This document shows positions 1 through 44,100 of a DNA stretch of 44,100 bases, piece by piece. A program made the position numbers and the translations under genes. Under the pieces are notes generated by a model. The model ran no database searches, was not told the DNA's origin, and was given only the letters and a program-made list of their open reading frames with translations. Source of the DNA: Pseudomonadota bacterium (lineage in GTDB: Bacteria > Pseudomonadota > Alphaproteobacteria > SHVP01); contig JAQBYN010000025.1 in assembly GCA_027622715.1 (NCBI GenBank), forward strand, positions 1 through 44,100, given 5' to 3'. The first letter of the stretch is position 1. Each line of letters opens with the position of its first letter.

Positions 1-739
1 GTCGATCGAGATGGCGGCGCGCTACGGCATGATCGCCGCCGACGATACGACGTTCAACTATCTGCACGGGCGGCCCTTCGCGCCGAAAGACGCGGTGTGG
101 GATCAAGCGGTCGCCTATTGGCGTACACTGCCCACCGACGCCGGCGCGACATTCGACCGCGAAGAAACAATCGACGCGACCAAAATCGGGCCGATGATCA
201 CCTGGGGCACCAGCCCGCAGGATGTGATTGGGGTCGACGGCACCGTGCCTGACCCGGCTGGCGCGGGTAGTGCCGAAAAGAAGGCTTATCTGGAACGCGC
301 GCTGGCCTACACCGGATTGACCCCGGGCCAGCCCATCGAAGACACCCCGATTGACGTCGCCTTCATCGGCTCGTGCACCAACGCCCGACTGTCCGATCTA
401 CGGGCGGCGGCGCGGGTGTTGAAGGGCCGCAAAGTCGCGGCAGGGGTTCAGGCGTGGTGTGTGCCGGGCTCGGGCCTTGTCAAACGGGACGCCGAGGCCG
501 AAGGCCTCGACAAGATATTCCAAGAGGCGGGTTTTGAATGGCGCGAGCCTGGTTGCTCGATGTGCGTCTCGCTGGGCGGCGACAAGTTCAAGCCGGGCGC
601 GCGGGCGATCTCATCGACCAACCGCAATTTCGAAAACCGCCAGGGCGTCGGGGTGCGCACCCATTTAGCCAGCCCCGTCATGGTCGCCGCTGCCGCGGTG
701 ACCGGCAAGATCACCGACATTCGCAAAATGACGAGATGA
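1..739 (+). CDS. leuC: 3-isopropylmalate dehydratase large subunit, C-terminal part (start lies outside the window)
   Basis: The frame is open from base 2 and is already inside the protein, so the true start is upstream. The product with LeuD isomerises 2- to 3-isopropylmalate in leucine synthesis, using a 4Fe-4S cluster. Visible signatures are the [18 protein letters not shown] segment, [15 protein letters not shown] (one cluster cysteine) and EPGCSMC near the end (the other two cluster cysteines), then the [12 protein letters not shown] block typical of the aconitase superfamily. The last codons overlap the leuD start as ATGA, so the two subunits are probably translationally coupled. Composition and length from the active-site region to the stop are normal for LeuC. 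Confidence 0.97.
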
Positions 740-1368
740 GCATGACCGAAAAATTCACCACCCTGCGCGGCACCGCGGTGCCGCTGCTGCGCGCCAACAT
801 CGATACCGATGCGATTCTGCCGAGCCGTTTCCTCACCCGGATCAACGAAACCGGCAAAGATGGCTTCGGCGGATTCTTGTTCGGGGATTGGCGCTTTGAG
901 AAAGATGAGAAAACGCCCAAACCCGAATTCATTCTTAGTGCGCCCGAATACCAGGCCGCCAAGATTCTGCTGGCCCGGGACAATTTCGGCTGTGGCTCGT
1001 CGCGCGAACATGCGGTGTGGGCGTTGAAGGGCTATGGCATCCGGTGCGTTATCGCGCCGTCGTTCGGCGAGATCTTTTTCAACAACTGTTTCAAGAACAT
1101 GGTGTTGCCGGTGGTGCTGCCCGAAGACGCGGTCGTTGGCATCGCCGCCCAGGTCGACGCTGGACACCGCGAGCTGACGGTTGATTTGGACGCGCAGACC
1201 GTCACCGCACCGGACGGAACGACCCACGCCTTCGCCATCGACGCCGCGCGCAAGGACGCCCTCCTCAAGGGTCTCGATGCGATCGGCGTGACGCTGGCCG
1301 GATGGGACAAAATCAAGGCGTGGCAAGACGCCGACCGCGTCAAGCGGCCGTGGAATTATTTGGACTAA
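736..1368 (+). CDS. leuD: 3-isopropylmalate dehydratase small subunit
   Basis: A 210-residue swivel-domain partner of LeuC. It has the family segments [19 protein letters not shown] near the N-terminus, [15 protein letters not shown] around residue 80 and [17 protein letters not shown] choose the ATG at 736 because it overlaps the leuC stop by four bases. A second in-frame ATG at 742 is an equally good start and would shorten the protein by two residues. The frame stays open far upstream inside leuC, but that part is antisense-like shadow, not protein. No leuB follows here, unlike many proteobacterial leu clusters. Confidence 0.96.
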
Positions 1369-1373
1369 CGCAG

Positions 1374-1766
1374 GTGAACAAGGACGCCAAATACGAAGCC
1401 GGGTTTCGCAAGCTTGAGGAAATCGTTGGCACCAAGACGGCCGAAGCTGCGCTGAAGGCGTTCGACGATCTCGATCCCGACATCGGGCGCTATATGACGG
1501 AGGTCGTCTACGGAGATCTGTATCAACGGCCCGGGCTGGACCTGAAGACGCGCCAACTTTGTACAGTGGCGGCGCTGACCGCGCTGGCATCGTTCAAACC
1601 GCATCTGAAAACGCACATTGACGGTGCGCTGACCGTTGGCGCGACACCGGCCGAGGTGATTGAGGTTATTCTGCAAATGGCGGCCTATGCCGGATTCCCG
1701 GCGGCAACCACGGGGCTCGCCGCCGCCCGCGAGGTTTTCGAGAAACGCGGACTCAAGCCGCGCTAG
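1374..1766 (+). CDS. carboxymuconolactone decarboxylase (CMD)-family protein
   Basis: A 130-residue protein starting at a GTG five bases after the leuD stop. The body (DPDIGRYMTEVVYGDLYQRPGLD, then LKTRQLCTVAALTALA, then HIDGALTVGATPAEVIEVILQMAAYAGFPAA) matches the gamma-carboxymuconolactone decarboxylase family pattern. The CxxC pair of AhpD-type peroxidase partners is absent, so an AhpD role is unlikely. The distance to leuD suggests co-transcription, but no leucine role is known to me. Its stop TAG shares the bases CTAG with the stop of the convergent adaptor gene on the other strand. Substrate unknown. Confidence 0.85.
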   Translation: MNKDAKYEAGFRKLEEIVGTKTAEAALKAFDDLDPDIGRYMTEVVYGDLYQRPGLDLKTRQLCTVAALTALASFKPHLKTHIDGALTVGATPAEVIEVILQMAAYAGFPAATTGLAAAREVFEKRGLKPR

Positions 1767-2983
1767 TCGATCAATGTGGCGCGGTCGACGACGGTGACAC
1801 CGTCGTCCACCCGGTCACCGGGATGCACCACCACCGTCTCGCCCTCTTCGATCCCGGAAATGACTTGCGCCGCCACCGCGTTGCGCCGGCCGATCTCCAC
1901 CGCACGTTTGCGCGCCACGCCGTTCTCGACCACGAATACCGACCAGGCGCTGTCCGTTCTGAACAGCGCGCTAACAGGCACCGTGAGTGCCGCGCTGTCG
2001 CGCCAGAGTTCGATGCGGGCCTCCACCCGGTAGCCGTGACCGAGCGGGCGCCACATGTCGGGTGGATCGGCAAGGTCGAGGATAATATTGACCCGCTGTT
2101 CCTCGATGCCGAGCGCCGATATTTTGGTGAACGCGAACGGTTCGATGCGGCGGACTAGCGCGTTGAGCGCGGGCTCCCCGCCCCACTCTTCAATCGCGGC
2201 AGGCGCGCCTTCGCGTACTCGCACGGCATCCTGGGACAACAGGTCAACGACGATTTCGAGGTCGGTTGGATTGCCGATTTCGATCAGCGGCGTCCCGACT
2301 GGAACCACCCCTTCGCTTTCGCGCATGATTTGCAGCACGTTGCCGCTGACGGGCGCCCGCAAAACGATGCAGCATTCGCCGTTGGCACCCGGCCCCTTGC
2401 CGTCCGGTAGCATCAGCATTGCCCTGGCGTTCTCGAGTTCGAAAGTGCGGACGCGCAGGGCTGCCGCCGCTTCGGCGAGAACCGCCTGCCGGGTACGCAT
2501 ATCGATCTGCGCGCGCTCCAACGCGCGCGGCGAAATCGTATCGCGCGCCGCCAAGGCTTCGGCGCGATCGAGCTCGGAACGGGTAAATTCAAGTTCGGCC
2601 TGGGCGCGCGTGACCGCCGCCTCGGCCAGTCGTTTATTGGCGTCGGCGGCGCGCACCGCCGACTCGGCCTGACTGCGCGACCGGGCGTCGAGAAACACCG
2701 GGTCGCTCGGCTCGATCCGAGCCAAAATCGTCTCCCCTGCAATGACCGAATCGCCGACATGACCTTCAATCCGAAGCACCCGACCGGCGATCGGCGCCGA
2801 CACGACATACATGTCGCGCACGCGAGTCACGCCTTCACCTGAAACTGTGACGGCTAGATCGCCGCGCGCAACTTTTGCCGTATCGACCGGCACCGCTTCG
2901 GGCCACATGAGAAACCCGATGACCCCCGCCGCAAGGCCGCCCGCCACAACGGCGGTCACAATGGAGCGAATCTTCATGGTCAT
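1763..2983 (-). CDS. HlyD/MacA-like periplasmic adaptor subunit of an ABC exporter
   Basis: A 406-residue membrane-fusion protein. The N-terminal hydrophobic segment (about residues 7-26) anchors it in the inner membrane. Then come the first half of a lipoyl/barrel domain (SAPIAGRVLRIEGHVGDSV), an alanine-rich coiled-coil hairpin (about 95-190) and the second half (LRAPVSGNVLQI), followed by beta-barrel repeats near the C-terminus. Such proteins bridge an inner-membrane exporter towards an outer-membrane channel. It is last in an ATPase-permease-adaptor operon; its ATG overlaps the permease stop by four bases. A pair CC (in GECCIVL) inside the barrel is unusual. The exported substrate cannot be read from the sequence. 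Confidence 0.88.
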   Translation of the reverse strand: MTMKIRSIVTAVVAGGLAAGVIGFLMWPEAVPVDTAKVARGDLAVTVSGEGVTRVRDMYVVSAPIAGRVLRIEGHVGDSVIAGETILARIEPSDPVFLDARSRSQAESAVRAADANKRLAEAAVTRAQAELEFTRSELDRAEALAARDTISPRALERAQIDMRTRQAVLAEAAAALRVRTFELENARAMLMLPDGKGPGANGECCIVLRAPVSGNVLQIMRESEGVVPVGTPLIEIGNPTDLEIVVDLLSQDAVRVREGAPAAIEEWGGEPALNALVRRIEPFAFTKISALGIEEQRVNIILDLADPPDMWRPLGHGYRVEARIELWRDSAALTVPVSALFRTDSAWSVFVVENGVARKRAVEIGRRNAVAAQVISGIEEGETVVVHPGDRVDDGVTVVDRATLID

Positions 2984-3290
2984 TCCCTCGTTTTCAGGAC
3001 AGCAATAAGGTCAAGTCGATCAATGCGACGGCGCACGATTAGGCCCGAGATCGCGGATGCCGCGACAACAAACAGAATGGACACGCCATAGGTAGAACGA
3101 TCGACCACCAGCGGCATGCGAAACAGCTCGTTGCTGATCGCCAACGTCAGAGCCCAGGATAAGAGATAGCCGATGGCGCAACCAACCGGCAACGCGACCA
3201 GCGTCAGCACCGCGCTTTCGCCCAGCAGAACCCGCGAAACCTCAGCGCGCGAGAAACCCAACACCCGCATCGCAGCCAACTCGCGCGCGC
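2980..3290 (-). pseudogene. C-terminal piece of the same FtsX-type permease, out of frame with the main part
   Basis: About 100 residues that continue the permease directly after the frameshift: [21 protein letters not shown], the loop that follows the SERAR motif in FtsX/MacB proteins, then two membrane segments (about 3050-3200 in DNA) and the closing GLIVRRRIDRLDLIAVLKTRE, the usual end of the family. It has no start or ribosome-binding site of its own. Restoring one CG unit in the run at 3282-3289 (two bases) would join the halves as [14 protein letters not shown] without loss of any residue. Its stop overlaps the adaptor gene start. Confidence 0.8.
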
Positions 3291-5335
3291 TCCGACAGGC
3301 TGATACGCGCGCTGTTGTAAACCACGCCGAAGGCAATGACCGATGCAAAGCCAACGTAGAAGGTGACCATAATTGTGATGGTCTCGGCGAGCGTCTCGCG
3401 CAAAGGGCGCACCGCTTCGCTCAGAAGGGCCGTGCCGGCGATCATCGGCGTGGTCTTGATTCGATCATAGAGGGCGTCGATCTTGAATCCATCGACGATC
3501 AGGTTTGCGCCACTGATCTGCGGTCCCTCCCTCAACAACGCGTTGAGGGTCGCTATTTCCATGTAGGCCGGCGCGCCGACGTAAGATTCAATAACCTCGG
3601 CCACCCGCACGTCGGCGCGGGTGCGACGCGCCTCCAACACTTCGACCGACACGATGTCACCAGCGGAGACGGCCAACGCTTCGGCCAATGTCGACGACAG
3701 GACGAGCCCCTGCTTGGGCAGGACGATCGGTCGTAAATTTGTATCGAGAACGCGGCTGAGATCGTTGACCGCCCGGAGCCCGATAATCGCCTCACGGCGG
3801 CTGCGATGACCAGCACGCAGCATGGTCGGGACGGCGCGATAGGGCTCGACGGCGAGGACACCCGGAAGCGCCGCGACATCCGTCATGGCCGACGCCGACA
3901 GCGGCTCGACAAAAGTGAGGGTGATGTCTTGGCGCGCCTGCCGTTCAAACTGAACCTCGATCAGCATTTCAATCGAATCCAGCCAATGCAACGCCGAAAC
4001 CAGAAGCGCAACCGCCATCGCGATGCCGAGCGAGGTCAACGCACTTCGGAACGGCCACCGTGTCAGATGGCGGATCACCATGCGTCCGGGCGCGCGCAGC
4101 AGCCGCGCGATGCCCAAGAAATCGAACCACCCTTTATAGTAGGCGGTCGGCGCCGGCGAGCGCATTGCCTCGGCGGGCGGCAACTGGACGGCGCGCCAAA
4201 CCGCAGTCACGCCACCGACCAAGCCGGCAACGACGCCGACCGTGATCGCGAGCGACAGCACCGCGCCATGAACCTGCTTGAGCAACAACGGAAAATCGAA
4301 AAACTCGCCATAAATATTGGTCATCACGCCAGCGAGATAAGTGCCGACTGCCGATCCAACCACCGTTGCCACCAAAACGACAACAAAGACGAGCTTCAGG
4401 TAGTGCAGCCCGACGGCGGTGCTGCCGTAGCCAACCGCTTTCAGCAGGCCAACTTGCTCGCGCTCCGTGGCAATCAGCCGGGACACCACAATGTTCAGCA
4501 AGAAGGCCGCGACCGCGAGAAAAATAGCAGGGATGCTGCGCGCCATGAGCTTGAGCTCGTCGATCTCGCCGGATAGGAAAAAATCCGATGTCTGATACTT
4601 GCGCGCATAGGCGCCGATCCCGCCATAGGGCGCGAGCAGGCGATCGACAGCGGCGATCACATCGTCGACCGGAACCCCGCGCTGAACCGACAAGCTGACA
4701 TCATTAAAGGCGCCGCTCAGGTCGTAGGCCGACGCCAACGCATCGTGGCCGAGCCACAGAATTCCGAAATGGCGGTTATCCGGCATCAGCGTGCCGGGCG
4801 GAATGGTGTAGAGAAATTCCGGCGACTGCGCGATCCCGACCATCGTCAGGGTTCTTTTGCGCCCGTTGATGATCGCGCCGATCGCATCCCCGGTTTGTAG
4901 CGCGTGCGCCTCGGCAAAGGCGGCGGCCGCGACCATCTCATCCGGTGCGCGCGGCGCAGGAAGACGGCCGACCTGCAAAAACAGATCGTTGAGGAGTGGC
5001 GCGCCGCGCCTGGGGAGGGAGACCAGGCGGGCGCTTGCCGGTTCGGACATGCCCGGGACATCCAAATTCACGTCAACAACGACGCGGGGTGCGACGGCGT
5101 TGACCCCCGGGATCGCCGCGAGGCGCGCCACAAGAGATTCTGGGGCGCGTTTGACGTGCGCGAAGACATCGGGGAACCGATAGCGCTCGTAATACGCATC
5201 GCGCGTCTCCTCGAGATTGCGCATCGTGGTCAGCGCCATGACGAAAACCGCGATGCCCGACGCCATGACTAACGCAATGGCCAACACCTGGCTCCACAAC
5301 CGGCGCAAGTCTCGCAGCATTTTGCGATCAAGCAT
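3242..5335 (-). CDS. FtsX/MacB-type ABC transporter permease, N-terminal part (frameshifted gene)
   Basis: This frame codes 697 residues, of which all but the last 13 or so are genuine permease sequence. It begins with a membrane segment ([20 protein letters not shown]), has a periplasmic domain, then a first FtsX domain of three membrane segments (about residues 270-390), a second periplasmic domain and the first segment of a second FtsX domain ending in [22 protein letters not shown]. There the reading frame is lost at a run of four CG dinucleotides (3282-3289) and stops soon after. The rest is found in the next frame (2980-3290). Whole length would be about 785 residues, as in two-FtsX-domain permeases. 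Either a real mutation or a sequence error. Confidence 0.85.
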
Positions 5336-5341
5336 CGCGGC

Positions 5342-6085
5342 CTACCACTCGATCTCGCGCGGCGGGCGACGGGACGCGTTGCGCACATCGGAGGCGATCT
5401 GGCCGTCAAAGAACCGGACGATCCGGTCACCCATCGCGGCAATGGACGCGTTATGCGTGATCAGCGCGCAGGTTGTTCCCAATTCGCGGTTGACCCGCTC
5501 AATCACTTCCAACACCAAGACGCCGGTCTCGGAGTCCAGCGCACCGGTCGGTTCGTCGCAGAGCAGTACTTTGGGCCGTTTTGCGACGGCGCGGGCAATC
5601 GCAACGCGCTGTTGTTCACCGCCTGAAAGCTGAGCAGGGAAATGATCGAGACGATTCGACAAGTCCACTAGGTCCAACGCTTCTTCCGGGCGCATCGGAT
5701 TTTTCGCCAATTCGGTGACGAGTTCGACATTCTCGCGGGCCGTCAAGCTGGGAATCAGATTGTAGAACTGAAAGACAAAACCAACATTGTCGCGCCGATA
5801 ACGCGTGAGGCCTGCCGCACTGAGTGTCGTTAGGTTGAGGTCGCGAAAAAACACCTCGCCATCGCTTGGCGTATCGAGGCCACCGATGATGTTCAACAGA
5901 GACGACTTACCGCTGCCCGACGGGCCTAGAAGCGCGACGATTTCCGACTCGCCGATGTCGAGATCGACGCCCCGCAGGGCGTGAACTTCCACGTCGCCGG
6001 TGCGGTACACCTTGGTCAGGTTCCGAGTACGAAAGGTAGGCAGCGTCCCGGTTGGTGTGGCAACGCCCATATCTAGATCGGCCAT
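5342..6085 (-). CDS. ABC transporter ATP-binding protein, LolD/MacB type
   Basis: A 247-residue ATPase that powers the neighbouring permease. Walker A GPSGSGKS lies at residues 54-61, the Q-loop at about 106 ([14 protein letters not shown], a hallmark of the LolD/MacB group), the signature [14 protein letters not shown] at 153-166, Walker [13 protein letters not shown] at 173-184 and the H-loop THN near 210. It is the first gene of the minus-strand operon, six bases before the permease. The group exports lipoproteins, peptides or drugs; which of these applies here is not visible. Confidence 0.93.
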
Positions 6086-6140
6086 GTCCTTAATGTAGGT
6101 CCATTTGCAGGCGCGCCCATGATACGAATCAATGGCCCGC

Positions 6141-6169
6141 TTGACCCGGCCGGAAAGCCCCCGTCAAAT
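6141..6169 (+). promoter_or_regulatory. putative sigma70-type promoter of the MDR reductase gene
   Basis: TTGACC (6141-6146) and TCAAAT (6164-6169) are separated by 17 bases, matching five and four of six consensus positions. They lie in the 120-base gap between two divergent genes and about 37 bases before the ATG at 6206. Seen only by eye. Confidence 0.35.
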
Positions 6170-6205
6170 GCGGCACAACAAGAAACGAGCGGCAGGGAGA
6201 GTGCA

Positions 6206-7234
6206 ATGAAGGCGATCGTTCTACACAAGAACGGCGGCCCGCAGGCCATGAAGTACGAGACGATCCGCACCCCGGAGCCGGGCCCGGGCGAAGTTCTGAT
6301 TCGGGTCTACGCCGCAGGCGTCAACCATGTCGACATCGACATTCGCAACGGCATTTCCGGGATGGCGGGGAACTTTCCCCACATACTGGGGGTCGATGCC
6401 GCGGGTGAGGTCGCCAAGGTCGGCGACGGGGTGCGCCAATGGAAAAAGGGCGATCGCGTCGCGCCCCACTTCATTCTGAGTTGTGGTGTTTGCCAGAACT
6501 GCATCTCGGGCAAAGAAAATATCTGTCTCAGCTTTGGCATTCTCGGCGCCACCCAGTGGGGCACTTATGCCGAGTACGTGAAGGTGGGCGCACATCATTT
6601 GGTGGCGCTACCGGACAAGCTCGATTACGACCAAGCCGTCTCAGCCTACGTGCCGTTTGCGACCGCGTGGGAAGCGCTGATCGAGGTCGGCAAACTGCAG
6701 GCCGGCGAAAACGTTCTGATCAACGCAGCCAGTAGTGGCGTCGGCTCAGCCGGCATTCAGATCGCCAAACTGGCCGGCGCCCGTGTGCTGACGACATCGA
6801 GCTCCGCGCAAAAACTGGCGCGCGCCAAGAAACTCGGCGCCGATGTCGGCATCAACTACCGCACCCAAAAAATCGGGGCACAGGCTCGCAAAATGACTGG
6901 CGGTCTGGGTGTCGATATTGCGCTGGAAATGGTTGGCGGCGAAACGCTGAAACAAACCATCGATGCCCTCGCCCCGGGTGGCCGCATCGTTACGGTCGGC
7001 GCGCATGGCGGCGAGCAGGTCGACTTCGACATGATCGAGTTTTTCCGCAAACATATCTCGATGCACGGCTGTGGCCGCTCAACAAGAGCAATGGCCAGTC
7101 ACGTCCTGCAACTCACCGCCGAAAAGAAATTGAAGCCAGTTATTCACAAACGCTTCGCCCTGAAAGACGCGCCCGAAGCCCACAAGCTGATGGAGAGCCG
7201 CAAGTTCTTCGGACGCATGGTGCTGAACCCGTAA
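6206..7234 (+). CDS. zinc-binding medium-chain dehydrogenase/reductase (quinone-oxidoreductase-like)
   Basis: A 342-residue MDR-superfamily enzyme, NAD(P)H-dependent. The ATG at 6206 follows an AGGGAG site with good spacing; the upstream codons in frame are not protein-like. Four cysteines in CGVCQNC and ENIC (about residues 94-110) form the structural zinc lobe, while the position of the catalytic zinc cysteine is Asn (AAGVNHVD), as in quinone reductases and enoyl reductases. The nucleotide-binding motif is SSGVGSAGIQIAK at about 177. A paralogue with the same lobe is at 37526-38569. Substrate unknown. Confidence 0.9.
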   Translation: MKAIVLHKNGGPQAMKYETIRTPEPGPGEVLIRVYAAGVNHVDIDIRNGISGMAGNFPHILGVDAAGEVAKVGDGVRQWKKGDRVAPHFILSCGVCQNCISGKENICLSFGILGATQWGTYAEYVKVGAHHLVALPDKLDYDQAVSAYVPFATAWEALIEVGKLQAGENVLINAASSGVGSAGIQIAKLAGARVLTTSSSAQKLARAKKLGADVGINYRTQKIGAQARKMTGGLGVDIALEMVGGETLKQTIDALAPGGRIVTVGAHGGEQVDFDMIEFFRKHISMHGCGRSTRAMASHVLQLTAEKKLKPVIHKRFALKDAPEAHKLMESRKFFGRMVLNP

Positions 7235-7259
7235 GGCGCAACACAAAGGATCCTATCCG

Positions 7260-8198
7260 ATGGTAAGTAACCCGTTCGTCGATCAGGACGTTCCCGGCCC
7301 CAAACGAAACTACGTTGGCTATGGCCGCGATGTGCCCAAGGTGCGCTGGCCGAACAACGCCCGCGTCGCCGTCAACATCGTCCTCAATTATGAGGAGGGG
7401 TCGGAATACACCCATCCCGCCGGCGACAAGAAGAACGACGGCCTGACTGAAATCCCCTACATGATGGATCCGCAATACCGCGATCTCGCCGCCGAGTCGG
7501 TATACGAATATGGCTCACGCGCCGGCGTTTGGCGGGTCCAGCGTTTGGTCGACGGCTACAAAATTCCGATAACGTTCTTTGCCGCCGCGACGGCGTTGGA
7601 GCGCAACCCTGAAGTCGCGGCGTGGCTGAAGGAATCTGAACACGAACCGTGCAGCCACGGTTGGCGCTGGGAAGAAGTGTGGACATTGTCCCGCGAAGAA
7701 GAAAAGCAGCACATTCAGTGGGCGATCGAGTCGTTCAAGCGGACCGTCGGTCAGCGCCCGCAGGGCTGGTATTGCCGCTACGGACCATCGGTGCATACGC
7801 GCGAGTTGCTGGTCGAAGAAGGTGGCTTCGTTTACGACGCCGACGCCTACAACGATGACCTCCCCTACTTCCAAGAGGTCAAAGGAAAACGCCACCTGAT
7901 CGTGCCCTACAGCTTTACCTATAACGACGCGCGGTTTGTATTGGCGCAAGGCTATGCCTCGCCCACCGATTTCGCCGACTACCTCAGGCGCGCATTCGAT
8001 ACCTACTGGGAAGAAGGTGCCGAACGGCCACGCATGATGTCCATCGGCCTACATCCCCGGATGATTGGACAAGCGGCCCGCATTTCGGGGCTGAAGGAAT
8101 TTATCGAATACGCCTTGAACAAGGGCGACGTTTGGTTCGCCAAGCGGCTCGACATTGCGAACTGGTGGCTGGAACACCACGAAGAGTTCGAGGCCTAG
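7260..8198 (+). CDS. polysaccharide-deacetylase-fold hydrolase, PuuE-type allantoinase-like
   Basis: A 312-residue protein with an AAGGA site nine bases before its ATG. It follows the PuuE pattern closely: NIVLNYEEGSEYTHP near residue 40, YEYGSRAGVWR, SHGWRWEE near 130, PQGWYCRYGPS and the YDADAYNDDLPYF block near 200, then HLIVPYSFTYNDARF. PuuE enzymes open the allantoin ring; relatives act on other cyclic amides or imides and some deacetylate. Neighbours are an MDR reductase upstream, an amidase that ends one base away on the other strand, and an ABC importer with an isochorismatase-family hydrolase further on, which fits nitrogen-compound catabolism. The true substrate is an inference. Confidence 0.82.
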   Translation: MVSNPFVDQDVPGPKRNYVGYGRDVPKVRWPNNARVAVNIVLNYEEGSEYTHPAGDKKNDGLTEIPYMMDPQYRDLAAESVYEYGSRAGVWRVQRLVDGYKIPITFFAAATALERNPEVAAWLKESEHEPCSHGWRWEEVWTLSREEEKQHIQWAIESFKRTVGQRPQGWYCRYGPSVHTRELLVEEGGFVYDADAYNDDLPYFQEVKGKRHLIVPYSFTYNDARFVLAQGYASPTDFADYLRRAFDTYWEEGAERPRMMSIGLHPRMIGQAARISGLKEFIEYALNKGDVWFAKRLDIANWWLEHHEEFEA

Positions 8199-8199
8199 G

Positions 8200-9552
8200 T
8201 CAAATCTCGCGAGAGAGGATTGGCGCCTTGCGTAGGTGCCAATCTGTTTCACGCTGATACGCGGCGCCCGCGCGCAACAACGCGGGTTCGCTCCACCACG
8301 GACCTTCGAGCATCACCCCAATGGGCAGATTGTTGGCGGTGAGCCCGCACGGCAATGAGATTGCCGGGGTGCCCGACAACCCAGCGCCATAGGTGAACTT
8401 GGTCGCGTCATGTGTGGCATCAAGAAGTTTGCGCGAATCGAGAATTGGCGCAGGTTCGCCCGGCATGGTTGGCGTCAGGATCATGTCGACCTCAGAGAAG
8501 ACCGCCTCCAACGTGCGTTTCCAGATTTCCTGGCCGCGCATCGCGCGGGCGTAATCGGTGCCGGTGTGGACGAGGCCCGTCTTCATGCGTTCGAGCACGG
8601 CCGGCGAAATCATTTCGGGTTGTTTGTCGATTACCTCGGCGAAATGAGCGCACAGGTCAGAATAGATCATCGTGGCGGCCCAGCGGTGCGCCGTCTCCGC
8701 ACCCGCAATCCTGACTTTGTGCAGCGTCGCGCCAAGGCTCTTGAATGTTTCGGCCGCGCCCATGACTGCGGCGGCTACATCGGGATGCAAGTCGTCAAAA
8801 TAGAAATTTTCCGGCAGGCCGATCCGTAAACCAGCAACGCCGTCGCCCAGGGTTGGTAGAAAATTTTCGAGCGGGCGGTCGATAGACAAGGGGTCCTTGG
8901 GATCGAAGCCCGCCAAGACGGCGAAAATGCGGGCGACGTCTTCGACCCGCCGCGCCATCGGCCCCACAGTGTCGAAGCGGACACTGACCGGCGTCACCCC
9001 ATGATTGGATATGCGACCATGGGTTGGGCGCAACGCCGTTACGCCGTTGATCGCGCCGGGCAAACGGACCGAGCCACCGGTGTCCGATCCGAGCGCGCCG
9101 ACACACATGTCAGCCGCCAAAGCCGCGCCCGAGCCACCGCTGGACCCACCTGGAATGCGATCAAGGTCCCACGGGTTGTGACACGCGCCAATGATCGGAT
9201 TGTCCGAGCGCACGCCGAACGCCAGTTCGTGCATGGTCGCCTTGCCCACCATGACCGCGCCGGCTGCCCGCAGGCGCCGCATCACCTCGGCATCATGATT
9301 GGGTACGTGATCTTTGTAGAGCAACGAGCCGCTGGTAGTGCGGGTCCCTGCCGTCGCGATGTTGTCCTTCACCGCGACTGGCATGCCGTGCAACAAACCA
9401 AGCCAACGCCCCTCTGACATCGCGTGATCGGCGACGTGCGCTTGTTCGCGCGCCGCATCTTCGGTCACTGTGACGAAGGCATTGACCGCGTCGTCGTGGC
9501 GGTGAATGTGATTCAAACAAGCGTCGAGTGCGTCACGGGCGGTGGCGGTCAT
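8200..9552 (-). CDS. amidase-signature (AS) family amidohydrolase
   Basis: A 450-residue enzyme with the full Ser-cisSer-Lys set: Lys62 in PVAVKDN, Ser138 in PGGSSGGSGAA and the nucleophile Ser161 in SDTGGSVRLPG. The family hydrolyses amides, biuret-like and allophanate-type compounds, or Gln on tRNA; the absence of gatB/gatC nearby argues against a tRNA role. Its ATG overlaps the stop of the upstream DehI-family gene (ATGA), so the two are probably made together. It converges with the PuuE-like gene. Together they suggest stepwise cleavage of an amide or ureide, without proof of substrate. Confidence 0.9.
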   Translation of the reverse strand: MTATARDALDACLNHIHRHDDAVNAFVTVTEDAAREQAHVADHAMSEGRWLGLLHGMPVAVKDNIATAGTRTTSGSLLYKDHVPNHDAEVMRRLRAAGAVMVGKATMHELAFGVRSDNPIIGACHNPWDLDRIPGGSSGGSGAALAADMCVGALGSDTGGSVRLPGAINGVTALRPTHGRISNHGVTPVSVRFDTVGPMARRVEDVARIFAVLAGFDPKDPLSIDRPLENFLPTLGDGVAGLRIGLPENFYFDDLHPDVAAAVMGAAETFKSLGATLHKVRIAGAETAHRWAATMIYSDLCAHFAEVIDKQPEMISPAVLERMKTGLVHTGTDYARAMRGQEIWKRTLEAVFSEVDMILTPTMPGEPAPILDSRKLLDATHDATKFTYGAGLSGTPAISLPCGLTANNLPIGVMLEGPWWSEPALLRAGAAYQRETDWHLRKAPILSREI

Positions 9553-10382
9553 GTTGGTTCTTCCTCCTCAACGGCGGCGGCAAGCAACCGACCGACGACG
9601 ATCATTTCGGGAATGCGATGCGAGAATTTTTCCACCGACGCCAATACGGCCGCGCGGTGCTCGATCAGCCGCGCCGGCATCGGCGCAATATCGAGGTCAG
9701 CGATCAGATCGCGCGCTTCCCCGTGCCCCACCGCTGCGATCTGACGGGCGACCGAAAGGATCGAACCATCGGCAAATCGCGGTGCCAGCGCCGTGGCGGC
9801 GGCACTCAGAAATTCCGGCCAATTGGCGAGATGCCGGTAGAGGCTTGGGACGATCCCGTCGCCGGCGGTGTCGTCCGTCGCGAGCCCACTAACCGCCGCG
9901 CGCAGATCCGGTGGAAATCTTTCCGGTGCGACCATCGGCGGCACGCGATCAGGTGCCGGCGGGAGCCGCTCGTTTGCATTCCCAATCGCGGGCGCCGCCA
10001 CACCGGCCCGGCCGGTTTCACCAGCCAAAATACAGCCCAGAATTAACGCACACGTAACATTGAAGGGGTTGGCCCGATTGTACGCCGCGATGACATCGAT
10101 AATCGCGGCCCGTTCGGTTTGGCCCGGTGGTCGCAGATGCAGCGGCAAGATACCGTCGGTACGCGCCATCCGCGCTGCAGCTGATTCAAGACGCCCCGAG
10201 GCCACCAGAGGCGCGACAGCCCCCCACATCCACTCTAGGGCACCATCGATTCCGGCCAGATTGCGGTAGAAAAGCGCGACGAACGGCACGCCCATTTCGC
10301 GGCGAATCACGCCGTAAATTTGCGCGATCGCGGGTGGGGCCACCGCCTCGGCGACTTCGGCTAATTGGGCCAATTCTGCCAT
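9549..10382 (-). CDS. DehI (2-haloacid dehalogenase-like) family protein
   Basis: A 277-residue soluble helical protein. The repeats VPFVALFYRNLAGIDGALEW (about residues 32-51) and LYRHLANWPEFLSAAATALA (about 180-199) resemble the two internal repeats of the DehI family, whose founding member removes halogen from 2-haloacids. Many family members in alphaproteobacteria have no known activity, and I cannot check the catalytic aspartate by eye. It is the first gene of a two-gene operon with the amidase and is divergent from the ABC importer at 10539. An unrelated helical protein remains possible. Confidence 0.55.
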   Translation of the reverse strand: MAELAQLAEVAEAVAPPAIAQIYGVIRREMGVPFVALFYRNLAGIDGALEWMWGAVAPLVASGRLESAAARMARTDGILPLHLRPPGQTERAAIIDVIAAYNRANPFNVTCALILGCILAGETGRAGVAAPAIGNANERLPPAPDRVPPMVAPERFPPDLRAAVSGLATDDTAGDGIVPSLYRHLANWPEFLSAAATALAPRFADGSILSVARQIAAVGHGEARDLIADLDIAPMPARLIEHRAAVLASVEKFSHRIPEMIVVGRLLAAAVEEEEPT

Positions 10383-10438
10383 TCCGGCACCCTTAGACTA
10401 GTCCCGAGGCCCTGCCTAGCACGTATTACGCTTTCTGT

Positions 10439-10451
10439 AAGTCCGGACATT
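10439..10451 (+). promoter_or_regulatory. putative operator AAGTCCGGACATT upstream of the ABC importer
   Basis: Thirteen bases with the 8-base palindrome GTCCGGAC at the core, 87 bases before the GTG of the binding-protein gene, in the gap between two divergent operons. The identical 13 bases occur in the same orientation upstream of the second binding-protein gene (minus strand, 23064-23052). Just downstream, arms CGGCCCG (10462-10468) and CGGGCCG (10476-10482) can form a leader hairpin that competes with a second one (CGGCC at 10481, GGCCG at 10495). Function inferred. Confidence 0.4.
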
Positions 10452-10538
10452 AGCTAGTGTACGGCCCGCTGGGCTCGGGCCGGCCTTCTACATAGGCCGA
10501 GGCCGACCAGCATTGACCATCTTCAAGGGAGGAACCCC

Positions 10539-11645
10539 GTGAAAGGGAAACTAATACTCGGTACGGTTGCCGCTATTGCGACCGTCACTTTGGGCGCCAT
10601 GACACCTGCCGCCGCGCAGGGCATGGACGCCGCCAAGAAAATGGTCGAGACCCACCGCGCGTTGCCGGTGTTCTCGGCCCCTGGTCCGGCATTTGACGCA
10701 AAATCCTGCGCCGCCGGTAAACGCATCTTGACCATGCCGGTCTCGAGTGCGAATCCGTTCACCAAGAATATCGCACTCGCGATTATCGAGGCCGCCAAAG
10801 AAGTCGGCGTCGAAGTCGTTGAGTGGGAAAACCAAGCCCAGCCGACTCAGTGGGTACAGGGCATGAACTTCGCGATCAACGAGAAGTTCGACCTGATCGA
10901 TCTCCTCGGTGGCATCGACCCAGGCGTGATTGTGCCGCAGATTCAAGCTGCCAAGAATGCAGGGATCAAAGTCAAAACCTCTCACTTCTACGACCTGACT
11001 CAGACCCCGCATGCCAGCCTCGACGGTTCCGTTCCACTGTCGTTCTACAAAGTGGGCCAAGTGATCGCCAACTGGACGATCGTCGACTCCGGTGGAAAAG
11101 CCAATGTCGTGATCATTGGGTCTGACGAAATCCTCCCGACCGGTCCGTTCGTGAAGGGTATCCGCGACACCCTCAAAGCGAATTGCCCGGATTGTAAGGA
11201 AATCGCCTACATCAATGCGCCGGTGCCGGAGTGGGCAACCAAGATCCAGCCGAGCGTTCAGTCGGCGCTTCTAGCCAACCCCAGCGTCAACTACCTGATC
11301 CCGATCTACGACTCGATGTCTGGTTTCGTGGTCCCTGGCGTACGGATTGCGGGTAAGACCAATTCGGTCAAGATCGCAACATTCAACGGCACACCTTTCG
11401 TGCTCGACATGATCCAAGCGGGTCAGGTCACGATGGATGTTGGTGAGAGCCTTGGTTGGATCGGACGCGCGATCCTCGACTCGCATATGCGCACCTTGTG
11501 CGGATTGGCCGAGCCGAAGGAATTGAACGTTCCCTTCTACATCTTCGACAAAGCCAACGCGGACGACGCTGGGAAACCGGCCGAGCTCGACCGTGGCTAC
11601 GGTGACGTGCATGTCGCCGGCTTCCGCAAGCTTTGGGGCCTTTAA
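10539..11645 (+). CDS. sugar/nucleoside-type ABC transporter periplasmic binding protein
   Basis: A 368-residue secreted protein. GTG start with an AGGGAGGA site five bases before it. A clear signal peptide (LILGTVAAIATVTLGAMTPAAAQG) is cut after AAAQ at about residue 27. The mature part follows the type I periplasmic binding fold (ribose/galactose-binding like): RILTMPVSSANPFTKNIALAI at the first strand, LLGGIDPGVIVPQIQAAKNAGIKV, VIIGSDEILPTGPFVKGI. It feeds the ATPase and permease genes that follow. The ligand need not be a sugar: the downstream hydrolase and flanking amidase suggest a nitrogenous ligand. A strong GC hairpin just after its stop may raise its level over the membrane parts. 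Confidence 0.9.
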   Translation: MKGKLILGTVAAIATVTLGAMTPAAAQGMDAAKKMVETHRALPVFSAPGPAFDAKSCAAGKRILTMPVSSANPFTKNIALAIIEAAKEVGVEVVEWENQAQPTQWVQGMNFAINEKFDLIDLLGGIDPGVIVPQIQAAKNAGIKVKTSHFYDLTQTPHASLDGSVPLSFYKVGQVIANWTIVDSGGKANVVIIGSDEILPTGPFVKGIRDTLKANCPDCKEIAYINAPVPEWATKIQPSVQSALLANPSVNYLIPIYDSMSGFVVPGVRIAGKTNSVKIATFNGTPFVLDMIQAGQVTMDVGESLGWIGRAILDSHMRTLCGLAEPKELNVPFYIFDKANADDAGKPAELDRGYGDVHVAGFRKLWGL

Positions 11646-11668
11646 TTAACCCCGAAGATCGCGACGGA

Positions 11669-13264
11669 ATGGGGGCGCCGGTTTCCGGCGCCCCCGCTCT
11701 GTCAGCGGCGCATCTTTCCAAGACCTTCGGCGGCGAGCGCGCGCTCGACGACGTGACGTTTAGCGTGCTGCCGGGCGAGGTCCACGGTTTGCTGGGCCAG
11801 AACGGATCCGGCAAGTCGACACTGATCAAGATTCTTTCAGGGTTTCACCACCCCGATTCGGGTGGTGAGTTAAAGATTTACGGAAGGGATGTCGGGCTGC
11901 CTTTGGCGCCCGGTCAATTCCGTCGCCACGGACTGGCGTTTGTGCATCAGCACTTGGGTCTGGTCCCGAGTCTCAATGTGCTTGAGAACCTCGTCGTCGG
12001 CGATCTCGCGACCAAACAAATGGGCTATATCAACTGGGGGGACTTGCGCCGCAAGGCACTCGAGACCTTTGCGCGATTCAATTTGAATATTGACCCGTCA
12101 TCGCGGGTCGCCGACTTGCCGCAGGTCGAACGCGCGCTGCTCGCGATTGTTCGGGCCTTTGAAGACATTCGCGCCGAGCAGACAGAGCACGGCACTCCCG
12201 GCATCTTGTTTCTCGACGAACCAACGCCGTTCTTGCCCAAAGAGGGCGTTGATCAACTTTTTGCCTTGGTGCGCGGCATCGTCCGCGAGGGGGCCAGCGT
12301 GGTTTTCGTCTCGCACGACGTCGACGAGGTGATGGAAATTACCGACCGCGCAACGGTCTTGAGGGACGGCCGCGTTGCCGGCACCCTCGTCACCGCGGAG
12401 GCCGATAAGGACGGGTTCATCGCGATGATCATCGGCAGCCGGGTCGAACCGTTCCAAGCTATCCCCCAGGACTTCGGCACCAAGACGGCCGACATCACTA
12501 TTCGTGGCCTGACCGGCGGGTCGCTGGAAAACCTGTCGCTCGACATTCACAAGAGCGAAGTGATTGGCCTGACCGGCCTTATTGGATCGGGCTTTGACGA
12601 AATTCCCTACATGTTGTTCGGCGCCAAGACCGCCGAGGCCGGCACCCTCGTCCTTGACGGCGAAACCATTGACCTCAGCAAAACGACACCGGGCGACGCA
12701 ATCGACCGCGGGATTGCGTTTCTGCCAGCGGACCGCTTGGGCGCTGCAGGCGTCGGCGAATTGACCGTCACCGACAATATGACGCTAACGGTTCTGCCGC
12801 AGATGAAGGCTCCATACGGGCTGAACCGTGGCGCGATGCGCGAGCGCGCGGCCAAATTGGGCACCGAATACGACGTGAGGCCGAATGCGCCCCTGATGAA
12901 GCTGGCGTCGCTCAGCGGCGGAAACCAGCAGAAGGTGCTGTTGGCAAAGTGGCTCCAGACCAACCCACCGCTTCTACTGCTTGACGAGCCAACCCAGGGC
13001 GTCGATGTGGGCGCCCGGCAACAAGTGTTCGGCGCTATCGCGCAGGCCGCCGAGCAAGGCGCTGCCGTTATTTGTGCGAGTACCGATTACGAACAATTGT
13101 CGCAAATCTGCGACCGTGTCTTTATTTTCGCGCGCGGGAAGATCGTCCAAGAACTGCGCGGCAGCGATGTCACTAAGGATCGCATCGCGGAGCAGACGCT
13201 ACTAAGCCTGAGTTTGTCGGGAAGCCGTCAGGCGGCTCCTGACTCTACCGGAGTACAAGCATGA
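11669..13264 (+). CDS. sugar/nucleoside-type ABC importer ATPase with two ATP-binding domains
   Basis: A 531-residue RbsA-like double ATPase. Domain 1 has Walker A GQNGSGKS at residues 43-50, Walker B ILFLDEPT near 190 and SHD near 215, but its signature region reads VADLPQVERALLAIVRA in place of LSGGQ. Domain 2 has a degenerate Walker A (GLIGSGFDEI), as usual in this family, an intact signature LSGGNQQKVLLAKW near 414 and Walker B LLLLDEPTQGVD. I prefer the ATG at 11669; a TTG at 11633 in the same frame would overlap the binding-protein gene. Its stop overlaps the permease ATG by four bases. Confidence 0.92.
   Translation: MGAPVSGAPALSAAHLSKTFGGERALDDVTFSVLPGEVHGLLGQNGSGKSTLIKILSGFHHPDSGGELKIYGRDVGLPLAPGQFRRHGLAFVHQHLGLVPSLNVLENLVVGDLATKQMGYINWGDLRRKALETFARFNLNIDPSSRVADLPQVERALLAIVRAFEDIRAEQTEHGTPGILFLDEPTPFLPKEGVDQLFALVRGIVREGASVVFVSHDVDEVMEITDRATVLRDGRVAGTLVTAEADKDGFIAMIIGSRVEPFQAIPQDFGTKTADITIRGLTGGSLENLSLDIHKSEVIGLTGLIGSGFDEIPYMLFGAKTAEAGTLVLDGETIDLSKTTPGDAIDRGIAFLPADRLGAAGVGELTVTDNMTLTVLPQMKAPYGLNRGAMRERAAKLGTEYDVRPNAPLMKLASLSGGNQQKVLLAKWLQTNPPLLLLDEPTQGVDVGARQQVFGAIAQAAEQGAAVICASTDYEQLSQICDRVFIFARGKIVQELRGSDVTKDRIAEQTLLSLSLSGSRQAAPDSTGVQA
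11671..11695 (+). promoter_or_regulatory. perfect 11-base-pair all-GC hairpin after the binding-protein gene
   Basis: Arms GGGGGCGCCGG (11671-11681) and CCGGCGCCCCC (11685-11695) pair without a mismatch around a TTT loop, 25 bases after the binding-protein stop. No run of T follows, so it is not an ordinary intrinsic terminator. It starts inside or right behind the likely ATG (11669) of the ATPase gene. It may protect the upstream mRNA from 3' decay or limit ATPase translation. Confidence 0.6.
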
Positions 13265-14262
13265 CCGACGACGCAACGGGTGCCGCACCGAAAAAGAGCC
13301 CCCGCAAATGGGGCCGCGAGTTAGAGCGCTATGCGCTGGTAATTGCCTGGGTGTTGTTGATTCTTTTCTTTTCTCAGGTTGCGCCGGACTCGTTCCTCAC
13401 CTGGTCGACATTCTCGTCGATCATTTTTGGATCTCAGGCCGTCTTGTTGATCCTGACGTTGGCGTTGATTATTCCGCTGACCGCGGGCGACTTCGATCTA
13501 TCTGTAGCCGCGGTCTTGACCTTCTCGGCAATGCTGCTGGCCATCTTAAACGCCAAGCTGGGTTGGCCCTTGTGGGGCGCCTTCTTGCTGTGCATGGGCA
13601 TGGGCCTCGCGATTGGCCTTATCAACGCCTTCTTCATCCTGTTCTTTAGAATTCATTCTCTGATTGTCACCCTCGGTACCGCTTCAATCATCCAGGGTCT
13701 GATCTTGTGGGTGTCCGGGTCGCAAACCCTTACCGGCGTCTCGAACACCCTTATCGAATGGGTGATCGTCAAACGGTTCCTGCAAATCCCGCTGGCGTTT
13801 TACTACGCGATCATCCTGGCGGCGATCATCTGGTACGTCTTTGAATACACCTCGATAGGCCGACGACTTTTGTTCGTGGGCCGCGGGCGGGAGGTTGCAC
13901 GGCTCAGTGGCATCAGCGTCACACGGGTGCGCGCGGGTTCGCTTGTCGCCTCGGCTATGCTGGCCTCCTTTGCCGGCATCATAAACGGTGGCACCACGGG
14001 TGGCGCTGATCCCTTGTCAGGCCTGACGTTCTTGTTGCCGGCCTTTGCCGCTGCCTTCTTGGGTGCGACGGCGATTTTTCCGGGGCGCTTCAATCCGATC
14101 GGCTCGGTCATTGCGGTGTTCTTTTTGGTCACTGGAATCACCGGCTTGAACTTCCTTGGCGTCGATACATTCGTGCAGAACATATTCAACGGCGGTGCTT
14201 TGATTGTCGCGGTCTCCGCTTCGCAGCTCGTTCGCGGGCGCGAAGAACAGGGCATCGCGTGA
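13261..14262 (+). CDS. ABC importer permease, ribose/nucleoside (BPD_transp_2) family
   Basis: A 333-residue membrane protein with about nine to ten hydrophobic segments. After a charged N-terminus it carries LTLALIIPLTAGDFDLSVAA, the family pattern for the second segment and following loop, and GRRLLFVGRGREVARLSGISV, the cytoplasmic coupling region, then PAFAAAFLGATAIFPGRFNPIG near residue 260. It is coupled to the ATPase gene by ATGA. One permease gene only, so the channel is probably a homodimer. The following hydrolase gene starts 10 bases after its stop. Confidence 0.92.
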   Translation: MTDDATGAAPKKSPRKWGRELERYALVIAWVLLILFFSQVAPDSFLTWSTFSSIIFGSQAVLLILTLALIIPLTAGDFDLSVAAVLTFSAMLLAILNAKLGWPLWGAFLLCMGMGLAIGLINAFFILFFRIHSLIVTLGTASIIQGLILWVSGSQTLTGVSNTLIEWVIVKRFLQIPLAFYYAIILAAIIWYVFEYTSIGRRLLFVGRGREVARLSGISVTRVRAGSLVASAMLASFAGIINGGTTGGADPLSGLTFLLPAFAAAFLGATAIFPGRFNPIGSVIAVFFLVTGITGLNFLGVDTFVQNIFNGGALIVAVSASQLVRGREEQGIA

Positions 14263-14272
14263 GGGCGGTGCG

Positions 14273-14965
14273 ATGAGCGATTGGCGGGAAAACCTCTCGG
14301 TAGCCGACCGGGCGATCATCGACAAAGGAAGCTGGGCCCAGCGGGCTGGTTTCGGTCGTCGGCCTGCGTTGATCATCATCGATGCGCAGAACTATATGGT
14401 CGGCAAACCGGGCAACCACGACGACTACCCCCTGAGTTGTGGCGACGTCGGCTGGGAAGCGGTCAAACACATTAAGCGGCTCGCCGAAACCTGCCGCGCC
14501 CAAGGCGTGCCGGTCTTCTACACCCAGTTTGTCTTGGCGCAGGACGGCTCAGATGCGGGCATGTTCGACCGCAAGATCGGCGTCGCGCGCGGCGAGAACG
14601 CCTATTTCGAGGGCACCCACGGCGCCGAAATCGTGGCCGATATCGCGCCGCAACCCGGCGACATTCATTTCGTCAAGAAGAAGCCCAGCTCGTTCTTTGG
14701 TACCCCATTGCAGGCCTATCTCACCGACCGGCAGATCGACACATTGATCATTACCGGCGGCGCCACCTGCAACTGCGTCCGCGCCACGGCCAGCGAATCT
14801 TTTTCCCTGAATTACCGCACCATCGTGCCGCGCGAGGCGGTGTTCGATCGCATCGCCTTGTCGCATGAAGTGACCTTGTTCGATATCGACCGCTTCTTAG
14901 GCGACGTCCTCTCGACCGACGAGGTGGTCGCGTACCTGGATGCCTTGCCGCGCGCCAACGACTAG
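14273..14965 (+). CDS. isochorismatase-family cysteine hydrolase
   Basis: A 230-residue enzyme with the catalytic triad of the family: Asp37 (PALIIIDAQNYM), a lysine in VKKKPSSFF at about 135 and Cys166 (GGATCNCVRATA). A cis peptide bond in GGAT is typical. Relatives cleave N-carbamoylsarcosine, biuret, ureidoacrylate or nicotinamide. Its start at 14273 has GAGGGCGG just before it and lies 10 bases after the permease, so it is part of the importer operon and probably acts on the imported compound. The stop codon shares CTAG with the stop of the convergent permease gene. Confidence 0.88.
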   Translation: MSDWRENLSVADRAIIDKGSWAQRAGFGRRPALIIIDAQNYMVGKPGNHDDYPLSCGDVGWEAVKHIKRLAETCRAQGVPVFYTQFVLAQDGSDAGMFDRKIGVARGENAYFEGTHGAEIVADIAPQPGDIHFVKKKPSSFFGTPLQAYLTDRQIDTLIITGGATCNCVRATASESFSLNYRTIVPREAVFDRIALSHEVTLFDIDRFLGDVLSTDEVVAYLDALPRAND

Positions 14966-15471
14966 CCGGCGACTATTTGGACGTACGATCCGATCACCGT
15001 CGCAATGAGCGTGGTGACAAAGGGGCCGGGAATCGACACCACGATCCGGCGCGACACGAACGACCAACCCATCAGCGGCGCCTCCCATATCAACATGCGG
15101 TTCAGCGCGAAAAGCGACCATGCCGTCAAGAACGCGACGAGCTGCGGCACGCCGGCGCCCAGATGCATCAAGGCGATGGCAATCGGAAACGAAATAATCG
15201 GGCCCGATGGCACGAGCGCGCCTAGCCCGACCGCGATCAAAACGCCACTGAATCCTGATTCAGCCCCGATCCAGCCCGACATTTGCTCTTGGGGCAGCAA
15301 CTCGGCGAGAAATCCGGCCCCGATAAGGGCAATCGGCATGCGGGGGATGACAACAAACCCCTGGGCGCGCGCCGACCTTAGGGCCTGGCCCATGAGTCCG
15401 GGGCGGCGATGAAACGTCAACAGCGCCAGCACGACCACCAAACCCCAAATGATGGACAACGATACGATCAC
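14962..15471 (-). CDS. half-size membrane permease, second of a tandem pair
   Basis: A 169-residue, very hydrophobic protein of about five membrane segments, starting at a GTG that overlaps the stop of its upstream partner (GTGA). It holds GALVPSGPIISFPIAIALMHLGA and AWSLFALNRMLIWEAPLMG, which align with PGGPIISFPVVLALATAGA and AWSTLGLTRIIVWEIPFMG in the partner. The pattern recalls the DUF318/ArsP-type permeases, where two such halves make one chain of about 300 residues. Here they are separate. The family assignment is tentative and the substrate unknown. Confidence 0.6.
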   Translation of the reverse strand: MIVSLSIIWGLVVVLALLTFHRRPGLMGQALRSARAQGFVVIPRMPIALIGAGFLAELLPQEQMSGWIGAESGFSGVLIAVGLGALVPSGPIISFPIAIALMHLGAGVPQLVAFLTAWSLFALNRMLIWEAPLMGWSFVSRRIVVSIPGPFVTTLIATVIGSYVQIVAG

Positions 15472-16034
15472 GGCGTGTCATCCATTGGCGAAACGAGATC
15501 GCGAAACTTTACCGGCGGCAACCGCCGCACCAGGTAGCCCGCGATAAAGGGCAACGGGATCGAGGCAACAAACCGCACCAACGTAAAGTCGACCCCCATG
15601 AACGGAATCTCCCAGACGATGATGCGGGTCAGACCCAATGTAGACCAAGCGGTCAGGTAGGCGAGGAGCGCGCCGATATCGGCACCGGCCGTCGCCAGTG
15701 CGAGAACGACCGGAAAAGAAATGATCGGGCCGCCAGGCGTTACGATGCCGGCGATTGAGGCAATCAATATCCCGCGAAAACCGCTTTCGCGGCCGAGCCA
15801 ACGCGCGACCACATCGTTCGGAATCAAGACCGAAATGAACCCCCCGACCAGCATCCCGCCGGCAACCTGCGGGGCAATGCGCAAGAATAGGCCGAGGTCT
15901 TTTTCCAGCGTGGCAAAGAAAACGCCTTGCCCCTTTAGGAAAAGGACCGCCGCGCCACCACCGATCGCAAGGGCGACGAACACGAAAAAGGAGATGTCGA
16001 ACAATTGTCGGCTGCGGGCCGGTGGTCGGCTCAT
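15468..16034 (-). CDS. half-size membrane permease, first of a tandem pair
   Basis: A 188-residue membrane protein. The ATG at 16034 follows a GAGGCAA site; an earlier in-frame start at 16088 would add a cysteine-rich piece without membrane character. Segments include FVFVALAIGGGAAVLFL, a GGMLVGGFISVLI loop, WLGRESGFRGILIASIAGI and PGGPIISFPVVLALA. It is homologous to the following gene in the middle third and probably forms a heterodimer with it. The best guess for the family is DUF318/ArsP-like permease. The 210 bases upstream, shared with the divergent DUF3179 gene, carry an inverted repeat GACGAC-3-GTCGTC at 16109-16123. Confidence 0.6.
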   Translation of the reverse strand: MSRPPARSRQLFDISFFVFVALAIGGGAAVLFLKGQGVFFATLEKDLGLFLRIAPQVAGGMLVGGFISVLIPNDVVARWLGRESGFRGILIASIAGIVTPGGPIISFPVVLALATAGADIGALLAYLTAWSTLGLTRIIVWEIPFMGVDFTLVRFVASIPLPFIAGYLVRRLPPVKFRDLVSPMDDTP

Positions 16035-16244
16035 CGTTGCCTCAGACCTTGGAGAACAGCAGCACTGCGACGCCGTGCCACTGTTCATTCTAAGCCGGCA
16101 ACCGCTTTGACGACACTGTCGTCGGGACCGACGCCCACACTTCGAACCGGCGACCCGTCACCCAAACGTGACGCGTCGTGCGTTGCCGCTGCAAAGGCGG
16201 GCAGAGAGACTGGCGCATCCACGGTACAAGAGAATGGTTCCCAA

Positions 16245-17237
16245 ATGGCCCAGGCCGTCACACGTCGTATGCAGGTCAAGACCTGGGTGGTCGGCGTACT
16301 GCTCGCCGCGCTTATTGGAATCGCGCCGGCGGACAGCCGCGCGCAAGACGCCGCCTTCCGTGCCGAATTTCCGCAGACTGACTTTTCGAAGATGTCCATA
16401 GATTTCGATGAAATCGTCACCGACGGGCCGCGACGCGACGATATTCCACCCATTCACGAGCCAAAATTCGTTGCGGTTGCCGAGGCGGACATCGGCCCGC
16501 AGGAGCCGGTGATCGGTATTGTCATCAACGGCGACGCGCGCGCCTATCCGCTGCGCATCTTGCTGTGGCACGAGATCGTCAACGACGTTGTCGGCGGCGT
16601 GCCGGTTCTGGTGTCGTACTGCCCCTTGTGCAATTCCGGCGTGGTATTCGATCGGCGGCTCGACGGACGCGTCCTCAAATTCGGCAACACCGGACGCATT
16701 CGCTATTTTGACATGGTGATGTATGACATCGAGACGCAGAGCTGGTGGCAGCAATTCCTCGGCGAGGCGATCGTCGGCAATCTCACGGGCGCTCGCTTGA
16801 ATCCCCTGCCCGCCCGCCTCGAGTCGGTCGCGGCGTTCCGGGAGCGGGCGCCCCAGGGAAAGCTCTTAGTCCCCAACGACGCCCGCATCCGGCCTTATGG
16901 AGCGTCGCCGTATGTCGGCTTTGAGAACGAGACGCCGCGCGCGGTGAGCGGCTACGGTTTGCCGGACGGCATTCGGCCGTTGGACCGCGTCGTTATTGTC
17001 GGGAAGGAGGCATGGCCCCTCGCCCAGGTCCGCTCAGCCGGTGTCGTTCGTGTCGGCGACCTGGAAATCCGCTGGACGCCCGGACAGAATTCCATCCACG
17101 ACAAACGGACGATCGCGCAGAGCCGGGATGTCGGTAACGTTGTCGTGCAGCGCGGCGGTGTCGACGTTCCCTACGACGTGACCTTCGCCTTCGCCCACCG
17201 TGCGTTCAACGGCATGAACGCGGTGATTCATCAGTAG
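16245..17237 (+). CDS. DUF3179 domain protein, secreted
   Basis: A 330-residue protein with a signal peptide (VVGVLLAALIGIAPADSRAQD). The DUF3179 core is plain: NGDARAYPLRILLWHEIVND, then VSYCPLCNSGVVFDR with two cysteines two residues apart (about residue 125), then WWQQFLGEAIVG and a late FAFAHRAFNG segment. The biochemical role of DUF3179 is not known to me. The cysteine pair suggests metal binding or redox. The ATG at 16245 gives the signal peptide the usual charged start; a second ATG (16269) is also possible. Ribosome-binding site weak. Confidence 0.85.
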   Translation: MAQAVTRRMQVKTWVVGVLLAALIGIAPADSRAQDAAFRAEFPQTDFSKMSIDFDEIVTDGPRRDDIPPIHEPKFVAVAEADIGPQEPVIGIVINGDARAYPLRILLWHEIVNDVVGGVPVLVSYCPLCNSGVVFDRRLDGRVLKFGNTGRIRYFDMVMYDIETQSWWQQFLGEAIVGNLTGARLNPLPARLESVAAFRERAPQGKLLVPNDARIRPYGASPYVGFENETPRAVSGYGLPDGIRPLDRVVIVGKEAWPLAQVRSAGVVRVGDLEIRWTPGQNSIHDKRTIAQSRDVGNVVVQRGGVDVPYDVTFAFAHRAFNGMNAVIHQ

Positions 17238-17243
17238 CCGGGG

Positions 17244-18110
17244 TCAAGCGTCCCCAGTTTCGACCGGGGTGTCGGCCTGTTTCGCCCATTCGCTCCACGA
17301 GCCATCGTAAAGCGCCCAATTGGTGTGGCCGATCCGTTCGAGGCCGAGCGCGACGAGGCCAGCCGCGACACCGCCGCCGCAGGTTGTCACCACGGGTTGT
17401 TGGGGATCGACCCCGGCTTGCGCGAAGAGCGTGCGCAGCGTTGCCGGGTCGGGCAGCGTGTTGTCGGCCGTCTTGAAGCGCTGGTACGGGAGGTTTTTCG
17501 CGCCCGGCATGTGCCCGGCACGCAAACCGGGTCGCTTTTCAGCAACAACCCCTGCGAAACGCTCATTTTCTCGGACGTCTAAGATTTGCTCGCTGCCCGC
17601 CGCAACCGCGCGGCGCATGTCCGCCAACGTGCGCAGCTGTGCCGGATCGAGGGCAGCCTCAAAGGTTTCGGAAACCGGATTCGCTGCGCCGGATTCCAGC
17701 GGCAATCCTTCGGCAAGCCATTTCGGCAATCCACCATCGAGCACCGCCACAGCGTGATGGCCGAAGGATCGGAACATCCACCACACCCGCCCGGCATTCA
17801 GCATGTCACCCGAATCGTAGACAACAACGCGGTGCCGGTTAGCAATCCCGAGCGCCGCGACCGCCGCGGCAAAATATTGCGCCTTAGGCAACATCAACGG
17901 CACCGGGTCGGCTTTGTCGCGAACCTCGCGAATGTCAAAGAGGACGGCCCCGGGAATATGGTGTTCGGCAAACACTGCGGCGACATCGGGCGCGCCTTCT
18001 ACCGAGGAAAAGCTGCCATCGACAATCCGAACATCAGGATCGCCGCGATGCGCGGCCAGCCAGTCTGTGGTGACGAGCGGGTGGGTATCGCTTGGAAAGG
18101 TGTGGCCCAT
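17244..18110 (-). CDS. two-domain rhodanese-type sulfurtransferase (3-mercaptopyruvate sulfurtransferase-like)
   Basis: A 288-residue protein with two rhodanese domains. The first (LVTTDWLAAHRGDPDVRIVDGSF, HIPGAVLFDI, VVVYDSGDMLNAGRVWWMFR) has Asp where the active cysteine would be; the second carries the active Cys in VVTTCGGGVAAGLVAL near residue 240. This is the usual layout of SseA-type enzymes that move sulfur from mercaptopyruvate or thiosulfate to cyanide or thiols. I take the ATG at 18110 (MGHTFPSD) because the 25 residues before it in frame look non-coding. The ribosome site is weak. Confidence 0.9.
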   Translation of the reverse strand: MGHTFPSDTHPLVTTDWLAAHRGDPDVRIVDGSFSSVEGAPDVAAVFAEHHIPGAVLFDIREVRDKADPVPLMLPKAQYFAAAVAALGIANRHRVVVYDSGDMLNAGRVWWMFRSFGHHAVAVLDGGLPKWLAEGLPLESGAANPVSETFEAALDPAQLRTLADMRRAVAAGSEQILDVRENERFAGVVAEKRPGLRAGHMPGAKNLPYQRFKTADNTLPDPATLRTLFAQAGVDPQQPVVTTCGGGVAAGLVALGLERIGHTNWALYDGSWSEWAKQADTPVETGDA

Positions 18111-18226
18111 CCCGACATTAGAGCGCGCCGCATTGCGGGCGACAAGGGCCGCCGGATTGCCGCGGCGAGGAACGCATAGGACCATCGCGAGAGCCGACCT
18201 TTACCCGCGACGCACTGGAGGCGCCG

Positions 18227-19072
18227 ATGACCCGTCCACATACTGTCTTTGTTCAGGCGCAGGAACTTCCGTGGTCGACCGGTCTTTATGGGAGCGGCCG
18301 TTCGGATGTTGCGGCAAAAACACTGTCGTTCGATGCGGCATCCGGCGCCGCAACGATGATCGTACGTTACCCCGCCGGTTGGCGCCGGGATGCCGCACAC
18401 CACCTCGACGTTCACGAAGAGTTTCTGGTCTTGGACGGAGAATTGGCGATCAACGGACGAACCTACACGCCTTACTGCTACGCGAACCTGCCGGCGGGAT
18501 ACACACGATCGTCGGCGTCATCCGCGCGAGGCGCGGTCGTCCTCACCATGTTCTCCGGCGAACCCCATACGAAGGAGGGCGCGGCGGCGACGGACCGCTT
18601 GGATCCCAAACTTCTAGTGGAGCACATTGATTGCGCCGGCAAAGGCCTCGAGGGATGGACCGAGAATCCCTACACCCGCTATTTGGCCGGGACCGGCGTA
18701 CAGCCGCTGCGCCAAGATCCCTATACCGGGGAGATATCGATCCTCTATGCCGCGTTGCCGTTCCGTTACATGGAAAAACAATGGTCGCATCCGACGGTCC
18801 AGGAGATGTACCTGCTTTCCGGTGAATACGTCATCAACGATGTCGGCATTCTACGCCCCGGCGCGTATTGCTGGTGGCGCGAAAACCTGTTTCACGGGCC
18901 CTATGGATCACACAGCGGGTTCATGTTCTTTATTCGAACCGACGGCGGCAAGTTGGCCAACATCATCAAGGACGACATCATTCCGGTCGATTACGCCGCG
19001 CTCCACAACCCGTCATTGCCGGTCGACCTTGTCCCCTACAACGCCGAACTACCGCGCACTAAGAACTACTAG
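18227..19072 (+). CDS. bicupin (two cupin domains) protein of unknown function
   Basis: A 281-residue protein with two cupin barrels. The first has HHLDVHEEFLVLDGELAING (about residues 57-76), where His and Glu are the usual metal ligands. The second has SHPTVQEMYLLSGEYVIND with a ligand His and Glu, then ENLFHGPYGSHSG. The second barrel also holds an unusual aromatic patch (YCWWRENLF). Cupins of this type are metal-dependent oxygenases, isomerases or binding proteins; I cannot name a substrate. It is alone between a divergent sulfurtransferase and a convergent exporter gene. Confidence 0.75.
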   Translation: MTRPHTVFVQAQELPWSTGLYGSGRSDVAAKTLSFDAASGAATMIVRYPAGWRRDAAHHLDVHEEFLVLDGELAINGRTYTPYCYANLPAGYTRSSASSARGAVVLTMFSGEPHTKEGAAATDRLDPKLLVEHIDCAGKGLEGWTENPYTRYLAGTGVQPLRQDPYTGEISILYAALPFRYMEKQWSHPTVQEMYLLSGEYVINDVGILRPGAYCWWRENLFHGPYGSHSGFMFFIRTDGGKLANIIKDDIIPVDYAALHNPSLPVDLVPYNAELPRTKNY

Positions 19073-19119
19073 CCCGTGAGGGCGGAATCGCGGCGCCGGG
19101 GCAACGCCCGCTAGGCGCG

Positions 19120-20058
19120 CTAGGCGCGTGCCCGCATGGCGATAAAGTTGCCGGCCAAGACGGCCAGGACCCCGGCACCTAGCGCTATCGTCACCGGGAC
19201 CCCTTCGATCAACACCGAAATGACAATCGCGACCATCGGCGACATGAGGGTGAAATACGATGAGCGCGCCGGGCCGAGGCGTGTGACCACGACAAAATAG
19301 ATGATGAACGCGATCACGCCGGCGGCAAGGGACAAGTAGAGGAGCGAAATGACGTAAGGCCACTCCCAGACGAACGTCAATTCGCGCCCGAGGACGAGGA
19401 CGAACAAGATGTTGAAGAGCAGCCCGTAGATCATCCCCCAGCCATTGGCCTGAAGCGCCGGAACCCGCCGCAGATTGAGCTTCGCGGTTACGACGGTTGC
19501 CAATGAGACCACGTAGGCCGCCGCCAAGATGTAGGCGACACCGACCAAGGTCGACACGTCGTATCCGGTTTCGAACAACGAATCACCGAACAGAACGACA
19601 AGACCGCCGATCCCGATCAGCCCGCCCAGAACAATTTTCGGATTGAGCTGCGCGGACAAGAACAGGCGGGCGTTCACGGTCGTGAAGAACAACGCCATAG
19701 TGAAAGTGATCGCGGCCAGACCGCTGGTGAGCTCGGTCTGGCCGCGATAGATCAGAACATAGTTGAGCGAGAAAAAGCACAGCCCCAAGGCAACAAAATA
19801 GAGATGGTCGTGCAGCGAGAACCCGCGCATTCGGCGGCGTGCGGCAAGACAAATGCCGACCATCGCGACGGCCGCAATCATGTAGCGCCAAAGCACCGAT
19901 ACCTCGGGTGACACAACCCCCAGCTGGAACTCGATCGCCAAGAAGGAGCCGCCCCACAGCAGCACCAACGCGGCATAGAGGCCGACATCGCCGAGTGTCA
20001 TGGGGCGCTCGCGCGTTGTCGCAGGCCCCGGGGTGGGCGTTTCGGGAGTTGCCATCAT
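19120..20058 (-). CDS. EamA/DMT-family transporter
   Basis: A 312-residue protein with ten membrane segments in two EamA repeats: GLYAALVLLWGGSFLAIEF begins the first and LVGVAYILAAAYVVSLATVV the second; LGPARSSYFTLMSPMVAIV near the end is the family's pore motif. These are drug/metabolite exporters or amino-acid exporters. Three starts compete: a TTG at 20070 and ATGs at 20058 and 20055; an AAGG lies just before the ATGs. Two copies of CTAGGCGCG in a row span the stop region (around 19111-19128). Confidence 0.88.
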   Translation of the reverse strand: MMATPETPTPGPATTRERPMTLGDVGLYAALVLLWGGSFLAIEFQLGVVSPEVSVLWRYMIAAVAMVGICLAARRRMRGFSLHDHLYFVALGLCFFSLNYVLIYRGQTELTSGLAAITFTMALFFTTVNARLFLSAQLNPKIVLGGLIGIGGLVVLFGDSLFETGYDVSTLVGVAYILAAAYVVSLATVVTAKLNLRRVPALQANGWGMIYGLLFNILFVLVLGRELTFVWEWPYVISLLYLSLAAGVIAFIIYFVVVTRLGPARSSYFTLMSPMVAIVISVLIEGVPVTIALGAGVLAVLAGNFIAMRARA

Positions 20059-20164
20059 GCCTTGGAGCAATAGAACCGGATGTCTCGGACAGTGCTTAGG
20101 CGTTCAACGCTTCTTTGACAATGTCGGGACCGGTCTTCGGCCGCCAAGTTCTGAATAGTTCGCG

Positions 20165-21325
20165 CTACTGCGCCACTGTCGTCGCTTCTTCGACGCCGAG
20201 GTGGCGGACGGCGGGGAACACGATGTCGCGAAGGTATTCCATTGTGCGGCGGCCGACTTCACGGGGCATGTTGCCGATGTTGCAGTGCAAGCCCATATGG
20301 ACGATCCCGAGTTCCTTGTGGAAACGCTTGATCTGTTCGATCGCCATTTCCGGTGTACCGCAGATCATCAACCCGGCTTCGACCTTGTCGTCGAAACTCA
20401 GTCCACCTTGGCGCATGTTGACGAAGGTTTTGCGGCGTTCTTCCAACTCTTGAGCTGAGCCGAAATATCGCGTTTTTTGAATGACGATTTGCTGGGCCGT
20501 CCGGATACCGCCACCCAGGGTGCCAAAGAAATACTCGATCGACGGTTCCAGGTGGCTTTTTGCCTCTTCGTAGGTCGGCGCGATGCAGCAATTGGCGCCG
20601 GTCGTGAAGTGTTCCGCGGTCGGCTCCCAACCGGCGTCACGCGCGTATTGGCGATAGCGGTCCATCGTCTTGCGCGCATCGTCAAACGAGGTGAGCGCGA
20701 GGATACCGGCGATCGCTTTGAACTTGGCGGCAATCCGTGCCGACCTGTCGGTCGAAACCGACATCACGATTGGCGGATGTGGTTGCTGGATTGGTCGCGG
20801 CCAAATCGACACGGCGCGGTATTGATAATACTCGCCCTCCCAACCAAACGGTTCGGGTTCGGTCCAGCACTTCAAGATCAGTTCGACGGCCTCTTCCATC
20901 CGATCATAGGATTCGTCGGCAGCGACGTTGTAGGCGACGTATTCATGGGGGATGCCGCGCATAAAACCGGCCACCAGACGCCCCCGGCTCGCCACGTCGA
21001 GCATCGCGTATTCTTCAGCGATACGAATGGGATTAGTGATCGGCACCAGGTTTCCAGTCTGAACGATCCGCGCGGTCTTGGTGCGGTCCGCGAGAATGGC
21101 GCCCACCAAATTCGGATTGGGCATCATGCCGTAGGGGCTGAAATGGTGTTCGTTGGACCCCATCCAATCGAAGCCGCATTCCTCGGCATAGATTTTGTCT
21201 TCGATATAGCCTTCCCATAGCGTCTGGGCCAATTCGGCGTCGAACTGGTTGTTTGGCACCGGCCAGTCTTTGGCGGCCTCTTTTACGCCCGTGTAGGGCA
21301 TGAAATGGGTATGGGTAAACTGCAT
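20165..21325 (-). CDS. LLM-class flavin-dependent oxidoreductase (bacterial luciferase-like)
   Basis: A 386-residue TIM-barrel monooxygenase. GSNEHHFSPYGMMPNPNL (about residues 56-73), TGNLVPITNPIRIAEEYAMLDVASRGR and GFMRGIPHEY are luciferase-family signatures for FMN and barrel structure. The ATG at 21325 has GGAG six bases before it. Such enzymes oxidise small molecules with FMNH2 from a partner reductase or use F420. No flavin reductase is next to it. It lies behind the terminator of the binding-protein gene upstream and so needs its own promoter or readthrough. Confidence 0.9.
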   Translation of the reverse strand: MQFTHTHFMPYTGVKEAAKDWPVPNNQFDAELAQTLWEGYIEDKIYAEECGFDWMGSNEHHFSPYGMMPNPNLVGAILADRTKTARIVQTGNLVPITNPIRIAEEYAMLDVASRGRLVAGFMRGIPHEYVAYNVAADESYDRMEEAVELILKCWTEPEPFGWEGEYYQYRAVSIWPRPIQQPHPPIVMSVSTDRSARIAAKFKAIAGILALTSFDDARKTMDRYRQYARDAGWEPTAEHFTTGANCCIAPTYEEAKSHLEPSIEYFFGTLGGGIRTAQQIVIQKTRYFGSAQELEERRKTFVNMRQGGLSFDDKVEAGLMICGTPEMAIEQIKRFHKELGIVHMGLHCNIGNMPREVGRRTMEYLRDIVFPAVRHLGVEEATTVAQ

Positions 21326-21388
21326 GGGTCGCTCCTCTACCGCCGCATCCCGTTGGCAGGATGCCGCGTTGTGGTCTTGCCAAAACGA

Positions 21389-21421
21389 AAGAGGGCCCGC
21401 GCCGGAGTCGCGAGCCCTCTT
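21389..21421 (-). terminator. intrinsic terminator of the peptide-type binding-protein gene
   Basis: Arms AAGAGGGC (21389-21396) and GCCCTCTT (21414-21421) form an eight-base-pair stem. Read on the minus strand the stem is followed by TCGTTTTG. It sits 18 bases after the stop of the gene at 21439-22947 and before the start of the LLM gene, so most transcripts should end here. Confidence 0.75.
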
Positions 21422-21438
21422 GTACTTAGCGTTTTGAG

Positions 21439-22947
21439 CTAGCCGTCGATCGTTAGGTCGTGCCAGTTAATGACCCGGTTTGTCGGCGCGTACCCTTTGA
21501 CCTTGTTGCTCACGGCATCGATCTGGACTTCCTCGTACAGGAAGATTGCAGACGCTTGGTCGTGATAGTGCTTGTTGATCTCTTTCAACATGTTCCGGCG
21601 TTTGACTTCGTCAAACTCCTCGTTGGCCGCCTTAATTGTCGGCTCTATTTCTGGGAAGCAGGTCCACTTCGTGCCGGTATTGCACGAATGCAGCGCGTTG
21701 ATCGAGCGCATCACATCAATGGTCGGTTCGGATCCGTAGTTGAACCCGAACAGGGCCGGCATTTTGGTCGAGTCGCGAACCTTTCCGATCAGATCCGGCA
21801 ACGTCATTTCGTTGAGCGTGATCTCGACGCCTACTTTGGCCGCATCCAGCGCCACCTGAGAGTAGATTTCGCGCCGTTCGGCGACATTGACCACAGCTTC
21901 GGCTTCAAGCTTTAGGCCATTGCCGTAACCGGCTTCGGCGAGCAATTGCCGGGCTTTGTCCGGGTCGTACGGATACGCCCCGACGTCCGGATTGTAGCCA
22001 TTGACCGCCCGCGCCGCCGGCTGCCCCGCAGGCACCGACAGACCGCCGAGAATGCTGTCGACAAAAGCTTGTTTGTTGACGGCGTAGTTCAGCGCCTGAC
22101 GCACCCGCACATCGTGGAGCGGGGTCCCTGGGCGGTTTTGGAAGAACATCAAATTGATATTCTGCGGTGTCGAGCTGACGACCATTTTGCCGCCCGCGGC
22201 TTCGATCCTGCCGCGGACCTCGGGCGAAACTTCGAGCGCGAGACCGATCTGCTGGGACTCGAAGGCCGATAGACGTGCCGCGACCTCGGGCAACGAGCGG
22301 ACGGTCAGTTTATCGATCTTACCGACCCGCCATCCCGACGTATGCGGCGCAACCTCCACGACGTCTTTTTCCCACTTCACCGATTTGTATGCGCCGGTGC
22401 CGACCGGGTTCGTGGTGACCCCCTCATAGCCGATATCTTTGAACAGCTTCATGTTCAGGACGTAGAGACCACCAAGCAGCGGCGGCACCATGGGGTCGGG
22501 GGTTTTGGTCGAAACTTCCAGCGTCTCAGCGTCAATCACGCGCGCCGACACGAGGTTGGACATGTTACGGATCGTGTTGATGCCCTTCGCCTTGCCCTCA
22601 TCGGTGTTAAGCCAATTGATGAGGTCAGCGATGTCGGATGGGTCCAGCATCTTCCCGTCATGAAACATAACACCTTGGCGAACCTTGAGTTCCCAAGTCG
22701 TTGGCGCCGTATTCTTCCAAGACACGGCGAGACCCGGCAACGTACCGCTATCGGCACCATAGGTGACGGGATCGAAGGCAAGCTGGAAAAGCCAGCGGCC
22801 CGAATGCGACGCATCGCCCAGCGGATTAGCGATCGATCGCGGCATGCTGGCCGTCCCGACCGTGAGTTCGGCGGCGTTCGCGCCACCGGCCATAATCATC
22901 GACGCCGCAGCAAACGGCACCAATGCCTTGCGTAGATCAATCTTCAT
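21439..22947 (-). CDS. oligopeptide/dipeptide-type ABC substrate-binding protein (SBP_bac_5)
   Basis: A 502-residue secreted protein. The ATG at 22947 has a strong GGGAGGAAGG site; a longer in-frame reading is not supported. The signal peptide (KALVPFAAASMIMAGGANAAE) is cut after ANA. The mature part shows WKNTAPTTWELKVRQGVMFHDGK, the family's N-terminal signature, then VRQALNYAVNKQAFVDSIL and DPDKARQLLAEAGY. Such proteins bring peptides, opines, glutathione or other solutes to a Dpp/Opp permease. No permease or ATPase gene lies nearby, so it is an orphan in this window. Confidence 0.93.
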   Translation of the reverse strand: MKIDLRKALVPFAAASMIMAGGANAAELTVGTASMPRSIANPLGDASHSGRWLFQLAFDPVTYGADSGTLPGLAVSWKNTAPTTWELKVRQGVMFHDGKMLDPSDIADLINWLNTDEGKAKGINTIRNMSNLVSARVIDAETLEVSTKTPDPMVPPLLGGLYVLNMKLFKDIGYEGVTTNPVGTGAYKSVKWEKDVVEVAPHTSGWRVGKIDKLTVRSLPEVAARLSAFESQQIGLALEVSPEVRGRIEAAGGKMVVSSTPQNINLMFFQNRPGTPLHDVRVRQALNYAVNKQAFVDSILGGLSVPAGQPAARAVNGYNPDVGAYPYDPDKARQLLAEAGYGNGLKLEAEAVVNVAERREIYSQVALDAAKVGVEITLNEMTLPDLIGKVRDSTKMPALFGFNYGSEPTIDVMRSINALHSCNTGTKWTCFPEIEPTIKAANEEFDEVKRRNMLKEINKHYHDQASAIFLYEEVQIDAVSNKVKGYAPTNRVINWHDLTIDG

Positions 22948-23002
22948 CGTTCCTTCCTCCCCGAAGGCCATCGCTAAGATGGGCACAGTGTAAGATGCGC
23001 AT

Positions 23003-23064
23003 AGTATATAAGCGCGGCATTCCGGCGATAGGGACATTCGCCGGCGAAGCAAATGTCCGGACTT
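23003..23064 (-). promoter_or_regulatory. putative promoter and operator of the peptide-type binding-protein gene
   Basis: On the minus strand a TATACT box (23008-23003) lies about 56 bases before the ATG at 22947, without a good -35 box. Directly upstream are arms GGACATT (23032-23038) and AATGTCC (23052-23058) of an inverted repeat, and the 13 bases AAGTCCGGACATT (23064-23052) that also occur before the ABC importer at 10439. Position and weak -35 box suit an activator. A further repeat CGGTTCA/TGAACCG (23073-23101) lies next to it. Confidence 0.4.
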
Positions 23065-23113
23065 TTACGTCGCGGTTCAGTAACCGTGAGATCGTGAACC
23101 GGCGTCGCAGGCG

Positions 23114-23536
23114 CTATCCCAGGTTGCGCAGCGTTCGCGACATTTCCTGCATGCGATCGCAATAGCCTTGCCACTTCGGCCGCGCGAAGTCGCTTTTCAG
23201 CGCCGCGCCGGCCCTAATGAGGGTACCTTTTAGATCGAGTAGACGGTCGCGAACGTCATCCGGATACCCTCTGGTAAATGATTCGAATGCCAGCTGGTCG
23301 AGCGGCGCGAAGAAAATTGGCGGGAATAGATCGATACTCTTGAGCGGGGCATCGATGGCGCGCGTTTCGCTGGTCGGCGCGGGCACACGGCGTACGAAAG
23401 CCTCGTAGCCCGGCCCACACTGCTGCGCGATTTTCTCGTTGATCTGGTTGGAATAGAGGCGCGCCGAGTCCGGATCGGGCCCGTCACACGCGGCAAGAAG
23501 GCCGACAAGGAGTAATGATATGGCGACTACACGCAT
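23114..23536 (-). CDS. small lipoprotein of unknown function
   Basis: A 140-residue protein. The start at 23536 has an AAAGGA site two bases before it; an ATG at 23548 is four codons earlier but has none. A lipoprotein signal (VVAISLLLVGLLAACDG) puts the lipid-bearing cysteine at about residue 17. Asp at +2 would, by the Lol rule, keep it in the inner membrane. The rest is charged with two cysteines (QQCGPGYE, GYCDRM) that could form a disulfide. I do not recognise the family. It is divergent from the small secreted protein at 23670. Confidence 0.65.
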   Translation of the reverse strand: MRVVAISLLLVGLLAACDGPDPDSARLYSNQINEKIAQQCGPGYEAFVRRVPAPTSETRAIDAPLKSIDLFPPIFFAPLDQLAFESFTRGYPDDVRDRLLDLKGTLIRAGAALKSDFARPKWQGYCDRMQEMSRTLRNLG

Positions 23537-23669
23537 GGTCCTTTTCATACGCCGGTTAAGAATTTCGGGCAACGCCGCGCCTACCCCTGACCCAGGGCCT
23601 TTACCGTCTCTTAACCCTGTTAGGATAGAGTTGGCACACCGCCAATCCGGCCGCCCAGGGAATCGATAA

Positions 23670-23948
23670 ATGCTCAGAACGCTTGCACGGAATTTAGGCG
23701 CTTCGGCGCTCGCGCTCGGGCTCATATCCACACCAATACTTGCTGAAGCGCAGTCTCAGGCGTCAAAAACCGGCCTCGGCGTGTCTCGGCAAACGGCCGG
23801 TGCCGCATCCGGGCAATCCGTCGGCGCCACTGGTGGCGCGCTCTCGCTTGGCGCCGTTGCCGCCGCCGTCGGTTTGGTCGTCGTGATCGGCGTGGCCGTC
23901 GCGGTGGCGTCGGGCGACGGCAACTCGTCAGCGTCGAGCACCAACTAA
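23670..23948 (+). CDS. small secreted or membrane-anchored alanine/glycine-rich protein
   Basis: A 92-residue protein: signal peptide (SALALGLISTPILAEAQS), a Ser/Gly/Gln-rich stretch, a hydrophobic segment (LGAVAAAVGLVVVIGVAVAVA, about residues 60-80) and a Ser-rich tail. Short proteins of this make-up are common in alphaproteobacteria and mostly uncharacterised. The ribosome-binding site is weak (GGGAA). Function unknown; real coding is supported by the clear signal peptide and codon use. Confidence 0.6.
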   Translation: MLRTLARNLGASALALGLISTPILAEAQSQASKTGLGVSRQTAGAASGQSVGATGGALSLGAVAAAVGLVVVIGVAVAVASGDGNSSASSTN

Positions 23949-24007
23949 GAACCGCGCTAGACCGCCGGCCCCTGCCCTGCCAGACTCGGCCGGTAGGAGG
24001 CTAATCC

Positions 24008-24406
24008 ATGGAAAAAATCAAAAAATCCGACGACGAGTGGCGGCAACAGCTGACCGCCGAAGAGTTTCACGTGCTGCGCAACAAGGGCACCGAACGCGCG
24101 TTTACCGGCGAATATAACGACTCCAAGGAACCGGGAACCTTTCTGTGCCGCGCTTGCGACAACGTACTCTTCGATGCGAAGACCAAATTTGAGTCCGGCA
24201 GCGGTTGGCCGAGCTTTTATGCACCGGTCGCCGAGGACAGCGTCGATGCCGTACGTGACGTGAGCCACGGCATGGTCCGCACCGAAGTGACCTGCAGCCG
24301 ATGCGGCTCTCACCTCGGCCATGTCTTCGACGACGGGCCGCAACCGACTGGGTTGCGTTACTGCATGAATTCGCTGTCGTTGAAACACAAACCGTCTGGC
24401 GACTGA
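24008..24406 (+). CDS. msrB: peptide-methionine (R)-S-oxide reductase
   Basis: A 132-residue repair enzyme that reduces methionine-R-sulfoxide in damaged proteins. Zinc is held by two CxxC pairs (CRACDN at about 49, [12 protein letters not shown] at about 97). The substrate-binding SGSGWPSFY and the catalytic cysteine in [11 protein letters not shown] are intact. An AGGAGG site lies nine bases before the ATG. Length is normal. No msrA next to it. Confidence 0.96.
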
Positions 24407-24410
24407 CCCG

Positions 24411-24796
24411 ATGACCGATGGCGATGGCCTGGCCTATGCCGCCCTCCTCGACGGCAAGGGCGGGGCTAGGCTTTTAGGTTGGGACGACGTGCGTCGCTGG
24501 AAGGCAGGCGACGGCCCCTTGTGGGTTCACCTCCAGCGCGGAATCGCCCAATCCGATCGGTGGCTCCGCAAAGAAAGCGGCCTCGATCAATTCACGGTTC
24601 AGGCACTCCTTGAGGAAGATCCGCGGCCACGCACCGCCGTAGTGGGCGACGGCATTCTGGGCATTCTACGCGGCGTGAACTTGAACCCGGGCGCCGATCC
24701 AGAGGATATGGTCTCGGTTCGGCTCTACACGACGCGGGACCGCGTGATCTCGGTGCGGACCCGCGTCTTGGCATCGGTTCAGACGATGCGTGAGGA
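24411..24796 (+). pseudogene. N-terminal remnant of a ZntB/CorA-type metal transporter
   Basis: About 128 residues of the cytoplasmic domain of a ZntB-like transporter: GPLWVHLQRGIAQSDRWL, LLEEDPRPRT and the hallmark GVNLNPGADPEDMVS, ending in LASVQTMRED. The remaining two thirds, with the coiled coil and the GMN-type pore motif, are missing. From about 24785-24797 the sequence becomes the end of an mscS-like gene in another frame. In this frame a foreign-looking tail runs on to a stop at 24953. It begins four bases after the msrB stop, so it was probably co-transcribed. Confidence 0.8.
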
Positions 24797-25111
24797 TATT
24801 ACTCAGATGTCCGCATGGCGATGGCGCTTTGCCTCGAAGCGGCGGCTGAAGCCGACCGTATTCTTGATGACCCCAAACCGAACTGCTTGCTCCGCGGTTT
24901 CGGCGACAGCTCGGTCGATCTGCAAGTGCGCTATTGGATTAATGACCCGATGAACGGCACGGGGAATGTACGCAGCGATCTCTTACTAAGGATATGGGAC
25001 AAATTCCACGCAAACGGCATCGAGTTTCCCTATCCGCAGCGCGATATTCACATCAAACATGCGGCGATGTCGGCACCACCCGAAGCCCTCACCCCGAACG
25101 AAACGGCATAG
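24797..25111 (+). pseudogene. C-terminal remnant of an MscS-type mechanosensitive channel
   Basis: About 104 residues in the +1 frame relative to the preceding remnant. YSDVRMAMALCLEAAAEADRI and LRGFGDSSVDLQVRYWINDP, then NVRSDLLLRIWDKFHANGIEFPYPQRDIHI, are the cytoplasmic alpha/beta end of MscS channels. All membrane segments and the pore helix are absent. The frame has a stop at 24791-24793 just before. An ATG at 24815 could start a short product but has no clear ribosome site. Together with the previous entry this is a deletion scar (or a misjoin). Confidence 0.8.
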
Positions 25112-25116
25112 CAGCG

Positions 25117-26076
25117 ATGGCCTCCCCGGGCGGATCCAAGAAGGTTATCTATGCAGCGCTCGCCGGCAACATGCTGATCGCCGTAACCAAGTTCGGCGCG
25201 GCAGGACTCACCGGGAGTTCCGCGATGCTGAGCGAGGCGATTCACTCGCTCGTCGATAGCGGCAATCAGGTGCTCATCCTTTACGGCATTCGGCGGGCCG
25301 CGCAGCCCGCCGACGACGCGCATCCCTTCGGCTACGGGATGGAGCTGTACTTTTGGACCTTCGTCGTTGCGGTCATGATCTTCGCGGTCGGCGCCGGCGT
25401 TTCGATCTACGAGGGGATCAGTCATCTGACGGGCGGCGTTCACGAGATGCGCGATCCGCTGATCAATTACCTCGTTCTCGGGTTTGCCGCGATTTTTGAA
25501 GGCGCGGCCTGGATGGTGGCCTACCGCGAGTTTATGAAAATGAAGGGCGACCATTCTTTTTTCAGCGAGGTCCGGCGCAGCAAGGACCCCACCGTCTTCA
25601 CGATTCTGTTCGAAGACTCGGCGGCCATGCTGGGCCTGATGGTGGCGGCCGGCGGTATTGCCCTGTCGCACGCACTCGACATGCCGGAGCTCGACGCCAT
25701 CGCCTCCATCGTCATCGGCGTCATCTTGGCGTCGATCGCGGCGATGCTAGCGTTTGAGAGCAAGGGGTTGCTGATCGGCGAGGCCGCAAGTAGTGCGACC
25801 CAGAACGGCATTAGAAAGATCGTGGGCGATACAGCAGGCATTCTCGCAATCAACGAACTATTGACCATGCATATGGGGCCACGAGATATCTTGCTCAACC
25901 TGAGCTTGGACTTCGACGACGGCCTCTCTTCGGAAGAGGTCGAAACCGCGATCAGCGCGATTGAACGCCGCATCAAGGCGGCGCATCCCGAGATCCGCCG
26001 CGTTTTTGTCGAGGCCCAAAGCTGGCGCGGCCATGCCGCGGATGTTGAAATCGCCACCGGCGCCGCGACGCCATGA
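25117..26076 (+). CDS. cation diffusion facilitator (CDF) family metal transporter
   Basis: A 319-residue inner-membrane exporter of divalent metals. Membrane segments start with VIYAALAGNMLIAVTKFGAAGL. SEAIHSLVDSGNQ (about residues 39-51) holds the conserved His and Asp of the metal site, and FEDSAAMLGL (about 164) the second acidic site. HPFGYGMELYFW is a family motif. A cytoplasmic C-terminal domain follows (about 210-310). The ATG at 25117 lies six bases after the mscS remnant stop; the longer reading frame upstream is non-coding. Metal specificity not visible. Confidence 0.9.
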   Translation: MASPGGSKKVIYAALAGNMLIAVTKFGAAGLTGSSAMLSEAIHSLVDSGNQVLILYGIRRAAQPADDAHPFGYGMELYFWTFVVAVMIFAVGAGVSIYEGISHLTGGVHEMRDPLINYLVLGFAAIFEGAAWMVAYREFMKMKGDHSFFSEVRRSKDPTVFTILFEDSAAMLGLMVAAGGIALSHALDMPELDAIASIVIGVILASIAAMLAFESKGLLIGEAASSATQNGIRKIVGDTAGILAINELLTMHMGPRDILLNLSLDFDDGLSSEEVETAISAIERRIKAAHPEIRRVFVEAQSWRGHAADVEIATGAATP

Positions 26077-26089
26077 GTGAGGCTCGGCG

Positions 26090-27115
26090 ATGATCAACGA
26101 ACCAAACCTGCAGGTCCGGGTCCGGCGTATCCCGGACGGCATCCCCAAGGTTAACGATCTTGAGATCGTGGCGGGCGCCGTCGTGCGGCCTGGTCCGGGC
26201 GAGTTGTTGGCCAAGACGATTTACCTGGTGGTCGATCCGTATGTTCGATCGCGGTTGAGCGGGCGCCATTTCGACCGTCAGCCGCAACCCGGCGATCTCA
26301 TGTTGGGGCGCACGGTGAGCCAGGTGATCGAGTCTCGTGTCGACGGGGTCGCGGCTGGCGACATCGTCTGTATTGAATCGGGCATGCAGCAATACGCGGT
26401 GGTCGACGGCTCGGACGTCATCCCCATCGATCCGACGGTTGCGCCGCTCTCCACGGCGCTTGGCATTCTCGGCATGCCTGGCCTCACCGCTTGGTCTGGC
26501 CTGTGCGTGCTCGATCCGATTCTACCCGGTGAAACGCTCTTGGTCACCGCCGCCTCCGGCGCGGTCGGATCGATGGCCGGGCAAATCGCCAAATTAAGTG
26601 GCGCGCGTGCCATCGGTTTGGCCGGAAGCGACGAGAAATGTGCGTGGGCCCGCGACGTGGCGGGATTCGACGCATGCTTGAACTACAAAACGAGCGACTG
26701 GTCGGCCGAACTAGCGCGCCTCTGCCCGGACGGCGTAAGCGTCTATTTCGACAACGCTGGCGGCGACATCCTCAACACGGTGGTCAAGAATCACCTTGCG
26801 ATGTATGGGCGCGTTCTCATTTGCGGGCTGATCGCTCAGTACAACCTGAAAGATGCGCCGCCGGGTCCCAATCTCGGTCCCGTTGTCAGCAGGCGCGCGC
26901 AGATCAAGGGGCTTGTCGTCTATGACTTTGAAGACCGGCGAGCGGATTTCCTGCGCGAGGCGATCCCGTGGTTTCAGGCCGGCAAACTTCACTACAAAGA
27001 AGAACTACACGACGGGATCGAAACCGCGCCGGCGGTCTTTTCGCGGCTGATGAGCGGGCAGAATTTCGGCAAGACGATTCTCCGTGTCGCCGACGACCCA
27101 ACCGTGAAAGGCTAG
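26090..27115 (+). CDS. NADP-dependent MDR oxidoreductase (prostaglandin/curcumin-reductase type)
   Basis: A 341-residue enzyme of the zinc-free double-bond reductase group. VDPYVRSRLSG near residue 48, GMPGLTAWSGL near 130 and the NADP site VTAASGAVGSMAGQIAKL near 152 are typical of YncB/leukotriene-B4-dehydrogenase-like proteins, as is YFDNAGGDILNTV. These reduce alpha,beta-unsaturated carbonyls. It starts 13 bases after the CDF gene. No cysteine lobe, in contrast to the MDR genes at 6206 and 37526. Natural substrate unknown. Confidence 0.9.
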   Translation: MINEPNLQVRVRRIPDGIPKVNDLEIVAGAVVRPGPGELLAKTIYLVVDPYVRSRLSGRHFDRQPQPGDLMLGRTVSQVIESRVDGVAAGDIVCIESGMQQYAVVDGSDVIPIDPTVAPLSTALGILGMPGLTAWSGLCVLDPILPGETLLVTAASGAVGSMAGQIAKLSGARAIGLAGSDEKCAWARDVAGFDACLNYKTSDWSAELARLCPDGVSVYFDNAGGDILNTVVKNHLAMYGRVLICGLIAQYNLKDAPPGPNLGPVVSRRAQIKGLVVYDFEDRRADFLREAIPWFQAGKLHYKEELHDGIETAPAVFSRLMSGQNFGKTILRVADDPTVKG

Positions 27116-27184
27116 CTTTCGGCCTCAACAGGCTTGGCGAGTGCGGGTTGCATGTCTATGCCTGCCCACGCCAGACCTGCTCGG

Positions 27185-28357
27185 CTAGTCTCGGACGCGC
27201 CGCGACAGCACCACGGTCAATACCCCGAACCCGAGCCCGGGGACCGAAAGCGCCGCAAGTATGCCGGTCAGACCTAGTCCGCTGCCGTGCTCGACGCTGC
27301 CGACGAGAAGGCTCGACAAGGCCATCGAGCTGAATGAGAGGGCGCCAAGCAGGGCCGCCCCGGTACCGGCGATTTTCGGATCCACCTCGAGGGCGCCGGC
27401 CATGGCATTGGGTGTGTTGATGCCGATGCCCACGGTGTAAATCATCATCAACGGGTACAGCGCCACCACGCTTAAGTGACCCAAGAGGACAATCGCAAAC
27501 GACGTGCACGCGGCAAGCGCAGCGAGCGAACACCCGGCAACAACCATCGGATGAATCGAAACGCGGTGAGAAATTTGGCTCGAGATAAGAGTGCCCACCA
27601 TGAACCCACCGGGCAGCAGAGCCGTCAGTATCCCGTAGAGTCCGCTGCTGACGCCGAGAGTCTCAATAACGACAAATGGACCACCGGTCATGAATCCAAA
27701 AATGCCCCCCGCCAGGAGCGCTTGCGAGAGGGCGTAGCTCATGAACAACGGCGACCGCAACAAACGACCATAATTCGTCATCATTCTCATGCCGCCATAC
27801 GCCGCGCGGTCGCGCACCCTGTGGGTTTCCGGCAGAAACACAATTGCCAGGCCCAGGAAAATGAACGCGATGGCGGCCGACACCCAGAAAATGCCTTGCC
27901 AGCCGAGCGCGTTCGCGACGAATCCGCCGGCGACTAAAGACAGCAACGGCGCCAACGTGCCGCCGGCCGCGATCAGCGCCATCGGCCGGCGCACGTAGGG
28001 AAAATCCCAAAGATCCCGCGCAATGGCGCGCGCGAGAATCGCCCCGCCGACGGCGCCAAACGCCTGCGGCACGCGGGCAAGTGTCATCCACTCGATGGTC
28101 GGTGAGACGGCGACGGCGATCGATCCCAGGGCGTAGATCAGCAAGCTGCCAATCAACACCCAGCGGCGGCCATAGCGATCCGACAGCGGCCCGTAGATAA
28201 GTTGGGAAACCGCGAAGACGGCGAGAAACACAGTGAGCGTGAACTGCGCCGAGGACGGGTCGGTGCTCAAGTCGCGTACGAGTTGCGGGATGGCCGGCGT
28301 GTACATGACGCCACCGATCCAGCCGATGGCGCTGAGACCTGCCAGGAGAAATAGCAC
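27185..28357 (-). CDS. MFS multidrug efflux transporter, Bcr/CflA type
   Basis: A 390-residue protein with twelve membrane segments. YGPLSDRYGRRWVL (about residues 56-69) is the conserved loop between segments 2 and 3 of the major facilitator superfamily, and MYTPAIPQLVRDL with RVPQAFGAVGGAILARAIARD match the Bcr/CflA subgroup. The only start near the N-terminus is a GTG at 28357; an in-frame stop lies four codons before it. It converges with the reductase gene at 26090. Drug range not visible. Confidence 0.9.
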   Translation of the reverse strand: MLFLLAGLSAIGWIGGVMYTPAIPQLVRDLSTDPSSAQFTLTVFLAVFAVSQLIYGPLSDRYGRRWVLIGSLLIYALGSIAVAVSPTIEWMTLARVPQAFGAVGGAILARAIARDLWDFPYVRRPMALIAAGGTLAPLLSLVAGGFVANALGWQGIFWVSAAIAFIFLGLAIVFLPETHRVRDRAAYGGMRMMTNYGRLLRSPLFMSYALSQALLAGGIFGFMTGGPFVVIETLGVSSGLYGILTALLPGGFMVGTLISSQISHRVSIHPMVVAGCSLAALAACTSFAIVLLGHLSVVALYPLMMIYTVGIGINTPNAMAGALEVDPKIAGTGAALLGALSFSSMALSSLLVGSVEHGSGLGLTGILAALSVPGLGFGVLTVVLSRRVRD

Positions 28358-28551
28358 GGGGTCGGAAACCTATGGTTGGGGGATGAATGCGGTTGTCAGG
28401 ACGATACGCCTGTCGGGCCACCACGTGCGAAATTCATTAGCGCCAGAACCCGTCAACGGCGTCCGCCATCAAAAAGATCGCAAGGCGTATGCAGACCCGA
28501 GCCCGTCGGTTCTATAGACGAGTCACAACGCGTGCAATTTAGGAGCAGCCC

Positions 28552-28800
28552 TTGGTCCCGCTGTCTTGGCTCGTCGAGGAAGGCAGGAGCCTGTTTGTCT
28601 GGTGCATCCGATGCGATCACCATGGCACGATGGCGGTTGCGCCGCTGGTTAAAAAGCTGGGCGACGACTTTCCGATTCCCAGGGTTGCCGGGCGCCTTGT
28701 TTGCTCGCGGTGCGGGGCGCGTGAGTTCACGGTTAACCCAAATTGGAACGACGTCGATATCCCTGGGGCGCCCAGGAGTCTTCCTGCAGCGCAGCGCTAG
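28552..28800 (+). CDS. small zinc-ribbon-like protein
   Basis: An 82-residue protein starting at a TTG with an AGGAG site eight bases before it. Two CxxC pairs, CIRCDHHG (about residue 18) and CSRCGARE (about 51), probably bind one zinc ion. Between them is LVKKLGDDFPIPRVAGRLV. Short proteins of this pattern recur in alphaproteobacteria and are uncharacterised. The stop shares CTAG with the stop of the nitrilase gene on the other strand. The 190 bases upstream hold no other gene and no convincing promoter. Confidence 0.65.
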   Translation: MVPLSWLVEEGRSLFVWCIRCDHHGTMAVAPLVKKLGDDFPIPRVAGRLVCSRCGAREFTVNPNWNDVDIPGAPRSLPAAQR

Positions 28801-30740
28801 GCTGCTTCGGGCGCGACGAAAACCCCTTCTTTGGTATATCGGCGGACGACCTCAAGGGTTGGTTTCATACCCCGGTAAGGGAAATCGGCAACGTCGTCGG
28901 CCCATAGATCGTTGGGCATGCCCTGTCGTGTCTCGTAGATATGGCCATAGACGGCGGGTTCGTCCCAGGCGGCGAGGTTGATAAACGGGTTGGCACGGGC
29001 CTTGCGCAGCGCGCGCAGGTCGACCCGGCCTTCGAGCGCGACGCGGCCAGGGCCGTCGGCGACAACCTGAACGCTACCGTCGAAGTTCACGATCTTGGCG
29101 TGACCGCGCGAGTAGAGATTGGGCACGGTGTCGCTGTGGTTGAGGTACTCGCCGCCCATGGCTGCCGAAACGACATACGCCGTGTTTTCGAACGCCCGGG
29201 TGCGCCGCCCCATTTCCCACGCGGCACGCCCCCCACCGTGCGGCTCGGACGTCGGATGCAAGATCACTTCGGCGCCACGCTTGACCAAGGCGCGCGCGGT
29301 TTCGGGAAAGTTCATATCGAAGCAGACAATTGTCCCGAGACACCCGAGCGGCGTGTGCACGACCGGAAACAAATGGTCGTAGCCGTATTTGTCGACATAG
29401 CGCGTGTAGATACTGCCCGGTGTGGTGTCGGGCAGCGTGCCTAGAACGTCCGCGCACTGGATCTTCCGGTAGCGGTGAATCACGGTGCCGGAGTCATCGA
29501 TAATGAACGCCGTGTTGAAAAACCGCCCAGGCCAGTCGTCGTCGGCTTCGAAGCAGCCACCGGCGACGTAGCATTTCATGTCTTGCGCAAACTGACACAG
29601 CCGGTCGATCTCCGGCCCCGGAAAGCGGACGCCGATTTGCGCCCACAGCTCGGGTGAACGATTGACCTGCGCGCCGGTGATGAAGAATTCCGGGAAGACA
29701 ACGATTCCGGGTTTGGTCCGCTCGACGCGAAACTGCACGAGTTCGATCGCCTCCTCGACATTGCGCATTTTCGTTTTCGCCGCGAGTTCAATGTCACGAA
29801 GGATACGCACCACGTGCTGACCGAGAATCACACCGTAGTTGAGGCGCTCCTCTTTGCCGGGCGCAGTGGCGACCGCAGCGACGCGGCGCTGCCCCTCTTC
29901 TCTCCAAGCCAAGCGGCTGGCCGGCGATTCCGCGACATTGTTCTTGTTCGTGCGGTAGCCCGGCGCATAGAGCTGGGTCCGTAAGATTGCAGGGAAATTA
30001 GGACCGGGCGCCTGACGCAAGCGGCGCAGCCGGTCAATATCAGGGTTGCATAGGATGAAACTCTCATCCCCTTGAGCGCGGACGGTGTTACCGATCCAAT
30101 CGTTGAGCGCCGAAGCCGATGGCAACGCAATGGTCGCGCCTTCGAGAGTCGCCGAACGCGGTGACGCGCACGCCAAATATATGCGGTTCTCGTAGGGCCG
30201 CGCGCGGCGCACGATCTGGCGCATCTCAAACCGCTCATCGGTCAGTTCGCGCGTTGGATTGAGCAACAGCTCACAGCCATTGAGGGTGAGCGCCCGGACC
30301 AAATGCGGGAACAGAATATCTTCGCCAAGCAGAAAGCCGAGTTGACCATGCGGCGTGAGGGCCACCGAAAAGGATGCGGGAACGTTAAAGTCGACCGCCG
30401 CGTCGTCGTACCGATCAACCAGATCCGGCGAGATTTTCGGCGTGCGCAGCAGGCGTTTCCCACCTGGGTCGAATAGGTAAGCAATGGTTTGCGCCCGGCC
30501 GCTGGGGTCGGCCACGACCTGCCCTGCAGCGGCAAGATAAACCCCCTGGCCCCGCGCCAATCCGCCCAGGCCCTTCTCGAAAGACTGCTCATCTGGCGTC
30601 TCGCCCGCCCCATCGGCCAACGGCAACAGCACCAGGGGGGGCGTAACGTCGTCCAGCCGCCGTTTCGAGGCGCGTATCAGCGCCTGTGTCTCATCCTCAA
30701 GGGTGTTCAGGCCCCAGGCCTGCTGGGAAATCACGAGCAC
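28797..30740 (-). CDS. tandem nitrilase-superfamily protein with an inactive first domain
   Basis: A 647-residue protein with two carbon-nitrogen hydrolase domains. The second is intact: Glu at about 350 (VVFPEFFITG), Lys at about 424 (HRYRKIQ), Cys at about 472 (TIVCFDMNFPE). The first (about residues 1-280) keeps the fold and a Lys (RTPKISPDL), but the Glu site reads LLPLADGAG and the Cys site LLGEDILFP, so Glu and Cys are lost. I choose the GTG at 30740 because it follows GGAGGA; an ATG at 30872 has no such site and would overlap the divergent lyase gene. The product may cleave an amide or nitrile, or act on N-carbamoyl compounds. Confidence 0.85.
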   Translation of the reverse strand: MLVISQQAWGLNTLEDETQALIRASKRRLDDVTPPLVLLPLADGAGETPDEQSFEKGLGGLARGQGVYLAAAGQVVADPSGRAQTIAYLFDPGGKRLLRTPKISPDLVDRYDDAAVDFNVPASFSVALTPHGQLGFLLGEDILFPHLVRALTLNGCELLLNPTRELTDERFEMRQIVRRARPYENRIYLACASPRSATLEGATIALPSASALNDWIGNTVRAQGDESFILCNPDIDRLRRLRQAPGPNFPAILRTQLYAPGYRTNKNNVAESPASRLAWREEGQRRVAAVATAPGKEERLNYGVILGQHVVRILRDIELAAKTKMRNVEEAIELVQFRVERTKPGIVVFPEFFITGAQVNRSPELWAQIGVRFPGPEIDRLCQFAQDMKCYVAGGCFEADDDWPGRFFNTAFIIDDSGTVIHRYRKIQCADVLGTLPDTTPGSIYTRYVDKYGYDHLFPVVHTPLGCLGTIVCFDMNFPETARALVKRGAEVILHPTSEPHGGGRAAWEMGRRTRAFENTAYVVSAAMGGEYLNHSDTVPNLYSRGHAKIVNFDGSVQVVADGPGRVALEGRVDLRALRKARANPFINLAAWDEPAVYGHIYETRQGMPNDLWADDVADFPYRGMKPTLEVVRRYTKEGVFVAPEAA

Positions 30741-30840
30741 AGCTGTCCTCCGTAGGTATGGCGCGATTGTTTCGCTCGCACGGGCCCGGCGCAACCCTTG
30801 TACAGACCGTTGACCGCCCTGCGTCGCCAGACCATCCTGG

Positions 30841-31710
30841 GTGCGAAAACGATCTTTTAGGGAGGGCGTCATCGTTCATTCGGCCAGTCTTTTTCGCAGC
30901 ACGTTGTTTGTCCCGGGCAATCGGCCCGAGCGGTTCGAGAAGGCCGCGTCAAGCGGCGCCGATCTCATCGCCATTGACCTTGAGGACGCTGTCCCGCCCG
31001 AGAACAAGGACGAGGCCCGCGCAACGGTCATGACCTATCTGCCGCAGCCTTACAGCGCGGCGGCCCGCCGCTTCGTGCGGATCAATTCACCCAAAACCCC
31101 GGCTGGGCTGCGCGATCTGGGGGCGCTCATCGATGCGACAGCGATTCCCGACGGCATCTTGATCCCTATGGTGGCGACCGCAGCCGAGGTTCAATGGGTC
31201 GACGGCCTGCTGGCGCACCATCCCAGTCTCGACCTGATCGCGGTCATCGAGACCACCGAGGGCCTCGACAATGCCTATGAGATTGCCGGCGCGTCGCCGC
31301 GATTGCGCGCGGTCGGGTTCGGGTCGGCCGATTTCACGTCCGAGACCGGCGGCACCATGGAATGGGACCCCCTGCTCTATCCGCGCAGCCGCATTGCCGC
31401 GGCCTGCGCGCGCCACAAAATCATCGCGCTCGACGGCGTATGGCTGAACATCGCTGATGACGAAGGTCTTATCGCCGAGACCCGCGCGATCAAAGCGCTC
31501 GGCTACCGCGGTAAGATCGCCATCCATCCCAAACAGATTGCCGGCATTCACACCGGCTTCGCACCGACCGAGAAAGAGACCGAGCGCGCGCGCAAAGTAG
31601 TTGCCGCCTTCGAGGAGGCAAACGGCGCCGCAATCAAGGTTGATGGCCTCATGGTCGACTTACCGCTTTACGAATCCGCCCAGCGTACGCTTGCGGCAGT
31701 GGAGGCATAG
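30841..31710 (+). CDS. HpcH/HpaI or CitE-type CoA-ester lyase
   Basis: A 289-residue TIM-barrel lyase. STLFVPGNRPERFEKAASS opens the family, IAIDLEDAVPPENKDEAR holds the metal-binding Glu and Asp region, AVIETTEGLDNAYEIA carries the metal Glu, and KIAIHPKQIAGIHTGF closes it. Relatives cleave malyl-CoA, citramalyl-CoA or citryl groups. The only canonical start is a GTG at 30841. A better ribosome site, GGGAGGG at 30860-30866, sits before ATC/GTT codons, so a rare start near 30871 is possible. First gene of an operon with two oxygenase genes. Confidence 0.88.
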   Translation: MRKRSFREGVIVHSASLFRSTLFVPGNRPERFEKAASSGADLIAIDLEDAVPPENKDEARATVMTYLPQPYSAAARRFVRINSPKTPAGLRDLGALIDATAIPDGILIPMVATAAEVQWVDGLLAHHPSLDLIAVIETTEGLDNAYEIAGASPRLRAVGFGSADFTSETGGTMEWDPLLYPRSRIAAACARHKIIALDGVWLNIADDEGLIAETRAIKALGYRGKIAIHPKQIAGIHTGFAPTEKETERARKVVAAFEEANGAAIKVDGLMVDLPLYESAQRTLAAVEA

Positions 31711-31716
31711 AAGCCG

Positions 31717-32715
31717 ATGTCGAGCGTTCCGCTGATCAACATTGCGCCGTTCCTCGATGGGCGCGAAAAAAAAGGCGTGGCCGTGCAAGTTGATGCGGCG
31801 TGTCGCAACATTGGGTTCATCATTGTACAGGGCCACGGCGTCGACCAGGCGTTGATCGCCGAGATGCACCGGATCAGCGCGGCCTACTTCGCCCTGCCGT
31901 TTTGGGAAAAGATGCGGTTCAAAATGCCGCCGGATCGCTATCGGGGCTACACCCCGTTGGGCGCTGAGAGCCTGTCCTACAGCCTGGACGAGGCCCAGCC
32001 TCCTGACCTCAAGGAATCATTCTCGATTGGGCCGTTCGACCACGCCTTTGACAGCTATCATTTTGGCTCGGCGGGCGCGCGTTACTTCGCACCAAATTTT
32101 TGGCCGGACAGCCCACAAGGGATGCAAGCTATTTGGGAACGCTACTACGCGGAAATGGACCGGTTAGCGGGCGACCTGATGCGGATATTCGCGGTCGCAT
32201 TGGACCTAGAAGAAGACTGGTTCGCCGACAAGATCGACCGCCACATCACCAATTTCAGCGTCATCCATTATCCCGGCCAAGATGAGACCGCCCCGGCGGC
32301 GGGCCAAAGCCGCGCCGGCGCCCACACAGATTATGGCAGCTTGACCATCGTTCAGACCGATACCGACGTGGGCGGGCTCGAGGTCCAGACCCGCGATGGG
32401 AATTGGGCGGGGGTGCCCTGGATTCCCGACACCTTTGCGATCAATCTCGGCGACCTGATGTCCGAGTGGACCAACGATCAATGGGTCTCGACGCTACACC
32501 GGGTCGCGAACCCGCCGCGCGACAAGGCGCATATTAGCAAGACATCGCTGCTGTTTTTCCACCAACCGAACTATGATGCGTCGATTGAATGCATCCCGAC
32601 GTGCACCAGCGCCGACAATCCGCCGCGACATGAGAAGATAACGTCGGGCGACCACGTGACGATGAAGATTAACAAGCATCGCGCCGTCGATGACGTGATG
32701 CAGGCCGCCCAGTAA
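31717..32715 (+). CDS. isopenicillin-N-synthase-like Fe(II)/2-oxoglutarate dioxygenase
   Basis: A 332-residue non-heme iron oxygenase. The N-terminal part (INIAPFLDGREKKGVAVQVD, then GFIIVQGHGVDQALI) is the DIOX_N domain. Iron ligands are His203 and Asp205 (GAHTDYGSLTIVQTD) and His261 (STLHRVANPP). Where Arg of the RxS motif usually binds 2-oxoglutarate there is Lys275 (KTSLLFF). It starts six bases after the lyase gene and is followed after 20 bases by the HD-domain gene. Substrate unknown; relatives act on amino acids, gibberellins, ethylene precursors or phosphonates. Confidence 0.9.
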   Translation: MSSVPLINIAPFLDGREKKGVAVQVDAACRNIGFIIVQGHGVDQALIAEMHRISAAYFALPFWEKMRFKMPPDRYRGYTPLGAESLSYSLDEAQPPDLKESFSIGPFDHAFDSYHFGSAGARYFAPNFWPDSPQGMQAIWERYYAEMDRLAGDLMRIFAVALDLEEDWFADKIDRHITNFSVIHYPGQDETAPAAGQSRAGAHTDYGSLTIVQTDTDVGGLEVQTRDGNWAGVPWIPDTFAINLGDLMSEWTNDQWVSTLHRVANPPRDKAHISKTSLLFFHQPNYDASIECIPTCTSADNPPRHEKITSGDHVTMKINKHRAVDDVMQAAQ

Positions 32716-32735
32716 AACTGGGCCAGGAGATGACC

Positions 32736-33326
32736 ATGGAGAAAGTCGGCTTTCGGCATCTCGCCGAGTCCACCAAGGCAGACCACGACGTCCTGCAGCC
32801 CTACCTCGAAGAAGAAAACACCCGCACGGCGGACCGAGTCCTTGAGATGTTCACGTCGTTGAAGGACAAGGACTGCGGCCCGTTGCCGGTCGATATCTTC
32901 GAGCATGGCCTCCAGACCGCCACACTGGCGCTTCAGGACGGCGCCGACGAGGAGACCATCGTTTGCGCGTTGCTCCATGACCTGGGGCATTATGTTGCGC
33001 CGATGAATCACGGTCGGTTTATCGCCGAACTGTTACAGCCCTTTGTTTCCGAAGAGAATTACTGGGTGCTGCAGCACCACACCGTCTTTCAGGCCTACTA
33101 CTACCTTCATCACATCGGCAAGGACCGCAACGCGCGGGACCAATACAAGGACAGCCCGCACTACGATAGCGCGCGCCGTTTCGTCGAGCGGTGGGACCAA
33201 AAGGCTTTCGATCCCGCCTTCAAGGCCGAACCGCTGGAAACATTTGCCCCGATGGTCCGCCGCATCTTCGCCCGGACGCCGCACGTCGCCGGGGCCAAGG
33301 CGCCGTTGTCTGCGGCGGTCGCCTAG
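32736..33326 (+). CDS. HD-domain protein, PhnZ/MIOX-like diiron oxygenase candidate
   Basis: A 196-residue protein. The ATG at 32736 has AGGAG at ideal distance; an ATG two codons earlier is too close to it. Candidate ligands are His57 (FEHGLQTA), His81-Asp82 (LLHDLGH), His92 (NHGRF), His115 (LQHHTVF) and Asp154 (VERWDQKAFDP). The 24-residue step from His57 to His81 and the RWD motif near the end recall PhnZ and TmpB, which use a mixed-valence diiron centre to cut C-P bonds with oxygen, and myo-inositol oxygenase. An ordinary HD phosphohydrolase is the alternative. The dioxygenase gene before it makes the oxygenase reading more likely. Confidence 0.75.
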   Translation: MEKVGFRHLAESTKADHDVLQPYLEEENTRTADRVLEMFTSLKDKDCGPLPVDIFEHGLQTATLALQDGADEETIVCALLHDLGHYVAPMNHGRFIAELLQPFVSEENYWVLQHHTVFQAYYYLHHIGKDRNARDQYKDSPHYDSARRFVERWDQKAFDPAFKAEPLETFAPMVRRIFARTPHVAGAKAPLSAAVA

Positions 33327-33427
33327 ATCGCGGCAGACCAAACCGCAAACTCCCGCGCCCAATCCGAAGCCCCGGGCGGGGGACGCCAGTATGACTTTGA
33401 CACCCCCTCGCGTTGTCCACTGAGCGG

Positions 33428-33983
33428 ATGGTGACGGACTCTGTGACGGACGAGCCAACAGCGCGGGACTCAAGGGGAAGGGATTTCGCTCTTTTCCCGC
33501 TAGCCGTCTGTGCATTCATTGTCGACCGGAAGCGCCGTTTTCTGATGTTGGAGCATCCGGATAGGTCGCCGGCCATAGAAGTTGTTAATGGAGCGGTGAA
33601 TGGCCGCTGCGATTCGCGAGGTTCGCGAAGAGGCGGGCAGTTCTTTGCAAGTGACCCCCCTAGGCGTTTTCCATGCGCATTCGGTTCGATACGACGATTT
33701 GATTCCGCCGCTCGTTAGTGTTTGCGTGCTTTTCGAGGCTGGCAACACCTCAGTTGTTGCCGGCAGCGACATGGCGGGTAGTGTCATCAGGTGGTTGAAT
33801 GTAGAGCAGATGATCGCTCAACAAAGCCGAGTGGTTGTGCCGAGCGCCGGAGACTCAGACGGGCCATACTGGCTGTTCGAGCGAGCCTTGAAATCGTACG
33901 ACCAATGGACGGCGCAGGGCGTCGAACCCATTGAAAAGCTCCAACCTACTTACTCAAGAGTCTCTAACAAATATGTGAAATAG
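33428..33983 (+). pseudogene. broken NUDIX hydrolase gene
   Basis: The first part (LFPLAVCAFIVDRKRRFLMLE and VVNGAV, up to 33598) and the second part (MAAAIREVREEAG from 33600, to 33983) are one NUDIX protein of about 185 residues in two frames. Between GAV and MAAAIREVREEAG only one base remains where the NUDIX box needs six residues, including its first conserved Glu, so about 17 bases are lost. Base use is more AT-rich than in the neighbours, especially near the end. It lies behind the oxygenase operon. Neither half would be active. Confidence 0.75.
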
Positions 33984-34035
33984 GCGGTTTAGCCGTAGGC
34001 TCGCCCGTTTCCAGTTCCTTCTACGCCCTGCTCGT

Positions 34036-35505
34036 CTAGGCTGCGGCCTTCTCCTTCATAAGCGCCGCGACGGTATCCTCGACCACGGTGCCTTTGAAAA
34101 TGTCGGGGTTCATCCCGGCGTGCATTTCGGCCGGATGAACGAAGGTTAGATCGCGAAAGTCGTCCGTCGTCAGCGACCCCTCGTCGACCAGACTGTAGGC
34201 CTTGGCAATGACCTTGCGTGCATCGGTGACGTCGAAATGGCCGATGTCCGAGCCGATCAGCGCTTTGAACTTGGCGCCGAATTGGTTGAGTTTTTCGTTG
34301 AACGCCCAGGCCATGATGCGATCGTCCGATTCGCACCCGAAATAGAAGTTCGGCACGAACAGATCGTAAATGTCTTTCTCGTTGGTGATCCCGCAGCGGG
34401 CGAAATCGTCGAGATCGGCCTCGCGCTCGGGCGGCCATTCGTAGAACACCCCATCGCTGACCTTTAGCTCGTCGAGTTTGGTTTGAACTTTGGGGCCGCC
34501 GTATTGGGTGGCGAGTTCGACTAACAACTCTCTGTCGATCCGCGCTGGATCGAGATGCCGTTTAAGTTCAGGCACGTTGCGCTTTTCCCAGTGTTCGATG
34601 AGATCGTTGTACAGGCTGGCCGCCCAGCCGACACCGCATTCGAGGAACCCGAATTTGAGGTCGGGGAAACGCCGGGTTACGCCGCCCAGCACCAGTGCTT
34701 TGCAGAACGCCTGGCTACCGGCCGCGAAATGACCGATGTGGTTGAATGTCACGTTGGAGATTGAGGTCCGATCGACCCAGCCCATCGTGCTGGTATGCAT
34801 TGTCGGCGCGACCTTCAAGTCCATGCATTTTTGCCAGACCGGGTCGTAATCGTAGGGACTGTCGAGCGCGAGCGGATCGATCCAATAAGACGCAACCGCC
34901 GACGCCAGGTCGCGGTCACCGCCAATGGCACCCTGGATGGGCCGACGCACGGCGCCCTCAACCATCGCCGCCTTGAGACCGCGTTGGCCGATGGCGTAGT
35001 CCAATTCTTCAAGCGCCTCTTGCGGCGTATGCATCGGGATCACAGCCGCCGGCGCCAGCCGGTCCGAATATTCGTCGAACAAGTCGGCGTTCATCGTGTT
35101 GATCGCCCGGACCACGCCGCGCCGCATTTCTTCGTCATCAAGCCCAACAAAGAGAATTGCCAGCGTCGGATAGACAAACGAGAAATCGATGCCGAACTCG
35201 TCCAAGCGCGAGTGCAGAAGACCGGGGAACATGGCCGTGGCCCGGTCGCGCGTGTTACCGGCAGGGAACATCCAGAACGGTGCACGTTTGATTCGCTTGC
35301 GGGTGCGCTCTTCCGGCGTGGCGTGATACCAGCCCCAGAACTTCCCGTCCTTAAGCATATCGAGGTAGCGCTTGACCATCGTCGCGCCGCCGACATCCTT
35401 GATGTAATCCATCAACACCGGCTCGACCTCAAGCATGTGCGCGTCAGCGTCGATGATCGGGTGATCGAGTTTTTCGCGCACCTGTTGAGATGTACTTTTG
35501 GTCAT
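34036..35505 (-). CDS. Amidohydrolase_2 family (ACMSD-like) metal-dependent hydrolase
   Basis: A 489-residue TIM-barrel protein with GGAGGGG before its ATG. It opens with HPIIDADAHMLEVEP, the metal-binding start of this family (here Asp-x-Asp-x-His), has NTMNADLFDEYSDRLAPAAVIPMH (about 140-165), a histidine in FNHIGHFAAGSQAF, and ends with SDIGHFDV, where Asp near the C-terminal end of the barrel is expected. Relatives decarboxylate aromatic acids or hydrolyse amides or esters. It is monocistronic and divergent from the gene at 35673. Substrate unknown. Confidence 0.85.
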   Translation of the reverse strand: MTKSTSQQVREKLDHPIIDADAHMLEVEPVLMDYIKDVGGATMVKRYLDMLKDGKFWGWYHATPEERTRKRIKRAPFWMFPAGNTRDRATAMFPGLLHSRLDEFGIDFSFVYPTLAILFVGLDDEEMRRGVVRAINTMNADLFDEYSDRLAPAAVIPMHTPQEALEELDYAIGQRGLKAAMVEGAVRRPIQGAIGGDRDLASAVASYWIDPLALDSPYDYDPVWQKCMDLKVAPTMHTSTMGWVDRTSISNVTFNHIGHFAAGSQAFCKALVLGGVTRRFPDLKFGFLECGVGWAASLYNDLIEHWEKRNVPELKRHLDPARIDRELLVELATQYGGPKVQTKLDELKVSDGVFYEWPPEREADLDDFARCGITNEKDIYDLFVPNFYFGCESDDRIMAWAFNEKLNQFGAKFKALIGSDIGHFDVTDARKVIAKAYSLVDEGSLTTDDFRDLTFVHPAEMHAGMNPDIFKGTVVEDTVAALMKEKAAA

Positions 35506-35672
35506 GTCCCCTCCAAGAGGCGCGGTGGCAGTAGTTTATGAGCACACGACCAGGATTGAGGCAGTTCATGGCCTCGCCGTGGTGCGGCCGCCGAAGGCGA
35601 CGGGCGGATTTTGACAGTTTCCTGACCCGGCTCCAAGGTACGTCTTGGGAAAAGATTTCACGGGAGGTCGCG

Positions 35673-36371
35673 ATGAAACACCGGACAATCAGGGGACGGA
35701 TCGACTACATCACCGACGATGTAGGCGTGATGGGCCGGGAGTGGTTTACCCATACCGTACATTCGGACGGCCATCGGACCATGCGGGCCCTCACCGAGAT
35801 GGACGACGACGACCTTCTGCGCGATGTCACGTTCAGCGTGGATGAGAACTGGTTGCCCTTGGATTGCTTCGTTCGCCTAACCATCGGCGACAGGTTTCAA
35901 GGCACCGGCTGGTTTCGGTTTACCGACACCTACACCGAGTGCGAATCCTACTCGATCGACGCTGGCCGGATCAGCCAACGCTGGCCGATGGACGGGCGCA
36001 CACCGCTTTTCGTCAGCCATGCCGTCTCCTGCGACGCGTGGACGAACGCCACATTCGATATGTCGCGCAAGAAAGAGAAGCAATTGATCTATCCCCGCAT
36101 GGCGAGTTCGCCACTCGGCAACGGCGGATCGGGCCCGATGCTCGGCAATTCGACGACGGTGACCCCGACGCCGGCGACGCTCTACCTTGAATATCTTGGC
36201 GAGGAAGACGTGACGGTGCCCGCCGGCACCTTCAAGTGCCACCGGATTGCGCTGAACCGCGGCGATATTCCGCGGTTCGAGATTTGGACCCACGGGCCCG
36301 ATTTCTTGCCGGTCCAACTGCGCTACGACAAGCTTAATCAGTACTATCAGTTGACCGAACTAGACATGTAG
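35673..36371 (+). CDS. protein of unknown function, beta-rich
   Basis: A 232-residue soluble protein. GGGAGG lies six bases before the ATG at 35673; an earlier in-frame start at 35538 adds an arginine-rich stretch that looks non-coding. No signal peptide. The end (YLEYLGEEDVTVPAGTFKCHR, then FEIWTHGPDFLPVQLRYDKL) resembles beta-sheet lipid- or ligand-binding folds such as DUF3108-like proteins, but I do not recognise it surely. A TTGACA at 35611 could be the -35 box of its promoter. It is followed 27 bases later by a methyltransferase gene. Confidence 0.65.
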   Translation: MKHRTIRGRIDYITDDVGVMGREWFTHTVHSDGHRTMRALTEMDDDDLLRDVTFSVDENWLPLDCFVRLTIGDRFQGTGWFRFTDTYTECESYSIDAGRISQRWPMDGRTPLFVSHAVSCDAWTNATFDMSRKKEKQLIYPRMASSPLGNGGSGPMLGNSTTVTPTPATLYLEYLGEEDVTVPAGTFKCHRIALNRGDIPRFEIWTHGPDFLPVQLRYDKLNQYYQLTELDM

Positions 36372-36397
36372 CTCGTTTCGAAAACAGGAGGTCCCAC

Positions 36398-37519
36398 ATG
36401 GAACGCCAGCACCGCCACAATCTTCTGGTGCAGGAGAACCACGACGAAGAGGCGCGCGAAATGTTTGCCATGGAGTTGTCCGGACACCTCACGCGCGAGG
36501 TTTTTCCGGGCACCCGGTGCCTGTTCGATGGGCGAATCGCGCCCGCCTTCCAGCGGCAGCATCAGCGCGCGCCCAACCGTACCGAAACCAGACGGGCCTT
36601 GCTGCAGCAGCCTTACTACCAAATGTGGAGCTCGCTCAAACGAACCGACCAGGAGATCCTGTTCGATAGCGTGGGCGAAACGGTTGATCGTCAGCGCGAA
36701 GACCTAACGGCCCGCGGCAAAAGGCCGCCGCGCAAAGCAGGGGGAACACTGCGCCTCGACCCCGCGATCAAACCGCCGCGCTATCTGACGGCTGTCGACA
36801 TCCATTGCATGCCGGGCAACTACACGGCCGATCTCGGCGGCGACGACGTATCGGCCGGCGCGATTTTCGACCGCGGCCTGTTCCTGTATGGCCGCGGCGG
36901 TCTGGGACCACAGAGCGACGACATGGGGGCCTCGGTCTGCGCTTGGCTGAAAAAGGCCCATCCGGGTTTTGTCCCAAAAGATATTCTGGACATGGGGTGT
37001 TCGATCGGCGGCAACACCCTGCCCTTCGCGCGCCTGTTCCCTAAAGCCAAAATCCACGCCATCGACGTCGGCACCGGCATTTTGCGCTACGGCCACGCAC
37101 GCGCGGAAGAACTCGGTGTTGCGATCCACTTTTCCCAACAAGACGCCGAACACACGTCGTTTGCAGCGGAGAGCGTCGATCTTATTGTGTCGCATCTGCT
37201 CGGTCACGAAACGTCGCTGGCCGGATACAAAAATATCATGCGCGAATGCTTCCGCTTGTTGCGGCCGGGCGGGATGATGGTGCACACCGAAACCGAATGG
37301 TCCACCGAGAGTGATCCGTTCAACCAGTCGGTGCTCGATTGGGAGACCCACTACAACGGCGAGCCCTTCAAAACCAAACTCGACACGCTCGACAACATCG
37401 GCGTCGCGGTCGATGCGGGATTTTCCAAGGAGCGGGTGTTTATGGAGAGCGCCCCAAGTCTGCGTGCCGGAACGAAGTACTATCAGGGCCGCTGGGCGAT
37501 TTTCGGCGCGACGAAATAG
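36398..37519 (+). CDS. class I SAM-dependent methyltransferase with an extra N-terminal domain
   Basis: A 373-residue protein with an AGGAGG site seven bases before the ATG. The Rossmann methyltransferase lies in the C-terminal half: motif I DILDMGCSIGGNTLPFA at about 194-210, IHAIDVGTGILRY, SQQDAEHTSFAAESVDLI and CFRLLRPGGMMVHTE. The first 180 residues (for example LSGHLTREVFPGTRCLFD, MWSSLKRTDQEILFDSVGE) form a separate domain without a motif that I know. Substrate unknown. It is probably co-transcribed with the unknown protein upstream and converges with an MDR gene, seven bases away. Confidence 0.85.
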   Translation: MERQHRHNLLVQENHDEEAREMFAMELSGHLTREVFPGTRCLFDGRIAPAFQRQHQRAPNRTETRRALLQQPYYQMWSSLKRTDQEILFDSVGETVDRQREDLTARGKRPPRKAGGTLRLDPAIKPPRYLTAVDIHCMPGNYTADLGGDDVSAGAIFDRGLFLYGRGGLGPQSDDMGASVCAWLKKAHPGFVPKDILDMGCSIGGNTLPFARLFPKAKIHAIDVGTGILRYGHARAEELGVAIHFSQQDAEHTSFAAESVDLIVSHLLGHETSLAGYKNIMRECFRLLRPGGMMVHTETEWSTESDPFNQSVLDWETHYNGEPFKTKLDTLDNIGVAVDAGFSKERVFMESAPSLRAGTKYYQGRWAIFGATK

Positions 37520-37525
37520 ACGCCG

Positions 37526-38569
37526 CTAGACCTCCAGGACGATGTTGCCGTAGAAGTCCCGGCTCTCGAGTAATTCGTGGGCTTTGCGCGCATCACTGAG
37601 CGGGAATCTCGCCGCTAATACGGGCCGCAGGTCGCCCCGCGCCAGGAAACGCAAAACCTGTTTGATCGATTCCTTGGGCGTGAAATGAGTGCCTGTCATG
37701 ACGATCTGACTGCGCACCAGCAAACGCCGGATATCGACCAATGTCTCTGTCGGTTCGATCGACCCGGCGCTCGACAAGCGGCCGTTATAGGCCAGCGCAT
37801 CTAGACTTTGGCGCAAGATGTCGCCGCCGACGGTCTCCAGCACGACATCGACGCCCCGTCCGCCGGTCGCTGCGCGCGCTTCTTTAGTCAAATTCTGGGT
37901 CCGGTAGTTGACGCCGACATCAGCACCGTCCTGTTGAGCGCGACGCAGTTTGTCATCCGACCCGGCGCTGGCAACGATCCGGCACCCGGTCATATGCGCG
38001 ATTTGCACCGCCGCGCTGCCGACCGCGCCGCCGACCGCGTTGATCAAGACCGTGTCTTCTGGGCGCAGGTTCACTTTGCGCGCCATTTCCCAGGCCGTCG
38101 CGTAGGCGACGAGCGATGTCGCCGCATCGAGAAACGAGACCTCGTCCGGCAATGGCAGCAAGCTGAACTGATTGACCCGCACATATTCGGCGTAAGTGCC
38201 CCAGCGGGTATGACCCAGCTTGTCGAACTTGGCGCAAATGTTGTCGTGACCTTGCATGCAATAGCAGACGGGCTCGTTGCACCGCCCTTGCGAGACCGTC
38301 AGCACCGGCACGACGCGGTCACCCACGCTGAACCCGATCACGCCGGCACCGACCTCGGCGACCGTGCCCGCACCTTCGACGCCCAGCACATGGGGAAAGG
38401 TGACCGACGCGTTGGGCACGTTCCCGTTGCGCACCAGCGTGTCGAAGCGGTTGATTCCAACGGTATCGATTTTGATCAGGACGTCGCCAGGGCCAACTTC
38501 CGGCGCCGGAATTTCTTGGTAGCTGAGTTTGTCGGCACCGCCGTGCCCGTCGATAACGATTGCCTTCAT
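37526..38569 (-). CDS. zinc-lobe MDR reductase (quinone-oxidoreductase-like)
   Basis: A 347-residue paralogue of the enzyme at 6206-7234: same start MKAIV, same N-terminal order, a cysteine lobe (CNEPVCYCMQGHDNIC), GADVGVNYRTQN and a shared ending (SRDFYGNIVLEV against SRKFFGRMVLNP). The residue at the catalytic zinc position is Asn (VGINRFD). NADP site VGGAVGSAAVQIAH near 173. Its ATG overlaps the stop of the upstream deacylase gene (ATGA), so the two enzymes probably serve one pathway. Confidence 0.9.
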   Translation of the reverse strand: MKAIVIDGHGGADKLSYQEIPAPEVGPGDVLIKIDTVGINRFDTLVRNGNVPNASVTFPHVLGVEGAGTVAEVGAGVIGFSVGDRVVPVLTVSQGRCNEPVCYCMQGHDNICAKFDKLGHTRWGTYAEYVRVNQFSLLPLPDEVSFLDAATSLVAYATAWEMARKVNLRPEDTVLINAVGGAVGSAAVQIAHMTGCRIVASAGSDDKLRRAQQDGADVGVNYRTQNLTKEARAATGGRGVDVVLETVGGDILRQSLDALAYNGRLSSAGSIEPTETLVDIRRLLVRSQIVMTGTHFTPKESIKQVLRFLARGDLRPVLAARFPLSDARKAHELLESRDFYGNIVLEV

Positions 38570-40320
38570 CGCACCGTTCGCTCCCGGGGTGTGTAGCGCG
38601 GACCATCTGAGGTCGAGCGAACCAAGCGACCAGGGCGCGCGCCCGTCTCCTCGCCGTTCCGTTGCACGACTTGTCCGCCGACGATGGTGGCTTCGTAACC
38701 GCGCGCCTTTTGCATGAGGCGCGTCGCATCAGCCGGCAAGTCGTTGACAAAATAGGGCGTCTCCAAGCGCAGCTGGTCAAAATCAATAAGATTGAGATCA
38801 GCCCGCAGGCCGGGCTTGATCGCGCCCCGGTCGTGAAAACCGTAGAGTGCCGCGTTATCAAGGGTCTGCTTGCGCACCAGCCATTCTAACGGAAGCTTCG
38901 CCCCGCGCGCCCGATCCCGGGCCCAGTGGGTCAGCATGAATGTCGGCACACTGGCATCGCAAATATAGGTCACATGCGCGCCAGCATCGCTCCCGCCCAG
39001 AACGGTATGTGGATGAACCAGCATCTCGCGCACGGTCTCAAAATCGCCGTGGGCGTAGTTGAACGCCGTGAAATACAAGACGGCGCGACCATCGTTGGCG
39101 AGGAGTCTGTCGTAGCCGAGCTCAGCGGGGTCACGGTTCGCCGCCTTGGCTTGCGCCGCGATGCTGTTCGCAGGATCGGGCTCATAGTCCAACGGGTCAC
39201 CAAGATCGTAACTGCCCGCCCATGCGGTCTTCAGGATGTTGTTGAACGCGTCGTCGTTGGGGTCGGTCTGGGCGAGGAGCCGCGCCTTAAAAGACGGATC
39301 GCGCATTTTGGCGACCATCTCGGCGTGCGGTTTCGAAGCAATTTCGACAAATGCCGGATAGCGGAAGAAGGGGTGAATGCCGGCCAGCGTGAAGAGATAG
39401 TTGGTCGGCCGGCCGAACACCTGCGGATAAATCCGCGCGCCGTCGGCGGCGGCAACGTCGCACGCGTCGAGAACGTTGCGCCAGACATCGGGGTAATCGT
39501 GCGCCTGTCCCAACAGAAAGGTAATGGGACAACCCGTACTCTTGGAGATCCGGTGCATCCACTGGATCTCGCTGGGCGGGCCGGCGGCATCGAAGCCGCT
39601 CATACCGCGGATGGTCATCTCAAAAACGCCGTGTCCCGCTGCCGCCAGTTCGCCCGCGAGGGCCTGGAGTTCGTCTTCGCCGGCGAACGTGCCGGGCACC
39701 AGGTCGCCGCTAGTGTCGAGATGCAGCAGCGAACGCGACGTGCTGAGACCGGCGGCCCCCGCGGCCATCGCCTCGCGCACGACGCGGGATTCAGCGCCTA
39801 TGTCTTGGGGCGTGGCAAGCTCGTCGTGCGCGCGCTCGCCCATGACGTAGGCACGGATCGCGCCGTGACCAATCTGGGCCGCGACATCGAGGGCGCGCGG
39901 CATTCTGTCGAGCGCATCGAGATATTCCGGGAAGGTCTCCCACTCCCATTTAATCCCAGCCGCAAGGGCGCTGCCGGGGATGTCTTCGACGCCCTCCATC
40001 AATCCAAGGAGCCAGTCGTGCCGGTCTGGGGCAGCTGGCGCGAATCCAACGCCGCAATTGCCCATGACCACCGTTGTGACGCCGTGCCAAATGGACGGCG
40101 TCAGCAGCGGATCCCACGTGACTTGGCCGTCGTAGTGGGTGTGGATATCGACCCAGCCGGGGGTTAGCAGCAACCCGTCGGCGTCGATGGTTTGATTCGC
40201 GCCCCCAGTGACGCGCCCGGTCTCAACAATAAGACCGTCCTTGACGGCGACGTCGGCAACCGCGGCGGGCGCACCCGTGCCGTCAACGACGCGGGCCCCT
40301 TTGATCAGTAGATCGTGCAT
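38566..40320 (-). CDS. N-acyl-D-amino-acid deacylase-like amidohydrolase
   Basis: A 584-residue enzyme of the amidohydrolase superfamily, subtype III. DIHTHYDGQVTWDP (about residues 58-71) gives the two metal histidines, MGNCGVGFAP the cysteine ligand typical of D-aminoacylases, and HPHTVLGGSDAGAHV the final Asp. GLLADLN-like ending (KPGLRADLNLIDFDQL) is typical. It starts 16 bases after the terminator of the binding protein and is coupled to the MDR gene by a four-base overlap. A role in releasing D-amino acids or similar N-acyl compounds, perhaps brought in by the binding protein, is an inference. Confidence 0.88.
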   Translation of the reverse strand: MHDLLIKGARVVDGTGAPAAVADVAVKDGLIVETGRVTGGANQTIDADGLLLTPGWVDIHTHYDGQVTWDPLLTPSIWHGVTTVVMGNCGVGFAPAAPDRHDWLLGLMEGVEDIPGSALAAGIKWEWETFPEYLDALDRMPRALDVAAQIGHGAIRAYVMGERAHDELATPQDIGAESRVVREAMAAGAAGLSTSRSLLHLDTSGDLVPGTFAGEDELQALAGELAAAGHGVFEMTIRGMSGFDAAGPPSEIQWMHRISKSTGCPITFLLGQAHDYPDVWRNVLDACDVAAADGARIYPQVFGRPTNYLFTLAGIHPFFRYPAFVEIASKPHAEMVAKMRDPSFKARLLAQTDPNDDAFNNILKTAWAGSYDLGDPLDYEPDPANSIAAQAKAANRDPAELGYDRLLANDGRAVLYFTAFNYAHGDFETVREMLVHPHTVLGGSDAGAHVTYICDASVPTFMLTHWARDRARGAKLPLEWLVRKQTLDNAALYGFHDRGAIKPGLRADLNLIDFDQLRLETPYFVNDLPADATRLMQKARGYEATIVGGQVVQRNGEETGARPGRLVRSTSDGPRYTPRERTVR

Positions 40321-40336
40321 ATCTCAGACATAGAAA

Positions 40337-40369
40337 AGGGGCGCAACGCCATCACAGCCTTGCGCCCCT
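40337..40369 (-). terminator. intrinsic terminator of the second peptide-type binding-protein gene
   Basis: Arms AGGGGCGCAA (40337-40346) and TTGCGCCCCT (40360-40369) form a perfect ten-base-pair stem. On the minus strand it is followed by TTTCTATG, a short T tract. It lies 15 bases after the stop of the gene at 40384-42111 and just before the start of the deacylase gene at 40320. Confidence 0.8.
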
Positions 40370-40383
40370 CAAGTTACGTCGAC

Positions 40384-42111
40384 CTATTTGCGCAGGTCGT
40401 AGAAACGCGGCTGGGCTTCGGCGTGGACGCCCACACCCGAGACCCCTTCGCGCCAAGCGTATTGATGCTCGTACTCCAGGACCGGAACGAGCGCGAGCTC
40501 GTCCATGATTGTCTCTTGGATTTCCTTCAACATCGCATTGCGTTTGACCTGATCGGCCTCGGCCTTGACCTTGAAGATAAGTTCGTCGACACGAGCGTTG
40601 CTGTAGTTGCCCCAGTTATTGATGCCACCCTTGGCAACCGTAACGTACTGCAACATCACCGCGTAAGATGCATCGATCCCGATCGGACGACTGGTATCGT
40701 TCAGCGCCATACCAAGGTCCTTCTTAACGAACTGCCGATCCGAATATTGCTGCAGCGGCAGCGGATCGAGCAGAACCGGAAAACCAACGGCTTTGAGCGA
40801 GCTTTGGATGATCGTCGCGACTGGCCCAACGATGGACTCGCGTTCCGCAACGAACGCCAATTTGAACTCATCGGCAAACTTCTCAAGGCCTGCGCCGCCC
40901 GGAAAACCGGCCTCGGCAAGCAGTTGTTTCGCCTTTTCCGGGTCGTAGTTATAGGAGACCGACGGCTTGAAGTAGCCAGGATATTCCGGCGGCACGAGGC
41001 CCTCCCATTTCCGAGCGCTTCCGAAATAGACTTTCTCGATGAGCTGATCGTAGGGAATGGCGTACGCGATCGCCTTACGAACTTTGACATTGTCAAAAGG
41101 AGGCTGGCTCCAGTTGAGCGACATCATGACGGTCGAGTTGAGAAAGCCACCGCCAACATTGATCCCGTCAACGTCTTTCAGGCTGCTGAACTCTCGCGGA
41201 GACAGCGAATCGACAAAGTCAGCTTGACCCGTCCGCAAAACGGTTAGGCGCGTGGAGCTTTCAGGAATCTTCTTCCAGATGACGCGATCATAGTAGGGCG
41301 CGCCGCGGTAGTAGTCCTTGTTCGCTTCTAGAATGATCGAATCTTCTTTCTTCCATTCCCCGACGCACCACGGACCGAACCCGGGACCGTTAACGGTATT
41401 GGTGTAGTTGTGGCTCCAGGGATCGTCTTCAGTTGCGTTCGCCTTCATCGTCTCCTTGTCGTAAATGAGGAGCGCGAAAATCGCGAAAACCGGCAAAAAC
41501 AAACCATTCGCCTGTGCCTGCCTGATCTTCACGGTGTACTGGTCGACTTTGGTTACCTCATCGCCCAATTCGCGGGCATCCGGGCTTGGCGCCGGCTTGC
41601 CTTCGTCTTTCGCTGTCTTGGCGGCGGCTCGCGCGGCAAAAAGCGACGGTTCGAATTTGTCGACCGATCCGACATTGGCTAGAAAGTAACCGATGGGCGC
41701 CGTGCCGCTAATCGACTTTGCCCGGGCCATTGTGTACAGCACATCGTCTGCATCAAAGGTCGCGCCGTTGCAGCCTTTAACGCCCCGCCGAAGATTTAGC
41801 GTCCATGTCAGACTCGCGACGTCGAAGTCCCATGACTCGGCCAAGCGGCCTTCAAATTTTTTCGTATTGAGCGCGGACAGGCCTTCGGCATTTGACTCGC
41901 CGAGTTCAAAATAAATGAGTGGCTCGAGCACATTCGACATGCCGCCATACGAGGGCGGAAACGTGCCGCCCGGACCGTCGACGTTCAAACTGTTCGGTAC
42001 GTTGTACGAAAGATACAAAAGATCTTCGGCCTGGGCGACGGAGGCCGCGCCAAACCCGATCAGTCCCATGCCGGTTGCGGCGAGGACGTTTCTTATGTTT
42101 TTCCTGAGCAT
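40384..42111 (-). CDS. oligopeptide/dipeptide-type ABC substrate-binding protein (SBP_bac_5), second copy
   Basis: A 575-residue secreted protein. GGGAGGG lies five bases before the ATG. Signal peptide with the end AASVAQAED (cut after AQA). The mature part shows DVASLTWTLNLRRGVKGCNGATF, VRKAIAYAIPYDQLIEKVYFG and YDPEKAKQLLAEAGFPGG, all family marks. It is longer than the copy at 21439; an insertion rich in Ala, Lys and Asp (about residues 155-195, FAARAAAKTAKDEGKPAPSP) is one reason. No permease or ATPase genes lie nearby. The 160 bases before its start, up to the DUF3237 gene, carry no promoter that I can name. Confidence 0.92.
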   Translation of the reverse strand: MLRKNIRNVLAATGMGLIGFGAASVAQAEDLLYLSYNVPNSLNVDGPGGTFPPSYGGMSNVLEPLIYFELGESNAEGLSALNTKKFEGRLAESWDFDVASLTWTLNLRRGVKGCNGATFDADDVLYTMARAKSISGTAPIGYFLANVGSVDKFEPSLFAARAAAKTAKDEGKPAPSPDARELGDEVTKVDQYTVKIRQAQANGLFLPVFAIFALLIYDKETMKANATEDDPWSHNYTNTVNGPGFGPWCVGEWKKEDSIILEANKDYYRGAPYYDRVIWKKIPESSTRLTVLRTGQADFVDSLSPREFSSLKDVDGINVGGGFLNSTVMMSLNWSQPPFDNVKVRKAIAYAIPYDQLIEKVYFGSARKWEGLVPPEYPGYFKPSVSYNYDPEKAKQLLAEAGFPGGAGLEKFADEFKLAFVAERESIVGPVATIIQSSLKAVGFPVLLDPLPLQQYSDRQFVKKDLGMALNDTSRPIGIDASYAVMLQYVTVAKGGINNWGNYSNARVDELIFKVKAEADQVKRNAMLKEIQETIMDELALVPVLEYEHQYAWREGVSGVGVHAEAQPRFYDLRK

Positions 42112-42272
42112 TCCACCCTCCCAAGTGGTTATCGACTCTGGCTCGTCCGCGTGCGCACACCTCGCCCACGGCGACCCGTCTCGGGACTCTGGGCTGTAAG
42201 CTTTAGGCGAGTCAAATGATAAGACGATAAGCAGTCTGATACCGAGGAAACCTAGGGAATCTCCGGCAGCCC

Positions 42273-42758
42273 TCAGAGAACTTGAAACAGGTCGTAGCGT
42301 ACGCCGAAGGCGCCACCATCCAGGATACGGACCGCGCCGCGCCCCACCGCGATAACGTTGTTAAGCCACGCATAGTCGTTGTCCATGGCGGTCTCGAAGA
42401 ACGCGGCACTGCGCATGTAATACTGATCCCCCGATACTTCCTCGCGCCGCCCGAGTTTCTTCAGCACTTCCTTTGGGCCCCAGACGATGCCTTGGTACAT
42501 GATCTGGACTAGCACCCCGTCGGTGGTTTCGAGCACCAAGCGCACATCGGGTCGCGCCGAATTGTCGCGTAGCACCAGCAGGTGGTCGGTGGCGGTCACC
42601 ACCTTTCCGCTCAACTTCGGACCGCTGAACGTGCCGCGTTCAATACGATCGATCCGTCGATAGCCCCGCGGCGTTTTGCCGATCTCCAGACCAACCATGG
42701 CTTCCATATCGAGGGTCATCAGATAGTCGGTCTGCAGCGGCGCCTGACGATCGTCCAT
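42273..42758 (-). CDS. DUF3237 family protein, second of a tandem pair
   Basis: A 161-residue protein. VGLEIGKTPRGYRRIDRIERG, GPKLSGKVV, ARPDVRLVLETTDGVLVQIMYQGI and a YDLFQV end follow the DUF3237 pattern, a beta-barrel of unknown role. It is exactly as long as the upstream gene and agrees with it at about half of all positions by eye (for example GLEIGKTP, GRREEV, GAFG). It starts 12 bases after that gene with a GGGAGAAA site. So the pair arose by duplication. Confidence 0.85.
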   Translation of the reverse strand: MDDRQAPLQTDYLMTLDMEAMVGLEIGKTPRGYRRIDRIERGTFSGPKLSGKVVTATDHLLVLRDNSARPDVRLVLETTDGVLVQIMYQGIVWGPKEVLKKLGRREEVSGDQYYMRSAAFFETAMDNDYAWLNNVIAVGRGAVRILDGGAFGVRYDLFQVL

Positions 42759-42770
42759 CGCGGTTTCTCC

Positions 42771-43256
42771 CTATTGCACGAGGTAAAGGTTGTAGTGGTC
42801 GCCAAAGGCACCGTTTGGAAACACCAAGAGGCGCCCGGTTGCCACGGCCAACGCCGTGTTTAGCCATTCGTAGCGGGTGTCGCCGGTTTCAAACGTGACG
42901 GCGGTGCGCAAGTAGTATTCTCGGGAATCAACCTCTTCACGTCGGCCAATCCGCTTCATCACATCGCGCGGACCGGCCACGATGCCGTCGTAAGTCATCT
43001 GTACCAATGCATCGTCAACGGTTCGCAGCACCATGCGGACGTCGAGACGGGCCGAATCGTCGCGCATGACTAATACGGGATCGGTACCGGTGATGATCTC
43101 ACCGCTGAACCGCGGCCCATCGAACCGACCACTCAGAATGCGGTCAACGCGGCGCCAGCCGCCGGGCGTCTTGCCAATTTCCAGACCAGGCATCGCCTCG
43201 ATCACGAAATGTGTGAGAAACGTTGTTTCCAGCGGCGCAATATCGGGATGCGTCAT
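42771..43256 (-). CDS. DUF3237 family protein, first of a tandem pair
   Basis: A 161-residue protein starting at the ATG 43256, which has GGGAGGG six bases before it; the long open frame upstream of that (to 43571) is the shadow of the ligase gene. PGLEIGKTPGGWRRVDRILSG, GPRFSGEIITGTDP, ARLDVRMVLRTVDDALVQMTYDGI and YNLYLVQ match DUF3237. It is divergent from the acyl-CoA-synthetase-like gene with only 33 bases between the two starts, so both are likely to share a regulatory region. Function unknown. Confidence 0.85.
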   Translation of the reverse strand: MTHPDIAPLETTFLTHFVIEAMPGLEIGKTPGGWRRVDRILSGRFDGPRFSGEIITGTDPVLVMRDDSARLDVRMVLRTVDDALVQMTYDGIVAGPRDVMKRIGRREEVDSREYYLRTAVTFETGDTRYEWLNTALAVATGRLLVFPNGAFGDHYNLYLVQ

Positions 43257-43289
43257 TACGGCCCTCCCCAGCGGTGCTAGCATCTTGGC

Positions 43290-44100
43290 ATGACGCACGA
43301 TCGTTATCACGAAATACGCGCTGCACATCAGTGGCAAATTCCATCGCGCTACAATATTGGCGTCGACATTTGCGACCGGATCGCCGCGACGCACCCGGAC
43401 GCGATAGCGATGGTCTGGGAGGATCTTGCCGGGACCGATCACACGATCACCTATGGATGGCTCCGCGAGCGGAGCAACCGCCTTGCCAACGGGCTGCGCG
43501 CTCAGGGTTTGCAGCGCGGCGACCGGGTCGCCGTGCTGCTCGGACAAAGACCGGAAACCGCGGTTGCCCATATCGCCATCCTCAAGGCCGGTCTGGTCTC
43601 CGTGCCGCTATTCACAGCGTTCGCCGAAGACGCGTTGGCGCACCGCATTGCGAATGCCGGTGCGCGCGCGCTCATCACCGATGCTGAACAGCTACCCAAG
43701 GCCGTGGGCCTGTTGAAACGCGGGCTCGATCTACGTCCCGTCTTGTGCATCGGCGGCGCGGAAAACGGGATATTGGCGTTCGACGCCTTCTTGGACTCCG
43801 GCGCACCGGATTTTCAGCCCGTGGATACCAGCGCCGAGGACGACGCGTTGATTATCTACACATCGGGGACGACCGGACCGCCGAAGGGCGCGCGCCATGC
43901 GCACCGCATGTTGATCGGCCATGACCCAGGCATTCGCTTTGTCCATTATGGCATGAACGAAGGGTCGCCCGACCGCCACTGGTCACCGCAGGATTGGGCC
44001 TGGGTCGCCGGGCTGGTCAATATTCTCTTCGCGTCTTTGCGTCACCGCGTGCCGGTCATCGCGACGGCGCGACGGTTCGACCCCGAATGGGCATGGCGCC
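43290..44100 (+). CDS. AMP-dependent synthetase/ligase, N-terminal part (cut by the window end)
   Basis: The first 270 residues of an acyl-CoA-synthetase-like adenylating enzyme. The ATG at 43290 begins MTHDRYHEI, followed by YNIGVDICDRIAATHPDAIAMVWED, a substrate-activation region AHIAILKAGLVSVPLFTAFAED and the AMP-binding motif IIYTSGTTGPPKGARHAHR at about residue 187-205. HWSPQDWAWVAGL is typical of acetyl/acyl-CoA synthetases of the benzoate or medium-chain type. The rest lies outside. It probably activates an acid to its CoA ester; which acid is not visible. Confidence 0.9.
   Translation, partial: MTHDRYHEIRAAHQWQIPSRYNIGVDICDRIAATHPDAIAMVWEDLAGTDHTITYGWLRERSNRLANGLRAQGLQRGDRVAVLLGQRPETAVAHIAILKAGLVSVPLFTAFAEDALAHRIANAGARALITDAEQLPKAVGLLKRGLDLRPVLCIGGAENGILAFDAFLDSGAPDFQPVDTSAEDDALIIYTSGTTGPPKGARHAHRMLIGHDPGIRFVHYGMNEGSPDRHWSPQDWAWVAGLVNILFASLRHRVPVIATARRFDPEWAWR

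Follow-up and report, generated by a model that had tools for sequence, protein, structure and literature searches.

A candidate HD-domain diiron oxygenase encoded beside a mononuclear iron dioxygenase in an alphaproteobacterial operon

PhnZ, which works together with PhnY, is an HD-domain oxygenase that has a mixed-valent diiron centre and breaks the C-P bond in hydroxy-aminoethylphosphonate. In a 2020 review, the characterised HD oxygenases were three, namely MIOX, PhnZ and TmpB, and a YxxE loop was described for PhnZ and TmpB and not for MIOX (PMC8177086). The published pathways that combine a hydroxylase with an HD enzyme are four, and all of them degrade phosphonates (PMC10574752). Our literature search, with most subscription journals outside its coverage, returned no paper on the HD clade described here or on its pairing.

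Here, we analysed a window of 44,100 nucleotides, by which we mean the whole stretch of DNA under study. The window is an entire contig of a 3.1-Mb alphaproteobacterial genome, and it carries a mononuclear iron dioxygenase gene followed by the gene of an HD protein. An earlier interpretation made from the letters alone (the sequence-only reading) had proposed that the two enzymes form a two-step route parallel to PhnY-PhnZ and TmpA-TmpB, with a first enzyme that is not of the PhyH type and with a new substrate.

Organization and conservation of the operon

A CitE-like CoA-ester lyase gene (30841..31710), the gene of the 332-aa dioxygenase (31717..32715) and that of the 196-aa HD protein (32736..33326) lie head to tail on the + strand and are separated by 6 and 20 bases. 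The dioxygenase stop codon occupies 32713-32715 and an AGGAG stands 5' of the HD ATG at 32736, so that the HD start and the 20-base gap hold; this arrangement, already described from the letters, agrees with the open reading frames. The lyase has an HpcH_HpaI domain (Pfam, E 3e-43) and is RipC-like at 246 bits, below the equivalog cut-off of 375. Its true start is uncertain because the gene overlaps the start of a divergent gene on the - strand (28797..30872), which encodes a tandem CN_hydrolase (nitrilase-like) protein of 691 aa. On the other side, an Amidohydro_2 protein is encoded convergently with the HD gene (34036..35505, - strand), and beyond it lie, both on the + strand, the genes of a protein with a sub-threshold DUF3108-like match (35538..36371) and of a SAM methyltransferase (36398..37519). 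Between the HD and amidohydrolase genes, at 33413-33983, a NUDIX-like reading (EVVNGAVNG / AAIREVREEAGSS) is apparently split over two frames, perhaps through a frameshift or a fault in the assembly; in L032, a sister species, the two flanking genes abut directly. Genes outside annotated records were called by a simple script, and a scan for sigma-70 promoters gave 0 sites and was uninformative.

The nitrilase-like, lyase, dioxygenase and HD genes are arranged in the same way in three species of the genus, with identities of 81-84% for the HD protein and 86-87% for the dioxygenase. A PBP_like_2/ABC transporter set directly adjoins the cluster in sister species (L032, 11211-13529; L034, 4871-7177) and is absent from that place in the window. 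Outside the genus, window-type HD proteins (62-65% identity) were found in two sister genera (G004 and G006) with no dioxygenase orthologue, and window-type dioxygenases (66-72%) were found in three others (G003, G005 and G008) with no adjoining HD gene, those of family f81 likewise standing apart from it. In the sister genus g5 (genome G006), the amidohydrolase (67% identity) is, as in the window genus, convergent with the HD protein, a 48% relative of the protein at 35538-36371 is encoded close by, adjoining the HD gene, and a 40% relative of the methyltransferase adjoins an HD paralogue. The Amidohydro_2 protein is the deepest-conserved neighbour of the HD protein. For the conserved co-occurrence of the dioxygenase and HD genes that the sequence-only reading had looked to, the picture is mixed: the pair persists in three species of the genus and HD-2OG pairs recur family-wide, but the orthologues stand apart in sister genera.

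In a rival account, the HD protein would be an oxygenase of the PhnZ/TmpB/MIOX kind whose true old partner is the amidohydrolase, with the dioxygenase and the lyase as later genus-level additions to one catabolic cluster that serve other steps or substrates. The HD protein (65%) and the amidohydrolase (67%), together with the DUF3108-like protein, are common to sister genus g5, and the dioxygenase and lyase adjoin the HD gene only in the window genus. We nevertheless consider this account rather unlikely, as the spacing is tight in all three species of the genus and 2OG oxygenases of several unrelated families occur beside HD family genes far above chance (see below). The coupling of the dioxygenase and the HD protein in this exact operon is moderately supported.

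The dioxygenase, whose fold is evident from its sequence, contains DIOX_N and 2OG-FeII_Oxy domains (PF14226, E 1.2e-25; PF03171, E 7e-16). Its iron triad H203-D205-H261 lies at the positions first read from the sequence, with an HTDYG that starts at H203 (codons for the HTD at 32323..32331) and an HRVAN that starts at H261 (codon at 32497..32499). The accompanying description as an isopenicillin N synthase (IPNS)-like enzyme needs to be qualified: the H-D-H triad is present, but the protein is nearer to 2OG-type enzymes, that is, the ethylene/succinate-forming-like 9ovh (E 1e-44) and thymine dioxygenase (5e-38), than to IPNS (only 2e-14). Both Pfam domains and the triad are shared with all three of these enzymes, whereas the window clade differs from them in having K-x-S and not R-x-S. 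In particular, the usual R-x-S, a motif for binding 2OG or a substrate carboxylate, is replaced by K275-T-S277 (32539..32547) in the window genus and in the loci L069 and L071, and is retained in all other aligned relatives. Such a change would be conservative and compatible with dioxygenase activity, and the cosubstrate is likely, not certainly, 2OG because K275-x-S277 stands for R-x-S. The neighbourhoods of dioxygenase orthologues vary between families, and no common one giving a substrate lead was found among them.

The HD protein and the known HD oxygenases

The HD protein matches the HD domain PF01966 (E 4e-6), and its proposed ligands H57 (32904..32906), H81-D82 (32976..32981), H92 (33009..33011), H115 (33078..33080) and D154 (33195..33197, within a WDQxAFDP motif) are all where they had been predicted. 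These six diiron-type ligands (H-HD-H-H-D) are not a chance set because they are invariant in 60/60 and then in 113/113 family sequences. When 113 members were aligned with 20 TmpB/PhnZ-set proteins, they coincided with the six TmpB/PhnZ ligands; the PhnZ chain aligned with the HD protein has its first two ligand histidines at H34 and H58, which bears out the spacing of 24 residues given for it in the sequence-only reading, and also has Y24 and E27.

An AlphaFold model of the HD protein (mean pLDDT 92.7, pTM 0.88) was obtained from input built from the window and fetched loci; the metal-site geometry is inferred from the alignment. A Foldseek search with the model retrieved PhnZ/TmpB at 8e-6 to 5e-5, the next match being an HD-GYP at 0.14 and no other lying below 0.1. 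Similarly, a second structural aligner gave Z scores of 17.8 for PhnZ, 16.6 for TmpB and 11.7 for MIOX, and at most 8.3 for all other chains compared, which were a tRNA-processing enzyme and hydrolases, with YqeK, alarmone hydrolases, phosphodiesterases and SAMHD1 at 5 to 7. In a PDB sequence search, the convincing matches were TmpB and PhnZ alone (3e-7 to 1e-6), and the best NCBIfam models were TmpB (1.2e-12) and TIGR03276 Phn-HD (1.5e-12), both as partial-length matches. The earlier assignment to a PhnZ/MIOX-like group is therefore upheld, in that the fold groups with PhnZ, TmpB and MIOX above every HD hydrolase and keeps the six ligands; in the alignment and the structural ranking, neither the loss of a second metal site nor a better fit to phosphohydrolases was seen.

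These comparisons bear on the alternative that the HD protein is a dinuclear phosphohydrolase of nucleotides or phosphate esters and that the adjacent dioxygenase is incidental. Pfam does place the protein in the generic HD family, and the database names of family members, such as 'HD domain-containing protein' and, in one record, 'inositol oxygenase family protein', include some of 'phosphohydrolase'; moreover, the ligand set of dinuclear HD hydrolases is much like this one, with six-ligand sites in YqeK and HD-GYP (PMC8177086). However, the three known oxygenases top the structural ranking with a gap before any hydrolase, the nearest NCBIfam models are those of TmpB and PhnZ, and the recurrent partners of the HD family are oxygenases and not nucleotide enzymes, which makes a hydrolase improbable. 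A phosphohydrolase identity is disfavoured by Foldseek and by the Z ranking alike. In the tree, the HD family is split from TmpB/PhnZ with full support. Most likely, the HD protein belongs to an uncharacterised sister clade of PhnZ/TmpB that consists of candidate HD diiron oxygenases of the PhnZ/TmpB/MIOX type, and we consider it probably an oxygenase.

The clade differs from PhnZ and TmpB at several sites. The YxxE columns hold Y in 19/20 and E in 14/20 proteins of the TmpB/PhnZ set; in the HD family, Y and E are outside the four commonest residues at the respective columns, and the window protein, with C47 and L50 aligned there, has no YxxE. The Lys of HVAAK, after ligand 5, is K in 19/20 of the TmpB/PhnZ set versus Q in 113/113 of the family (Gln119 in the window), the DxxxK of PhnZ/TmpB is changed to WDQxAFDP, and the SLxLQGG insert, some 20 residues long, is missing in the family rows shown. 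In PhnZ, phosphonate binding is helped by the YxxE loop, by the Lys that follows ligand 5 and by the SLxLQGG insert, and because the HD protein lacks them, a phosphonate would be an unlikely substrate for it. In addition, the protein falls below the NCBIfam equivalog or hypothetical-equivalog cut-offs, with 48 of 300 bits for TmpB, 47.4 of 214.6 for TIGR03276 and 32 of 300 for GmPhnZ, and the genes of the window that were examined included 0 recognisable phosphonate genes. Another C-P-cleaving pathway of the PhnY-PhnZ/TmpA-TmpB kind, which would have in its favour the same two-enzyme logic, the distant homology and fold likeness to PhnZ/TmpB and the window-clade H85 that corresponds to H62 of PhnZ, is thus very improbable. 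With the three features missing and the model scores far under their cut-offs, the phosphonate pathway was set aside.

Each described system matches the locus in part. PhnZ is similar in fold, in the order of the six ligands, in the 24-residue spacing of the first two histidines and in adjoining an iron dioxygenase, but it shares only about 22% identity with the HD protein, which lacks its YxxE and SLxLQGG and has Gln for Lys after ligand 5, and the window partner is DIOX_N rather than PhyH-type. TmpB, which works with TmpA, is likewise similar in fold and ligands, and a family member on a Pseudomonas plasmid adjoins a TmpA-like enzyme and choline genes; it differs in its separate, fully supported clade, in the score of 48 bits against 300 and in phosphonate-site features that are missing in the window HD protein. 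MIOX is similar in fold and ligand motif, has no YxxE loop and offers a precedent for C-C cleavage, but its identity is about 15% and it works without a 2OG partner.

2OG oxygenases beside the HD family

The HD family was found in 107/386 sampled genomes of the class, and a homologue is also encoded in Ruegeria sp. TM1040, a marine strain in culture (WP_011536807). A genome scan with two short peptide patterns, of which the best 80 of 417 hits were considered and whose frequencies are not unbiased, found it also in Gammaproteobacteria, Gemmatimonadota, Acidobacteria and SAR202, and in one Planctomycetota and one Acidimicrobiia record. The source genome has a second family member (46% identity; L031, G000:C57:52218-52775), whose surroundings are stable and comprise amidase, AMP-binding, MmgE/PrpD, MaoC-like, enoyl-CoA hydratase and FAD synthetase genes but no dioxygenase, and family genes stand in tandem, less than 1 kb apart, in several genomes (G332:C68, G124:C30, G376:C14 and G220:C64).

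Among these best 80 of 417 hits, a TauD/TfdA enzyme lies within three genes of the HD gene in 26 loci, immediately upstream in 22 of them, compared with 3 hits in 533 gene slots farther away. Same-strand TauD/TfdA-HD pairs mostly overlap by 4-11 bases, and the Gemmatimonadota pairs are mostly divergent; three of the TauD/TfdA partners were examined, and they score 209-233 bits with the models for gamma-butyrobetaine dioxygenase and TmpA. In the same 80 loci, a PhyH enzyme neighbours the HD gene in five and an Asp_Arg_Hydrox enzyme lies directly upstream in three. The latter loci (L131, L178 and L181) have a sulfotransferase together with the Asp_Arg_Hydrox enzyme directly upstream of the HD gene, which is an unusual trio. 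When redundancy was reduced, the 80 loci fell into 30 clusters at 70% HD identity, and a 2OG oxygenase neighbour was present in only 8 of the 30.

DIOX_N enzymes are adjacent or nearly so to the HD gene in the window genus and in six further genera (G003, G073, G164, G279, G132 and G232). The two DIOX_N-paired HD sets form separate clades on the HD tree, and their DIOX_N enzymes are only 31-36% identical to each other; the pairing in the six other genera arose independently of that in the window genus. In the class sample, about 0.4 co-localisations of HD and DIOX_N would be expected by chance and five genera were seen (P ~5e-5, or 1e-3 with the chance expectation doubled). A peroxidase-related (AhpD-like) protein, about 190 aa in length, accompanies the second DIOX_N-HD clade (L043, L065 and L080). 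L060 and L062 have long open frames that might have held an oxygenase-HD fusion, as in fungal PhoF, but no dioxygenase domain was found in them.

Other neighbours of HD family genes include DMSP-demethylase-like GCV_T, RACo, FAD-dependent DAO and a carnitine 3-dehydrogenase over its cut-off, a hint that some members of the family are tied to the chemistry of methylated amines or one-carbon units; this does not apply to the window operon. On a plasmid of Pseudomonas aeruginosa (L089, NZ_CP115240.1, 37311-51853), a family member follows by 1 base a TauD/TfdA enzyme that reaches 347.5 of the 400 bits required by the TmpA model, and genes for choline uptake and oxidation come next; the plasmid is from a cystic-fibrosis Pseudomonas aeruginosa. 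In another locus (L193, 4561-9407), a carnitine 3-dehydrogenase (above its cut-off, with 725 bits), a class II aldolase-cluster protein, an HD protein and a PhyH enzyme are encoded in one run, possibly a route into carnitine-like compounds. The recurrence of HD family members beside 2OG oxygenases of four families gives good support to a hydroxylate-then-cleave logic for this family.

A possible two-step oxidative route

We propose that the mononuclear iron dioxygenase, probably with 2OG, would hydroxylate a C-H bond of a small organic molecule, and that the HD enzyme would then, with O2 and a mixed-valent diiron site, break the bond adjoining this hydroxyl, presumably C-C or another C-X rather than C-P. 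The CitE-like lyase may then handle a CoA-ester product. We lean, if only slightly, towards this reading of the operon as a two-step oxidative breakdown of a small molecule with a candidate HD diiron oxygenase, and we infer with about even confidence that what the window dioxygenase produces is the substrate of the HD protein. Several observations weigh against it, namely the separation of the HD and dioxygenase orthologues outside the genus, the absence of YxxE, the K-x-S of the dioxygenase and the 8 of 30 clusters with a 2OG oxygenase neighbour, as well as the similar ligand set of dinuclear HD hydrolases (PMC8177086). As for the parallel route advanced in the sequence-only reading, the HD oxygenase fold and the recurrent 2OG/DIOX_N neighbours speak for it, but this gene order is conserved only within the genus, and the phosphonate-site features are absent, a phosphonate being unlikely.

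More broadly, and with confidence a little short of even, we suggest that the members of a large family of HD diiron oxygenases found across phyla may act after at least four families of 2OG hydroxylases and cleave C-C (or C-N/C-S) bonds of non-phosphonate metabolites, partly in methylated-amine or carnitine/betaine neighbourhoods, with the window operon as the DIOX_N-partnered version. MIOX, PhnZ and TmpB and the four phosphonate hydroxylase-plus-HD pathways were known before; what is new here is the HD-oxygenase-like sister clade. Its recognition would correct the names 'phosphohydrolase' and 'inositol oxygenase family' on some family proteins. The occurrence of this clade beside four kinds of 2OG oxygenase, with the phosphonate-site features missing, points to a general two-step oxidative cleavage strategy, an idea that is open to ordinary enzymology.
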